A stretch of DNA of 64,000 nucleotides from Lentisphaerota bacterium. Its GTDB lineage: Bacteria > Verrucomicrobiota > Lentisphaeria > Victivallales > Victivallaceae. A program made the translations under genes and the position numbers. The notes beneath the pieces were generated by a model. It was not told the origin of the DNA. It was given only the letters and a program-made list of their open reading frames with translations, and made no database searches. Positions 1-64,000 of this stretch are shown here, one piece after another (position 1 is the stretch's first letter; each line of letters begins with the position of its first letter). The stretch is from contig SUWK01000005.1 of assembly GCA_015061525.1 (NCBI GenBank), positions 1 through 64,000 on the forward strand. Direction: 5' to 3'.

Positions 1-19
1 AAAAACTGTGAAAATAATA

Positions 20-39
20 CTGCATAGAAAACTATGCAG
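20..39. terminator. Perfect hairpin downstream of ligA
   Basis: Perfect 8-bp inverted repeat (CTGCATAG / CTATGCAG) around an AAAA loop, about 85 nt past the ligA stop. On the minus strand it is followed by a T-rich stretch rather than a clean T-run, so termination is plausible but not certain. Confidence 0.4.
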
Positions 40-125
40 ACAGGATTTTTGTTGCTTGTGAACAGAAAATTTAAGAAAATTAACAAAAACAAGGGAATCA
101 GCCCTTGACTTTTACATAATAGAGC

Positions 126-2024
126 CTATGAGAAAAGCGGCAGATCTCCGAATTCATTATTCTCCGGAGCAGTTGCCGGGGCAGTTGCCGGGGCATTTAC
201 CGGCGGCATGGCAAGGAACTCATCCAGTGACACGATTTTCACCCCCAGTTTGCGGGCATTTTTCAACTTGGAACTGCTGTCATTCACGTCGGCAGCCACC
301 AGCAAAGAGAGTTTTGCGGTCACAGAGTCCATCGGAGCGTAGCCGCGCTCTTGGGCAAGTTTCTCATAAAAGGAGCGTTTTTCCGGCATTTTACCGGTGA
401 AACATATTCCCGGCGCATCAGCGGTGTTTGCGGCAGTCCGGACAGTTACGGCATTGAGCAATTCATCAAGTTCATCACTGCGTTCACGCAATGTTTCCGT
501 GATAGCTCCGGCGCGTTCCGGTCCGATACCTGGTATTTCTGCCAGAGTTTCCGCACTTGCCTGCCGCAATTCAGCGATGGAAAACTTTTCCAGCAGCAGT
601 TTGGCAATATTTGCTCCGATACCGGGGATATTCAACGCGGCGATTATCTGAAAATCATCCACTTCCCGTGCTTTCTGGATCTCTTTGATCAGATTGGCAG
701 CACTTTTGCTGCCGAAACCATCGAGCATCAGCAGATCTCCGGTATTGAGATCAAAGAGTTCACGCAAGTGGAGAATGCCGAATTTGCGCATCAGCTTGGC
801 GACCGTAGGTTCACCGAGCCTTTCAATACCCAGATTGCGGATGGCGGCGCAGAGCAGCTGCAGCCGGGAACCGGGACACTCTTTATTCGGGCAGCAAAGT
901 TCCGGTCCCCGGCGGACGAGTTCACTTTTGCATTCCGGACAATGGGTTATCAGCGGAGATTCACGCAGAAGACCGGGAGAGGAACCGGCGATAAACGGGA
1001 TCACGTCTCCGGCGCGTTCAACGGTGACAGTATCGCCGATCATCAAGCCCATGTCTATGATATTCTGTACGTTGTGGAGCGTGGCACGTTTGATGGTGAT
1101 CCCGGAAAGTTCAACCGGGGCGAGTTCCGCTACCGGAGTCAGGCAGTTTTTACCGAAACTCCACTGCACTCCGAGCAAAGTGGTCTGGGCGCTGGCATTG
1201 GTGAATTTATAAGCGATCTCCCCACGGGGATGGTGAGCGGTGCTGCCAAGTGATTCGCGGAAAGCTGTGTCGGCGAATTTCAGCACGATCCCGTCCATCG
1301 GGTACGGCAGGGAGGCAAAAGCGGTTTTGAGTTCCTGCCAGCGGCTTTCAAGCTGATTCAAGGGAACAGCATGGGAGATCAGCGAATAATCCACCAAAGT
1401 AAGTTTTGCGCCCTGCATCTGCATGGGTACGATATCTTTGAGGGTCATTATACCGGCGACAGCGTTGCGGGAGTTTTTATAAGTGCCGCCATCTTTTTTG
1501 CGGATGTGCGAGTAAATGTTTCTGAAATCATCATCCCGGATGACGATCTCACCGCGAGCCGGACGGTCAACTTTGCCGCAATAACCGGGAGTTTCCAATT
1601 CAATAAGCGGAAGTTTGCCGGAAATATCTTCGCCAATCTCTCCATCCCCCCGGGTGGAAAGGATGATGCCGTCAAAGTTTGCGGATATTCCGTCGTATTT
1701 GGGTTCGACCAGAACAATTTCCTCCGGAGTACGGGCATATTTATGCGCCCATTCCAATACTTCAGCAAGTGAGTAGGCTTTATCCAGAGAGAGCATGGGG
1801 CGCAGGTGACGCACCTTGCCGCCGGATTCGACCTGCGGGGTGTGTATTCTGGAAAGCAGAGCATTCTGCGGATCGAGCCGCCGCAAATGTTCCACGATCT
1901 CATCGTAACGGACATCGCTGATCAGCGGCTCGTTCAACTCCCAGTACTGGCGGTCATGAAATGCCAGAAGTTCCGCTGTCTGGGCGGCATTCATAAGTGT
2001 CAAATCAAAATTGATGTGGTCCAT
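126..2024 (-). CDS. ligA: NAD-dependent DNA ligase LigA
   Basis: Seals nicked DNA using NAD+ in replication and repair. The N-terminal Ia-like helical region (residues 10-60, ending in a D-x-x-YD-x-L pattern) precedes the adenylation motif KYDG with nucleotidyl lysine about K109. These are followed by an OB-fold region, a four-cysteine zinc finger (CPEC...C...C), helix-hairpin-helix repeats and a C-terminal BRCT domain. The 632-residue length is slightly short for the family (about 670). I chose the ATG at 2024, with AAGGA 11 nt upstream; in-frame starts extend to 2096. The C-terminus ends in a Pro/Ala-rich tail built on a 12-bp DNA repeat. The gene is divergent from asd. Confidence 0.9.
   Translation of the reverse strand: MDHINFDLTLMNAAQTAELLAFHDRQYWELNEPLISDVRYDEIVEHLRRLDPQNALLSRIHTPQVESGGKVRHLRPMLSLDKAYSLAEVLEWAHKYARTPEEIVLVEPKYDGISANFDGIILSTRGDGEIGEDISGKLPLIELETPGYCGKVDRPARGEIVIRDDDFRNIYSHIRKKDGGTYKNSRNAVAGIMTLKDIVPMQMQGAKLTLVDYSLISHAVPLNQLESRWQELKTAFASLPYPMDGIVLKFADTAFRESLGSTAHHPRGEIAYKFTNASAQTTLLGVQWSFGKNCLTPVAELAPVELSGITIKRATLHNVQNIIDMGLMIGDTVTVERAGDVIPFIAGSSPGLLRESPLITHCPECKSELVRRGPELCCPNKECPGSRLQLLCAAIRNLGIERLGEPTVAKLMRKFGILHLRELFDLNTGDLLMLDGFGSKSAANLIKEIQKAREVDDFQIIAALNIPGIGANIAKLLLEKFSIAELRQASAETLAEIPGIGPERAGAITETLRERSDELDELLNAVTVRTAANTADAPGICFTGKMPEKRSFYEKLAQERGYAPMDSVTAKLSLLVAADVNDSSSKLKNARKLGVKIVSLDEFLAMPPVNAPATAPATAPENNEFGDLPLFS
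170..205. repeat. 12-bp tandem microrepeat inside ligA
   Basis: Two identical 12-bp units (170-181, 182-193) and a degenerate third encode the Pro-Ala-Thr tail of LigA. Confidence 0.6.
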
Positions 2025-2090
2025 CGCAATAATCATCCTTGCTGAAAAAAAATAACCGTAAAAAATCCTATAATAAAATAACCTGTCGGA

Positions 2091-2118
2091 TTGCATTTTT
2101 CAAATTTTCCGCTATATT
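2091..2118 (+). promoter_or_regulatory. Probable sigma70-type promoter of asd
   Basis: TTGCAT (2091-2096), 16-nt spacer, TATATT (2113-2118), about 70 nt ahead of the asd start codon. Confidence 0.6.
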
Positions 2119-2188
2119 ATATTGACGGTTTGTGTCTTTATATGGGGTTGACCCGCAAAAACCTGATTTAAGAAAGAAAAAAAGAACT

Positions 2189-3193
2189 ATGGCAAAAGAA
2201 TTCAATGTCGCAGTCGCCGGTGCCACTGGTGCAGTCGGTGTCGAAATGATCAAAACTCTGGAAAAACGCAATTTTCCTGTGAAGAACCTGAAACTTCTGG
2301 CGTCTGCCCGTTCCGCCGGTAAAACTTTGGAATACAAGGGTGAAAAGATCGTCATTGAAGAGATGAAATATGATTCATTCAAAGGCGTGGACATCGCGCT
2401 TTTCAGTGCCGGCGGCAGTATTTCCAAGGAGTACCGCAAATATGTGGTCGATTCCGGTGCGGTGATGATCGATAACTCCAGCGCGTTCCGCATGGATGAT
2501 GATGTGCCGCTGGTCGTTCCCGAAGTCAACGCTGAGGATGTGAAAAAACATCAGGGTGTCATCGCCAATCCCAACTGCACCACTGCGATCATGCTGGTCG
2601 CTGTTGCTCCGCTGCACCGTGCCAAAAAACTGCGCCGTCTGGTCGCCGCCACCTATCAGGCTGCTTCCGGCGCCGGAGCCAAAGGCATGGCGGAGTTGAT
2701 CGAGCAGACCAGACAGATCCTCAACGGTGAAGCGATCGAACCGAAGGCATTCGCCCACCGGATCGCTTTCAACCTGATCCCGCACATTGATTCATTTACC
2801 GATAACGGCTACACCAAAGAGGAGCTGAAAATGCTCAATGAATCGCGCAAGATGCTCCATCTGCCGGATTTGCCGGTCAGCTGTACCTGCGTGCGTATCC
2901 CCGCGCTGCGCGCTCACTCTGAATCACTCAATCTGGAGTTTGAGGAAGAGATCACTCCTGCCGAGGCACGCGCCATTCTTGCCGCTGCTCCCGGTGTGAC
3001 TGTGGCTGATGATCCGGATGCCAAACTCTATCCGATGCCGATCGATGCTACAGAGAAATATGATGTGCTTGCCGGTCGTATCCGTCAGGATATCTCCCGC
3101 AATGACAAGCGCGGTCTGGAAATGTTCGTTTCCGGTGACCAGCTGCTCAAAGGAGCCGCCCTCAACGCGGTTCAGATCGCTGAACTGCTCTGA
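2189..3193 (+). CDS. asd: Aspartate-semialdehyde dehydrogenase
   Basis: Reduces aspartyl phosphate to aspartate semialdehyde with NADPH, feeding lysine/diaminopimelate, threonine and methionine synthesis. The N-terminal Rossmann motif GATGAVG, the active-site NPNCTT (Cys about 130), the GAGAKG segment and the C-terminal RIPALRAHSES substrate region are all present. The 334-residue length is normal. I chose the ATG at 2189 because MAKEFNVAVAGATG is the canonical N-terminus; an in-frame extension to 2132 would begin inside the leader. It is followed 20 nt later by an exported protein and may be co-transcribed with it. Confidence 0.95.
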   Translation: MAKEFNVAVAGATGAVGVEMIKTLEKRNFPVKNLKLLASARSAGKTLEYKGEKIVIEEMKYDSFKGVDIALFSAGGSISKEYRKYVVDSGAVMIDNSSAFRMDDDVPLVVPEVNAEDVKKHQGVIANPNCTTAIMLVAVAPLHRAKKLRRLVAATYQAASGAGAKGMAELIEQTRQILNGEAIEPKAFAHRIAFNLIPHIDSFTDNGYTKEELKMLNESRKMLHLPDLPVSCTCVRIPALRAHSESLNLEFEEEITPAEARAILAAAPGVTVADDPDAKLYPMPIDATEKYDVLAGRIRQDISRNDKRGLEMFVSGDQLLKGAALNAVQIAELL

Positions 3194-3213
3194 ATCAGGA
3201 GCATCGCCGGATC

Positions 3214-4725
3214 ATGATAAGGCGTTTTCTGACCGTTGCGGCAATGCTGGTGTCGATCTGTATCGGCACGGTTTATGCCGCGGGGAAGAAAATATCCGGA
3301 TATCTTGATCCAACTGGAATAGAATACAGTGTGATTTCTGCCGGAGCGTGGAAACAGGTAAGTCTGGAACTGGATGCCGCCTTGAATAATATGCTCTGGC
3401 AGGAAATTTCCCGGGAAGAAGACCGGTTTTTTATTCTGCAGGAACTGAGTCTGGTAAAGATGCTCCGGGACATGTCCGGGGTGGAATATGCAGAGGGCTG
3501 CGGATTCAGTTCAACGGAATTGTCAGACGGATATATCAATCACCGGGTTTTTCTGGCACTTGAGCCGGGGAAACCCGGCTTGCTGAATGAACTGCCGGGC
3601 AGGAACCGGATCAGGAGTGCAGAGTTTTTCCGGAAACTGCCGGAAAAAGTGGTTTTCGCCGCTGCGATGGATGTGAATGCCGCGTTTTTACCTGAAATTT
3701 TCCGGCAGAGCGGAGGAGCAGGAGAGGAGTTTTTCCGGCAGTGGCGGACGTTGATCGACGTTTTCAGCAAAGCATCAGGGATATGGGAGATCGCAGCTGT
3801 CAGTAAAGATGCTGAAAAAAAAGAGCTGTATTGGCGGGTGTCTGCTCCTGACGATAAAGGTGAGTTGATGATTCTGGCATCCCGGTTGGGCAAAAAGGAT
3901 GGGAGTCAGAAGTCAACAGTTACGGTGACAACGCCTTTCGGGGTGTTTATCAGCAAGAATGGGAGGATAACGTTTTTCTCATCCAAAGAGGCGGTGAAAG
4001 CATTTGTTCCGGCGATGCAGAAGGTAAGAGTGCAGAAATTGCCTGAAAGTGCAGCTGCGGTTTGTTACTTCGATCCGATTGCATTGAAATTGAATTATCC
4101 GGCGAAGATCGGCGGAGTGAGCATCCGGACGGCTTTAGCGGAAAAACCGGTGGCGGCGGCATTGGTAAGAACGCCGGACGGACTGCTGACGGTGTTTAAC
4201 AGTGACCGGACATTTTTGAGTATCGGCATGAACCATATCCTGCAGTATTTTGCCTGGCTCAATACGGTGAAACTGCCGTCGGAAATCATGCCGGAAGCCA
4301 AGAAAAAGGGATATTACGGCAAGGCGGTCAAAACTTTTAACGGAGACCCCGCCGGAGAAAAAGAGCTGAATTGCAGTTGTGAAACTGATTTGAAATACGT
4401 TTGCGAAGTGCTGAAAAAAAGCGGTTTCCCGGTCGGTTGTTACCGGATAAGCAAAGATATGAAAGTGGAAAAGGTGCCGAACAGGGATTGTGAAATGGTT
4501 TGTTTCGGCAGTATCATATCGGGAAAACCGGTTCCGGTAGTGGTCAGCAAAGGGCATGGAGATGGATTTTGTGCGTTGTTGTCTTCCGGAGAAGTGAAGC
4601 GTTTTACATTAAAAAAGGCTGATTCATGGCGCAGGATAACCGGTTTTCTGCATACGGTTTACATGTATGAGGAAAGGGTGTTCCGGATGCTGACGGATCA
4701 GGCGGGAGCCTGGGACAAAGAATAA
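3214..4725 (+). CDS. Exported protein of unknown function
   Basis: I do not recognise the family. The 503-residue product begins with a clear signal peptide (MIRRF, a hydrophobic stretch of about 14 residues, then a VYAA-type cleavage site near residue 23). The rest is a soluble-looking, Lys/Glu-rich region with several cysteines in the C-terminal third and no further membrane segment or repeat. It is probably periplasmic. The gene lies 20 nt after asd with AGGAG upstream of the ATG, so it is likely the second gene of that operon. Nothing visible ties it to amino-acid synthesis. Confidence 0.75.
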   Translation: MIRRFLTVAAMLVSICIGTVYAAGKKISGYLDPTGIEYSVISAGAWKQVSLELDAALNNMLWQEISREEDRFFILQELSLVKMLRDMSGVEYAEGCGFSSTELSDGYINHRVFLALEPGKPGLLNELPGRNRIRSAEFFRKLPEKVVFAAAMDVNAAFLPEIFRQSGGAGEEFFRQWRTLIDVFSKASGIWEIAAVSKDAEKKELYWRVSAPDDKGELMILASRLGKKDGSQKSTVTVTTPFGVFISKNGRITFFSSKEAVKAFVPAMQKVRVQKLPESAAAVCYFDPIALKLNYPAKIGGVSIRTALAEKPVAAALVRTPDGLLTVFNSDRTFLSIGMNHILQYFAWLNTVKLPSEIMPEAKKKGYYGKAVKTFNGDPAGEKELNCSCETDLKYVCEVLKKSGFPVGCYRISKDMKVEKVPNRDCEMVCFGSIISGKPVPVVVSKGHGDGFCALLSSGEVKRFTLKKADSWRRITGFLHTVYMYEERVFRMLTDQAGAWDKE

Positions 4726-4751
4726 AACCGCCGGAGGCAAGTGCAGCAAAG

Positions 4752-4773
4752 TACAAAAAAGCCGCCGCGCGGC
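4752..4773 (-). terminator. Candidate terminator reading minus strand
   Basis: On the minus strand the hairpin GCCGC-GCG-GCGGC is followed directly by TTTTTT. No minus-strand gene is recognisable upstream of it; only the repeat region 4886-5299 would be read into it. Confidence 0.4.
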
Positions 4774-4885
4774 AGAATCGCGGGATGTCGAATTGGAAAG
4801 AGTGTTCCGGATGATTAAAGAGTTGGTAATGTCCCAAATTTTGTGAAACTCAAGCAGGAGTTTATAGACAAACATTTCTATTAAC

Positions 4886-5107
4886 GTATAAAAATATCAC
4901 ATAAGTTGTGATTTGTCAAACCGGTGAAACACCGGCTTGATCCAAGCGGTGGATGCATCCGTCTTCGCTTACGCTACGCCGCGACAAGGTGTGCGGCAAT
5001 GTCGTGTTTTGCGACGGGTACGGTGCGGGAGTGTACGAGCGTACTCGACCGCACCGGCGCAGGAACAAGGCGCGGGATTGACCACGAAGCACCACCGCCG
5101 GTTCGAT
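4886..5107. repeat. Tandem repeat copy 1 (222 bp)
   Basis: First of two near-identical adjacent units starting GTATAAAA and ending CGGTTCGAT. It contains a perfect small hairpin (CCGGTG-AAA-CACCGG, 4920-4935) and a larger imperfect inverted repeat around CGGTGCGG...CCGCACCG. It differs from copy 2 mainly by a 32-nt block at 4958-4989. Short open frames occur on both strands but recur only because the DNA repeats; I do not call them genes. The remainder of the gene-free stretch (4726-4885, 5300-5345) shows nothing else I can support. Confidence 0.85.
4958..4989 (-). repeat. 32-nt module inserted in repeat copy 1
   Basis: Present in copy 1 and absent from copy 2 at the matching position. Its sequence is, in reverse orientation, the same module found three times at 52765-53110, with about 25 of 32 positions matching and both ends conserved (TCCGTCTTCGC and GACAAGG). 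Confidence 0.65.
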
Positions 5108-5299
5108 GTATAAAACATATCACATAAGTTGTGATTTGTCAAACCGGTGAAACACCGGCTTGATCCAATCGGTGGATGCAGCGTGCGGCAATGTCGTGTT
5201 TTGCGACGAGTACGGTGCGGGAGTGTACGAGCGTACTCGACCGCACCGGCGCAGGAGCAAGGCGCGAGATTGACCACGAAGCACCACCGCCGGTTCGAT
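5108..5299. repeat. Tandem repeat copy 2 (192 bp)
   Basis: Second copy of the unit, directly abutting copy 1 and ending about 45 nt before the next start codon. Apart from lacking the 32-nt block, only scattered single-base differences separate it from copy 1. Confidence 0.85.
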
Positions 5300-5345
5300 T
5301 TTTCACAACAATTGAGACAATACCAAAAAATAAGAGGGATGGTTT

Positions 5346-5879
5346 ATGCCGGATAAAACAGAAAAAAATTTCAACAAAGAGTTTCTTGAAGCCGTGGAGA
5401 AGTGTTCAGAGAACCTCTCCTTTGAAGATATTTCCCGTCTGAACGGTATCCGGATCGAACTGCTGCGCCGTTACATCGACCGGCGCGCCAAAAATATCCG
5501 TAATGAAACCTGGGATAAAATCTATCCGCTTCTGCGTCCGTATCTTGAGGGACCGGCTCCGATCAAAGAACCGCCGCCGCGCCTCGGTGCAGCCTACCGC
5601 CGTCACCCGGAATTGGTGGAGATGATCAGCGAACAGAAAGTTCTGCTTGACGAGTTTGCTATTTTCGGCGACAAAGAGAAAAAACAGATACTTAAAAAGT
5701 TTTATTCAGCCCTGGGAACTCCGGCAAAACCCACTGAGTACACCAGTTTATCCGCGCAGGAAAATGAACTTATGGGCAGCTTTATGGCGATGGATAAAGA
5801 GACCCGCGAAACGATGCTCGCAGAGGTTACTGCTCTTGCCACCGCGGAAGCCCGCCGTCAGCGCACTGAATTATTCTGA
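5346..5879 (+). CDS. Small putative HTH protein, unknown role
   Basis: The 177-residue protein has, at residues 22-50, a pattern like a helix-turn-helix of the XRE/Cro type (LSFEDISRLNGIRIELLRRYI). The remainder is charged and helical, without cysteines or membrane segments. The start is an ATG with AGAGGGA about 7 nt upstream. It sits right after the tandem repeats and is closed by its own terminator, so it looks monocistronic. A DNA-binding role is inferred from this pattern only; the family is unrecognised. Confidence 0.65.
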   Translation: MPDKTEKNFNKEFLEAVEKCSENLSFEDISRLNGIRIELLRRYIDRRAKNIRNETWDKIYPLLRPYLEGPAPIKEPPPRLGAAYRRHPELVEMISEQKVLLDEFAIFGDKEKKQILKKFYSALGTPAKPTEYTSLSAQENELMGSFMAMDKETRETMLAEVTALATAEARRQRTELF

Positions 5880-5891
5880 ATAATGTCAATA

Positions 5892-5925
5892 CCGCTTTCT
5901 CTTTACCGGGGAAGCGGGATTTTTT
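5892..5925 (+). terminator. Intrinsic terminator
   Basis: Stem CCGCTTTC / GGGAAGCGG (about 8 bp with one G-T pair) followed by ATTTTTTC, directly after the 177-residue gene. Confidence 0.75.
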
Positions 5926-5952
5926 CATGCTTGTGTTGTGAGAAGTAAAGTC

Positions 5953-6930
5953 ATGCAAAACCAGCCGATCTATCCGGAAAATGCTCTGATAATGGCACCG
6001 CTTTCCGGTTTCACCGACCTTGCCTACCGCCGCGCAGCCTATCGCGGCGGCTGCCGTTACGCCTTTACTGAAATGGTCGATGCCGCCAGTCTTGCCTATG
6101 CCAACGGCAACGGTGAAGTTCTGCTCAAACGCGGGGAGGATGAAAGTTTTCTTGCGGTTCAACTGGTCGGTTCAGATGAAGAGCTGCTCAAACGCGCCTG
6201 CGCCAAACTCAATGAAAGAGATTTTTCACTGCTCGACCTCAACCTCGGCTGTCCGGTTCCTAAAGTGGTAAAGAAAGGTGCCGGAGCGGCTTTGGGGAAA
6301 AATATCAGTAAAGCGTTGAGCTGTTTCAAAGTCCTTGCAGAAGAGAGCCGTTTCACTTTGACCGCCAAATTGCGGATACTGGATGAAAACGACCCGGCAC
6401 CGACTTTGGAACTTTGTTCCGGTCTGGTGGCTCTGGGGGCTGAAGCTCTGACGATCCACGGCAGAACAAAAGAGCATTTTTATACCGGAGAGGTGAAGTT
6501 TCCGATCATCCGGGCGGTACGCGAGGCATTTCCCGATATTCCGGTCATCGCCAACGGCGGAGTAAACTCAAGGGCAAGTTACGATAAAATGCGGCAGGAA
6601 ACCGGCTGTACAAGGGTGATGCTGGCGCAGGGTATCATGGGAAATCCGTGGCTTTTCAGAGAATTGGAAAACGATGCTCTGCCCCCGACACTTGCCCAAT
6701 GGCGGGAAATGGTACATTTTCATGTATCAGAAATGGTCACTCTGTATGGAGAAGCCTCCGCCATGCGGCAGGCACGCAAAATCGTCCACGATTACCTCAA
6801 GGGCAGAGGTTTCCCGTCAATATTGCGGGCGCAAGCCAATACGCTCAACTCCATGAAAGAATTGGAAGAGCTGCTTGCTTCTGCCGATATCGCTCAGGTT
6901 TCCGGCACGATCCGCAAGATACTTATCTGA
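5953..6930 (+). CDS. dus: tRNA-dihydrouridine synthase
   Basis: Flavin-dependent reduction of uridines in the tRNA D-loop. It has the N-terminal APLSGFTDLAYRR barrel signature, catalytic NLGCPVPKVVKKGAGAAL (Cys about 100), the HGRTKEHFYTG phosphate/FMN region and IANGGV. At 325 residues it is typical of the Dus family; which subtype cannot be decided by eye. I chose the ATG at 5953; a GTG at 5938 is in frame. Its 3' end overlaps the 3' end of the convergent minus-strand gene by 37 bp. Confidence 0.92.
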   Translation: MQNQPIYPENALIMAPLSGFTDLAYRRAAYRGGCRYAFTEMVDAASLAYANGNGEVLLKRGEDESFLAVQLVGSDEELLKRACAKLNERDFSLLDLNLGCPVPKVVKKGAGAALGKNISKALSCFKVLAEESRFTLTAKLRILDENDPAPTLELCSGLVALGAEALTIHGRTKEHFYTGEVKFPIIRAVREAFPDIPVIANGGVNSRASYDKMRQETGCTRVMLAQGIMGNPWLFRELENDALPPTLAQWREMVHFHVSEMVTLYGEASAMRQARKIVHDYLKGRGFPSILRAQANTLNSMKELEELLASADIAQVSGTIRKILI

Positions 6931-9900
6931 CCATCCGATGTCCGGTCAAAAATAAGCAATTTACCGGTTTTCAGCAGTTCCATGATCGATTCATTGAGGC
7001 GCAGAGCATCCGGAGAAAACTCGATCGCTTTATCCACATCAGCCAGCGGCGGCCGAATCATCAGGTAATCGTACTTTTGCAGTCTTGTGTATAAACCGTC
7101 AGCATCCGGCGGAACCGGGGAGAGTTCTTCTTGCGCTCCCGGCATGATGCAGACAACATTATCCGGCAAATACAAAGTCCGCCTTTCCCACAGAAGAGCA
7201 ATTTTGTGATCTTTGAGTTTTTCCAACTGCCCGGCAACTTCTGCGTAAGCAGTTTCGTTATGGCACCATGAAGCGAAATAAACCGGATTTTTCCGTGCTT
7301 CAGTGACCGTATTCCACGCCAGAAAATAGTGTTTTAATTGCGGCGATGTCAGATAAACCGTATATCCGGCAGCAAAAATGAGCAGAATCAAGGCAAGCTG
7401 TTTGAGTTTGAGCGGAAAAGTTCCGGTACAGTACAGTGCCAGAAATGCCCCGCCCCACAAGAGCGGATAGAGAAAACGGGTCTGCTGAGAAGTGAAGTTC
7501 CAGAATATCCACGCCGTCAGCAGTGCAGCGGCCCCCCGCAGGATGAGCGGATGTTTTCCCCGCGTATACACCAGTGCCGCCAAAATAATCAGCACCAGTA
7601 CCGGAAACTGCACTCCCACACTGATACCGTCATAATCACTGCCGGGGAATGCTGTCAACAGCCAATTGAAAATGATTCCGCTAAAAGGGTTTATCCCGTA
7701 ATTACTGCCAAGACCGTGATAAAATTTCTCCACGATCATCGCGCTTTCATCACCAAGAACAGAAGAAAGGTACGGGTAAACCGGATTGCCGCATGCCAGA
7801 AACACCCGTAAAAAGAACGGTATCGCCATTATTAATGCTCCGGCGATAAAATAACCGGTATACCGCCGTTTTTCCCGATCAGTCAATACCAGTACCATCA
7901 ATGCGATGGAAACTCCTGTTCCCGGCAGTTTGACTGCCGCTGCCATGCCGGCCATACATCCGGCAAAAAATATCATCCGGCGCGGGACGGTGCTGTTTTT
8001 GAATATGGCGCAAACTCCGGAAAATCCGGCAAGCATGACGATACTTTCCACATAAAAAGCACGGATGAGCAGCCATGTCAACGGCGACAACACCACCGTT
8101 CCCAAAAGTACCGCCGCGATGAATCTGCTGCAGAATTTACCGGCAGAATAAAACGATGCCGCTGTTATAACTGTGATGAACCATAATGTGATCTGCGGCA
8201 CATTCATCCCGCCTGCCGCCACACCGGACAACACCCACAACTGTCCCAGTGACGGATACGCAGAATAGGGATTATCCATAAGTACCGCAGTGGAATCTGC
8301 AGTCAGATAACGTTTCAGCAAAGACAACTGATACACCTGTTCATCCCATGAGGACGGCGGCAGAAACATCGCCGCGAGAAAGGGCAGGAATATCAATGTA
8401 AAAATCAGTGCGGTTTTCCAGCATTTTTTCAATCCGGCGACAGCGAAATATCCGCCGGGAACTGCAAATAAGAACATGATCCCCGGCAGCACGGACGGCG
8501 GGATGATCAGTGCCGCAAGAGCAAAAAACACTATTCCGGATGCCAGATGACATACCGGAGGCAATTCCGGAAACTTTATCAGCAGCAATCTGCCTGAACC
8601 GTAAACCGCCGTTATCAGCAGCAGTGCCGCAAGAAATCCGGTCACGATCCCGGGGATGATACCATTTCCCGGAAAATGTTTCTTTTGGGCAGCAATGGGA
8701 AATGCGCCGTCGTCGATCTCCATAAAATTACTTTTTTTAACTGCATCAGGAGAAATTTCCCGCAGTCGGCAAAGTTCCGCGAAGTTCCGGTCAGCAGCGG
8801 CGACCGCTGTGTCGTCAGCTCCGATCGCCCGCAGCAAATGCCGCTGAAAATCCGCCGAAATCACACTGAATGGCGCATTTTTCAGCTCTGCCAGCATGGC
8901 TTCAGCGGCTGTTTGCAATTCACCGGCACTGTATGCTGCAATGGCTTTGATCCTTTGAGTATGACGGTAATTGACTTTGCCGCAGTATGTTTCCATCTGG
9001 CTGATATAGTTCAATGCTTTATGTACTTCATTGCTGATCAGTGAGAGTTCTGCCAGCTGATAAAGAGCGTGACAACTCTTTTCCTGCCGTAAAGAGTCAG
9101 AGTAAAGTTGTTTTGCTCCGGCAAAGTCACCGGCAAGCAGTTTCAAATCCCCCTGCCGGATCCAGCTGCTGTTTTGATAATTTACAGTTCCACGGAAAAA
9201 TGCGGCGAAGAGCAGTACCAGTGCCACGGCGGCAAAGAGCAGACGAACAGGCGTGAAATGCACCGGGACAGTGTGCCCGTTGTCTGGACGTGCGATCAAG
9301 ACTCCGGCGGAAACCGCTGTAAATGAGGCACAGAGAAGAGTGAAATTATGTTGATCGAACCAGCCGCAGAACAGCAGTACGGCAAATATCCACTGGCAAA
9401 GTCTGCCGGCGGGAGTTTTTTCCCGGAGAGAAAAGATGGTAAATACCGAAGCAAGATAAAAAAGGATACCGGGTATGCCGGATTCGGCTGCAAGATGCAG
9501 AAAATCGTTGTGCGCATGGTCGATATGCACCGAGGGGAACGGTGAAAAAAAGTAGCTGTCACTTAAAAAGTGCCGGATGTTTTCGCTGAAGCTGCCGTAT
9601 CCGGCACCCATAAGCGGAGAATCAATAAAGAGCTTTAACGCTCCCTGCCAAATCTGAAAACGGGTATCCGGCAGATCGGCAAAGTAAATCCCCGCCACAA
9701 CCGCCGTTCCCGCCACTGCTGTGGTAATCACAAGCCATTTGGTAAAACGTTTTTCAGGAATACGGTTGCGCAAAAATATCCAAATCGCCGCTCCGGCAGC
9801 GGCAAAAAACGCCGAGCGGGAAAACTCCGCCGGATAAATTACAGCGGTAAGCAGAAAAAATCCGGTCAATAAAATGGCACTCTGGATCATCCGGTGACGC

Positions 9901-10508
9901 GGAGTGATGACCAGCTCCCAGCCGCCTTTCAAGGAACACCTGGTGATCCCGGCTTGTGATGAGTGCCAGAGTACCGCCCATGCCGGGAGCAGTGCCACGA
10001 TCAACCCTTGCGTCCAGTTCCAATTCCCGGCAAGTCCGGTGAATTTTTCTGAAGTAAAACCGCTTACCAGTAAAAGCAATCCCGTTCCGGCGGCGAAAAA
10101 CGGCATGATTTTCCGCAGTTCCGGGGCAAGTGCCGCCGCCGCCAGCGGTACAGTTATCCAGAAGAGATTTCCGGATAGCAGCGGCAGGGAAAAATCACAG
10201 CGGCACAGTGTTTGAATGATGGTGTTGAGCGCAAAAAGTGCTGCTGCCGCCCCAAGAAGACGAAGTTTCCGGCATTTGCAAAGGATCATCAAGTGTTCCG
10301 GAAAAAGCAGAATCACCGCCAGAGCCAGATATCCCATTACGGAGAAATCCGCAAAGCGTACCAATCCGAAAAGCGCGACCGCCCTTCCGGTCAATCTGGC
10401 AAACGCCAGCGGCATAGCCAGAAAAGGCACCGTAAGCAGCATCGCCGCAGCAGTATAACGCAAAATTCTGTAACAGTTGTTTCCGGTCATCTTATGATTC
10501 ACATCCAT
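6894..10508 (-). CDS. O-antigen ligase-like / GT-C glycosyltransferase fusion
   Basis: A 1204-residue polytopic membrane protein with two modules. The N-terminal half (about 20-440) has many membrane segments and the Wzy/WaaL-type region DTRFQIWQGALKLFIDSPLMGAGYG (281-305) followed by HAHNDFLHLAAESG (331-345), as in O-antigen ligases and polymerases. Residues 450-560 look like TPR repeats. The C-terminal half (about 620-1080) is again polytopic, with an acidic first-loop motif SSWDEQVYQ (about 719-727) and GNPVYPY, typical of GT-C enzymes that use lipid-linked sugars. It is probably inner-membrane surface-glycan ligation or transfer. The start at 10508 overlaps the nitroreductase stop by 10 nt; the ATG at 10490 is an alternative. 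Confidence 0.8.
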   Translation of the reverse strand: MDVNHKMTGNNCYRILRYTAAAMLLTVPFLAMPLAFARLTGRAVALFGLVRFADFSVMGYLALAVILLFPEHLMILCKCRKLRLLGAAAALFALNTIIQTLCRCDFSLPLLSGNLFWITVPLAAAALAPELRKIMPFFAAGTGLLLLVSGFTSEKFTGLAGNWNWTQGLIVALLPAWAVLWHSSQAGITRCSLKGGWELVITPRHRMIQSAILLTGFFLLTAVIYPAEFSRSAFFAAAGAAIWIFLRNRIPEKRFTKWLVITTAVAGTAVVAGIYFADLPDTRFQIWQGALKLFIDSPLMGAGYGSFSENIRHFLSDSYFFSPFPSVHIDHAHNDFLHLAAESGIPGILFYLASVFTIFSLREKTPAGRLCQWIFAVLLFCGWFDQHNFTLLCASFTAVSAGVLIARPDNGHTVPVHFTPVRLLFAAVALVLLFAAFFRGTVNYQNSSWIRQGDLKLLAGDFAGAKQLYSDSLRQEKSCHALYQLAELSLISNEVHKALNYISQMETYCGKVNYRHTQRIKAIAAYSAGELQTAAEAMLAELKNAPFSVISADFQRHLLRAIGADDTAVAAADRNFAELCRLREISPDAVKKSNFMEIDDGAFPIAAQKKHFPGNGIIPGIVTGFLAALLLITAVYGSGRLLLIKFPELPPVCHLASGIVFFALAALIIPPSVLPGIMFLFAVPGGYFAVAGLKKCWKTALIFTLIFLPFLAAMFLPPSSWDEQVYQLSLLKRYLTADSTAVLMDNPYSAYPSLGQLWVLSGVAAGGMNVPQITLWFITVITAASFYSAGKFCSRFIAAVLLGTVVLSPLTWLLIRAFYVESIVMLAGFSGVCAIFKNSTVPRRMIFFAGCMAGMAAAVKLPGTGVSIALMVLVLTDREKRRYTGYFIAGALIMAIPFFLRVFLACGNPVYPYLSSVLGDESAMIVEKFYHGLGSNYGINPFSGIIFNWLLTAFPGSDYDGISVGVQFPVLVLIILAALVYTRGKHPLILRGAAALLTAWIFWNFTSQQTRFLYPLLWGGAFLALYCTGTFPLKLKQLALILLIFAAGYTVYLTSPQLKHYFLAWNTVTEARKNPVYFASWCHNETAYAEVAGQLEKLKDHKIALLWERRTLYLPDNVVCIMPGAQEELSPVPPDADGLYTRLQKYDYLMIRPPLADVDKAIEFSPDALRLNESIMELLKTGKLLIFDRTSDGQISILRIVPET

Positions 10509-11074
10509 TCAGTTATCTCATCGACCGGAAGTTTGGGTATATGCAGAACATCTTCAGCATCCAGATAGTAATCCACATTTCCATCAACTGCCGTTTCACC
10601 CACCGGAGATTCCGCCGGATAACCGGCCGCAATCAGATAAAGGACTTTGTATCCGGCAGCCAGTCCGGTGATTTCTGCCACCTTTGCCGGATCGAATGAG
10701 GCGAACCAGCAGCAGCCGAGTCCCCGTTCCCATGCTGCCAGCTGGATCGTCTGTATCGCAGCTCCGGCATCGGCATGACGGATGGCATTTTCCGCATCAA
10801 CCGGCATAGTTACCGCGATAAAACACAGTGGAGCATCCACGCCCCACACCGGAGTGCGCCGGGGGGCGACCAATCCGGCCCAGCGGGTGGTTTCAAAGAC
10901 TGCTTTGACCGATTCCGGCCGGCGGATGACGATATACCGCAAAAACTGTTTATTGGAACCGCATGAGGCGAACCGTGCCATGTCGATCAAATGCCGCAAT
11001 TCTTCATCGGGCACAATGCGTTGTTCAAAGCGGCGGATGGTACGGCGGGCCGGCGATAATTTTGTAAAATCCAT
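10499..11074 (-). CDS. Nitroreductase-family flavoprotein
   Basis: FMN-dependent oxidoreductase of the nitroreductase superfamily, 191 residues. The N-terminal RRTIRRFEQRIVPDEELRHLIDMARFASCGSNKQ motif binds FMN. A mid-region AGAAIQTIQLAAWERGLGCCW and a C-terminal G-Y-P segment are also typical. The physiological substrate cannot be read from sequence. I chose the ATG at 11074 (MDFTKL), since an in-frame extension to 11146 runs into the intergenic promoter region. It lies upstream of, and overlaps, the ligase/GT-C fusion gene, so the two are probably co-transcribed without an obvious functional link. Confidence 0.88.
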   Translation of the reverse strand: MDFTKLSPARRTIRRFEQRIVPDEELRHLIDMARFASCGSNKQFLRYIVIRRPESVKAVFETTRWAGLVAPRRTPVWGVDAPLCFIAVTMPVDAENAIRHADAGAAIQTIQLAAWERGLGCCWFASFDPAKVAEITGLAAGYKVLYLIAAGYPAESPVGETAVDGNVDYYLDAEDVLHIPKLPVDEITEWM

Positions 11075-11147
11075 AATAAATTTTCCTGTTTTACGATCAA
11101 TAATTTGTAATAAAATACACGGACAATGCAAAAAATGCAATCCCATA

Positions 11148-11176
11148 TTGACAAAAACTCCGGTTTGTGCTATATT
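11148..11176 (+). promoter_or_regulatory. Consensus sigma70 promoter of NSS transporter gene
   Basis: TTGACA (11148-11153), exact 17-nt spacer, TATATT (11171-11176). The start codon follows about 40 nt downstream of the -10. Confidence 0.85.
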
Positions 11177-11217
11177 TTATTATTGTTAACAGGGAAAATA
11201 CGGATATTTTTTTGCTT

Positions 11218-12585
11218 ATGGAAAATCAACGCGAACACTTCGCATCCCGGCTGGGTTTCATATTCATGACCGCCGGTTGTGCCATCGGTCTGGGTAACGT
11301 CTGGCGTTTCCCGTATGTTGCCGGAGCCAACGGCGGCGGACTTTTTGTCCTGCTTTACTTCGCATGTCTGCTGTTTTTCGGGTTACCGATACTGCTTATG
11401 GAACTTTCTCTGGGCAGAGCCGGGCAAAGTACGTTCCCCGGAGCATTCCGCAAACTGCAGAACCCGGCAAGCCGTTTCAAGTGGCAAATCCCCGCATACG
11501 TACTCTTTTCCGGGAATCTTATTTTGCTGATGTTTTATACTGTTGTTACCGGGTGGCTGCTTTTCTATGCGGCGGATTTCATTCTCGGTAATGAAGCCGT
11601 TTACGAAAAAAATCACTTCGGCGGTTTGCTCGGTTCGGTCAGTAAACAGGGCATCGGCACGCTGGCGGCACTGTTGATAACCGTAGTGATCTGCATCGGC
11701 GGAGTACGCAAAACGGTGGAAAAAAGTGTCAAATACATGATGGGCGGCCTTTTTGTTCTGCTGATAATATTGGTCGTTCAGGCGTGTGTCCAGCCGGGAG
11801 CAGGTAAGGGGCTGACTTTTTTCCTTGCTCCGAAATTCAATGATTTTTCCGGGAGCGGATTTTTCCGTACTTTACATGCCGCAATGGCGCAGGCATTTTT
11901 TACGTTGAGTATCGGTATCGGCAGTATTGCCGTATGCGGCAGCTACATGGACAAAAACCGTTCGCTTTTTCAGGAAGGGTTGTGGATAATTTTACTGGAT
12001 ACGCTGGTGGCGATCGCTTCGGGACTGATCATTTTTCCAAGCTGTATGGCGTACGGTGTAAGTCCGGATGCCGGGCCGCAGCTGATTTTTATCACTCTGC
12101 CGCAGGTTTTCCGCAACATGTCTTATCCGCAAGTATGGGGGGCTCTCTTTTTTATCTTTCTGGCTATCGCGGCACTCTCCACATTGGTGGCGGTATTTGA
12201 AAACCTCGTGGCATTCGGCATGGATGAGTTTCACTGGCACCGCCGTAAGTCTTCGCTGATATTCGGTATTATTCTGGGGATTCTTACTCTGCCGTGTATT
12301 CTGGGTTTCAACCTGTGGCAAAACTTCCAGCCGCTCGGTGAAGGCAGTACAATTCTGGATCTGGAAGATTTCATCGTCAGTGCCAATTTACTGCCGCTGG
12401 GTGCGGTGTATCTGGTATTTTTCTGCCTGGACCGCTCCGGATGGGGTAAAGAAAATTGTTTTGCGGAATTGAATACCGGCAAAGGATGGAAACTTACTCC
12501 GCGTATTACCGGATATATCAAATTTGTCATCCCGGCAGCGGTACTGCTGCTGTGGCTGGTTGGGATATCGGATATTTTCAAATGA
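11218..12585 (+). CDS. Na+-dependent transporter, NSS/SNF family
   Basis: Inner-membrane sodium symporter of the neurotransmitter:sodium symporter family, which usually imports amino acids; substrate unknown. The N-terminal signature RLGFIFMTAGCAIGLGNVWRFPYVAGANGGG (TM1, with the unwound GLGNVWRFPY sodium/substrate site) is clear, and about 11-12 membrane segments follow over 455 residues, slightly short like other bacterial members. The ATG at 11218 is preferred; an in-frame start at 11167 lies inside the promoter. It is first in a plus-strand run with gmhA, cdsA, lrp and an aminotransferase. Confidence 0.9.
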   Translation: MENQREHFASRLGFIFMTAGCAIGLGNVWRFPYVAGANGGGLFVLLYFACLLFFGLPILLMELSLGRAGQSTFPGAFRKLQNPASRFKWQIPAYVLFSGNLILLMFYTVVTGWLLFYAADFILGNEAVYEKNHFGGLLGSVSKQGIGTLAALLITVVICIGGVRKTVEKSVKYMMGGLFVLLIILVVQACVQPGAGKGLTFFLAPKFNDFSGSGFFRTLHAAMAQAFFTLSIGIGSIAVCGSYMDKNRSLFQEGLWIILLDTLVAIASGLIIFPSCMAYGVSPDAGPQLIFITLPQVFRNMSYPQVWGALFFIFLAIAALSTLVAVFENLVAFGMDEFHWHRRKSSLIFGIILGILTLPCILGFNLWQNFQPLGEGSTILDLEDFIVSANLLPLGAVYLVFFCLDRSGWGKENCFAELNTGKGWKLTPRITGYIKFVIPAAVLLLWLVGISDIFK

Positions 12586-12596
12586 GGTGATTTCTT

Positions 12597-13238
12597 ATGG
12601 AAAGATATTTGACTGCAATGGTTCAGCGTTACCCGGTTTTATCGGATAATGCAGCACAGCTTAAACAGCTTGCAGAGGAACTTGCCGCACTTTTCCGTCA
12701 GGGAAACACCCTTTTCCTCGCCGGAAACGGCGGTTCGGCGGCAGATGCCGAACATATTTGCGGGGAACTGCTCAAAGGCTTTAAATCCCGCCGGGAACTC
12801 TCTGAAAACGACAAAAAACTGTTCGCAGCCGCCGGAGGTGAAGACGGTAGAAATATCGCCGACGCGCTGCAATACGGCTTGCGGGCAGTATCTCTGCTCT
12901 CACATCCGGCATTGACCAGTGCTTTCGGCAATGATGTCGATCCCAACCTTGCTTTTGCCCAGCAGTTATGGGCTCTGGGCAGAGCCGGTGACGCGGTTAT
13001 CGGCATATCCACCGGGGGCAATGCGGAAAACATCCGCAAAATGTTTATTGCCGCCCGGGCGAAAAATATACGCACCATTCTGCTTACCGGAGCAAAAAAC
13101 GGCAGCTGCCGGGAGTTCGCCGATATGGTTATTGCGGTACCGGAAACGGAAACGTACAAAATTCAGGAACTTCACCTGCCATTGTACCACACATTGTGTC
13201 TGGCGGTGGAGGCGCAATTTTTCAAAATGATGGAGTAA
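12597..13238 (+). CDS. gmhA: SIS-domain phosphosugar isomerase, GmhA-like
   Basis: Probable sedoheptulose-7-phosphate isomerase, the first step of ADP-heptose synthesis for LPS core. The SIS motif FLAGNGGSAADAEHICGELLKGF near residue 40, TSAFGNDVD and GISTGGNAENIRK are present. Compared with textbook GmhA (about 192 residues), this 213-residue protein has extra residues after the first motif (RELSENDKKLFAAAGGEDGRNIADALQYGLRA). DiaA or another phosphosugar isomerase is therefore possible. hldD, a later enzyme of the same pathway, is at 42.3-43.3 kb. It lies 11 nt after the transporter and 6 nt before cdsA. Confidence 0.75.
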   Translation: MERYLTAMVQRYPVLSDNAAQLKQLAEELAALFRQGNTLFLAGNGGSAADAEHICGELLKGFKSRRELSENDKKLFAAAGGEDGRNIADALQYGLRAVSLLSHPALTSAFGNDVDPNLAFAQQLWALGRAGDAVIGISTGGNAENIRKMFIAARAKNIRTILLTGAKNGSCREFADMVIAVPETETYKIQELHLPLYHTLCLAVEAQFFKMME

Positions 13239-13244
13239 AAAAGC

Positions 13245-14081
13245 ATGTTCAAATTCAGGATCATCGGTTTCACGCTGTTAATGGCACTGCTCGGCGGAAT
13301 ATTTTTCTGGGATGCCGGTGGGAAATGGCTCTTTCTTGCCGCAGCTCCTGCTCTGGTCGCCGCCGCCATCGGCGAATGCTGCTCCATGCTCAAGCGTTCC
13401 GGGCGTCCGACATGGGTTCTGCCGACTGCCGTAAGTGTCTGGGTCATAACCATGCTGATATTGCTGATCATCAGCGGAACGGCATGGTTTTTGAAGTGTG
13501 CGCTGCCAGTGTTGGCGGTGATACTGATACTTGCCGGAAACGTCTCACTTCTGACGATGAAGCCGCAGATAATGGAGAAGTTTTTCACCTCATCCGGTGT
13601 GGCAGTTGCTCTGGCTCCGTCGCTGATAATGTTGTTGGCAACTTACTTTATCAAAACAGCCCCGGCTCCCGGATACTGGCTGCTGTTTCTCTGCCTTGTG
13701 ACCAAAGCGACCGACACCGGCGGCTATATCGTCGGCACATTGACCTCCAAGCTCCCGGGCGGAAATCACAAGATAGCTCCGAAAATCAGTCCCAAAAAGT
13801 CCTGGGAAGGTCTGGCAGGAGGTATGCTGCTCTCGCTGGCGGTCAGTTGGGCTTTTTACTGCCTTGCTCCGGCGGCATCGGTGAAGTGGTATATAATCAG
13901 TGCGTTGGTGCTTTCTCTTGGCAGTTTCTTCGGAGATCTGACTGAGTCTGCCATCAAACGCTTTTGCGATATCAAGGATTCAGGATCGTTCGTTCCCGGA
14001 ATGGGCGGCGCGTTTGATGTGCTGGACAGTTTTATCTACAACGGTTTGCTTTTCTGGCTGCTGTACTTTTACGTGAGGTGA
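13245..14081 (+). CDS. cdsA: Phosphatidate cytidylyltransferase
   Basis: Makes CDP-diacylglycerol from phosphatidate and CTP at the inner membrane, the branch point of phospholipid synthesis. The family signature is at the C-terminus (GDLTESAIKRFCDIKDSGSFVPGMGGAFDVLDS), preceded by SPKKSWEGLAGG and about seven hydrophobic segments. Its 278 residues are normal. It sits 6 nt after gmhA and 6 nt before lrp. The usual frr-uppS-cdsA-dxr neighbourhood is absent here. Confidence 0.92.
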   Translation: MFKFRIIGFTLLMALLGGIFFWDAGGKWLFLAAAPALVAAAIGECCSMLKRSGRPTWVLPTAVSVWVITMLILLIISGTAWFLKCALPVLAVILILAGNVSLLTMKPQIMEKFFTSSGVAVALAPSLIMLLATYFIKTAPAPGYWLLFLCLVTKATDTGGYIVGTLTSKLPGGNHKIAPKISPKKSWEGLAGGMLLSLAVSWAFYCLAPAASVKWYIISALVLSLGSFFGDLTESAIKRFCDIKDSGSFVPGMGGAFDVLDSFIYNGLLFWLLYFYVR

Positions 14082-14087
14082 AAAATA

Positions 14088-14573
14088 ATGAAAGACAAAA
14101 TAATCGCTCTTTTACGGAGCAATGCCCGGTTGGCTTATGCCGACATGGCAACGGAACTCGGAATCAGTGAAAATGCAGCTGCAGCTGCGGTCAGAGAGTT
14201 GGAAAATGAGGGGGTTATCCGCGGATATACCGCTATTGTCACGGATGAAGCTCCCGGCAGTGAAACCCGGGTCAAAGCGTTGATCGAAGTCAAAGTCACC
14301 CCCAACCGCGACGGCGGCTTTGACCGGGTCGCACGGCGGATCGCAAAATTTCCCGAAGTTACTGATCTGTGTCTGCTTTCCGGCAGTTACGATCTTCAGT
14401 TGACCGTCGAAGGCAACTCGTTACAGCAGGTGGCAAATTTTGTTTCCAATAAACTTGCCACCATCGACGGTGTTATTTCCACATCCACGGCATTCCAGCT
14501 CAAACGCTACAAGGAATCCGGCATGATCATGCAGAGTGACGAAGAATATGAACGGCTCAAAATCTGTTTCTGA
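14088..14573 (+). CDS. Lrp/AsnC-family transcriptional regulator
   Basis: 161 residues: an N-terminal winged HTH (MKDKIIALLRSNARLAYADMATELGISENAAAAAVRELENEGVI) and a C-terminal RAM ligand-binding domain with the FPEVTDLCLLSGSYDLQLTVEG core. Members sense amino acids and control their metabolism or transport. The overlap with the aminotransferase gene downstream suggests it regulates or reports on that enzyme's substrate. Confidence 0.9.
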   Translation: MKDKIIALLRSNARLAYADMATELGISENAAAAAVRELENEGVIRGYTAIVTDEAPGSETRVKALIEVKVTPNRDGGFDRVARRIAKFPEVTDLCLLSGSYDLQLTVEGNSLQQVANFVSNKLATIDGVISTSTAFQLKRYKESGMIMQSDEEYERLKICF

Positions 14574-15726
14574 GCGTTTTATCGCTCCCCATATCGCCGC
14601 GCTGCCAGCCAGCGGGATCCGTAAATTTTTTGATCTGGTCAACTCCATGGACGATGTGATTTCTCTCGGCGTTGGTGAGCCGGATTTCACTACCCCGTGG
14701 ACGATCCGTGAAAGCGGCATATACTCCCTTGAACGCGGTCATACCGGTTACACGTCCAATCTCGGGACTCCGGCTTTGCGCCGGGCGATCTGCGACTATG
14801 TGGAGAAAAATTATCACGCCTCATACGATTTCAAAAGCGAGTGCCTTGTCACCATCGGTGTCAGTGAAGCATTGGATCTGGCATTCCGGATGCTGCTTTC
14901 TCCCGGGGATGAGGTGATCTACACTGAACCATGTTACGTTTCCTATCCGGCAGAAATTTGCATGGCACACGGTGTTCCGGTGCCGGTAACTACCAGAGTG
15001 GAAAATGCTTTTGCCGTTGAACCGGAAGATATTGAAAAAGCCATCACTCCGCGTACCAAAGCGATCCTGCTCAATTTTCCCTGCAACCCTACCGGTGCAG
15101 TCATGCCGGAAGATAAACTGCGTGCGGTAGCTGAACTTGCGAAAAAATACGACCTCTGCATCCTGACCGATGAGATATATTCGGAATTGAATTATGACGG
15201 CAACCATATTTCCATTGCCAGTTTGCCGGGAATGAAAGAGCGAACGATCTTTCTCCACGGATTTTCCAAAGCATTCGCCATGACCGGCTGGCGTGTCGGT
15301 TACGTCTGCGCCCCGGCTCCCATGATCGCGGCGATGATGCGTATCCACCAGTATTCCATCATGTGCGCACCGACAGTGGCGCAGGAAGCAGCGTTGGAAG
15401 CGATAAAAAACGGTGGTGATGCCATGCGGGAAATGCGCGAAAGTTACCGGGTGCGCCGTGACTTTTTCGTAAAAGGACTGAATGATGCCGGGTTGAAGTG
15501 CCTTATGCCGCACGGAGCATTTTACGCTTTTGCCTCGGTAAGAGATACCGGTATGAGTTCTGCGGAATTTGCCGAAAAACTGCTCCGTGCCGAACGGGTC
15601 GCCGTTGTTCCCGGTGAGGCATTCGGCCCGGGGGGGACCGGTTTCATCCGCTGCTGCTATGCAACCGGTGCCGATGAGCTGCGCGAAGCACTTGTACGTA
15701 TCAAACGCTTTGTTAATAACGCATAA
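14548..15726 (+). CDS. PLP-dependent class I/II aminotransferase
   Basis: 392-residue fold-type I aminotransferase with N-terminal GVGEPDFTTP, the NFPCNPTGAVM substrate/PLP motif, LTDEIYSEL and the Schiff-base lysine in HGFSKAFAMTGWRVGY (about K241). Substrate specificity (aspartate, aromatic or branched) cannot be fixed by eye. Its start overlaps the end of lrp by 26 nt. I chose the ATG at 14548 with GAAG just upstream; a GTG at 14536 is in frame. The lrp-aminotransferase coupling implies shared amino-acid control. Confidence 0.9.
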   Translation: MNGSKSVSERFIAPHIAALPASGIRKFFDLVNSMDDVISLGVGEPDFTTPWTIRESGIYSLERGHTGYTSNLGTPALRRAICDYVEKNYHASYDFKSECLVTIGVSEALDLAFRMLLSPGDEVIYTEPCYVSYPAEICMAHGVPVPVTTRVENAFAVEPEDIEKAITPRTKAILLNFPCNPTGAVMPEDKLRAVAELAKKYDLCILTDEIYSELNYDGNHISIASLPGMKERTIFLHGFSKAFAMTGWRVGYVCAPAPMIAAMMRIHQYSIMCAPTVAQEAALEAIKNGGDAMREMRESYRVRRDFFVKGLNDAGLKCLMPHGAFYAFASVRDTGMSSAEFAEKLLRAERVAVVPGEAFGPGGTGFIRCCYATGADELREALVRIKRFVNNA

Positions 15727-15805
15727 CAGCAATACCGGCCGTTGGCGTGCCGCATTAAGAGCAGCATATAACTGCTGACAGTATTGTTTCAACTTGTTTT
15801 TTGGG

Positions 15806-15838
15806 AGACTGCTGCAAAACCTTTGCATCAGTCTTTTT
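15806..15838 (+). terminator. Intrinsic terminator of the aminotransferase operon
   Basis: Two stacked stems, AGACTG/CAGTCT and TGCAAA/TTTGCA, separated by a single mismatch, followed by TTTTTA. It lies 80 nt after the aminotransferase stop. Confidence 0.85.
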
Positions 15839-15910
15839 ATTTTCCGCGTTATTTACACCGCTTGCAAGCAAACTTGCCGGGCACACCATATAGAAAAAAC
15901 AGCACAAAAA

Positions 15911-15941
15911 AGCCCTGAAACTATTTGTTTCAGGGCTTTTG
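15911..15941. terminator. Strong bidirectional terminator after rpsS
   Basis: 11-bp perfect stem AGCCCTGAAAC / GTTTCAGGGCT, with a T-run on each strand (TTTTTT on minus, TTTT on plus). It lies 15 nt past the rpsS stop codon and ends the ribosomal cluster. Confidence 0.92.
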
Positions 15942-15956
15942 AGGTTTTGCGGCAGA

Positions 15957-16223
15957 TTACTTACCGGAAACCACACCGTGGACTTTGAACACACGGGTCG
16001 GGACGAATTCGCCGAGCTTGTGGCCAACCATGTTTTCAGTCACAAAGACCGGAACGAAGGTTTTACCATTATGCACATTGAAGGTATGTCCGACAAAATC
16101 CGGAATGATCAGCGAACGACGTGACCACGTTTTGATCGGGGTCTTGTTGGCGACATTCATCTTTTCGACTTTGTCGATCAGATACTGATCCACAAAAGGA
16201 CCTTTTTTGATGGATCTGGGCAT
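15957..16223 (-). CDS. rpsS: 30S ribosomal protein S19
   Basis: Binds 16S rRNA in the head of the small subunit. The 88-residue sequence is canonical, from [12 protein letters not shown] to the basic [29 protein letters not shown] core and GHKLGEF. It overlaps the rplB stop by one base. It is the last gene of this cluster: a strong terminator follows at once, whereas rplV-rpsC-rplP would normally continue. Confidence 0.97.
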
Positions 16224-17050
16224 TACTTCTTCCTCCGTTCAACGATGAATTTCTTTGAACCTTTTTTCGGATTGCGGGTACGTTTGCCTTTGGCAAGTTT
16301 ACCCCACGGTGAAACGGGATGTCCACCACCGGACTCACGACCTTCACCACCACCCATCGGATGGTCGACCGGGTTCTGAGCAACACCACGGACGTGAGGA
16401 CGGAAACCTTTGTAACGTTTCTTACCGGCTTTACCGAGTTTGGTATTCATCAGATCAAGGTTGCCGATCTGACCGATCATGGCACGGCAGTTGACGTGCA
16501 GCATGCGGACTTCGCCAGAGGGCAATTTGACCTGCGCATAGAGTTCTTCTTTACCGCGGAGAGTGGCAACCTGTCCGGCAGAACGGACGAGTTTGGCACC
16601 GGCTCCGGGCTGCATTTCGATACAGCAGATCTCAACACCGACGGGGATATCTTTCAGCTTCAGCCAGTTGCCCGGTTTGAGTTCAGCTTTGGGGCCATTC
16701 ATGACCACATCGCCGACTTTCAGACCGACCGGAGCAAGGATGTAAGCTTTTTCACCGTCAGCATAGCTGATCAGCGCGATGTTGGCAGTACGGTTGGGAT
16801 CGTACTCAATAGTGACGACCTTTGCCGCAATACCTTCTTTGTTACGGTTGAAATCAACCATACGATAGCAGCGTTTGTTGCCCGCACCACGGAAACGGGT
16901 GGTGATCCGTCCCTGATTGTTGCGGCCGCCGCTGGACTTTTTACCCTTCAGCAGACCCTTGAACGGCGCGACTTTGCTCAAGCCTGAGTTGTCGACGACC
17001 GACATATTGCGCCGTGAGGGAGTCGTCGGATTGTAACTTTTAATAGCCAT
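16223..17050 (-). CDS. rplB: 50S ribosomal protein L2
   Basis: Core large-subunit protein beside the peptidyl-transferase centre. 275 residues, with the conserved C-terminal [22 protein letters not shown] loop containing the functionally important histidine and a lysine/arginine-rich tail. It starts 14 nt after rplW. Confidence 0.98.
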
Positions 17051-17064
17051 TGTCGTAAACTCCC

Positions 17065-17346
17065 TTAGATAATCTCAATACTGCCTTCAGCAAGCGTGAC
17101 CACGGCACGTTTCCAATCGGCACGACGACCCATTTTCATGGTACGGCCGGCACGTTTGGCTTTGCCCATATAATTCATCACGTTAACTTTGGCAACTTTG
17201 ACTTTGAAAAGTTCTTCCACCGCGTTGGCGATCTCGATACGACCGGCAGCCGGATGAACTCTGAAAGTATACTTCTTGTCCTGAATCAGCGCATTGCACT
17301 TTTCAGTAACGACCGGCGCGATGATGACATCATAAGCACTATTCAT
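17065..17346 (-). CDS. rplW: 50S ribosomal protein L23
   Basis: 93-residue exit-tunnel protein that contacts trigger factor and [61 protein letters not shown] is a clear match. It lies 12 nt after rplD in canonical S10-operon order. Confidence 0.96.
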
Positions 17347-17358
17347 CTGTCTACCTCC

Positions 17359-17997
17359 TTACGCCAAACGTCCGATGAAAGCTTCAAGCGCATCCTTGCA
17401 GAAAACAAGTTTCTTGAAACGGAGCAGCTCATAGACGTTGACCGTTGCAGCACGGCGAACAACCAGATTCGGAATGTTGCCGGTAGCGCAGACGGAAGCT
17501 TCGTCGAACTCAGTCATGCTCAACATGATGGTTTCGTCCTGAATTTTCAGGTTTTTCAGCACGGCAAACGCGCTGCGGGTCTTGTGATCCGGCAGAGCAA
17601 ATTTGTCGAGAACCATCACATCACCTTCTTCAATACGTTCCGCAAGCGCACGCTTCAGAGCCAGAGCCAGAACTTTTTTGTTCATCTTCTTGGCATAGCT
17701 GCGGGGCTGGGGTCCGAAAATCGTACCGCCACCGACCCAGACGGGGGAACGGTTGGAACCGGCACGGGCACCGCCACGGCCTTTCTGACGCCAGGGTTTG
17801 GCACCACCACCGCTGACCAGTCCGCGGGTTTTCGTGCAGGCAGAACCGGAACGGGCACCTGCCAGATAAGCGACCACGGCGTCATGTACCGCCTGGGCAC
17901 CTTTATTCAACTCGATCACGCTGGAAAGACTTTCCGGAACAGCAAATTCGCCGACGCGGGCACCGCTGCAATCGAGGATATCCAATGCTTTAACCAT
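17359..17997 (-). CDS. rplD: 50S ribosomal protein L4
   Basis: 212-residue large-subunit assembly protein with the long basic loop lining the exit tunnel (KPWRQKGRGGARAGSNRSPVWVGGGTIFGP). In E. coli L4 also represses the S10 operon by binding its leader. The structured rpsJ-rplC spacer here (18689-18742) is the obvious place to look for such control. Confidence 0.97.
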   Translation of the reverse strand: MVKALDILDCSGARVGEFAVPESLSSVIELNKGAQAVHDAVVAYLAGARSGSACTKTRGLVSGGGAKPWRQKGRGGARAGSNRSPVWVGGGTIFGPQPRSYAKKMNKKVLALALKRALAERIEEGDVMVLDKFALPDHKTRSAFAVLKNLKIQDETIMLSMTEFDEASVCATGNIPNLVVRRAATVNVYELLRFKKLVFCKDALEAFIGRLA

Positions 17998-18012
17998 TTG
18001 TATTTTCTCCTC

Positions 18013-18648
18013 TTACTTTGCGGCTTTTTTCAGCGCGCTTTTGACCATGACAATACCGCCGTTGCAACCGGGAATCGCTCCCTTGACCAACAGGCAGTTG
18101 TCTTCAGCCATGACACGCACGATCTGCAAATTCTGCACGGTACGACGGTCATTGCCGTAGTGTCCGGGCATCTTTTTGCCTTTGGCAACACGACCGGGGA
18201 ATTCGCACTGTCCGATTGAACCCGGACGACGTTCCCAGTCACCACCGTGGCTGGCACGACCGCCGCCGAAGTTCCAACGCTTGACGCAGCCCTGGAATCC
18301 ACGGCCTTTGGTGGTACCGATCACATCGAGGTACTCGCCTGCGGCAAAGATATCAGCTTTCAGTTCAGCACCGACTTCGGCTTCCGCACCGCGAACTTCG
18401 CGGAGCAGCGCGGGAAGCACATCACCAGTGACACCGGCTTTGGCCAAATGACCCTTGCGGGCCTTGGTCACGTTCTTTGCTTTGCGACTGCCGAAACCCA
18501 GCTGAATAGCAGAGTAGCCGTCGCGCTCGACCGTCTTGACACCAGTCACGACGCAGGGACCGGCCTGGATCACCGTCACCGGGATCAGAACGCCCTTCTC
18601 GTCATAGACCTGAGTCATGCCGAGCTTTTTACCGATTAAACCTTTCAT
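18013..18648 (-). CDS. rplC: 50S ribosomal protein L3
   Basis: 211 residues beginning MKGLIGKKLGMTQVYDEKG, with the conserved central loop (GTTKGRGFQGCVKRWNFGGGRASHGGDWERRPGSIGQCEFPGRVAKGKKMPGHYG). I chose the ATG at 18648 with AAAGGAG upstream; in-frame extension to 18732 would translate the structured spacer. Confidence 0.96.
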   Translation of the reverse strand: MKGLIGKKLGMTQVYDEKGVLIPVTVIQAGPCVVTGVKTVERDGYSAIQLGFGSRKAKNVTKARKGHLAKAGVTGDVLPALLREVRGAEAEVGAELKADIFAAGEYLDVIGTTKGRGFQGCVKRWNFGGGRASHGGDWERRPGSIGQCEFPGRVAKGKKMPGHYGNDRRTVQNLQIVRVMAEDNCLLVKGAIPGCNGGIVMVKSALKKAAK

Positions 18649-18688
18649 TTCTTTCTCCTTTGGGTTTGTAGAGAAACTTACGATACTC

Positions 18689-18742
18689 GTTCCCAATCGG
18701 CCGGGAACGGCGGTATCTAGACCGCCGGGCAACCCGCCCGGC
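18689..18742 (-). promoter_or_regulatory. Structured rpsJ-rplC spacer with competing hairpins
   Basis: Three perfect inverted repeats in 54 nt: 18689-18708 (6 bp), 18708-18727 (7 bp: CGGCGGT/ACCGCCG) and 18724-18742 (7 bp: GCCGGGC/GCCCGGC). The second and third share bases 18724-18727 and cannot form together, an arrangement expected of a regulatory switch. No T-run follows, so simple termination is unlikely. Confidence 0.6.
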
Positions 18743-18766
18743 GACCCCGGTCTCCTGAATTATTGA

Positions 18767-19090
18767 TCAGAAGCCCGTTTTGATGGAAATGTCCACACCG
18801 GCGGGCAAATTGAGCTTTTTCAGCTCATCGACCGTGCGGCCATTCGGATTGACAATATCCAGCATCCGTTTGTGGGTGCGGATCTCGAACTGCTCCATTG
18901 ACTTTTTGTTAACGTGAGGTGAACGGTTCACCGTCCAGCGTTCGATGCGGGTCGGAAGCGGAACCGGACCGGCAACCATGACACCGGTACGTTTCGCGGC
19001 CTCAAGAATCTCATTGACGGACTGATCCAGAATCCGGTGCTCGTAAGCCTGCAGACGGATACGGATGCGTTGAGTTTTCGCCGTAGCCAT
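18767..19090 (-). CDS. rpsJ: 30S ribosomal protein S10
   Basis: 107 residues; canonical [29 protein letters not shown] and [35 protein letters not shown]. It also serves as NusE in transcription antitermination, partnering NusB at boxA. It starts 2 nt after fusA with no tuf gene between, linking the str and S10 operons directly. Confidence 0.97.
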
Positions 19091-19092
19091 TG

Positions 19093-21195
19093 TTATTTTT
19101 TCTCCACGATTTTATCTTGAATTTGTTTCGGAACTCTCTCAAAGTGCGCCGGCTCCATCGAGTAGGTCGCACGACCGCGGGAGAGCGAACGGATCGCTGT
19201 CGCGTAACCGAAAAGCTCTGACAACGGCACGTTTGCCTGAACGCGGGTAAAGCTGTTTTCACCGGCATTGATCTCAACGATCGCACCACGGCGGCTGTTC
19301 AAGTCACCGATCAGATCACCCATGTTTTCATCCGGAGTGGTCAGCTCAACCTTCATAATCGGCTCAAGCAGAGAGATACCGGATTTCTTCGCAGCATCTT
19401 TGAACGCCATGGAGCCGGCGACCTTAAACGCCATTTCCGAAGAGTCGACCGGGTGATAACTACCGTCGATGATCTCAACTTTGAAGTCGATCACCGGATA
19501 ACCGGCAAGCACACCGCTGGCTGCCGCTTCACGGATACCGTTTTCGATCGGTTTGATATATTCTTTCGGAATATTACCGCCGACAACTTTATTCTCAATC
19601 ACGATACCGGAACCGGGTTCGCCGGGGATCAAATTGATGATACAGTGACCATACTGACCGCGACCGCCGGACTGACGGACAAATTTCATATCGGATTCAG
19701 AGGGCTTGCTCAACGCTTCGCGGTACGCAACCTGCGGGGCACCGGTGTTGGCTTCCACTTTGAATTCACGGATCAAACGGTCAATAATGATCTCCAGGTG
19801 CAGCTCACCCATACCGGAAATGATCGTCTGACCGGTTTCTTCGTTACTGTTGATGCGGAAGGTCGGGTCCTCATCGGAAAGCGCGATCAAACCTTTGGTC
19901 AGTTTGTCACGGTCACCGCTGGACTTGGGTTCCACCGCCACGGAAATAACCGGTTCGGGGAAGTTCATGGATTCCAGCACGATGGGATCAGTTTCCACAC
20001 AGATGGTATCACCGGTAGTCACATTACGCAGACCGACTGCGGCAGCAATATCACCGGAGTAGATCTCGTCACGCTCTTCACGGCTGTTCGCGTGCATCTG
20101 CAGCAGACGACCCAAACGTTCCTTTTTACCGGTACGCGGGTTCAACACGGTCATACCCTGTTTCGCCACACCGGAGTATATACGGAAGTAGTAGAGTTTA
20201 CCGACAAACGGGTCACTCATGATTTTGAAGACCAACGCGGCAAACGGCTGCATATCGCCGGCATGACGGGTCAGCTCTGCTCCGGTGGCCGGATCAGAAC
20301 CGCTGATTTCCCAGATATCGACCGGGCTGGGCAGGTAGTCGACCACTGCATCAAGCAGCGGCTGGACGCCGCGGCACTTGAACGCACTGGCAGCGGCAAC
20401 CGGAACGGCTTTCGCTTTCAACGTGGCACGACGCAAAGCGGCACGGAGCATATCAACTTCCGGAATTTCACCTTCCAGGAAAAGTTCCATGATCTCGTCA
20501 TCAACTTCAGCCAAACGCTCAACGTTGTTCTCAAACGTGGTATCACGATATGCCTGCAATTCAGCCGGGACTTCTGCCTCGGTGATGGTCGTACCCTGAT
20601 CTTCTGCACTGAAATAGTACGCCTTGTTGGCAAAAACGTCGATCACGCCTTTGAAATCGCCTTCACGGCCGATGGGCAGCGTGACCGGGATCGGGTTGGC
20701 ACCGAGTTTGGTCTGGATCTCTTTGACCGCGCCGTCAAAGTCGGCACCGGTACGGTCCATTTTATTGATCAGCGCAACGATCGGCACATGATACTTCTGC
20801 GCCTGACGCCAGACGGTTTCGGTCTGGGGCTGAACTTTACCAACGGAACAGAACACCGCGACCGCACCATCCAGCACACGCAGAGAACGCTCCACCTCAG
20901 CGGTGAAGTCCACGTGTCCCGGAGTGTCGATGATGTTGATACGGTGATTTTTCCAGAAACAGGTGGTCGCCGCACTGGTGATGGTGATACCGCGTTCGCG
21001 TTCCTGCTCCATCCAGTCCATCGTAGCAGTACCTTCGTGGGTATCACCGATCTTGTAGTTTTTACCGCAGTAGAAAAGAATACGCTCGGTAAGCGTGGTC
21101 TTGCCGGCGTCAATGTGCGCCATAATACCGATATTACGGACATTGCGCAAACTCACCTGACGGCCCGGTGACTCTTGAAACTGTTTTTCGCTCAT
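19093..21195 (-). CDS. fusA: Elongation factor G
   Basis: Translocation GTPase, 700 residues. G1 [13 protein letters not shown]3 DTPGHVDF and G4 NKMDRTGAD are intact. Domain II carries the [10 protein letters not shown] switch region upstream, and domain IV has the conserved GRGQYGHC segment, so this is the canonical translating EF-G rather than a truncated paralogue. It lies 20 nt after rpsG. Confidence 0.97.
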
Positions 21196-21215
21196 TGTTC
21201 GTTTCCCCGTTCAAA

Positions 21216-21686
21216 TTACCAACGGTAATGGGCAAAAGCCTTGTTCGCCTGCGCCATTTTGTAAGTATCTTCTTTTTTCTTGATCGAGGAACCGGTGTTG
21301 TTGAACGCATCCAGCAACTCTCCGGCAAGTGACTCGGTCATGGATTTGCCTTTGCGGCCGCGGGAATAGCTGACGATCCAGCGCATAGCAAGCGCAACCT
21401 GCCGTTCAGGATCGACTTCAACCGGAACCTGATAGGTCGCACCACCAACGCGGCGGCTCTTGACTTCCAATTTGGGTTTGACGTTCTCCAGAGCCTGGGT
21501 AAACACGTCGATCGCCGGCATATCGGCCTTTTTGCTCTGGATCAGATCCAGCGCATCATAAACAATACCTTCAGCAGTAGCTTTTTTACCGCGCGTCATG
21601 ATCGTATTGATCAGGCGGGCGATCAGCTGGCTGTTGTACTTCACATCGGGAGTAAGTTCCCGTTTCACGACACTGCGTCTTCTCAT
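21216..21686 (-). CDS. rpsG: 30S ribosomal protein S7
   Basis: 156 residues, organising the 3' domain of 16S r[38 protein letters not shown] and the C-terminal [13 protein letters not shown] are typical. In E. coli S7 is the repressor of the str operon; its binding site there lies in the rpsL-rpsG gap, which here is only 19 nt, so that mode of control seems unlikely. Confidence 0.97.
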
Positions 21687-21705
21687 GGTATTTTATACTC
21701 CCAGA

Positions 21706-22113
21706 TTACTTTTTCTTGCCTTTAGCAGCGGTTTCCTGACCCGGTTTGGGACGTTTGGCTCCGTATTTGGAACGGCCCTGACGGCGTTTCTCAACACCGA
21801 GGCTGTCCAGAGAACCACGGACGATGTGGTAACGCACACCCGGAAGGTCGCGGACACGACCGCCTTTGACCAGAACCACGGAGTGCTCCTGAAGGTTGTG
21901 CCCCTCACCGCCGATGTAGGCGGTGACTTCCTGACCGTTGGTCAGACGAACACGGGCGATTTTACGCAACGCCGAGTTCGGCTTTTTCGGGGTACGCGTG
22001 GTGACCTGGAGGCAGACGCCGCGACGCTGCGGACAGGCACTCAACGCTTTGGACTTACTTTTCTTCTCTTTTTCTTCGCGTCCGAGACGCACCAGCTGAT
22101 TGATTGTCGGCAT
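21706..22113 (-). CDS. rpsL: 30S ribosomal protein S12
   Basis: Decoding-centre protein, 135 residues: [15 protein letters not shown]...[25 protein letters not shown] and the [28 protein letters not shown] block. The lysines corresponding to K43 and K88, whose mutation gives streptomycin resistance in other bacteria, are both lysine here, as in sensitive wild types. The C-terminus has an extra Lys-rich tail. Confidence 0.97.
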
Positions 22114-22145
22114 GGTAGTTTCCTGATTTTTTACACTTATTATTT

Positions 22146-22173
22146 ATAGTACACCAATTACACAATGCATCAA
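22146..22173 (-). promoter_or_regulatory. Candidate promoter ahead of rpsL
   Basis: Minus strand: TTGATG (22173-22168), 16-nt spacer, TACTAT (22151-22146), about 33 nt upstream of the rpsL start. The 127-nt rpoC-rpsL gap is AT-rich and has no evident terminator, so read-through from rpoC is also possible. Confidence 0.45.
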
Positions 22174-22240
22174 AGACTTATAAAATAACACCAAAACGTG
22201 TTTTTTTCAAATCTTTTCCTGAAATTTTCCTTAAAAAACC

Positions 22241-26575
<4,335 letters not shown>

Positions 26576-26601
26576 GGTAAATTCCTCCCTCGAATTTGTT
26601 A

Positions 26602-29600
26602 TTACCGATCATCGCCGCCGCGAACGGTGCGAATATCCAAACCAAGACTCTGCATTTCTTTCAGCAACACGTTGAAAGATTCAGGTCTTCCGGCAGTCAG
26701 AACGTTCTGACCTTTGACGATCAATTCATAGATCCGCGAACGGCCCTTGACGTCGTCTGACTTAACGGTGAGCATTTCCTGCAGGTTGTATGCAGCACCG
26801 TAAGCCTCCAGTGCCCACACTTCCATTTCACCGAAACGCTGACCGCCGTGCTGCGCTTTACCACCGAGCGGCTGCTGGGTAACCAGCGAGTAGGGACCGA
26901 CGGCGCGGGCATGGATCTTGTTGGCGACCAGGTGGTCAAGTTTGAGCATGTAGATCTGACCGACCATCACACGCTGATCGAAACGGTCACCGGTACGGCC
27001 GTCGTAAACATCGGCTTTACCGTCGTAAACATAGGAACCGTCGGCCTGTTTCTTGAAGCCCCAGTGATAATTCCTGCCGTTCTCTTCGGCAAAACGCTCG
27101 TTACCTTTTTCCATCATGGAAACGATATCCTGCTCGCTGGCACCGTCAAAGACCGGAGTTGCGACCTTGATACCGAGCATCTTCGCAGCCCAGCCCAAGT
27201 GAGTTTCCAACACCTGACCGATATTCATACGGCTCGGCACACCGAGGGGGTTGAGGATGATATCCACAGGGGTACCGTCTTCAAGGAAGGGCATGTCTTC
27301 CACCGGAACGATCCGGGAAACGATACCTTTGTTACCGTGACGACCGGCCATTTTATCACCGACCTGCAGTTTACGTTTGCAGGCGACATAAACTTTCACG
27401 CGTTTGATGGTGCCCTGTTCGGTCTCGCCGAAGTTCTCATCATCAATAGCGCGCAGACGGGCTTCATTTTCTTCAAAGCGTTCCTTGAAGCTGTCAATAA
27501 TGGCACTGATCGCCGATTTGACTTCGCAATCTTCCATCTGCCACGTCTTATAATGATTGGCAAGTTTCAAAATGGGACTGCGGGTGATCTTGCGGTTGGC
27601 AGGTACGATGACTTTCTGCTCTTCAGAAGCACCGTCAATGATCTGCACCGGCAGTTTGACTCCGAGCAGCTGTTCAGAGAGCCGCTCCGTCAGTTCCGCG
27701 ATAAGTTCGTTGTTGGTTTCACGATAATCGTTGCGGATCTGTTTTTCCTGCGTCTTTTTCTCTGTCTTGGTCATACCGGCTTTGGCAGGCTGATCTTTGA
27801 TATATTCGGCACGGATATCCATAACGATACCGCCCTTACCGCTGGAAACAGTCAAACTTGAGTCTTTGACATCAGCAGCTTTTTCACCGAAGATCGCACG
27901 GAGCAAACGCTCTTCCGGAGCAAGCTCGGTTTCGCTTTTGGGTGTGATCTTGCCGACAAGGATATCGCCGGGTTTGACCTCGGCACCCTCGATTACGATA
28001 CCGCGGCTGTCAAGATTGCGCAAAGCATCTTCGCCGACATTCGGAATATCGCGGGTGATCTCTTCCGGACCGAGTTTGGTATCACGGCTGGTGATCTCAA
28101 ACTCATCGACGTGAATACTGGTGTAAACATCCTCTTTCACCAATCTTTCACTGACAATGATAGCGTCCTCAAAGTTGTATCCGCACCACGGCATGAATGC
28201 CACCAGCACGTTACGTCCCAACGCCAGTTCACCGCCCTGGGTAGCAGCACCGTCTGCGAGCAGATCGCCTTTTTTGACAGCCTGACCGCTGCGGACACGC
28301 GGACGCTGGTTGATGCAGGTACCCGCGTTACTGCGCAGATACTTGTAGAGACGGTACGTACGGCCGGGAACCTCTTCGGTCGGCAGTGAACCATCGGGAG
28401 TGACCACGATACGCTCGCTGTTGACTTCGGCAACAACACCATCTTCGCGGGCAACGATCACGGCACGGGAATCGCGGGCAATGCGCTCTTCCAGACCGGT
28501 ACCGACGTAGGGTGAATCCGGCATCAGCAAAGGAACCGCCTGACGCTGCATGTTTGATCCCATCAGAGCGCGGTTCGCGTCGTCGTGTTCAATAAAGGGA
28601 ATACTTCCGGCAGCGGCACTGACCAACTGCTTCGGAGAAACGTCCATATAATCAATGGTTTCTTTCGGATGCTCGGCTGACTCACCGGCTTTACGGCACA
28701 TAACCATATCACGGACGAAACAGTTGTTTTCATCGAGCAGCGCGTTCGCCTGAGCGATGACGAATTTTTCCTCTTTGTCGGCGGTCAGATAATCAATGGA
28801 ATCAGTGACCTGACCATTGACCACTTTGCGGTACGGAGTTTCGAGGAAACCGTATTCGTTGATGATGGCATACAGTGCCATAGAACTGATCAAACCGATG
28901 TTCGGACCTTCCGGCGTTTCGATCGGACAGATACGGCCGTAGTGCGTGGAGTGAACGTCGCGCACTTCAAATCCGGCACGGTCACGGCTCAAACCACCGG
29001 GACCCAACGCTGAAAAACGGCGTTTGTTGGTCAACTCACTCAACGGGTTGTTCTGATCCATGAACTGGGAAAGCTGACTGCGGGCGAAAAAGTCGCGGAT
29101 CACACCGGCAAACGTCTTGGGATTGATGAGCTTGGAAGGAGAAATATTCGGCTCTTCAAAAGTCATGCGTTCACGGATGAGACGCTCGGTACGGAGCAAA
29201 CCGGCACGGCACTGGTTCTGCAGCAGCTCACCGACAGTACGGACACGGCGTGCGCCGAGGTGGTCGATGTCATCGACCGGACCGTTGGTATGATGCAGCT
29301 CAATGAGCATCTTGGTCGCGGCGATCAGGTCGCGCGGATCAAGGGTACGGAAATCAGCCGGGATATCAAGTTTAAGCCGTTCGTTGAGTTTGTAACGACC
29401 GACCATACCCAGATCGTAACGGCGGTTGTCAAAGAAAAGCCGTTTGATGAGCAGACGGGCGTTGCTCAAGTTGATCGGATCCCCCGGACGCATACGCTGA
29501 TAGATCGCCTTCAACGCTTCTTCCTCGTTGCGGGCAGGATCTTTGCGCATCGTGGCAAAGATGTAATCTTCCTTGGGCGGCACGATCGCCAGTTCAACAC

Positions 29601-30411
29601 TCTCAATGCCATTGGCATGCATATCGGCAAGAGATTTTTCGTTGAGCTGCAGCAGTTCACCGACGATGACTTCTTCAGCCTCGTTAACTACGGAGTCGAC
29701 CGTGTAATATTTGCTCAAGTCTTTTTCTTTGAGCAGAGTACCGATAGAGATTTTCTTCAGAGTGTAAAACTCTTTCAAAATATCGTGGTTGGTCGGATAA
29801 CCGATAGCACGGAAGAACGTCGTAATGTAGAATTTACGACGGCGGCGGCGACGGTCGAGATAGATCTGGATCAAACCGCTCTGGTCGAACTGCACATCCA
29901 TCCAGCTGCCGCGATCGGGAATGACACGGTAACTGTAAAGCATTCTGCCGGAAGTGTGACGGTTCTTCTCAAAGCAGATACCGGGGCTGCGGTGCAGCTG
30001 ACTGATGATAACGCGTTCGGCACCGTTGATAATGAACGTGCCCTGTTCGGTCATGATCGGCACATCGCCCATAAAGACCCGTTCAGGGATCTCCATATCT
30101 TTAACTTTGAGCAGGAAGTTGACATAGAGCGGTGCATCGTAGATTTTACCATCTTTGATGCAGTCGATCACGTCACTTTTCTGCGGGGGACATTCACCGA
30201 TTTCGTAAGAAACGAACTCCAGTGACATGTTTTTGTCGAAACTTTCAATGGGGAAAATATCCATGAAAATTTCCTGAAGTCCCTGCCGTTTACGTTCGGC
30301 AGGAGGTACGAAACGCTGCAGAAAATTGTCGTAGGAATCCACCTGCAGACCGATAAGGTCAGGCATCTCCAGAACATTGCGCAGCTGTCCGAAACTTTTA
30401 CGTTCCGCCAT
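26602..30411 (-). CDS. rpoB: RNA polymerase subunit beta
   Basis: 1269 residues beginning [20 protein letters not shown]. The rifampicin region ([40 protein letters not shown]) matches sensitive wild-type sequences, and the C-terminal [25 protein letters not shown] block is intact. I chose the ATG at 30411 with AAGGTG about 6 nt upstream; a GTG at 30420 is in frame. It follows a 0.46-kb structured spacer after rplL, the usual site of beta-operon control. Confidence 0.97.
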
Positions 30412-30575
30412 TACATTCACCTTACTGTTATGTTAGTTGAAAAAAATATTCAAAAATTTTTCTTCAGAAAAAGCAAAAAACTGCCTTCTTTGGAACAAAC
30501 TCTATACTCAAAACACAAAACAACCGATCTCAAACTTTCCCCTGTGGAAAATGAAATCGGAAAACATTCTCAAAT

Positions 30576-30595
30576 ACGGCAAAAAACCACACCGC
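30576..30595 (-). promoter_or_regulatory. Small hairpin A with conserved loop, rplL-rpoB leader
   Basis: On the transcript: GCGG, 12-nt loop TGTGGTTTTTTG, CCGT (3 Watson-Crick pairs plus a G-U). First of four related elements, in a spacer with no gene. Confidence 0.55.
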
Positions 30596-30620
30596 AACTT
30601 TGAGAAACCTTCCGGCAACC

Positions 30621-30640
30621 ACGGCAAAAAACCACACCGC
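30621..30640 (-). promoter_or_regulatory. Small hairpin B with conserved loop
   Basis: Same stem (GCGG/CCGT) and identical loop as A, 45 nt away. Confidence 0.55.
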
Positions 30641-30708
30641 TGTTATCCGGCAATCTTGTCAGGCCGTTGAAATACGCTCAAATACCGCCTGAATACTTCC
30701 TGAAGGAA

Positions 30709-30728
30709 CCGGCAAAAGACCACACCGG
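30709..30728 (-). promoter_or_regulatory. Small hairpin C with conserved loop
   Basis: Stem CCGG/CCGG (both sides changed relative to A and B), loop TGTGGTCTTTTG with one T-to-C change; 88 nt from B. Confidence 0.55.
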
Positions 30729-30767
30729 CAACAGGAATTCGGAAACTTTTTTCTGCTGAATTTTCTC

Positions 30768-30787
30768 CGGACAAAAAACCACATCCG
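30768..30787 (-). promoter_or_regulatory. Small hairpin D with conserved loop
   Basis: Stem CGGA/TCCG (compensating changes on both sides), loop TGTGGTTTTTTG identical to A and B; 59 nt from C. Confidence 0.55.
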
Positions 30788-30824
30788 CAGAAAAACAAAA
30801 CTCGTGTGCAGATACACGAAATCG

Positions 30825-30853
30825 CGGCGGACGGGGTTTTTACCCCGCCGCCG
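30825..30853 (-). promoter_or_regulatory. Large GC hairpin after rplL (possible attenuator or processing site)
   Basis: 12-bp stem with one bulged base (CGGCGG-A-CGGGGT against ACCCCG-CCGCCG, TTTT on the plus strand as loop), 22 nt past the rplL stop. No T-run follows on the minus strand, so RNase processing or partial attenuation fits better than full termination. A smaller hairpin (TCGTGT/ACACGA) lies at 30802-30819. Confidence 0.6.
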
Positions 30854-30875
30854 TGAATAAATCGAGTAAAATAAA

Positions 30876-31265
30876 TTACTTGACTTCGATCTTGGCACCA
30901 GCTTCTTCGAGCGTGGCTTTGATCTTGTCGGCTTCTTCTTTGGAAACCGCTTCTTTGATGGTCTTGGGCGCGCCTTCGACCAGATCTTTGGCTTCTTTCA
31001 GACCGAGACCGGTGATGCCGCGGATCTCTTTGATCACGCCGATTTTCTTCGCAGCGTCAAAGCCGGCGAGGATAACATCAAACTCGGTTTTTTCTTCAGC
31101 CGGAGCAGCAGCGGCAGCAGCCGGAGCAGCAGCAGCAACGGCGACCGGAGCAGCAGCGCTCACGCCGAGACGCTCTTCGAGGGTTTTGACCAGTTTGGAA
31201 AGCTCCAGGACGGTCATGTTCTCAATGTAGGAAACGAATTCTTCCATTTTGTTTTCTTCGGACAT
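30876..31265 (-). CDS. rplL: 50S ribosomal protein L7/L12
   Basis: Stalk protein recruiting translation GTPases; 129 residues. N-terminal dimerisation domain ([29 protein letters not shown]), Ala-rich hinge of about 25 residues, and C-terminal factor-binding domain ([41 protein letters not shown]). GGAGG precedes the ATG. It lies 21 nt after rplJ. Confidence 0.97.
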
Positions 31266-31286
31266 CTTAAATGCCTCCCATGCTTA

Positions 31287-31814
31287 TTAATTGTTCGTGT
31301 TCTCAAGTTTGTCTTTATAGGCGTTGACCACGTTGACGATGCTGGAAACTTTGGCATTGAGCACCGTGACGAGGTTGCGCGCCGGCGCCTGGAGGACACC
31401 GAGCAGCATAGCCTGGAGTACCGGTTTGGCGGGCAGATCAGCCAGCGCACCGACTTCTGCGGAGGACAGCACCGCGCCATCCATATATCCGCCTTTGGCC
31501 TTGACCTGTTCCTGCTTTTTGCCGAACTCGACCAGCAGCTTGGCCACAGCACTGCAGTCGCCCTGACCGAACACCATTGCGGTGCTGGCAGTGAGATCAA
31601 TCGCCTCAAGTCCTTCCAGCTGGAGCTGGTCGGCGGCTTTCTTAATCAATGTATTTTTCTGAACCTGGCATTTCGCACCGGCAGCAGCCAGCTGATCGCG
31701 CAAGTCAGAGAAGCTCTTGACCGTAAGACCGGCAAAGGAAATGAAATAGACATAATCGGAATTCTTGATCGCATCAGCGATCGAATTTGCCAAATACTGT
31801 TTCTCAATTCTCAT
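31287..31814 (-). CDS. rplJ: 50S ribosomal protein L10
   Basis: Stalk base anchoring L7/L12 dimers; 175 residues from [32 protein letters not shown]. The start codon overlaps the rplA stop (ATGA), which decides it over the in-frame extension to 31883. In E. coli the L10-(L7/L12)4 complex represses its own operon from a leader upstream of rplJ; with rplA overlapping here, no separate leader exists. Confidence 0.94.
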   Translation of the reverse strand: MRIEKQYLANSIADAIKNSDYVYFISFAGLTVKSFSDLRDQLAAAGAKCQVQKNTLIKKAADQLQLEGLEAIDLTASTAMVFGQGDCSAVAKLLVEFGKKQEQVKAKGGYMDGAVLSSAEVGALADLPAKPVLQAMLLGVLQAPARNLVTVLNAKVSSIVNVVNAYKDKLENTNN

Positions 31815-32515
31815 TTTGCCGCCCTCACAAGTTCCTTGAGGTTGATTTTGAGGCCGGGAGTCATCGTAGCGGACACCGAGCAAGAGATGATATAAACACC
31901 CTTGGCGGAAACCGGACGCGCTTTCTGAATGGCGTCGGTCAGCGCATCAAAGTTCTCTTTGAGCGCATCAGCTTCAAATGACAACTTGCCAATCGGCACA
32001 TGAACGCAAGCACCACGATCAGCACGGAATTCAGCACGACCGGCTTTCGCCTCGCGCACCGCAGCACCGACAGCATCGGTGACCGTACCGGTCTTGGGGT
32101 TCGGCATCAAACCGCGCGGACCGAGCTGACGGCCCAGCGGACGAACCATTTTCATTGCTTCCGGGGTGGCGATCAGGGTATCGAAATCCTGAAAACCATC
32201 CTTGATCTGCTGAACGAGATCTTCATAACCGACGACATCGGCACCTGCTTCACGGGCTTCCTCAGCCTGGGCACCTTCGCAAACCACCGCAACGCGGACG
32301 GTTTTACCGGTACCACGGGGCATCGGGCAGACACCGCGAACCGTCTGATCCGATTTACGCGGATCAATTCCGAGCTTGTAAGCAACTTCGACAGTCTGAT
32401 CAAATTTCACACCAGGCAGAGCCTTGAGCATGCTGATCGCTTCTTCGACGCTGTGACGGATCTGGAGATCGCCCAGAACCTCAAGCTGTTTTTTGTACAG
32501 TTTACTTCTACGCAT
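31811..32515 (-). CDS. rplA: 50S ribosomal protein L1
   Basis: 234 residues, L1-stalk protein: [14 protein letters not shown]...[19 protein letters not shown] is diagnostic. The ATG at 32515 overlaps the rplK stop by 8 nt; an in-frame extension to 32620 would lie inside rplK. In E. coli L1 also represses the rplKA transcript. Confidence 0.96.
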
Positions 32516-32936
32516 CGACCACCTCGATTCCCATGCTGCGCGCGGTTCCTTCGATGATGCGCATCGCCGCTTCTTCGCTCCGGGCATTGATATCTTCCCG
32601 TTTGATCTGAACGATCTCACGAATCTGCTCGCGGGTGATTTTGCCCGCTTTCTCGCTGCCGGGCTTTTTAGCCGCGGATGCGACCCCTGCTGCTTTCTTG
32701 ATCAGAACTGCAGCCGGGGGGGATTTGCAGATAAACGTGAACGAACGATCCTGATAGACCGTGATCACAACCGGAATAACCGTTCCGCTCTGAGCTTGAG
32801 TGGCGGCATTGAACTGCTTACAGAACTCCATGATGTTACAGCCCGCGGCACCGAGAGCCGGACCAATCGGGGGTGCCGGGTTCGCTGCGCCAGCCGGAAT
32901 CTGCAACCGGATCAAGCCTGTAATCTTCTTTGCCAT
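32508..32936 (-). CDS. rplK: 50S ribosomal protein L11
   Basis: 142 residues: [43 protein letters not shown], the proline-rich thiostrepton-site N-domain, and the rRNA-binding C-domain ending [11 protein letters not shown]. It lies 93 nt after nusG; that gap holds no other gene and only weak hairpins. Confidence 0.97.
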
Positions 32937-33029
32937 GATTACTTCCTTTTTACGACATCTGTCCGGTCAGGATTGACAGGATTCCTCCCGTGACGATGCC
33001 AACACTTTGTAATAAAGTTTTGAACCGGC

Positions 33030-33620
33030 TTATACTGCCGGCTCAACCTGCCAAAACTCCAAATCCACCGGGGTTGAACGACCAAAGATCAAAATCACCA
33101 CCGTCAAACGGCCGCGGGTTTCATCTATCGCCGTAACATTACCCTCATATCCCATAAATGCGCCATCTTTGATGCGGACGATATCCCCGATCTTGACACC
33201 GATGACCAGCACCGGTGCGGCCGCCTCTTCATTGAGAGCCGGATTCATCTCAAGGAACTCTTCCTGCGTCAGCGGAGCCGGACGGGTCGCATCACCCAAA
33301 AATCCCAGCACTCCCTGCACGCTGCGCACAAAATACCATGCTTTTTCATCCACGATACCATCGGCATCGTAAAGATCCATCCGAACCAGCACATAGCCCG
33401 GAAAAAGTTTTTTCGTCACAGTGATAGCTTTGCCGCGACGGATCTCTTTTACTTTATTTTCAGGGATCAATGCCTCGTAAACGCCGACCTGATCACCCAT
33501 ACGCAACTGCCGGTTGATAGTGTCGCGCACTTTATTCTCGTGCCCGGACAGCGTTTGGATCACAAACCACTGACCGCGGTCATCCTGCTGTTTTTCAACT
33601 GCTTCATCCATTGTATTCAC
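33030..33620 (-). CDS. nusG: Transcription factor NusG
   Basis: 196 residues: NGN domain (WFVIQTLSGHENKVRDTINRQLRMG...FPGYVLVRMDLYDADGIVDEKAWYFVRSVQGVLGFLG) and a C-terminal KOW domain (IGDIVRIKDGAFMGYEGNVTAIDETRGRLTVVILIFGRSTPVDLEFWQVE). It binds RNA polymerase for processivity and couples to Rho or ribosomes. The start is a GTG at 33620 (AGGA 5 nt upstream) or the ATG at 33611. Confidence 0.96.
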   Translation of the reverse strand: MNTMDEAVEKQQDDRGQWFVIQTLSGHENKVRDTINRQLRMGDQVGVYEALIPENKVKEIRRGKAITVTKKLFPGYVLVRMDLYDADGIVDEKAWYFVRSVQGVLGFLGDATRPAPLTQEEFLEMNPALNEEAAAPVLVIGVKIGDIVRIKDGAFMGYEGNVTAIDETRGRLTVVILIFGRSTPVDLEFWQVEPAV

Positions 33621-33641
33621 CGGAATCCTCTGCGTAATTCA

Positions 33642-33869
33642 TCAACCACGCACCGTGATCCAACGGATCAACAAACGCGCAATCTCATCCACTCCAGCAA
33701 CGAAACAGGCAAGAATAACCATTGCCACCACCACCAGAACCGTTGATTCAAGCAGTTCCCCGCGGGTAGGCCACGAGCAACGACGAAGTTCGGCGGCAGT
33801 ATCCGCACAAAAACTGCGGATGCGACCGGTCACTGAATCAAAACCGGAACTCTTTTTGCTCTTTTCCAT
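33642..33869 (-). CDS. secE: Preprotein translocase subunit SecE
   Basis: 75 residues: an amphipathic segment with the conserved ELRRCSWPTRGELLEST motif, then one membrane helix (VLVVVAMVILACFVAGV), the minimal single-span SecE type. It forms the SecYEG channel used by the SecA encoded at 49.6-52.6 kb. It lies between tRNA-Trp and nusG, a widely conserved arrangement. Confidence 0.93.
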   Translation of the reverse strand: MEKSKKSSGFDSVTGRIRSFCADTAAELRRCSWPTRGELLESTVLVVVAMVILACFVAGVDEIARLLIRWITVRG

Positions 33870-33907
33870 CTCTGTTATCCTTGTCTGTAAAACAAACTGT
33901 TAAAAAC

Positions 33908-33984
33908 TGGCAGGAAAGGTGAGGCTCGAACTCACGACCTGCGGTTTTGGAGACCGCTGCTCTAGCCAACTGAGCTACTTTCCT
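33908..33984 (-). tRNA. trnW: tRNA-Trp (CCA)
   Basis: 77-nt cloverleaf including an encoded 3' CCA. Acceptor AGGAAAG/CTTTCCT; anticodon loop CTCCAAA with anticodon CCA; T-loop GTTCGAG. It sits between rpmG and secE and is probably processed from the same transcript. Confidence 0.97.
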
Positions 33985-34005
33985 GCACATCAAAATCTCA
34001 CCGCA

Positions 34006-34158
34006 TCAGCGCGTTTCTTTGTGCACAGTGTGCTTGCGCTCGAAGGGGCAGTATTTCTTCTTTTCCAAGCGTTCCGGAGTGTTGCGCTTTTCCTTAGTCG
34101 TCGTATAATTGCGACGTTTGCACTCAGTGCACTCCATAATTACCAGTTCACGAGCCAT
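34006..34158 (-). CDS. rpmG: 50S ribosomal protein L33
   Basis: A 50-residue protein, [20 protein letters not shown]...[15 protein letters not shown]. The first zinc pair (CTEC, residues 10 and 13) is intact, but the second is half lost: the family CPxC is CPFE here, leaving three of four ligands. It lies 20 nt upstream of tRNA-Trp and just after tuf. Confidence 0.9.
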
Positions 34159-34196
34159 TCTTAAGCACTCTTCTTTTATTCTTTATTACGATATTA

Positions 34197-34252
34197 TCCC
34201 GGACCGTCATTGCGGCGGCCCGGGACGAATCCGCTTCAGGGATCAAACCCTG
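34197..34252 (-). promoter_or_regulatory. Two hairpins between tuf and rpmG
   Basis: On the transcript, CAGGG/CCCTG comes first (34237-34252), then a longer stem TCCCGG/CCGGGA continued by CCG/CGG across a mismatch (34197-34225). Neither has a T-run, so processing sites or mRNA-end stabilisers are more likely than terminators. Confidence 0.4.
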
Positions 34253-34261
34253 CAGCACTGA

Positions 34262-35461
34262 TTACTCGATAACTTCGGAAACACGACCGGAAGCAACGGT
34301 ACGACCGCCTTCACGGATAGCGAAACGAAGACCTTTTTCCATAGCGATCGGAGCGATCAGCTCAACGCTGATGGAGGTGTTATCGCCGGGCATCACCATC
34401 TCAGTACCCTCAGCCAGGGTAATGGTACCGGTGACGTCAGTCGTACGGAAGTAGAACTGAGGACGATAGTTGTTGAAGAACGGAGTGTGACGTCCACCTT
34501 CTTCTTTGCTCAGCACGTAGATCTCACCTTTGAATTTGGTGTGAGGAGTGATTGAACCGGGTTTGGCAAGAACCTGACCGCGGACAACATCTTCCTTCTT
34601 GGTACCACGGAGCAAGCAGCCGACGTTGTCACCAGCCTGACCCTGATCCAGAATCTTACGGAACATTTCAACACCGGTAACGGTGGTCTTGGTGGTATCT
34701 TTGATACCGACGATCTCAACCTCATCACCAACTTTGATAACACCGGCTTCAACACGACCGGTAACCACGGTACCACGACCTTCGATGGAGAACACGTCTT
34801 CGATCGGCATGATAAAGGGTTTATCAATGTCGCGCTGCGGTTCCGGAATAAAGCTGTCAACAGCTTCCATCAGTTCGTAGATGCAGGCGCAGGCCGGATT
34901 GTCAGCAGCACCCTCAGCCTCGACAGCTTTCAGAGCAGAACCCTTGATGATCGGGGTATCGTCGCCGGGGAAGTCGTATTTGCTGAGCAGTTCGCGGATT
35001 TCCATCTCAACGAGCTCAAGCAGCTCGGGGTCATCCAGCTGGTCGCATTTGTTCATGAAGACAACGATCGCGGGCACACCGACCTGACGGGCGAGCAGCA
35101 CGTGTTCGTAGGTCTGCGCCATCGGACCGTCGGTCGCGGCGATAACCAGAATAGCACCGTCCATCTGAGCAGCACCGGTGATCATGTTTTTCACATAGTC
35201 AGCGTGTCCCGGGCAGTCAACGTGAGCATAGTGACGGTTGGCACTTTCGTATTCAACGTGGGAGGTGTTGATGGTGATTCCACGAGCCTTTTCCTCCGGG
35301 GCGTTGTCGATTTCATCATACTTACGGATTTCACCACCGCCGAATTTGCTGTGCATGCACATGGTGATAGCAGCAGTCAGAGTGGTTTTACCATGGTCAA
35401 CGTGGCCGATAGTACCGACGTTAACGTGCGGCTTTGTTCTCACAAAATTTTCTTTAGCCAT
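34262..35461 (-). CDS. tuf: Elongation factor Tu
   Basis: 399 residues. G1 [11 protein letters not shown]3 [13 protein letters not shown]4 NKCDQ, the switch I region [16 protein letters not shown], and domain III ending [20 protein letters not shown] chose the ATG at 35461 ([19 protein letters not shown]) with AGGAGG upstream. No second tuf lies between fusA and rpsJ, so this may be the only copy, to the extent the window shows. Confidence 0.98.
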
Positions 35462-35513
35462 TTTTTCCTCCTGACAGGTTTTTTGGTTTCCTTGCAAGAC
35501 TCTAATAAAAAAC

Positions 35514-35589
35514 TGGAGCCTACATCCGGACTTGAACCGGAGACCTCATCCTTACCAAGGATGTGCTCTACCGACTGAGCTATGTAGGC
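35514..35589 (-). tRNA. trnT: tRNA-Thr (GGT)
   Basis: 76-nt cloverleaf with encoded CCA. Acceptor GCCTACA/TGTAGGC; anticodon loop TTGGTAA with anticodon GGT; T-loop GTTCAAG. It lies upstream of tuf in the same transcription unit. Confidence 0.97.
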
Positions 35590-35604
35590 ACTCATTCAAA
35601 GAAA

Positions 35605-35689
35605 TGGTACTCGAGGGGGGACTCGAACCCCCAAGGATCGCTCCATATGGACCTCAACCATACGCGTCTGCCAGTTCCGCCACCCGAGC
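35605..35689 (-). tRNA. trnL: tRNA-Leu (GAG)
   Basis: 85-nt class II tRNA with a long variable arm and encoded CCA. Acceptor GCTCGGG pairs with CTCGAGT through two G-U pairs; anticodon loop TTGAGGT gives GAG. It is the first product of the tuf-rpsS cluster. Confidence 0.95.
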
Positions 35690-35734
35690 ACATACTTACC
35701 GTGTTTTTCACGGGGTGAATTGCTAACATCACCT

Positions 35735-35763
35735 AATATAACCACTAAAACGGAGTTTTTCAA
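35735..35763 (-). promoter_or_regulatory. Promoter of the tRNA-tuf-ribosomal cluster
   Basis: Minus strand: TTGAAA (35763-35758), 17-nt spacer, TATATT (35740-35735). It lies 45 nt upstream of the tRNA-Leu 5' end with no gene between. Confidence 0.85.
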
Positions 35764-35829
35764 ATCAAATTCATTATTTTTTTTGCTTTTTTTTGAAAAT
35801 ACTGCACTTTTTCAGGATTTTTTCCGTTC

Positions 35830-36669
35830 TTATCTCTCAAGCAACTGCCGGACAAAAACCGGTTTGACAAATGCCGCCCGGTGTATTTCCGCATTATAAT
35901 ACCGCAGCTGTGCCGCCAATTCTGCATCCGGAACCGCTTTCGGCTCCCGCACATCACCGCCATCCGATGCCACACAACATGCGATCATACCGGTCGGATA
36001 AGTCGGTACTGAAATCGCAGCATAATCCACAAACTTGAAATTATCCCGTGCCGCATTCACCAACTGTTTCACCACATCGGGCAGCAGCCAGGGAGATTCC
36101 GCCTGCGTTCCGATCACTCCGCCGTGACGCAGGGATTTTTTCAAATCAGCATAAAACTGCGCACCGAAAAGCGGCGCACCCGGCCCGCCGGGATCAGTGG
36201 AATCTACGATCACCACATCATAATACTCTTTTTTATCACGGATAAATTCACTGCCGTCAGCGATATTCACCGTCACCCGCGGATCGTCAAAACCGCACGC
36301 CATTTCCGGCAGAAACTCTTTTGCCGCCCGGATCACCTCACCGTCGATCTCGCAAATATCCAGAACCTTTATTTCACGGTGCCGCGCCAATTCACGCAGA
36401 ACTCCACCGTCTCCGCCGCCGATGACCAACACCCTTTCCGGCTTACCGAAAGCAAAACACGGCAGATGCGCCATCATCTCCTGATAAGCAAATTCATCGT
36501 ACGACGTAGACTGAATTATCCCGTCCAACAACATCAATTTGCCCAATTTGCTCGTCTCGTATATCTCTATTTTCTGAAACTTGCTCTGCAAACTGCACAA
36601 CTCACGGGTAACCTCGATCGTCTGCCCGTAGCCGTTGGCGGCTTCAGTGACCCATTTCTTCTGCATCAT
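35830..36669 (-). CDS. speE: Spermidine synthase
   Basis: Transfers aminopropyl from decarboxylated SAM to putrescine. 279 residues with GKLMLLDGIIQSTSYDEFAYQEMMAHLP, the SAM-type loop VLVIGGGDGGVLRELARH, the catalytic region IVDSTDPGGPGAPLFG and YPTGMIAC. The ATG overlaps the stop of the upstream PurF-like gene (ATGA), so the two are translationally coupled. The family also includes agmatine and thermospermine synthases, which cannot be excluded. Confidence 0.9.
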   Translation of the reverse strand: MMQKKWVTEAANGYGQTIEVTRELCSLQSKFQKIEIYETSKLGKLMLLDGIIQSTSYDEFAYQEMMAHLPCFAFGKPERVLVIGGGDGGVLRELARHREIKVLDICEIDGEVIRAAKEFLPEMACGFDDPRVTVNIADGSEFIRDKKEYYDVVIVDSTDPGGPGAPLFGAQFYADLKKSLRHGGVIGTQAESPWLLPDVVKQLVNAARDNFKFVDYAAISVPTYPTGMIACCVASDGGDVREPKAVPDAELAAQLRYYNAEIHRAAFVKPVFVRQLLER

Positions 36670-38111
36670 TCAAACTCCGGAGCTTCATCTTCGACATCAC
36701 GACCGTTCCAGCAGTAGGTGCAAACCCGCTCCTGCGGCAGACCGATCGCCTTGATCAAATCTTCAAGTTTCTGGAACTTGAGCGAAGTCAAATTCAAATC
36801 TTTACGGATCTCCTCAACCATCTGCAGATATTTCGGAGAATTATAAGTCAGATACTCTTTCAATGCTTCCGGAGTGACATTGCCCCCCTCAAGCCGGCTG
36901 ATAGCGCGGCGTGCTGCCAGATCCAGCTCACTGCGCGAACGTGAAAAATTCAAAAACCGGCAGCCGAAAACCAACGGAGGACACGCCGAACGCATATGCA
37001 CCTCTTTGGCTCCACGACGGTAAAGTCTGCCAACCGTATCGCGCAGCTGAGTTCCGCGCACGATCGAGTCATCGCAAAAAAGCAGCCGCTTGTTACGGAT
37101 CTGCTCCTCCACCGGGATCAGCTTCATTCTGGCGATCTTTTCCCTGATCTTCTGATCCTGCGGAGTAAAACTGCGCGGCCAGGTGGGAGTATACTTCACA
37201 AACGCCCTCTGATACGGTTTTCTCGCCGCGTTGGAGTACCCCACCGCATGTGCCACTCCGGAGTCCGGAATACCGCAGATGGAATCGATCTCCGGCAGAA
37301 TATCTTTATCATTTTCCGCCATGATCGCACCATTGCGGTAACGGGTACTTTCAGTATTGACACCCTCGTAACAACTTGAAGGATATCCGTAATACACCCA
37401 GTAGAAACTGCAGATCTTGCACGTTCTTCCGGGAGGAGTAAGCTGTTTAACACCGTCAGCGGTGATCTCCACGATCTCCCCCGGACCGAGTTCACGAAGC
37501 AGCTCATAATCCAGATTGGGGAACGCAGTCGTTTCCATCGTCACCGCAAAAGAACCGGGTTTTCTGCCGATGATGACCGGAGTTCTGCCGTAACGGTCGC
37601 GCGCAGCGTAAATACGGTCTTTGCGCAAAATCAGCATGGAACATGATCCGTCAATGACCCGCTGGGCATACTCAATACCGGCAGATACCGTATTCCCGCG
37701 GCTGATAAGCATGGCAACCACCTCGGTCGGATTGGGTTCGCCGTCCCCGGATTCGGAAAGATGGGAACAACCGGAGGAAAACCCTTGCTCAATGATCTCG
37801 TCAATGTTGTTGATCTTCGCCACAGTCGTAATGGCAAATGTCCCCAGCTGACTGGTGATGATCAACGGCTGATCTTCAGTATCACTGATGACCCCGATAC
37901 CGCAACTGCCGGAAAAACTGCCTATCTCATCGTCAAATTTTGAACGGAATTGGGAGTTGCTGATGTCATGGATCCGGCGGTCGATACCGCCATCCTTGCG
38001 CGCCACCGCTATACCGCCGCGCCGCGTCCCCAGATGTGAATGATAGTCAATACCGAAATAAAGATCACTGACGCAATCTCCGCTGGAAACCACTCCAAAA
38101 AAACCGCCCAT
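36666..38111 (-). CDS. PurF-like amidophosphoribosyltransferase lacking the catalytic Cys
   Basis: 481 residues, with an N-terminal Ntn/class II glutaminase fold and a C-terminal phosphoribosyltransferase domain carrying an intact PRPP loop (LLFCDDSIVRGTQ, about 343-355) and the CGIPDSG core. True PurF starts with a nucleophilic Cys (MCG...). This one starts MGGFFGVVSSGDC, has HLGTRRGG where the glutamine-binding HRGQES lies, and no alternative start restores the Cys. It therefore probably cannot use glutamine; ammonia-dependent synthesis or a different transferase role are alternatives. It is coupled to speE. Confidence 0.8.
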   Translation of the reverse strand: MGGFFGVVSSGDCVSDLYFGIDYHSHLGTRRGGIAVARKDGGIDRRIHDISNSQFRSKFDDEIGSFSGSCGIGVISDTEDQPLIITSQLGTFAITTVAKINNIDEIIEQGFSSGCSHLSESGDGEPNPTEVVAMLISRGNTVSAGIEYAQRVIDGSCSMLILRKDRIYAARDRYGRTPVIIGRKPGSFAVTMETTAFPNLDYELLRELGPGEIVEITADGVKQLTPPGRTCKICSFYWVYYGYPSSCYEGVNTESTRYRNGAIMAENDKDILPEIDSICGIPDSGVAHAVGYSNAARKPYQRAFVKYTPTWPRSFTPQDQKIREKIARMKLIPVEEQIRNKRLLFCDDSIVRGTQLRDTVGRLYRRGAKEVHMRSACPPLVFGCRFLNFSRSRSELDLAARRAISRLEGGNVTPEALKEYLTYNSPKYLQMVEEIRKDLNLTSLKFQKLEDLIKAIGLPQERVCTYCWNGRDVEDEAPEFE

Positions 38112-38135
38112 ACAAAAACTCCCGGTGTTTACACC

Positions 38136-38267
38136 TTATTTATATAAATCGTACGCACACTGCATAAAATAACCGCTGATACCGTTTTTTTCAAGAGTCG
38201 ACCGGTATTTTTTTCGTTCTCCGGTGCGCCGCTCCAACTGCATGAGGGCAGCGGCAGCGATCAGCAT
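38136..38267 (-). CDS. Doubtful 43-codon ORF overlapping murD end
   Basis: An open frame starting with an ATG that overlaps the murD stop and ending 25 nt before the PurF-like start (MLIAAAALMQLERRTGERKKY...). It has no convincing ribosome-binding site and contains the promoter of the next operon, so I regard it as probably accidental. Confidence 0.15.
   Translation of the reverse strand: MLIAAAALMQLERRTGERKKYRSTLEKNGISGYFMQCAYDLYK
38166..38194 (-). promoter_or_regulatory. Promoter of the PurF-like/speE operon
   Basis: Minus strand: TTGAAA (38194-38189), 17-nt spacer, TATTTT (38171-38166), about 55 nt ahead of the start codon. Confidence 0.75.
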
Positions 38268-39490
38268 TTTTCATTTTGTCTGAAAAGAAGAGCAAATGTA
38301 TCACCGCGTTCAGCGTAATTTTTAAACATATCCATACTCGCACATGCCGGAGAAAGCAGAACCGTATCCCCCGGATGCGCAAGCTCTTTTGCAGTTTTCA
38401 TCACCACCGCGAAATCACTGCCGCAATCAACGCAGCGGCATTTCCCTGCAAGCACTTTTGCGATCTCCGCCCGGTCAGCACCATACAATACTGCCGCCCG
38501 GAAACGTTCCGCCCGCGTTGCCAATGGGGAAAAATCCATCCCTTTACCCAAACCGCCAAGCAGTATTACCAATTTACCGGGCAGTGAATCTATCGCCGCC
38601 AGCACCGCCGCCGGATTGGTTCCTTTGGAATCATCCACATACGTAACACCATTACGCACACCGATCACCTCCACACGGTGTCTGCCCCGGCGGAACTTTT
38701 CCAATGCCGCACGGAACTCTCCGCTCCACACGCACTTTTCCGGCAAAAATCTCAAACACAGTTCCACCGCTGCCGCAGCATTTTCCGCATTGTGCGCTCC
38801 GGGCAAATCACCCCGGTCAAGATCAAAAAAATCTTTTCCATCAACCAGCAGCATCCGTCCTGCCAGTGTCACACGCCTTTTTTTCCCGGCAAAACTCAAA
38901 CCATAGATCCGGTTTTCCGGCTGAATATGCTCAAACATCCGTTCTTTTGTGGCACAATATTCCGCAAATCCACCGGGATAACGGTCAATATGATCGCTTT
39001 GAAAATTGAGAATAACCCCGGCAAACGGCGCAAAATCACGCACTTTTTCCAACTGAAACGAACTGACCTCGATCACCGCAACTTCACAAACACCAGCTTC
39101 CGCAGCCAGATCGGAAAGCGGCCTGCCGATATTACCGCAGCATTCGGCTTTTACTCCGCACTGCTGAAGCAGAAACGCCGTCAATTCAGTGGTGGTGGTT
39201 TTACCGTTGGTCCCGGTGACAGCCAGCAGCGGTTTATGCCAGAAACGGCAGCCGAACTCCATTTCACTGACGATCTCCCTGCCCGATGCCAATGCCGCCT
39301 GATACAACGCCGACTTTGCCGGATGCACTCCCGGAGAAACTACGATCAACTCCCCGTCAGGCAAAACTGCACCGCCGCCATCGCTGACGACAGTGCAGTT
39401 GATATTATTTGCGGCACACAGTTTCGCCGCTGCTTTACCGGAAACTCCGGCACCGAGGATAGTCACGTTTTTCACTTGCCACCCCGGCAT
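38261..39490 (-). CDS. murD: UDP-N-acetylmuramoylalanine--D-glutamate ligase
   Basis: Adds D-glutamate to UDP-MurNAc-L-Ala in peptidoglycan synthesis, in the cytoplasm. 409 residues: Rossmann-like N-terminus (VTILGAGVSGKAAAKLC), ATP loop VTGTNGKTTTT (K97), central EVSSFQLE, GAHNAENAAAAVELC and the C-terminal VDDSKGTNPAAVLAAIDSLPGK. It lies 3 nt after lysS, away from the mur-fts cluster where it usually sits; no other mur gene is in the window. Confidence 0.93.
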   Translation of the reverse strand: MPGWQVKNVTILGAGVSGKAAAKLCAANNINCTVVSDGGGAVLPDGELIVVSPGVHPAKSALYQAALASGREIVSEMEFGCRFWHKPLLAVTGTNGKTTTTELTAFLLQQCGVKAECCGNIGRPLSDLAAEAGVCEVAVIEVSSFQLEKVRDFAPFAGVILNFQSDHIDRYPGGFAEYCATKERMFEHIQPENRIYGLSFAGKKRRVTLAGRMLLVDGKDFFDLDRGDLPGAHNAENAAAAVELCLRFLPEKCVWSGEFRAALEKFRRGRHRVEVIGVRNGVTYVDDSKGTNPAAVLAAIDSLPGKLVILLGGLGKGMDFSPLATRAERFRAAVLYGADRAEIAKVLAGKCRCVDCGSDFAVVMKTAKELAHPGDTVLLSPACASMDMFKNYAERGDTFALLFRQNEKC

Positions 39491-39493
39491 AAA

Positions 39494-40993
39494 TCACTTC
39501 AATCGCTTCATCTGGGGGAAGAGGATCACGTCGCGGATGGATTCCGCTCCGGTCAACGCCATCACGAGGCGGTCGATCCCAACCCCCATTCCACCGGCCG
39601 GAGGCATACCATATTCCAGCGCGGTGAGGAAGTCTTCATCAACTTTATTTTCCAGTTCGTCACCCTCTTCTTTCGTGGCTTCAAACTGATCCATGAACCG
39701 CTGACGCTGAATAATGGGGTTATTCAATTCGCTGTACGCCGGAGCAAGTTCCATACCGTTGACACCCAGCTCAAAAACATCCACCAGTGACGGATCATCC
39801 GCACAGGGATTGGCAAGCGGCAGCAGTTCCGCAGGCAGACGGGTGACAAACGTCGGCTGGATATTGTTGGGTTCGACAAGCTTTTCATAAAGTTCATTGG
39901 TCACTTCCAAATCACTCATGGATGCATTCACATCCAGCCCCAGTTTCTGACCGCGCTCCACGCGTTCTGCAGGAGTGATGTCGAACCAGTCATCGCCGCC
40001 CTTTTCCTTACACAACTCATGGTAGGTCGCACGGCGGAACGGCGGGGTGAAGTCAATTACCTTGCCGTTGCCATGGTCGATTTTCAGCGTGCCGCAAACT
40101 TTCATCGCTACAGTGGAGATCATACTTTCGATAAGCTCCATCATACCTTTGCAGTCGCTGTACGCCTGATAAATTTCCAACATGGTGAATTCCGGATTGT
40201 GACGGCGGTCAAGACCCTCGTTACGGAAAGAACGGTTCAATTCAAAAACCCGCTCAAAACCGCCGACCAGCAGACGTTTGAGGTAAAGTTCCGGAGCTAT
40301 ACGCATATAAACAGTACTGTTCAATGCGCCGTAAAAGGTTTCAAACGGAGTCGCTGAAGCTCCACCGGCAAGCGGCTGAAGCATCGGAGTTTCCACTTCC
40401 ATAAAGCCGCGGTCGGCAAGAAAGTTACGAACTTCGCGGATAATCGCTGAACGTTTGCGGAAAACATCTTTGACCTCCGGATTGGCGATCAGATCCAGAT
40501 ACCGCTGACGGTAACGCTGCTCCACATCGACCAGACCGTGGAATTTTTCCGGCAGCGGACGCATGGATTTGGAAAGCAGCTGAACCTCTTTGACACGCAG
40601 AGTCAATTCACCGGTCTTAGTGGTAAAAAGCGTACCTTTCACGCCGATGATATCACCGATATCCAGTTTGCGGCAGAGTGCGAACATCTCTTCAGGCATG
40701 TCGCTCTTACCGGCAAAAAGCTGCAGTCGGCCGGTGCTGTCACGCAAGTCGGCAAAAATCGATTTACCCATACCGCGTTTGGCAGTCATCCGTCCGGCAA
40801 CCACTGCGGCAGGACCGGGAAGTTCACTGCCCTCGGGAGGAAGTTCTTTGGTCCGTACAACTTCAATAAGTTCAACACCGGGGAATGCTCCACCGAAAGG
40901 ATTGACTCCGGCTTCCTGATACTCCCGGATCTTGGCGGCACGCTGCTCAAACATATCCATCTGAGCGGCAGGATTGGCTGTGTTTTCAGACAT
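39494..40993 (-). CDS. lysS: Lysyl-tRNA synthetase, class II
   Basis: 499 residues: N-terminal OB fold for the anticodon (GRMTAKRGMGKSIFADLRDSTGRLQLF), then the class II catalytic domain with motif 2 (FRNEGLDRRHNPEFTMLEIYQAY) and motif 3 (GGMGVGIDRLVMALTG). The ATG at 40993 has AAAGGTG upstream and is preferred to the in-frame GTG at 41002. It lies upstream of murD, and probably has its own promoter in the 84-nt gap after rsmB. Confidence 0.95.
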   Translation of the reverse strand: MSENTANPAAQMDMFEQRAAKIREYQEAGVNPFGGAFPGVELIEVVRTKELPPEGSELPGPAAVVAGRMTAKRGMGKSIFADLRDSTGRLQLFAGKSDMPEEMFALCRKLDIGDIIGVKGTLFTTKTGELTLRVKEVQLLSKSMRPLPEKFHGLVDVEQRYRQRYLDLIANPEVKDVFRKRSAIIREVRNFLADRGFMEVETPMLQPLAGGASATPFETFYGALNSTVYMRIAPELYLKRLLVGGFERVFELNRSFRNEGLDRRHNPEFTMLEIYQAYSDCKGMMELIESMISTVAMKVCGTLKIDHGNGKVIDFTPPFRRATYHELCKEKGGDDWFDITPAERVERGQKLGLDVNASMSDLEVTNELYEKLVEPNNIQPTFVTRLPAELLPLANPCADDPSLVDVFELGVNGMELAPAYSELNNPIIQRQRFMDQFEATKEEGDELENKVDEDFLTALEYGMPPAGGMGVGIDRLVMALTGAESIRDVILFPQMKRLK

Positions 40994-41077
40994 AATTGAC
41001 ACCTTTTATATACTTTACAGGGTAGATTATTATACAATCATCTATAATATAGCACACTTTATGTATAAATGCCACAA

Positions 41078-42286
41078 TCAGAGCGGAAGTTTTTGCATAA
41101 GTGCCGCAAATGCGCCGTCTTTTTCCGCAGACGGCAGAGATTCTGCTCCGGATATCCGGATAAATCCGGGCAATTCTGTCAGCGCGTTATTCTCATCTTT
41201 TTCAATGGAACATGTCGAAATCAGCAAATATCCTCCGGGAGCGGTAAGACGCGCGGCATGGCGCAAAATTTCCTGCTGCAATTTCATCACATCGGCAAGG
41301 GATTTCTCTGAAAAACGCCACAACGCATCCGGACGCCTGCGGAAAACTCCGCTGTTGGAACACGGCATATCCGCAATCACAAAATCAAAACTTCCGGTCA
41401 AATCAGCCGGTTCCGCCGTGATTATCTGCGCCTGCACTTTGCGTTTTTCAAAATTCTCCCGGGTAAGTTTCTGACGGCTGCGGGAAATATCCGCTGCGGT
41501 GATCTCTGCCCCCGGCGGCAGCAATTCCGCTGCCATCAGAGTTTTCCCTCCGGGCGCACAGCAGATATCCAGCAATTTGCGCGTATGGATAAGTACATCT
41601 TTTGCCAACGATACCGCCATTGATGCCGCCGGATCCTGAATATAATATTCCCCGCGGGCGAACTCACCTGATTTCAATATTACCGCCGGATTGCCGGCAG
41701 CAAAACGGAACGGCTCATACGCCCGGATCATCCGGCTTCCAGACGGAGCTTTGACATCCCGGCACAAGCGAAAAGTAAACTCCGGGTGTCCGGCAAACAA
41801 TCCGGCAAACTCCTCCACCGTTTCTTCAGGAAACTCCCGCTGCCACCGTTCCAAAATCCCGTCCGGCAGAATTTCCTGCGCCTTTTGCGGCACAACAAAT
41901 TCTTCGCGCAGCGCAGCACGTAAAACCGCATTGACAAATTTATCCGCATGTTCGTGCCGTGCCAGTGTCACCGCCACATTCACCGTGGAATACACCTCGA
42001 CCCCATCCTGAAAACGGCATTGCGTCAATGCGGTATCCAACAGCGCAGCAACTCCGGCAGACGGCTCTTTGCGGCAGAATTTCCGCCATGCGCCGCGGAT
42101 CGCTTTGCGGTAACGGTAAATACAAGTAAGCAAATGTTCCAGAGCGCGGCGGCAATCTTCCGGAGCATGATCCAACACCTCATCCAGTGTACACACTCCC
42201 GCGTCGATCCGCTCCACTGCTCCTGAAGCGTAGAGCAGAACCTTCTCCTGCATTCCGGAGAATCTTGGCGGATGGACTTTATTCAT
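41078..42286 (-). CDS. rsmB: 16S rRNA m5C967 methyltransferase
   Basis: 402 residues: an N-terminal NusB-like helical domain (to about 140) and a C-terminal SAM domain with LDICCAPGGKT (about 239-249), DMPCSNSG (Cys about 309) and LISTCSIEKDEN, the two conserved cysteines of RNA m5C methyltransferases. I chose the ATG at 42286, which overlaps hldD by 8 nt; an in-frame start at 42343 would lie deeper inside hldD. Confidence 0.9.
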   Translation of the reverse strand: MNKVHPPRFSGMQEKVLLYASGAVERIDAGVCTLDEVLDHAPEDCRRALEHLLTCIYRYRKAIRGAWRKFCRKEPSAGVAALLDTALTQCRFQDGVEVYSTVNVAVTLARHEHADKFVNAVLRAALREEFVVPQKAQEILPDGILERWQREFPEETVEEFAGLFAGHPEFTFRLCRDVKAPSGSRMIRAYEPFRFAAGNPAVILKSGEFARGEYYIQDPAASMAVSLAKDVLIHTRKLLDICCAPGGKTLMAAELLPPGAEITAADISRSRQKLTRENFEKRKVQAQIITAEPADLTGSFDFVIADMPCSNSGVFRRRPDALWRFSEKSLADVMKLQQEILRHAARLTAPGGYLLISTCSIEKDENNALTELPGFIRISGAESLPSAEKDGAFAALMQKLPL

Positions 42287-43262
42287 CACCGAGGTACAAT
42301 CCGGTTTCAAGATAGTTGCACAGATAATCAGCCACCGCCTCATCCAGTGTCATGGAGTTTTCACTGTACCCCAATGCCCGGAGCTTGTCAATCCTGGCAC
42401 AAGTATAATACTGATAACGGTCACGCAAAGATTCCGGCATTTCAATATACTCGATATTGACCGGTTTGTTCAGCGCGGCGAACGCCGCTTTCACCAGATG
42501 GTTCCAACTCTCTGCCAACCCGCTGCCGATATTATACAACCCTGCGGCCTTGGAAGTATTGAAAAGAAACTCCACCATTTTCACCGCATCTTTGACATAG
42601 AGAAAATCCCGCAGCTGCTCACCGTCGGCATACTCCGGTTTATAAGAGCGGAAAAGCTGCATTTTGCCCGATTCCGTAATCTGTTCCCAGCTCCTCAGCA
42701 CCACACTGCGCATGTTCGCCTTGTGTCTCTCATTAGGTCCGTAGATATTGGAAAACTTGCAGCCGACCAGATATTTGAGATACCCCCGGCGTTTCGCCCA
42801 GAGGTCAAAAAGCTGTTTGCTGTAACCGTACATATTCAGCGGACGGAGATTTTCAATGGTCTCCTCATTATCATCATACCCCTGTGAACCGTCACCGTAA
42901 GTGGCACAGCTGGAGGCATAAACCATGCGGATATTGCGCTCCACACAGAACTCAGCAAGCTCGGCTGTATAACGGAAGTTATTATCGATCAAATATGAAG
43001 CATCGCGTTCAGTCGTCGATGAGCATGCCCCCATATGGATCACGCCGTCAATGACCGCGCCCTTAAAAAAACCGCTGCGCAGTTTTTCGCGGAAATCCTC
43101 CCGCTCCAGATAATCATCAAATTTGAGCGGAGCAAGATTCTTCCATTTATCCGTGGTATTTCCCAAATGGTCAACCACCATGATGTCAGTAATTCCGGCA
43201 CGGTTTAACTGCCAAATCATTGAACTGCCGATCAACCCGGCTCCACCGGTCACAATAAACAT
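42279..43262 (-). CDS. hldD: ADP-L-glycero-D-manno-heptose-6-epimerase
   Basis: Final step of ADP-heptose synthesis for the LPS inner core. 327-residue short-chain dehydrogenase-like enzyme: N-terminal FIVTGGAGLIGSS (NADP binding), the GACSSTTERDASYLIDNNF loop typical of HldD, and catalytic YGYSKQLFD. I chose the ATG at 43262 with TGGAGTG upstream. It sits between lptD and rsmB, grouping LPS synthesis with LPS export. Confidence 0.93.
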   Translation of the reverse strand: MFIVTGGAGLIGSSMIWQLNRAGITDIMVVDHLGNTTDKWKNLAPLKFDDYLEREDFREKLRSGFFKGAVIDGVIHMGACSSTTERDASYLIDNNFRYTAELAEFCVERNIRMVYASSCATYGDGSQGYDDNEETIENLRPLNMYGYSKQLFDLWAKRRGYLKYLVGCKFSNIYGPNERHKANMRSVVLRSWEQITESGKMQLFRSYKPEYADGEQLRDFLYVKDAVKMVEFLFNTSKAAGLYNIGSGLAESWNHLVKAAFAALNKPVNIEYIEMPESLRDRYQYYTCARIDKLRALGYSENSMTLDEAVADYLCNYLETGLYLGDE

Positions 43263-43290
43263 TGTTTTATCACTCCATTGAAAATTCAAA

Positions 43291-45888
43291 TCAGTTTCCG
43301 AACGCGGTCGCCTGACGCAGCACCGAATTCTGAACATTATTCATCGCTCCGTTGAGTCCGGTCAAATTGGCTGTAATGGAATACTCGATCTCCCAATCCC
43401 AGTGACCTTCATCATACTCCCGGTCAAATCCGGCAGTCAACAGCAGCTGCCAGCAGTGGAACTGCCGCAAAAGCGTAAACTCCACCTCATCCAGCGAACC
43501 TTCCGGCACATCGTAAGTGACACTGAATGTTCCAAACGTCCGGTGATCGGGAGTCAGCGGCATACTGCCGCGCAGGTAGAATCCCTCTTCAGTATCAGTT
43601 TTGTACTGCTCAAAATAACTGGCTGAATTGATCTGGGTCAGAGTTGACCCCATGGAATAACTGCTGCGCAGATCGTAGGGTCTGGCATAATTGTAACCGA
43701 TGGCAAACTTCCAGTTTTTCGCCGGTGTCCAGGTGAAATTGATATCCCAGAAGTTCAACCAGTCCAGAGCCAGACCGGTCTTGCCGACATTGCGTCCGTG
43801 ACGCATAGTGTCCTTCACCTCGCCGTCACCGCTGACATCAATCAGAAATTCCGTATTGAATGACAGTCCTTTGAAAATCTGCCAGCGCATCAATGTTCCG
43901 ATATTGCCGAACGCACTTTTTCCATCGACCTTCTCCAGATGGATATCCCAATAGTTTTCCATGTAGAAGAGATCCCGCACGCTGCTGCCGCTGCGGGTCT
44001 GCAGCCGGTTGATCATACCGAAACGGAAGAAATTCTGCTTCGTTATCCGGTCAATATCATCAAAGAAATATATCCGCTTGCGGTCAAGTGTCGGTTTGGG
44101 GATAAAGGTGTAATTAACATACGGCTGCATGATGTGGCGCAAACCGTCCAACTGGAAAAATCCGCTGCGGACATCCTGCCATGTATTGTGGATCTTGGTG
44201 GATAATTCAAAACCCAGTTCTGCCGCCAGACGCACTTTGGAACCGCCTTTGGAATCGTAAGTGGTGAAACGGTATTTACCGGTACTCTGCGGTTCAGCCG
44301 CGGCAAACATCTTTTTAAGTTCCGTATCGCGCACTTTGGTTTTGCTGGTTTTGGAATACGACGTAAGCTTGAATCCGGCGCGCGGAACCAGTGAGAAATA
44401 TTTGTTCGATATCGGATAGTACAGGAAATGGGTCGTATCAAAACGGAACGCGCTGTAATCTTTCAGCCGGGTATACCGCTGGGGATGCCAGCCGTTGAAG
44501 TCGATCCACGCCATACGCATATACGCGGCGTTGATGTCCCCCTGATAGTAAATACCGGTATTGAATATCTCCTGCCGGGGAATATCCATTCGCAGTTCCG
44601 GCATCTTTTCAACTGTCGTGTAAAAATCATTGATCCGGAATCTGGCATATGCCGATAAACTGAACCGGTCAAACTGCTGTTCAAGCGCGGCAAATGTCGC
44701 CGGCTGCGGATCACGATCATACATTCCCCGGAAAAAGTCGTGTTTGAAATATGCGTCACTCTGGGAATCCAACACTCCACGGAAATCCAGTTGCGGCGTG
44801 ATATGCGTCACATTACTGATCCGGAAATTGTATCTGCCGCGCGGCACACTCAAACGGTAATCCCGGTAATCCTCCGTTCCATAACGGTCACGGTCGTAAA
44901 TGGAGTAAGCCAGAAAATCCGTCCGGCTGTCCGGTGCCGCGATCTTACCCTCAATACCGTAACCGAAACCGCGCTGTTCATACCAGTCTGCAAGCAGATT
45001 GACTGAAAAATACGGTGCTTCGGAAAAGACAAATTTTTTCCGCAGTTTGATAAAATATCCCCAGGATGAACTTTTTCCATAGGTGAACGCTGCGATCCCC
45101 GGGTTCTCATCCTTGGGTTTGTAGAATACCGGCAGCCACAACAACGGCACACCGTAAATTTTCACCACGCCGTTGACCAGCAGTATTGAACTGTCACCCT
45201 TGTCCAGATCCATGTGTTTGATATCGTGGAACTTTGCTTCGTGCGGAGTTATCCTGATTTCGGAAGCGGCAATAGAGTAATGGGCATTATCTGATTTAAG
45301 GTAATCACATGCACTTACTTCAGCATCTTTCAACGTGATTACTCCGTCTGAGGTACGGACTCCTGACTCCGCCCGGCAGATGAATGTTGTATAGGCAATA
45401 CGCGGATTGATCATTTCAAAATAACTGCTGCCGAGGTTGCCGGTAACTTTATCCGCCAGCACCTGATCCGTCTGCCGGGCAAAAGAGACCGTATAGGATT
45501 CTTCCCCGAAAAGTGTCGATGAACGGTTGACTTCCCGCACCAGAATATTACGGCGGTGTTCCAGATCGGCAAGTTTTTTCAGCGATACCTGCGCCGTACC
45601 GTCTGCCCAACGGAATATCTGAACATTGCCGATTGCTTCAAAATCCCGGCTTTCCATATTGACCACGATCCGGTCGGCATAGATTTCCAATGACCCGACC
45701 GGCAGATACGCGTTGCCGTCAATGATGATATTTTTGCCGACGACCCGCCAGGAATCCGCATACAACTGCTTGAAATCATCCGGCGTCAGTTTGCGCAACT
45801 CTTCCGTGGCAGAAACTTTACACACAAAAGCTGCGCTGCAGCAGATTACCGCCAGCAGGATTTTTTTCAATGCAGAACCCGGCTTCAT
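43291..45888 (-). CDS. lptD: LPS-assembly outer-membrane protein LptD
   Basis: 865 residues with a signal peptide (MKPGSALKKILLAVICCSAAFVCKVSA). An N-terminal OstA/LptA-like jellyroll follows (about 30-200: GNAYLPVGSLEIYADRIVVNMESRDFEAIGNVQIFR), with VYGVPLLWLPVFYKPK-type transition before a long beta-barrel rich in alternating aromatic strands. It inserts LPS into the outer leaflet with LptE. It lies between plsC and hldD. Together with HldD it argues for a true LPS outer membrane. Confidence 0.9.
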   Translation of the reverse strand: MKPGSALKKILLAVICCSAAFVCKVSATEELRKLTPDDFKQLYADSWRVVGKNIIIDGNAYLPVGSLEIYADRIVVNMESRDFEAIGNVQIFRWADGTAQVSLKKLADLEHRRNILVREVNRSSTLFGEESYTVSFARQTDQVLADKVTGNLGSSYFEMINPRIAYTTFICRAESGVRTSDGVITLKDAEVSACDYLKSDNAHYSIAASEIRITPHEAKFHDIKHMDLDKGDSSILLVNGVVKIYGVPLLWLPVFYKPKDENPGIAAFTYGKSSSWGYFIKLRKKFVFSEAPYFSVNLLADWYEQRGFGYGIEGKIAAPDSRTDFLAYSIYDRDRYGTEDYRDYRLSVPRGRYNFRISNVTHITPQLDFRGVLDSQSDAYFKHDFFRGMYDRDPQPATFAALEQQFDRFSLSAYARFRINDFYTTVEKMPELRMDIPRQEIFNTGIYYQGDINAAYMRMAWIDFNGWHPQRYTRLKDYSAFRFDTTHFLYYPISNKYFSLVPRAGFKLTSYSKTSKTKVRDTELKKMFAAAEPQSTGKYRFTTYDSKGGSKVRLAAELGFELSTKIHNTWQDVRSGFFQLDGLRHIMQPYVNYTFIPKPTLDRKRIYFFDDIDRITKQNFFRFGMINRLQTRSGSSVRDLFYMENYWDIHLEKVDGKSAFGNIGTLMRWQIFKGLSFNTEFLIDVSGDGEVKDTMRHGRNVGKTGLALDWLNFWDINFTWTPAKNWKFAIGYNYARPYDLRSSYSMGSTLTQINSASYFEQYKTDTEEGFYLRGSMPLTPDHRTFGTFSVTYDVPEGSLDEVEFTLLRQFHCWQLLLTAGFDREYDEGHWDWEIEYSITANLTGLNGAMNNVQNSVLRQATAFGN

Positions 45889-45892
45889 AGCA

Positions 45893-46696
45893 TTACTTCT
45901 CCTCTTTTGCCCAACGCTCAAACGCACCGGCGATAAACTCCTCTACCGCATGCTGCTGCGCCTGACCGTTACCCTCGATCTCCATCGGGGCACCGAATTC
46001 AAACCACACATCCCGATCCGGATAAAGCGGCCCGAGGTCACGAATAATTTTGCCGCTTTCCAATATATCGGTCTTCAATGCCATCGGCAGTACGGCGACA
46101 CCGGCAGACTTCGCCAGTTTCACCCCGATGGAGTTGAATTGTTCACGGTCAAAAGTACGCGTACGCGTCGACTGCGGGAAAACGATCATTGATCTGCCGG
46201 CAAGCAATACCTCTTTGCCCCGGGTCAGAACCGTCTTCAGATCCTCACGCGGATTGGTTCGGGAAACTCCTATGGCTTTCATGGAGTTGAGGATATCTTT
46301 GATATACGCAGTATGAAGCAGTGACTCTTTGACAACAAAAGAAAAATCCACATACTCCCGGATGATCGCATGCAGCGATGCTGTCTCCAGCAGACTCATG
46401 TGGTTGCCGATGATAACGACCGGTCTGCCGTTGAGATCACGCAAATGATTCAAGCCGCGCAAATGAAGTTTCGCACCGCAATCTTCGATCAGGCGGATAT
46501 TTTCATTGGAATAATGGATCTGATTATCCTTATCCAGCTGACCTTTGGCGGCGCATCTGCCGCTGCGGATGAATGTACCGAAATTGCGGAAATAAAAATA
46601 CCACCGGCTCTTGAACATCAATTTGAATCCGGCCGCCACCGGATGATTTGCCGGTGTATCGTAACTGTCAAGACCGTGAAACATATATTCAGACAT
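45893..46696 (-). CDS. 1-acylglycerol-3-phosphate acyltransferase-like (PlsC family)
   Basis: 267-residue lysophospholipid or lipid-A-type acyltransferase. The motif I block is NHMSLLE, i.e. H99-x4-E104 where most PlsC have H-x4-D, and the FPEGTRS block reads FPQSTRTRTF. The family fold is clear, but the acceptor could be lysophosphatidate or an LPS-related lipid. The ATG at 46696 has GGGGAA 6 nt upstream; an in-frame start at 46750 is less likely. It lies 4 nt before lptD. Confidence 0.75.
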   Translation of the reverse strand: MSEYMFHGLDSYDTPANHPVAAGFKLMFKSRWYFYFRNFGTFIRSGRCAAKGQLDKDNQIHYSNENIRLIEDCGAKLHLRGLNHLRDLNGRPVVIIGNHMSLLETASLHAIIREYVDFSFVVKESLLHTAYIKDILNSMKAIGVSRTNPREDLKTVLTRGKEVLLAGRSMIVFPQSTRTRTFDREQFNSIGVKLAKSAGVAVLPMALKTDILESGKIIRDLGPLYPDRDVWFEFGAPMEIEGNGQAQQHAVEEFIAGAFERWAKEEK

Positions 46697-46837
46697 AAAG
46701 AATTCCCCAAAATAATTCCAGCACAGATGTTTATATTCTGCCGCATCCAAACTGCCGCCATTGGCTCCTTTTCATGGATCAGAAAGCAGCTTTGACAAAA
46801 CTGCAGCGGCAAAATTCTATTTTTTCATTCAGCGTAT

Positions 46838-46866
46838 AATATATCACCAAATAATTGATAATGCAA
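46838..46866 (-). promoter_or_regulatory. Promoter of the plsC-lptD-hldD-rsmB operon
   Basis: Minus strand: TTGCAT (46866-46861), 17-nt spacer, TATATT (46843-46838), about 140 nt ahead of the plsC-like start. Confidence 0.8.
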
Positions 46867-46872
46867 GAACTC

Positions 46873-46917
46873 CGCCGCACTCCCCGGGTAAAGTTGCCCT
46901 CAAATGCGGCGTTTTTT
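46873..46917 (+). terminator. Hairpin with T-run pointing toward valS
   Basis: CGCCGCA/TGCGGCG stem with an inner GGG/CCC, followed by TTTTTT on the plus strand. On the minus strand, the direction of valS, there is no T-run. It may end a short plus-strand transcript or act as a weak valS terminator. Confidence 0.55.
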
Positions 46918-46929
46918 CAACTGCATGAC

Positions 46930-49578
46930 TTATTTACCGAGAACTGCCAGCAGCTTCTGCGTTTCAGCAGCTTTCTGCTCCAATTCCGCCAGTTTGCTTC
47001 TGGTATCAGCAACCACCTGCGCCGGAGCGGATGAAACAAACTTCTCATTCGCCAGACGGCCTTTGGTTCCATTGATCCATTTTTCCAGATCGGCAAGCTG
47101 CTTTTTCAACCGCGCGACCTCGGCGTCAATGTCGATCAAGTCCGCCAGCGGCAGACTGATAACTCCGCAAACCACCGTTTGACTGGCAGCTGCACCACGA
47201 ACCGCAGCATCAAACGCCTCGCAGGTGATCTCTATCTCATTGGCATTGAGCAGACTCTTCAGCGAGGATATCTCTGCTTTGAGGAAAGTTTCCATTTCCG
47301 CATTGGCAGCTTTGACATGGAAATTGAGCTTCTTGCCGTCGGGCAGATTGTAACTGCTGCGCAGGAAACGCCCTGCACGGATCAATTCAAACTTGGCATC
47401 GGTATTCACCGCCAGAGCAACATCGCTTCTGCCGCTGCCGCAGGTCGGGAAATCCTCGTACATAAGGAACTTGCCTTCTTCAACAAAACCCATACGATGC
47501 GCCAGCTCTTCGGTGATGAACGGCATGAAAGGATGCAGAAGTTTCAAAATCCGGAACAATGCGTAATCCAGCACTGCCAGTGCCCGTTCCTTTTCTGCAC
47601 CACCGGCACGCATCGGAACTTTTTCCGCTTCCACAAACCAGTCGCAGAAATCGCTCCACACCAGATCGTACAGCGCGTGGGCAGCCGCATGGAAACGGAA
47701 GTTCTCCAACTCGTTTTCGATCGTTTCCGTTGCCGCATCCAGTTTGGCAAGCATCCAGTTCTCATCACTGGAAAGCGCACCGGCCGGCAGTTCACGGCAG
47801 TTCGCGGAACAATCCCCCTGCATCTGACGGAAACGGCAGGCGTTCCACAGTTTATTGGCGAAGTTTCTGCCGATCTCGCACTTTTCATTGCTGTATTTGA
47901 TATCCATGCCGATAGGGGCAATGTACGCAATGGAGAAACGCAGCGCATCGGCACCGTACTCTTTGATCACATCCAGCGGATCAGGGGAGTTCCCCAGACT
48001 CTTGGAAAGTTTTCTGCCCAAATCGTCACGGATGATACTGGTGAAATAAACGTTGTTGAACGGTATCTTGCCGGTAAATTCACAACCTGCCATGATCATA
48101 CGCGCAACCCAGAAGAAGATGATATCAGGACCGGTCACCAAATCATTGGTCGGATAAAACTTGGCCATTTCATCTTTACCGTCATTCGGCCAGCCCATGA
48201 TGGAGAACGGCCACAGCCAGCTGCTGAACCAGGTATCCAGCACATCCTCTTCCTGACGCCAGTTATCCCCGGCAGGAGCCTCCTCTCCGACATAAACTTC
48301 GCCTTTTTCATTATACCATGCCGGGATCCGGTGTCCCCACCACAGCTGACGGGAAATACACCAGTCCTGAATATTTTCCATCCAGTGGAAGTAGGTTTTT
48401 GTCCACCGTTCCGGGTGGAACTTGATCTTGCCGCTTTTCACCGCTTCGATAGCCGGCTTGGCAAGTTCGCCCATCTTGCAGAACCACTGGGCACTGACCA
48501 GCGTTTCGATCGGCACGTTGCCGCGCTCGGAGAATCCGACTGCGTGGGTGATATCTTCGATCTTCTCCAGCAGGCCTGCTTCTTCCATACGTTTCACGCA
48601 AAGATCACGCGCGGCGAAACGATCCATACCGGCAAACTCCGCCGGACAGAGATCGTTGAGTGAACCATCCGGATTCATGATATTGATAACTTCCAGATTG
48701 CACCGTTTGCCAACCTCAAAGTCGTTGGGGTCATGTCCCGGAGTGATCTTCACACAACCGGTTCCTTTGGTCGGATCAGCGTGCTGATCGCCGACGATCG
48801 GGATCTCTCTGTCGGTCAGGGGAAGTTTGACCATTTTGCCGATCAGATCTTTGAAACGCGGATCTTCCGGATGGACTGCCACAGCAGTATCACCGAACAT
48901 CGTTTCCGGACGCGTGGTCGCCACGGTCAGGAATCCCGAACCGTCAGCCAACGGATAACGGAAGTAATAGAACTTGCCGGGAACATCCTTGTAAATCACC
49001 TCTTCGTCAGAGAGCGCACTTTTCGCCGCCGGACACCAGTTGATCATCCGCTGACCACGGTAAATATATCCTTTTTCGTAGAGTTGGATAAAGACTTTGC
49101 GCACGGCTGCTGAAAGTCCCTCATCCATCGTGAACCGTTCACGCTCCCAGTCACATGAACAACCAAGTGTCCGCAACTGTCTGATGATCTTGCCGCCAAA
49201 CTCCTCTTTCCACTGCCAGACACGTTTGATAAATTCTTCACGGCCCAGTTCATCACGGGTAACATTTTCGGTCTCTTTGAGATATTTGACCACCCGCGCC
49301 TCCGTGGCGATACCGGCGTGGTCAGTGCCGGGAAACCAGCACACCTCGAAACCCTTCATCCGGGCACGGCGGCAGAGAATATCCTGCAGGGTGTTGTTAA
49401 GTACATGCCCCAGAGTCAGAATACCCGTAACATTAGGCGGGGGGATAACGATGGAATATCCCGGCTTGCCCGATTTCGGATCACCGTGGAAACAATTTGC
49501 CTTCTCCCACTCAGGGAACCATTTTTTCTCAACATCTGCCGATTCATACGCTCTCGGCAACGGCTCAATGTGTGCCAT
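46930..49578 (-). CDS. valS: Valyl-tRNA synthetase
   Basis: 882-residue class I synthetase. The signature PPPNVTGILTLGHVLN has TLGH in place of the usual HMGH. The editing CP1 domain includes TTRPETMFGDTAVAVHP; KLSKS (GRKLSKSLGNSPDP) and a C-terminal coiled-coil arm (DAEVARLKKQLADLEKWINGTKGRLANEKFVSSAP) follow. The ATG at 49578 is used rather than an in-frame TTG at 49593. It lies 24 nt after secA. Confidence 0.95.
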   Translation of the reverse strand: MAHIEPLPRAYESADVEKKWFPEWEKANCFHGDPKSGKPGYSIVIPPPNVTGILTLGHVLNNTLQDILCRRARMKGFEVCWFPGTDHAGIATEARVVKYLKETENVTRDELGREEFIKRVWQWKEEFGGKIIRQLRTLGCSCDWERERFTMDEGLSAAVRKVFIQLYEKGYIYRGQRMINWCPAAKSALSDEEVIYKDVPGKFYYFRYPLADGSGFLTVATTRPETMFGDTAVAVHPEDPRFKDLIGKMVKLPLTDREIPIVGDQHADPTKGTGCVKITPGHDPNDFEVGKRCNLEVINIMNPDGSLNDLCPAEFAGMDRFAARDLCVKRMEEAGLLEKIEDITHAVGFSERGNVPIETLVSAQWFCKMGELAKPAIEAVKSGKIKFHPERWTKTYFHWMENIQDWCISRQLWWGHRIPAWYNEKGEVYVGEEAPAGDNWRQEEDVLDTWFSSWLWPFSIMGWPNDGKDEMAKFYPTNDLVTGPDIIFFWVARMIMAGCEFTGKIPFNNVYFTSIIRDDLGRKLSKSLGNSPDPLDVIKEYGADALRFSIAYIAPIGMDIKYSNEKCEIGRNFANKLWNACRFRQMQGDCSANCRELPAGALSSDENWMLAKLDAATETIENELENFRFHAAAHALYDLVWSDFCDWFVEAEKVPMRAGGAEKERALAVLDYALFRILKLLHPFMPFITEELAHRMGFVEEGKFLMYEDFPTCGSGRSDVALAVNTDAKFELIRAGRFLRSSYNLPDGKKLNFHVKAANAEMETFLKAEISSLKSLLNANEIEITCEAFDAAVRGAAASQTVVCGVISLPLADLIDIDAEVARLKKQLADLEKWINGTKGRLANEKFVSSAPAQVVADTRSKLAELEQKAAETQKLLAVLGK

Positions 49579-49602
49579 AATTTCTTTCTCCAAATCTGAA
49601 TA

Positions 49603-52578
49603 TTACTGCTCTTTTCCGCAGCATTTTTTATATTTTTTACCACTGCCGCAGGGACAGAGATCATTTCTGCCGACTTTCGGGGTTTCCCGGTGAAACGTTA
49701 TCTGCACCTCCTGCGGCGGTTCACTCTCCTCCGCTTCCGGAACCGGCATGCCGAATTGCTCCATCGTCTGATGACGCAGCTCCTGCGGCATGGAGGCCAG
49801 CAATTCCTCCAGAGATTCTATCCGGGTGATGGTCATGCGGAAAAGGTTCTTCGCCACATCCGCATACACCTGATCCATCATGCTTTTGAAAATCCCGAAT
49901 GCCTCGTTTTTATACTCTACCAGCGGATCTTTCTGGGCGTAGACCCGCAGTGACATGCTTGAACGCAGCTGATCCATGGAGTACAGATGTTCCTGCCACA
50001 ACCGGTCGATCGCCTCAAGCACCGTATGCCGCTGCAAATAATCGCGCTGTTCGTCATCCAGCGCGGCATTACGGTCGATATAAGCGTTTTCAATGCGGTC
50101 GATGATCTGCAGATTCAAAGCTTTGATATCGGTAACTTTTCCATCGCGGATGCCGTCAGTGAAAAATTCCGGGGTGAACTCCAGCGGGAAAACCGCATTC
50201 AACTCCGCAGCCATTTTGTCCGGACGGAACTTGTTTTCGCCCTTGCCCTCTCCGGAAAACGCCGTTTTTTCCACCAGTTTCTCAACCACCTGATCAATAA
50301 CACCGAAAAGCACATCGTGCGGATTATCCGACAACAGAGCATCCCGGCGCAGCGCGTAGACGATCTCACGCTGTTTATTCATCACATCGTCAAAATCCAG
50401 CGTCCGTTTACGGATGGCAAAATGCTGCTGTTCCACCCGTTTCTGGGCGGTTTCAATGGATTTATCCAACCACGGATGCTGAAGTTCATCACCCTCACGC
50501 AAACCGAAACGGTCAAAGATCTTGACGATCCGGTCGCCGCCGAAAAGCCGCATCAGGTCATCTTCCAGCGATACGTAGAATTTGGAACTGCCCGGATCTC
50601 CCTGACGTGAACAACGGCCGCGCAGCTGGCGGTCGATACGCCGGGAGTCGTGACGGGAACTGCCGATGACATGCAGACCGCCCCTTTCCGGAACTCCTTC
50701 GCCAAGTTTGATATCAGTACCGCGCCCGGCCATATTGGTGGCAACGGTCACTGCACCGATTTGACCGGCACGGGCAACGATCTCTGCTTCGTGCTGGTGA
50801 TTTTTAGCATTCAGCACGTTGTGCGGAATATTGCGGATTTTGAGCATACGGGAAAGTTTCTCGGAGTCGTCAACTGAAATCGTACCCAGCAGCACCGGCT
50901 GTCCCTGAGCGTGACGTTCAGCGACATCTGCGAGTATGGCATTGAATTTCTCCCGTTTCGTTTTGAAAATGGAGTCATTCTCATCCTTACGGATGCAGGG
51001 CCGGTTGGTTGGAATGACAGTGACATCCAGTTTGTAGATCTGATGGAACTCCGATGCCTCGGTTTCCGCCGTACCGGTCATACCGGCAAGCTTCTTGTAC
51101 ATACGGAAGTAGTTCTGGATCGTGATGGTCGCCATCGTCTGGGTCTCCTGCTCGATGGGAACATCCTCCTTTGCCTCCAATGCCTGATGCAGTCCGTCGG
51201 AAAAACGGCGTCCGGGCATCAAACGCCCGGTATGTTCATCAACGATCATCACCTTGCGATCCATGACCACGTAATTCACATCCTTCTCGAACAGACAATA
51301 TGCTTTAAGCAGCTGTGAAAGGTTGTGCAAACGCTCGCTTTTGGCGGAAAACTGCTCCTGAAACTCATTTTTAACGGTAACTTTCTCTTCAGCAGAAAGG
51401 TTTTCATCGGTCTCAATACGGTGAAGTTCACCGAGCAGATCCGGCACGATGAAGTCTTCGGGACTGTCCGGACTCAACGTATTGCGGCCCAATTCGGTCA
51501 AATCAGCTTCGTGGGTCTTCTCATCAATAGTGAAAAAGAGAACCGACTGAACCTCCTGCAGCATACCGCGATTGTTGTCGCTGTGGACTTTCGAATCCAA
51601 TCTTTCGACCTCACGCAAGATCTCTCCATCCTCCAGAGCATGAAGCAGCTGGCGATGCGTCGGCATACCGAACTTGACCTGCAGAAGTTTCAGACACGCT
51701 TCTTCGCGTTCACTCTCTGTGATCGACTCCCGGGCCAAAATATCACGCGCCTCGCGCACCAGACGGGAACAGAGCATATTCTGCTTGGAATAAAGCGATG
51801 CCACCGGTGGTTTGAGTTCAGCGTACTGGTTGGTCGCCATCGGCACCGGACCGGAAATAATCAGAGGAGTACGCGCTTCGTCGATGAGGATACTGTCGAT
51901 TTCGTCCACGATCGCATAGAAGTGATCCCGCTGAACGATCTGATCCGCTTCCGTTGCCATACCCATGTCACGCAAATAGTCAAAACCGAACTCACTGTTG
52001 GTTCCGTAAGTGATATCGCAGGCATACTGCTCTTTGCGGACACTGGGCGGCTGCATGTTCTGCAGACAACCGACGGTCAGACCGAGAAATTCATAAATCA
52101 ACCCCATCCACTCGGAGTCGCGGCGGGCAAGGTAATCATTGACCGTGACCAGCTGACAGTTTTTACCGGAAAGCGCGTTGAGATAGAGCGGCATGGTCGC
52201 CACAAGAGTTTTACCCTCTCCGGTCGCCATTTCCGCGATCGCCCCGCGGTGCAAAGCAATACCACCCATGATCTGCACATCAAAGGGGATCATGTTCCAA
52301 ACCTGCTCCTGACCGCAAACCTCTTTGACCGCTTTGCGTTCAGTCATTCTGCGGCAGGCGTTCTTGACCACGGCAAAAGCCTCGCACATGATATCATCAA
52401 GGGTTTCGCCGTCGGCAAGACGTTTTTTGAATTCCGGAGTTTTCGCCTGCAGTTCTTCATCACTGAGTTTTTGATATTCAACTTCAAGCGCGTTTATCCG
52501 GGCGACAAGCGGACGCATCCTCTTCACGTCCCGCTGACTTTTCGTCCCGAACAGGGCTCTGATTATCGCGTTGATCAT
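49603..52578 (-). CDS. secA: Protein translocase ATPase SecA
   Basis: 991 residues. Motor domain with GEMATGEGKTLVATMPLYLNAL, DEIDSILIDEARTPLIISG and the RGTDIKLG region; the helical scaffold and wing follow. The C-terminus is a complete SEC-C zinc motif (GRNDLCPCGSGKKYKKCCG) that binds SecB or phospholipid. I chose the ATG at 52578 (MINAIIRALFGTKSQRDVKR), the canonical N-terminus. It is co-directional with valS. Confidence 0.96.
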   Translation of the reverse strand: MINAIIRALFGTKSQRDVKRMRPLVARINALEVEYQKLSDEELQAKTPEFKKRLADGETLDDIMCEAFAVVKNACRRMTERKAVKEVCGQEQVWNMIPFDVQIMGGIALHRGAIAEMATGEGKTLVATMPLYLNALSGKNCQLVTVNDYLARRDSEWMGLIYEFLGLTVGCLQNMQPPSVRKEQYACDITYGTNSEFGFDYLRDMGMATEADQIVQRDHFYAIVDEIDSILIDEARTPLIISGPVPMATNQYAELKPPVASLYSKQNMLCSRLVREARDILARESITESEREEACLKLLQVKFGMPTHRQLLHALEDGEILREVERLDSKVHSDNNRGMLQEVQSVLFFTIDEKTHEADLTELGRNTLSPDSPEDFIVPDLLGELHRIETDENLSAEEKVTVKNEFQEQFSAKSERLHNLSQLLKAYCLFEKDVNYVVMDRKVMIVDEHTGRLMPGRRFSDGLHQALEAKEDVPIEQETQTMATITIQNYFRMYKKLAGMTGTAETEASEFHQIYKLDVTVIPTNRPCIRKDENDSIFKTKREKFNAILADVAERHAQGQPVLLGTISVDDSEKLSRMLKIRNIPHNVLNAKNHQHEAEIVARAGQIGAVTVATNMAGRGTDIKLGEGVPERGGLHVIGSSRHDSRRIDRQLRGRCSRQGDPGSSKFYVSLEDDLMRLFGGDRIVKIFDRFGLREGDELQHPWLDKSIETAQKRVEQQHFAIRKRTLDFDDVMNKQREIVYALRRDALLSDNPHDVLFGVIDQVVEKLVEKTAFSGEGKGENKFRPDKMAAELNAVFPLEFTPEFFTDGIRDGKVTDIKALNLQIIDRIENAYIDRNAALDDEQRDYLQRHTVLEAIDRLWQEHLYSMDQLRSSMSLRVYAQKDPLVEYKNEAFGIFKSMMDQVYADVAKNLFRMTITRIESLEELLASMPQELRHQTMEQFGMPVPEAEESEPPQEVQITFHRETPKVGRNDLCPCGSGKKYKKCCGKEQ

Positions 52579-52746
52579 AGGATAAAATCTTCCTTCATTT
52601 TGAATTTTATTCCATCCCGGAACAACCGGGAGCATACATATACACAAAAACAACAGTTCCCGCTCAAAACAGACACCCACCCCTGACTGCCTGTCCTGCT
52701 GCCGCTTTTCCGCTCCTCTGCCGACTTGCGGCACTTTTGCCTTGCG

Positions 52747-53215
52747 GCGACCAGCGTTCCGCCGCCTTATCCCGGCGAAGCCTTGGCGAGGACGGATTGA
52801 TCGCGTCCGGGTTCGACCCGGTGCGATTTTACCGCCTTGCGGCGATTTTTTGTGCCTTACGGCATTTTTGCCTCCGGCGGTTTTTCGCCTCCGGCGGTTT
52901 TTCGCCTTCGGCGACCAGCGTTCCGCCGCCTTGTCCCGGCGAAGCCTTGGCGAAGACGGATGGACCGCGTCCGGGTACGACCCGGCGCGATACTGCCGCC
53001 TGCCGGCGGCTTTTTTATGCCTTACGGCATTTTTGCCTCCGGCGGTTGTTTCGCCTCACGGCGACCAGCGTTCCGCCGCCTTGTCCCGGCGAAGCCTTGG
53101 CGAAGACGGATGGACCGCGTCCGGGTACGACCCGGCGCGATACTGCCGCCTGCCGGCGGTTTTTGTGCCTGACGGCACTTTTGCCTCCGGCGGTTTTTCG
53201 CCTCACGGCGACCAG
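52747..53215. repeat. GC-rich tandem hairpin array, about 3.1 copies
   Basis: Units beginning GCGACCAGC at 52747, 52911, 53061 and (truncated) 53208, so periods are 164, 150 and 147 bp. Each unit holds a 32-nt module (52765-52796, 52929-52960, 53079-53110), a CCGGGTACGACCCGG-type stem and, in plus-strand sense, two or three short hairpins each followed by T5-T6 (e.g. GCCGCC-TGCC-GGCGGC-TTTTTT). All three plus frames are partly open simply because stop codons are rare in this GC-rich sequence. The flanks 52579-52740 and 53216-53376 have no gene I can support. Confidence 0.85.
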
Positions 53216-53257
53216 CATAAAACTGCTGTAAAAACTTGCGTTTTATAAGTGCGCCAA

Positions 53258-53292
53258 AGGGCGAAAGGGTGTTTTACACCGTCTTTCGCCCT
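53258..53292. repeat. Long hairpin past the array
   Basis: AGGGCGAAAG/CTTTCGCCCT (10 bp), with a nested GTGT/ACAC stem at the tip, making one long stem-loop without a T-run. It lies 85 nt beyond the 3' end of the minus-strand Zn-ribbon gene. Confidence 0.6.
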
Positions 53293-53376
53293 GAATGCCG
53301 CTGCTGATATTCCCGGTACCCTCCGGAAAAAAGTCTTCTATCTTCTGAAAACTGCAGATCCTGAAAACTTCCCCGG

Positions 53377-53769
53377 TCAACGGAACACCTGCGGATTGGA
53401 AGGTTCAACCCACAGATGAAAATCCATTTTCTGACCGGCGATCTCCAATGTGATCAATGTATTCAACCTGGTCAGCAGCAGCGCGTAAGGTACCCGCACC
53501 TCACCGCCGGCAACATTGACCGAAACCACACTGTCACCGAGAATATCTTCACACTCCCGGATGGCTGAAATCAGCTTCATCATCCGGAGCAATTTATCCC
53601 GCAGCACTCCGTCAAGCATGTACGCCCGGTGACAAACCGGACAGACCGCCTGAAATTCCGGATCAGCAACGCTTGCCATATCAAAACTGACAACACCACC
53701 GCAATCATCAGTCAGGCAGTTGAAGTCAAGTTTCGCCCTGGAAGCGGCATTGTTTTCCGGCGTACTCAT
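53377..53769 (-). CDS. Small zinc-ribbon protein, unknown function
   Basis: 130 residues with a four-cysteine pattern (C-x4-C about residues 18-23, then CPVC about 43-46) that looks like one zinc ribbon. A helical region and a C-terminal beta-rich part follow, with no membrane segment. Its ATG overlaps the stop of the PtsN-like gene (ATGA), so the two are translationally coupled and may act together. I do not recognise a family. Confidence 0.7.
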   Translation of the reverse strand: MSTPENNAASRAKLDFNCLTDDCGGVVSFDMASVADPEFQAVCPVCHRAYMLDGVLRDKLLRMMKLISAIRECEDILGDSVVSVNVAGGEVRVPYALLLTRLNTLITLEIAGQKMDFHLWVEPSNPQVFR

Positions 53770-54233
53770 TGGGGATCGGCGTCCTGCTGAATGACCTTGA
53801 GCAACTCGACCGTATTACCGACTGTGCCAATGATCTGTTCAATGAGTTTGGGATTACGCAGTCTGCGGGAAATACTGGAAAGCAGCTGCAGATACGCTTC
53901 CTGATTTTCATCCGGAGCAATAGTAAATACGATCACCCGCACCGGCTGGTCATCCAATCCCTGATAATCGCTGATCGGATTTTCACAAACACCAACGATA
54001 ACATAAGGATGAAGGATATCATTCACCCGGATGTGGGGCAGAGCCAGCATACCGCCGACTCCGGTGGTCATCATCTGTTCACGCTTCCACGCGAGGCGGA
54101 AAATAACATCGCGGCTGAGCTTGGTCAGATCCGCTGCTCTGGAGATCAGCTGATCCATGACCTCCAATTTGGTTTTCCCCACAAGGGTCATCACCGAATC
54201 CTTGTCAACGTACTGGGAAAAATCGTTTTTCAT
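53766..54233 (-). CDS. PTS EIIA-like protein (fructose/nitrogen type)
   Basis: 155 residues of the PtsN/EIIA-Fru family. The phospho-acceptor motif is GGMLALPHIRV (His about 67), and the preceding SRDVIFRLAWKREQMMTTGVG fits the family helix. No HPr, EI or sugar permease is nearby, so it is more likely a regulatory EIIA than part of a sugar transporter. It is driven by its own promoter (54291-54319). Confidence 0.8.
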   Translation of the reverse strand: MKNDFSQYVDKDSVMTLVGKTKLEVMDQLISRAADLTKLSRDVIFRLAWKREQMMTTGVGGMLALPHIRVNDILHPYVIVGVCENPISDYQGLDDQPVRVIVFTIAPDENQEAYLQLLSSISRRLRNPKLIEQIIGTVGNTVELLKVIQQDADPQ

Positions 54234-54290
54234 AATACTCTCTCCGTATAACCGTAACTTTTCTGAATTGATTACAATCAGTCAACTGTT

Positions 54291-54319
54291 AAAATACCGC
54301 ATAAAAATATTTTTGTCAA
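54291..54319 (-). promoter_or_regulatory. Promoter of the EIIA-like/zinc-ribbon operon
   Basis: Minus strand: TTGACA (54319-54314), exact 17-nt spacer, TATTTT (54296-54291). It lies about 58 nt ahead of the start codon. Confidence 0.8.
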
Positions 54320-54349
54320 CTCAATTTTATCATTTTTTTACATAAATGT

Positions 54350-54384
54350 GGCACATTTTTTGAAAAATACCGTTTAAATGTGCC
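54350..54384. promoter_or_regulatory. 9-bp inverted repeat upstream of the promoter
   Basis: GGCACATTT...AAATGTGCC with a 17-nt centre, about 31 nt upstream of the -35 box. It could be an operator or a weak terminator for the GT2 operon; on the plus strand four T follow. Confidence 0.45.
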
Positions 54385-54422
54385 TTTTCTCCTGTGGCGG
54401 CTTCGATGCCCCTGTACAATAT

Positions 54423-55490
54423 TCAACTGACAAAATGCAGAAAACGCAGCGTTTTCAACCCGTCGAACCATTCATGGAATGCAGTGACTGCCGCATCATC
54501 TTTCGCCGGAAGATTCTGCTGAATCCTTCTCCAGACATCCGCAAAATTCTCTTTCATAAAAAATACCGCTGCCGCCGCCGGAAGCTGCCGCAGAAACTTT
54601 TCCGGATCTTCCAGATTTTCCGCTGTAACCCGGTTCAAAACCATCTTGAGCACCCCGAATGCGATATCCGGTATTTCGTTAAGTTCTTCTCCCCGCAGCA
54701 GCTGCGCCACCGCCTGCCCCGTCCCGAAAGGGACCCGCATTGATACCCGCGGCGACGGATGCACCAGTTTATCCGGCAGACTCCGTACCTGTGTACTTTT
54801 GGCAACCGCCTGCAGAAAGTAAAAATCCTCCCCCGCAGTGCGGACTTTCATGCCTCCGGCTTTCAAATACGCATCACAGCGAACCGCAAATGCCGAACCG
54901 ACGGTGAAAAATGCATACGGCGAACCGGCTTCACGCAGTTTACTGACATACCTTGCCAGATACGCTTCATAGCGGTCGATCGCCGCCTGATGCAGTGCAT
55001 CACCCGCCGCCTGATGGGAAAATCCGATGGATACCGCTCCTCCCTTGAGAACTTCCGGCAGGACTCTGACAAAATAATCCGGATCAACGACCGTATCGGC
55101 ATCCATGGAAAATATCGCACTTCCCTCCATGTCACCGGCATTCAGAGAACCGATAAATGCATCCATTCCTGCCTTGCGTGCCGCGCCGACACCGCCATTC
55201 AACTCCGGCAGATAGATCGCAGTCACTCCCGGAAAAACCCCGATCCGGATAAGATTCAGCAGCTTTTCGGAATCACTTCCATCCGCTCCGGCAGGATAAT
55301 TTATCACTGCGATAACAGCCACCTTGTCCGGAATCTTTGCCAATGCCGTACGCAAAGAGTGTTCCATTGCGGCAAATCCGGCCAACTCATTGTATACCGG
55401 AATCACCACGGCATGACGGAAAGATCCCCCGGGATCCAACGGAACCGGCGGATTTTTACGCAAATACTTGACTACATCAAACTCTCTCAT
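54423..55490 (-). CDS. Family 2 glycosyltransferase
   Basis: 355 residues with a GT-A fold: HAVVIPVYNE at the N-terminus, GGVGAARKAGMD and the metal-binding FSMDADTVVD (DxD-type). No membrane segment is obvious, so it is a soluble or peripheral enzyme. The donor and acceptor sugars cannot be read. It lies 34 nt after hydE as the last gene of a long minus-strand run; cell-surface glycan synthesis is likely. Confidence 0.85.
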   Translation of the reverse strand: MREFDVVKYLRKNPPVPLDPGGSFRHAVVIPVYNELAGFAAMEHSLRTALAKIPDKVAVIAVINYPAGADGSDSEKLLNLIRIGVFPGVTAIYLPELNGGVGAARKAGMDAFIGSLNAGDMEGSAIFSMDADTVVDPDYFVRVLPEVLKGGAVSIGFSHQAAGDALHQAAIDRYEAYLARYVSKLREAGSPYAFFTVGSAFAVRCDAYLKAGGMKVRTAGEDFYFLQAVAKSTQVRSLPDKLVHPSPRVSMRVPFGTGQAVAQLLRGEELNEIPDIAFGVLKMVLNRVTAENLEDPEKFLRQLPAAAAVFFMKENFADVWRRIQQNLPAKDDAAVTAFHEWFDGLKTLRFLHFVS

Positions 55491-55524
55491 CTCCTCTTCT
55501 TCCTCTGCTGCATCAAGTTGATGT

Positions 55525-56637
55525 TCAATCTGAAATCTTTTTCAAAAGTTTTCTTTTACTGTAATGCAGAGGATCCCCCGGCTCATTGAACCGGGGCATT
55601 TCACCGATCTCCGCCAGCGATGCAGTCAACTTCTCCCTTATCTCCGAACTGTTCTCATCCAATGACGGCTTACCGTTGTAAAGCTGATAATCTTTTCTCC
55701 TCGAAACATTCCCCACATTAGGCATGATTACATTCGCTCCGGCAAGTATTCCGCGTTCCCTGCCCCTTGCCGGATCGATCGCCTGCAGTGCCGTCGTCGC
55801 AGCAATATTCACATCGCGCAGCACCAGACGGGTCACAGCGATCATCCGCAGTGATAATTTCAAACGCTTTTCAGCATCTCCCGGAAGATCCGGATACTGC
55901 TGCCCCAGCGGTGTATCCTCCTGCGGCAGAAACGGTCCCATACCGATCATATCCAAGTCCATCTGCCGGAAAAAGTCCACATCTGCTGCGAGATGTTCCA
56001 CGCTCTGACCGGGCAGACCGATCATCACTCCGGAACCGGTCTGGAAATCTGCCGCCTGCAATCTGCGCAATGCAGCTTTGCGTTCAGAATAAACCGCATC
56101 TGCCGGATGGATCTTCCGGAACAATGCCTCATCGGAACTTTCAATGCGCAGCAAATACCGTGTCGCCCCGGCTCTGCGCCATCTCTGATACGTTTCCAGA
56201 CTCTCTTCACCGCAGGAAAGCGTTATGCCCAATTCAAACGGCAGTTCCTTTATACGGCACAGTATCTCCTCCACCATATCAACGAACTCCGGATCGCTCC
56301 TCTCGCCGCTCTGCAGCACCACCGATCCATAACCGAATTCACCAGCCAGAACGGCACTTTCCACGATCTCGTTCACACTCATCGTATAACGGTGCGGTTT
56401 GGGATTGCTTCTGCGGATCCCGCAATACAGACAATCCCGGGTGCAGATATTGGAAAACTCGATCAATCCCCGCAAGTTCACCACCTTGCCGCAAATACTG
56501 CATTTCAGCTGATACGCAGCATCGAACAGTGCCTTTTCCGCCGCCTCATCCGGCGGACAGAGCAAAACTGTTATTTCCGGCACTGCAAGAAACTCTCCTG
56601 ACACCGCCTTTTCCAGAATACGGTAAAATCCGTCCAT
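55525..56637 (-). CDS. hydE: HydE-type radical SAM protein
   Basis: 370 residues with the 4Fe-4S/SAM motif C65-x3-C69-x2-C72 (NICTRDCLYCGIR) and the HydE-like context RGLIEFSNIC and MIGLPGQ. HydE helps build the dithiolate ligand of the [FeFe]-hydrogenase H-cluster. HydF, HydG and the hydrogenase are absent here. The related PylB, or an uncharacterised HydE-like enzyme, are alternatives. It starts 7 nt after the permease stop (ATG at 56637; GTG at 56643 possible). Confidence 0.8.
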   Translation of the reverse strand: MDGFYRILEKAVSGEFLAVPEITVLLCPPDEAAEKALFDAAYQLKCSICGKVVNLRGLIEFSNICTRDCLYCGIRRSNPKPHRYTMSVNEIVESAVLAGEFGYGSVVLQSGERSDPEFVDMVEEILCRIKELPFELGITLSCGEESLETYQRWRRAGATRYLLRIESSDEALFRKIHPADAVYSERKAALRRLQAADFQTGSGVMIGLPGQSVEHLAADVDFFRQMDLDMIGMGPFLPQEDTPLGQQYPDLPGDAEKRLKLSLRMIAVTRLVLRDVNIAATTALQAIDPARGRERGILAGANVIMPNVGNVSRRKDYQLYNGKPSLDENSSEIREKLTASLAEIGEMPRFNEPGDPLHYSKRKLLKKISD

Positions 56638-56643
56638 ATCCAC

Positions 56644-57813
56644 CTACATCTCTTTTACATCAAACGCCCGGCGCAATCCCTCACCGGTAAAATTGAACGA
56701 CATGACCGTTATAAACAGCACCACTCCCGGGAAAAAGGTCAGATGCCAATACTCCAGCGGATTGTCAAATGCCTGCCGCAGTAAATTACCCCAGCTCGCC
56801 GTCGGCGGCTGAACCCCGAAACCGAGAAAACTCAAGCCGCTTTCACTCATTATCGCCCCTGCCACTCCGAATGTACAGCTTATCAATACCGGTGCGGTAA
56901 TATTGGGCAGCAGATGACGGAACATGATCCTCCAACCCGGAACTCCGGATATCACACAACTCTGCACATAGGGCAGAGAACTTTCTTTCAACACTTCACC
57001 GCGCACCAAAAATGCCAGACCGATCCAGCCGGTCAAACCGATCACCGCGATCACCAGCGGTATTGATTGGGCTATTTTGTAATCACCCAGCATCGACATA
57101 AGTATCAGCAGCAGTAAAAACATGGGAAAACAGCTTATTATCTCCACCAGGCGCATCAACAGCAGATCAAGCACTCCCCGGAAGTATCCGGCGCACATTC
57201 CCACCGTCACCCCGATGACCAGCGCCAGTGCCGCAGCAAGTATTCCCACCGCCAGCGATACCCGCGCACCGTAGATCAGCCGCGATGCCAGATCTCTGCC
57301 TATATCATCGCAGCCGAGAATATGTTCCCCGCCCGGAGGAGCATACGGTATGCCGACGATCTCATCCGGCCCGTATGGGATGGGAGCAAAAACTGCACAC
57401 CGGGAATCTTCCGCCAGACGGCGAAAGTCAGTTTTATCCATCACTTGCGGAGTCAGGATGAATCCGGCAAGCATCACCACTGCCGTAAATGTTACAGCAA
57501 CAAGCCTGACTGTTTTCCTCCGGCACAGCAGAAAAATCAACGCTCCGGCAACCAGCATCACCGAAGCAAAGTTAAAGAGCATTTCCACCAGACTTTCGGA
57601 ACTTTCCGGAGCGAAAAAAAAGCGGAGAAACGGCATGGATACTCTGCCGTGTACATCAATAAAAAACAGCGGCTTGCCGTTGGCGATGAAAGGTGCAAAC
57701 AACGCCGGAAACACAATCAATACGATCCCCGCCGCTCCGACACGGCTGACCGGCGATGACCAGAAACGGCACAGCATATCATGCCAGGGGGTTGTCTGTT
57801 TATCCGCACTCAT
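56644..57813 (-). CDS. Peptide-type ABC permease (OppC/DppC-like)
   Basis: 389 residues, longer than the usual 290-310. The C-terminal 230 residues carry the permease core, with GCDDIGRDLASRLIYGARVSL and the EAA-type loop GVPGWRIMFRHLLPN. Between TM1 (about 25-45) and the core it has a longer loop with an extra pair of membrane segments (SLVEMLFNFASVMLVAGALIFLL...LVAVTFTAVVMLAGFIL). Its ATG overlaps the stop of the binding-protein gene. No OppB-like partner or ATPase gene is adjacent in the window. Confidence 0.85.
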   Translation of the reverse strand: MSADKQTTPWHDMLCRFWSSPVSRVGAAGIVLIVFPALFAPFIANGKPLFFIDVHGRVSMPFLRFFFAPESSESLVEMLFNFASVMLVAGALIFLLCRRKTVRLVAVTFTAVVMLAGFILTPQVMDKTDFRRLAEDSRCAVFAPIPYGPDEIVGIPYAPPGGEHILGCDDIGRDLASRLIYGARVSLAVGILAAALALVIGVTVGMCAGYFRGVLDLLLMRLVEIISCFPMFLLLLILMSMLGDYKIAQSIPLVIAVIGLTGWIGLAFLVRGEVLKESSLPYVQSCVISGVPGWRIMFRHLLPNITAPVLISCTFGVAGAIMSESGLSFLGFGVQPPTASWGNLLRQAFDNPLEYWHLTFFPGVVLFITVMSFNFTGEGLRRAFDVKEM

Positions 57814-59642
57814 TGTCCACCTGCACGTTTTCCGCCAGCCAGTTCCGATAAAGAAAGCGGCACAAATGATCTTCTGCGCCCGTTGCGTTCTCTGACATCC
57901 ACCGACAGATATTTCCAGCGGGTGAAACCGAAATCGTGCGGCACACTGTTCTGCAGCCAGTTGTAGCGCAGCACTCCTGAAACCGGAAAACCCTCGTAGA
58001 TCCACACGCACTGCCGGTCAAGTATCTGAACCATTTTCAAATAAAGTTCCGTGCGTTCCGGACAATCTTTCATCGTCAGAGCCTTTTCGTACAGCCGGTC
58101 AAATTCCGCATCGGCAAAACCGCAATAGTTGCAGCTGCCGATATTACCGGAGTAAAATAACTGCAGAAAATTTGCGGCATCCGGGTAATCCCCGATCCAC
58201 GAATAGCGGAAAAGCTGGAATTTTCCCCGGCGCAGTTTATCGGAAAAACGGGGCCGCGAATTGAGCTGGGATGAGATCTGCACACCGTATTTTGCCCAAT
58301 CAGCAGCCGCGAGTTCTCCCATCTGCCGGTGATTTGCCGTGGAACCGGCCTGATCGAAGGTGAATTGCAGCGGTTCCCCGGTCACAGGATCCATACCGTC
58401 GGGAAATCCGGCTTCTTCAAAAAGTTTCCTGACCTCGCTTTCATCGGGAGTTTCTGCTTTTTCCGCCGGAACAAATCCCGCCACGCCCTGCGGAACCGGC
58501 CCGGCAGCCGGTATCAGCATTCCGGAAGCGTGTTCCACCCGGCGGCGGATATCATACGCCTTTTTCAACGCCTGACGCAAACGCAGATTTTTACCCAGCA
58601 GCGGGTCACGGAAGTTGAAACCGACATAACGGACTTCAAACTCCGGGTGTTCCTCAAGTTCGATCCCCCGTTCCCGCAGAACCGGCGGCAGAATACCGCC
58701 TCCGGCGAGTGTTTCCTGATTATCCTTGTCCAGAGCGTTGTAATCCAGCTTTCCCTGCAGAAAGAGCATCCACTGAGTCATGGGCTGACGGATGAGTGAT
58801 ATTTCCACCCCGTCAAGCAGCGGCAGTTGACGGGTACGATCCTCCGGAGCTGCCGCCTGCGGGAAAAACTCCCGGCGGTACTCCGGGTTGCGGACAAAAC
58901 TCAAACGCAGATTCGGGATCCATTTTTTCAGAATAAACGGCCCACTGCCTGCCGGATTTGATGCGAGAGTTCCGCGTTTTCCATTCAATGCGGCACGGCG
59001 GGAAACGATACCGGCATTGGGCATTGCCAAAAGCCAGATGAATGCCGGGTCGGCATTTTCCAGAGTCAAAACAAATTTCTTTCGGGAAACCACTTTGATC
59101 CCGGGTATATCCATATCGTAGAGCGACATATCGCCCTTTGCCGCCGAAGCGGTCGCCTCGCGGAACTTATCCAATCCGGCAATCCGGTTCCGGTATATCC
59201 AGTAGACCGGACTGTGATTGCGGGCATCAGCGATGCGTAAAATGGAAAATTTCACATCCTCCGCCGTAACCTTGCGCGATTCTTTATCCGAAAAAGTTCC
59301 GTCATCAGCAAAATAGAGATCATCGCGCAATTCGCAACTGTAAATCCTGCCGTCTGCAGAAATTTCCGGCATTCCGGTCAGCATGGAAGGAACGATCCGG
59401 TACGGACGCGCCAGATAATCGTACTGAACCAGCGTATCGTAGCACAGTGCCGTCAGATCCCGGCTCGCCAGATCGTCTGCCAATGCCGGGTCGAGGGTCT
59501 TGACAGTCCCCCCGGCTCCGCTGTAAAGTATCCGTTGTTCCGGGGCAGCAGTTATCTGCGGCCGACAGCAGAAGAAATACACCCCTGCCGCCGCCGCCAT
59601 GCAGCATACTGCCGCCACGGTAATCCAACAGAACCTCTTCAT
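57810..59642 (-). CDS. ABC transporter solute-binding protein, family 5
   Basis: 610 residues; peptide/nickel-type (SBP_bac_5) binding protein. N-terminal hydrophobic segment (ITVAAVCCMAAAAGVYFFCC) with no clear lipobox; it may be membrane-anchored or a lipoprotein. Family hallmarks: GGTVKTLDPALADDLASRDLTALCYDTLVQYD, VTAEDVKFSI, and NPAGSGPFILKKWIPNLRLSFVRNPEYRR. It is translationally coupled to the upstream rhamnulokinase and the downstream permease. Confidence 0.88.
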   Translation of the reverse strand: MKRFCWITVAAVCCMAAAAGVYFFCCRPQITAAPEQRILYSGAGGTVKTLDPALADDLASRDLTALCYDTLVQYDYLARPYRIVPSMLTGMPEISADGRIYSCELRDDLYFADDGTFSDKESRKVTAEDVKFSILRIADARNHSPVYWIYRNRIAGLDKFREATASAAKGDMSLYDMDIPGIKVVSRKKFVLTLENADPAFIWLLAMPNAGIVSRRAALNGKRGTLASNPAGSGPFILKKWIPNLRLSFVRNPEYRREFFPQAAAPEDRTRQLPLLDGVEISLIRQPMTQWMLFLQGKLDYNALDKDNQETLAGGGILPPVLRERGIELEEHPEFEVRYVGFNFRDPLLGKNLRLRQALKKAYDIRRRVEHASGMLIPAAGPVPQGVAGFVPAEKAETPDESEVRKLFEEAGFPDGMDPVTGEPLQFTFDQAGSTANHRQMGELAAADWAKYGVQISSQLNSRPRFSDKLRRGKFQLFRYSWIGDYPDAANFLQLFYSGNIGSCNYCGFADAEFDRLYEKALTMKDCPERTELYLKMVQILDRQCVWIYEGFPVSGVLRYNWLQNSVPHDFGFTRWKYLSVDVRERNGRRRSFVPLSLSELAGGKRAGGQ

Positions 59643-61117
59643 TTACCGGCAACTGCAGCAAACTTTTCCCGGACAGCATCATATTTTGCCGCCATTTCCG
59701 GAGCCGGTGAGAACGTTTTGAGTTCAAAGGAGCTGCGGATAACTTTGCGGACATCAGCAAGTGAACCCAGCACTCCTGCCGCCATCGCCTGCACCAGAAT
59801 ATTGCCCGCCGCTGTAGCTTCGATGGGACCTGCGACCACCTGACGGTTGAGTGCGCAGGAGGCAAGTTCCATCAAAAATCCGTCTTTGGTTCCGCCGCCG
59901 ACCACATTCAGACAGGCATAACGGACACCGAGAAGTTTTTCCAGCAAACCGAGTTTGGCGGAAAAATAAAGTGCCAAACTGTCGTAGACCGCACGCACGA
60001 CTTCGGCATCGGTGAACTCTTCCCCCTGACCGGTACGTTTCAAAAATGCCCGGATATTACCCGGCATATCCCCTGGAGCGGCAAACTCCGCACAATTCGG
60101 GTTGATGAAGTATTTGCAAGGTTCACTGCCGCGCGCCATTTGTTCCATATCGTTGAATGAAAGATTTTTGCCCTCTTCGTTCCACACTCTGCGCAGCTCC
60201 TGAAAGAGCCATGAGCCCATGATATTGGTAAGAAAACGGATCTTTCCGCCGACACCTCCCTCATTGGTGATGGACTCTTTTTCACTTTCAGCATTGATGA
60301 AAGGTGCATCGGTTTCCGCCCCGAGCAAGGCCCATGTCCCGGCACTCAAATACGCCCATTCGCCCTGTTCCGGAGCAGGAACCGCCGCCACCGCGCTGGC
60401 AGTATCGTGAGAACCGCATTTGAAGATCGGAACAGGATCGCAATTCAATTCGGCGCACAATTCGGCACTGAGCATACCAGAGGGAGTTCCGGCTTCCACG
60501 ATTTCCGGGAAAACGTCACGGGGCAGACCGAGCTTATCAATGAGTTCCCAGTGCCATTTACGGGAAACCGGGTCGAGCAGATTGGTGGTGGAGCAGAAAG
60601 TATATTCCGCAGTGGCGTTGCCGCCAAGTGACAACGCCAGAGCATCGGGTATCGGCAGGAAAAACGAATTTTCAAAATCTTCCGGATGCTCCTCATGGTG
60701 CGCACAGAGCTGGTAAATGGTATTGAGTGTCATGCACTGGATACCGGTATATCCATAGAGTTCGGCTTTGGAAATTTTCTGCCAGACTTTGTCTGCAGCC
60801 GCCACGGTGCGCTGATCGCGGTAGTTGTAGGGCAGACGGCGCATGGCGCGGGTGGTTTTATCAAAGAAAACATAATCCACGCCCCAGGTGTCAATAGAGA
60901 TGCCGTCCAGCTTCACTCCGGTGGCAAGCGCATTTTTCAAACCGGTCTTCAACTCATTGCAAAGCCGGGGATAATCCCAGTAGAATGAACCGTCGATCTC
61001 CGTAGGTCCATTGGGGAAACGATGCACTTCCTGCATGGAAAGTTTGCCGTTCTCCACGCTGCCGATGATCGCACGGCCGCTGGATGCTCCCAGGTCAAAG
61101 GCGAGAAAATTTTTCAT
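59639..61117 (-). CDS. rhaB: Rhamnulokinase-like FGGY carbohydrate kinase
   Basis: 492 residues. N-terminal ATPase loop FLAFDLGASSGRAIIG, ISIDTWGVDYVFFD, GSHDTASAVAAVPAP and the C-terminal LNVVGGGTKDGFLMELASCALNRQVVAGPIEATAAGNILVQA are typical of the rhamnulokinase branch. No rhamnose isomerase or aldolase is adjacent, so the substrate is inferred. Its stop overlaps the binding-protein ATG. It lies 28 nt after hisA. Confidence 0.85.
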   Translation of the reverse strand: MKNFLAFDLGASSGRAIIGSVENGKLSMQEVHRFPNGPTEIDGSFYWDYPRLCNELKTGLKNALATGVKLDGISIDTWGVDYVFFDKTTRAMRRLPYNYRDQRTVAAADKVWQKISKAELYGYTGIQCMTLNTIYQLCAHHEEHPEDFENSFFLPIPDALALSLGGNATAEYTFCSTTNLLDPVSRKWHWELIDKLGLPRDVFPEIVEAGTPSGMLSAELCAELNCDPVPIFKCGSHDTASAVAAVPAPEQGEWAYLSAGTWALLGAETDAPFINAESEKESITNEGGVGGKIRFLTNIMGSWLFQELRRVWNEEGKNLSFNDMEQMARGSEPCKYFINPNCAEFAAPGDMPGNIRAFLKRTGQGEEFTDAEVVRAVYDSLALYFSAKLGLLEKLLGVRYACLNVVGGGTKDGFLMELASCALNRQVVAGPIEATAAGNILVQAMAAGVLGSLADVRKVIRSSFELKTFSPAPEMAAKYDAVREKFAAVAGK

Positions 61118-61145
61118 AATGCTTTTCCTTTATGTTGTTGCAGTT

Positions 61146-61910
61146 TTACTGTCGTTTTATTACTTCTTCATATTTGAGAGTCCCGCCGAAAATATCCAGC
61201 GCGGAACCGATAGTATAGTCCACTTTGCCCATGCCGGCGTTTTCAATGAGCGCGATATCTTCATAAGAGGCGATCCCACCGGCATACACGCACTTGAGCG
61301 GACTGGAGTTTGCCAATATTCCCAAGAGCGTTTCATCGATACCGGAACATTTGCCCTCCACATCCACAGCGTGTACCAGAAATTCACTGCAGCATCCGGC
61401 GAAACGTTCCAGTGTTTCCCCGTTAAGCTCCATAGTCGTAAAATTTTTCCACCGGTCAGTGACCACCATATATCTGCCGTCGGCACTCTTTCGGCAGGAG
61501 AGATCCAGCACGATATGTTCTTTGCCGACCGCCGAAAGCAGTTTTCTCAAATTCTCCTCATGAAACTCTCCACCGGAAAAGACAAAACTTGTCACTATCA
61601 CCTGACTGGCACCGGCATCAAGAAAACCTTTTGCATTGTCCGCATTCACTCCGCCGCCCAACTGCAAACCGCCGGGATAAGCGCGCAGAGCTTCCAGTGC
61701 CGCCTCATCATTACCGGCACCGAGTTTGATGACATGTCCGCCAAAAAGTCCATCGCGTTTGTAAAGTTCCGCAAAATAAGCCGGATTTTTTTCCGAAACG
61801 AAATTCGTCCGCAAATCATCCTCACCGACGGCGGTATTGAGCGTACCGCCGACTATCTGTTTGACTTTGCCCCCGTGCAGATCTATGCAGGGCCGGAACG
61901 CGGCTTTCAT
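61146..61910 (-). CDS. hisA: HisA-type isomerase (eukaryote-like form)
   Basis: 254 residues; (beta/alpha)8 barrel isomerase of histidine synthesis (ProFAR to PRFAR). It begins FRPCIDLHGGKVKQIVGGTL and has GGHVIKLGAGNDEAALEALRAYPGGLQLGGGVN. This is the longer form resembling fungal and plant HisA rather than the usual bacterial PAIDLK type. The ATG at 61910 overlaps the previous stop; a GTG at 61913 is possible. No other his gene is nearby. Confidence 0.85.
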   Translation of the reverse strand: MKAAFRPCIDLHGGKVKQIVGGTLNTAVGEDDLRTNFVSEKNPAYFAELYKRDGLFGGHVIKLGAGNDEAALEALRAYPGGLQLGGGVNADNAKGFLDAGASQVIVTSFVFSGGEFHEENLRKLLSAVGKEHIVLDLSCRKSADGRYMVVTDRWKNFTTMELNGETLERFAGCCSEFLVHAVDVEGKCSGIDETLLGILANSSPLKCVYAGGIASYEDIALIENAGMGKVDYTIGSALDIFGGTLKYEEVIKRQ

Positions 61911-62959
61911 CACTCAAAATCCTCCATATCCGGAAAACTCAACTCTCCGGGCACCTGCGACATCGCTTTGAGGATCACAGAATCATCCGCCCCGGTGATC
62001 CCGGCTTTAACCACACAACAGCCGCCTTTGCGCGCCATCGCACTGTTCGCCCAGATATACTCATCAAAAAGCTCACCGAACATACCATGCAGCACCTCTT
62101 TGCCGGGACGGGCAACGTGACTGCCGTCAGTGCAGAAGAAAGTACCTGACGCATTCAACGCTGCGCAGCTTTCCGGCTGCTGCTGACGGATGAAATTCCT
62201 GAACTCCCGGTGTTTTGCCGGAGCGGCGAAACAACCGGCGAAATCAATTGCCGCACCGCAGATCATCTGCTCGTTTCTGCCGGAAACAGCAAACATGGTC
62301 TTGAACCGCCACGGCCGTTTTTCCACCACGACATCTTCGGGGACGATCAGGACATGCCGTTCCCAGCGGACACCCTCATCATCGCAACTGATGATATGCC
62401 GTGCCGAAGCTCCGGCAACCGCCGAGGCACACTGATGCCGCCAGAAGTCATCGCCGCTGTAAACTTCCGCCGCACTGCCGTCATCGAAAGTAACTTTCAA
62501 CAGCACCGGCAGTTTTTCCCCATCATATATCACTCCGGCAGGAACAAACTCCTGCATCTGCGTTTCCCCGGCAAAGAGGATGGCGACTTTGACTGCTTTG
62601 CCGCAGAATTCCACGTTTTCCAGAAACAGATCATTGATCCTGCCGCCGTTATCAGCACTGATATCATCGGTCAATTCGGCAATATCACCGGAAAATTTCC
62701 ACTGCCGTTTCACATGATACTCGCAGCCGAAAGGTATCACATTGACACTTTCCGCAGTTGCGGATAATCCGTCATTTGCCATGTGCCGGCGCAGTTTTTC
62801 AGCCAATCCCAGAGATTCATCGAATTTTCCGGTTCTTATTCTGCTGACGCTGATAACTTTACGGTCATCTTTGAAAAATGCGGCACACTCCGCACCATCG
62901 GGATAAATATCCAATACCGTTTGCGGTGAAGCGATCTTCACCAGAGATTCAATTTTCAT
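61910..62959 (-). CDS. Conserved-looking protein of unknown function
   Basis: 349 residues, no signal peptide or membrane segment seen; many Cys and Phe. I do not recognise it. It overlaps the HEXXH gene start-side neighbour by 11 nt and hisA by one base, so it belongs to the same tightly packed unit. The middle (about 150-180) reads VIYDGEKLPVLLKVTFDDGSAAEVYSGDDFWRHQ, which looks beta-rich. It could be a partner of the HEXXH protein, but this is inference from gene order only. Confidence 0.7.
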   Translation of the reverse strand: MKIESLVKIASPQTVLDIYPDGAECAAFFKDDRKVISVSRIRTGKFDESLGLAEKLRRHMANDGLSATAESVNVIPFGCEYHVKRQWKFSGDIAELTDDISADNGGRINDLFLENVEFCGKAVKVAILFAGETQMQEFVPAGVIYDGEKLPVLLKVTFDDGSAAEVYSGDDFWRHQCASAVAGASARHIISCDDEGVRWERHVLIVPEDVVVEKRPWRFKTMFAVSGRNEQMICGAAIDFAGCFAAPAKHREFRNFIRQQQPESCAALNASGTFFCTDGSHVARPGKEVLHGMFGELFDEYIWANSAMARKGGCCVVKAGITGADDSVILKAMSQVPGELSFPDMEDFE

Positions 62960-63875
62960 CTTTCAATTCCTCAATATTTTTCAGTTGTTCATCCTGAAAA
63001 AACCGTTTAACGATCACCTGCCAGCGCGGAGATCCGGCGGCACGCTCATCTGCCCACTGCCGGATATTTTCCGCCGGAGTTGTGCCGATCATTTCCAGTT
63101 CATCTCTGGTACAGCGGAAAAGCACCGCCTCCACGCGTTTTACTCCGGCACTCTGCAAAACCCGGCGCGCCTTTGAAACAACCCTGCGGGAGTGAAAGTT
63201 ACGGCAGAGCAGAAATAACGGATAAACCACCGCCAAAATCCAGAATATCCAGCTTGGAAAGTCCGGATTCCACAACGCCCGCAGCAATTCAGCCGCCGGC
63301 AGCAGCAGCACCGGCAGCAGAAATCCCCAGGCATCACGGTCGGAAATAAAACAGTTTCCCAGATACCTCCGCAGTGGAGACGGAGAGGTCTGATATGCAA
63401 AATACTCCTCCAGCGTCGGCTCATCCAGAACATGCCTGACGGAATGGCACAATTCATGTGCCAGCAGCTCTTCCCGGCGGTAGTTCAGAAAACGCTGTTT
63501 TTTGCGGAAAGCATCGCGCAGAAGGAATACGGCAAAATTCCGCTCCGGATCACCGATAAGGCAACCGCCCCATAACAATCCGACCTGCTTTGTAAGATAA
63601 AATCCGGGCACATGCCGCACGGAAAACCCGTAAAGATCTTCCGTTATCTGCGCCGCCTCGTCCGCAAGTTCCGGGGCAATGCGGCATCCGGCAGATACTT
63701 CAAAAAGGTCAAAAACCTTCACCTTGCCGCTCTCTGCCAGAAGTGCTTCAAACTCTTCGTAAACTTTTCCGGTATCTGCCACGCGCTGCAGAAAATCCCC
63801 GGCGGTTTCATCTGCAGTGATCAGAAAACCTCTGCCATCAAGTGCGGCGATCTCCTCAAGCTGTTCCGGAGTCAC
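62949..63875 (-). CDS. Membrane protein with HEXXH metalloprotease motif
   Basis: 308 residues starting at GTG (63875), which overlaps the previous gene's stop. Soluble N-part with H140-E-L-C-H144 in EELLAHELCHSVRHV, followed 12 residues later by LEEYFAY, placing an acidic residue (E156 or E157) where a third zinc ligand could sit. Two hydrophobic segments follow (about 182-200 and 207-226), then a charged tail. The motif alone does not prove activity; similar gluzincin-like proteins are usually cytoplasm- or membrane-facing peptidases. Confidence 0.7.
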   Translation of the reverse strand: MTPEQLEEIAALDGRGFLITADETAGDFLQRVADTGKVYEEFEALLAESGKVKVFDLFEVSAGCRIAPELADEAAQITEDLYGFSVRHVPGFYLTKQVGLLWGGCLIGDPERNFAVFLLRDAFRKKQRFLNYRREELLAHELCHSVRHVLDEPTLEEYFAYQTSPSPLRRYLGNCFISDRDAWGFLLPVLLLPAAELLRALWNPDFPSWIFWILAVVYPLFLLCRNFHSRRVVSKARRVLQSAGVKRVEAVLFRCTRDELEMIGTTPAENIRQWADERAAGSPRWQVIVKRFFQDEQLKNIEELKDEN

Positions 63876-64000
63876 TTTTTATTTCCCTGAGCGTTACCGT
63901 TGTTGTTTTTGTTCTGATTCGGCTGACGGTTCCGGTCATTATTCTGCCGGTTTTTACCGCCTTTGTCCTGATTGCCGCCGTGCCGTTCCGGAGGACAAAC
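63872..64000 (-). CDS. 3' end of a gene with Asn/Gln/Arg-rich tail (partial)
   Basis: Last 42 codons of a gene entering from beyond the window. The tail (VCPPERHGGNQDKGGKNRQN... to NAQGNKK) is low-complexity and disordered, the kind seen at the end of DEAD-box helicases and other RNA-binding proteins; the body is not visible so no function is called. Its TGA stop overlaps the GTG of the HEXXH gene. Confidence 0.7.
   Translation of the reverse strand, partial: VCPPERHGGNQDKGGKNRQNNDRNRQPNQNKNNNGNAQGNKK

Follow-up and report, generated by a model that had tools for sequence, protein, structure and literature searches.

In E. coli, the spacer between rplL and rpoB holds an attenuator that separates ribosomal protein expression from RNA polymerase expression (PMC4670729), and attenuation or processing within the spacer, as well as autogenous control, have been reported (Barry 1980; Dykxhoorn 1996, according to the passages of PMC5371410 and PMC4670729 that cite them). 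The coupling of RNA polymerase to ribosome levels is incompletely understood even in this organism (PMC4670729). In Lactobacillales, the Lacto-rpoB RNA motif is a structured RNA whose name links it with rpoB (RF01709; Weinberg 2010, PMC2864571). The hairpin array described here occupies the same spacer as the E. coli attenuator and, like it, places RNA structures between ribosomal protein and RNA polymerase genes. To our knowledge, the E. coli attenuator contains no repeated loop motif; Victivallaceae, in contrast, add hairpins in tandem whose GUGG-UUUU loop is invariant, and only the hairpin proximal to rplL is comparable. The likeness to Lacto-rpoB is that of a structured RNA linked with rpoB by name: RF01709 gave no match in the spacer at E values up to 5, and none in the window or in six relatives at the gathering score.

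Three further systems resemble the array in part. CsrA/RsmA sites consist of several GGA-loop hairpins and, similar to those found here, lie in an mRNA leader with one conserved loop on variable stems; however, the consensus loop of our array, GUGGUUUUUU, lacks GGA, which is present only in a minority of variant loops, and CsrA was found in 0 of 78 genomes of the family. Hfq- or Sm-type U-rich sites share a run of up to six U, but here the GUGG half of the loop is invariant and Hfq was likewise found in 0 of the 78 genomes. ProQ was not found in any of them either, and control genomes were positive for all three proteins. Lambda boxB and the HK022 put RNA are hairpins of nascent RNA that are read by, or on behalf of, RNA polymerase; the likeness is one of working only, and our element differs in having up to four copies and no Rfam match. 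The array is known in kind, as a cis-regulatory RNA of a ribosomal protein/RNA polymerase operon, and new in its loop and multivalent layout.

The array lies in a window of 64,000 nucleotides (the whole stretch of DNA that was analysed), within an rplL-rpoB spacer of about 460 untranslated bases on the minus strand. The features, in order of transcription, are:

30876..31265, minus strand: rplL (ribosomal protein bL12), the gene upstream of the array, from its open reading frame
30823..30855, minus strand: GC-rich hairpin right after rplL, CACGGCGGCGGGGUAAAAACCCCGUCCGCCGCG then AUUUCGUGU, terminator- or processing-like, recurring in relatives
30791..30820, minus strand: terminator-like hairpin, UUCGUGUAUCUGCACACGAG then UUUUGUUUUU, a weak candidate from a consensus scan
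30765..30790, minus strand: hairpin D, first in the transcript, CUGCGGA-UGUGGUUUUUUG-UCCGGAG, from the sequence and a match to covariance model R1 (34.8 bits, E 8e-8); in the minimum-energy fold
30706..30731, minus strand: hairpin C, UUGCCGG-UGUGGUCUUUUG-CCGGUUC, R1 match of 30.0 bits; in the minimum-energy fold
30618..30643, minus strand: hairpin B, ACAGCGG-UGUGGUUUUUUG-CCGUGGU, R1 match of 32.5 bits; in the minimum-energy fold
30573..30598, minus strand: hairpin A, last in the transcript, GUUGCGG-UGUGGUUUUUUG-CCGUAUU, R1 match of 31.9 bits; in the minimum-energy fold
30513..30560, minus strand: distal terminator-like hairpin, CCGAUUUC...GAGAUCGG then UUGUUUUGUGU, kept in many congeners and in sister genus g24
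26602..30411 (approximate), minus strand: rpoB (RNA polymerase beta), the gene downstream of the array, from its open reading frame and sequence

The open reading frame call starts rpoB at GTG 30420; ATG 30411 is the likelier start, with AAGG upstream of it. The array lies well upstream of this start, and a direct block of translation is not apparent. A promoter scan found no sigma-70-type promoter in the spacer, and the spacer is more stably folded than its shuffles (z -5.6). The array, in sense orientation between these two genes, has the position of an rplL-rpoB transcription attenuator.

An earlier note, made from the letters of this DNA, had described four hairpins with one shared loop at this place, a T-to-C change in the loop of copy C, and stems GCGG/CCGT (A and B), CCGG/CCGG (C) and CGGA/TCCG (D). 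All of this was confirmed: the loop, read as the 12-nt UGUGGUYUUUUG on the sense strand of the spacer, occupies minus-strand positions 30772-30783 (D), 30713-30724 (C), 30625-30636 (B) and 30580-30591 (A). The dimensions given in that note, 4-bp stems around a 12-nt loop, need revision, as the stems are usually longer (in the folded spacer, those of copies A, B and D run well past 4 bp) and the true loop is 10 nt. The note also knew of no named element with this loop, and this agrees with our searches: Rfam 15 yielded only tRNAs in the window and no family at the gathering score in six relatives, and the open-licence literature yielded the E. coli spacer attenuator and processing and the Lacto-rpoB motif, but no element having this loop or described in this lineage.

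The 10-nt loop emerges from comparison with relatives. The outer letters U and G of the 12-nt loop also pair, appearing as U-G in 65, G-C in 8 and U-A in 7 of 87 hairpins; because they vary in this way, the true loop is GUGGUUUUUU, with the consensus G-U-G-G-U-Y-U-U-U-U. UGG at loop positions 2-4 and the final UUUU are near-exceptionless, the core accepts single changes and a one-base insertion, and two congeners have an 11-nt form, for example GUGG(U/A)CAUUUU. The pair beneath the closing pair is nearly always purine-pyrimidine. Minimum-energy folds of whole spacers contain 78 of the 87 hairpins.

A covariance model built from the hairpins was run against three sets of genomes: 120 relatives, 78 from the family and 198 from the class. 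We located rpoB in 103 of the 120 related genomes and read most of their rplL-rpoB spacers. In all 27 congeners that yielded a spacer, and also in seven sister genera (g19, g21, g24, g25, g29, g32 and g34), the spacer contains the loop or a closely similar form of it, in arrays of one to four copies, often about 43 nt apart and always sense. Across the 198 class-level genomes, strong model matches fall in rplL-rpoB spacers, the only exceptions being two isolated ones within coding sequence, both antisense to the open reading frame (G039:C51, E 7.7e-5; G135:C39, E 1.7e-4). Weaker matches (E above about 0.003) were considered as copies at other genes and rejected, as all those inspected lay inside unrelated open reading frames. 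Within the window there is no further site with fewer than two mismatches to the loop. Exact copies of TGTGGTYTTTTG number five in the entire 2.83-Mb genome; four lie within these 204 bases, and the fifth has unpaired flanks. Judged by these searches, the array is dedicated to the rplL-rpoB spacer alone.

Families f2-f8 of the order are without the motif, and their spacers are mostly short. The carrier family, f1, to which the Lentisphaeria bacterium of the window belongs, is probably Victivallaceae, as indicated by the labels of the window's nearest named relatives, which are rumen and gut metagenome-assembled genomes (MAGs) labelled Lentisphaerae, Lentisphaeria, Victivallales or Victivallaceae. 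Carriers group together on an RpoB tree with three changes in all (201 residues, several forks weak), and their distribution appears compatible with one gain and two losses. One genome, G049 (SIG80), has two different rplL-rpoB leaders on separate contigs, L149 (G049:C162) and L016 (G049:C124), one with four strong model matches and the other with three; it is probably a mixed MAG.

The stems are almost wholly different between copies and between species, yet pairing is kept. Among 51 distinct hairpins, 90.4% of cells are paired and 165 cells have double changes; the covariation score is 0.983, versus 0.270 after shuffling of columns and at most 0.262 with slid partners, and the helix thus covaries beyond both controls, as is expected of a new structured cis-regulatory RNA. 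Because inexact loops had been admitted to this set partly by a stem requirement, we repeated the test on 63 loops picked on exact loop sequence alone. At least 3 bp form in 59 of these 63, compared to 24.4 when flanks are randomly mispaired (maximum 35 in 2000 trials), and at least 5 bp in 43, compared to 5.6 (maximum 13 in 2000 trials). The first five stem pairs of the 63 hairpins include 34 G-U and no A-C; together with the U-G closing pair, this argues that the sense RNA is the structured molecule under selection, and contradicts a DNA-level palindrome or an antisense RNA. The existence of an RNA element is near certain, and comparison of sequences establishes the array as a structured RNA of the sense strand, selected for both loop sequence and pairing. 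These results bear out most of what the earlier note had proposed. The covariance-model search it outlined recovers the same loop on new pairing stems in relatives' spacers, and the compensating stems seen within the window are matched by covariation over relatives. Neither of its two doubts, that the loop might not be kept in related spacers or might occur at random, is borne out: different pairing stems hold the loop in all 27 congeners and seven genera, and the loop is essentially absent outside the spacer. Its reading as a repeated RNA-binding site is supported by the conserved loop with covarying stems, and from this we infer the binding itself.

The rplL-proximal GC-rich hairpin is present in most spacers inspected, including some from relatives without the motif. 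The terminator consensus scan found two candidates in the spacer versus 1.0 expected in shuffles, which is near background, and the U-tracts of the flanking hairpins are imperfect. In the distal structure (CCGA...UCGG, then a U-rich tail resembling UUGUUUUGUGU), the 3′ tail is kept even where the hairpin tip changes. In several genomes of sister genus g24, the GUGG-UUUU loop sits atop the distal hairpin itself, which ties the motif to a terminator-like structure. Beyond the distal hairpin, several congeners have another small hairpin whose loop contains a run of U (L025, L028 with GGAGUCAGUUUUUUGACUUCC, L034 and L036).

A constant loop on replaceable stems, repeated and confined to one transcript, looks like a docking site for a protein. 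We therefore favor, with moderate confidence, a tandem cis-regulatory RNA for rpoBC whose loops are bound by a trans-acting protein and which acts with the flanking terminator-like hairpins; protein binding and the tuning of rpoBC are the parts of this proposal that we infer. Specifically, every stem-loop would display one identical 10-nt loop, GUGG-U-Y-UUUU, above a stem that can change freely, and the loops would be repeated docking sites for one RNA-binding protein other than Hfq, CsrA or ProQ. Binding may alter the amount of transcription, or of transcript, that passes the flanking hairpins, and the output of beta and beta-prime could thereby be set apart from that of the ribosomal proteins encoded in this operon. 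As the genome yielded no second target, the simplest wiring would be negative feedback, exerted either by a product of the operon or by RNA polymerase.

The hairpins could instead be processing or stability sites, where endonuclease cleavage within or close to the U-rich loops, or a halt of exonucleases, would give rplL and rpoBC separate lifetimes. We consider this unlikely, though the likeliest of the alternatives. The U-rich preferences known for RNase E and RNase Y are less specific than the invariant GUGG half of the loop, and RNase III needs longer stems than some of those present; moreover, a generic ribonuclease site should recur in the genome, and this motif does not. The location of the hairpins between genes of different stoichiometry and their variable stem length nevertheless fit such sites, and the E. 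coli rplJL-rpoBC transcript is reported to be processed (title of Barry et al. 1980, which PMC5371410 cites).

A direct action of the emerging hairpins on RNA polymerase, by pausing or antitermination like the HK022 put RNA and with no separate regulator, is in our estimate rather improbable. The controlled gene would be that of RNA polymerase itself, and terminator-like hairpins stand on both sides of the array, as this explanation would have it; however, a put-like element has no need of up to four near-identical copies, and no other operon has the motif. Pairing of the loops with a trans-acting small RNA is more doubtful still. Identical loops would suit a single antisense partner, but single changes and a one-base insertion occur in the loop core, searches of the family for Hfq and ProQ found neither, and the two congeners whose loops have jointly changed to GUGGWCAUUUU have, beyond the spacer itself, no full-length complement in clearly orthologous positions. 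An antisense small RNA of full complement was accordingly rejected, with none clearly common to both congeners in this search for full-length complements. Spreading palindromic repeats (REP-like) or a functionless chance cluster can be dismissed almost entirely, since the resemblance of tandem intergenic palindromes to such repeats at first sight gives way to one locus per genome, one clade and a conserved loop on wholly different stems, and the many dispersed copies of a REP/BIME family are not seen, four of the five exact loops of the genome lying in one spacer.

Binding of the array by a protein is thus the reading we retain. Hfq, CsrA and ProQ were rejected as readers of the loops, as none of them was found in any of the 78 family genomes; this, the lack of a full-length antisense partner, and the expectation that a generic nuclease or pause site would recur favor another protein. 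More tentatively, the GUGG-UUUU loops, one to four per spacer, may form an RNA code, specific to this clade, that serves RNA polymerase homeostasis: a dedicated putative regulator, possibly RNA polymerase or another operon product, would read them and control rpoBC read-through in bacteria whose genomes yielded no Hfq, CsrA or ProQ. The array is dedicated to the rpoBC transcript, repeated and easily mutated, and it occurs in a lineage where searches recovered none of the three classic RNA-binding regulators; it could therefore serve as a defined bait in the search for a new RNA-binding regulator and allow polymerase feedback to be assayed directly. More generally, post-transcriptional regulation in Victivallaceae may rest on proteins other than these three.
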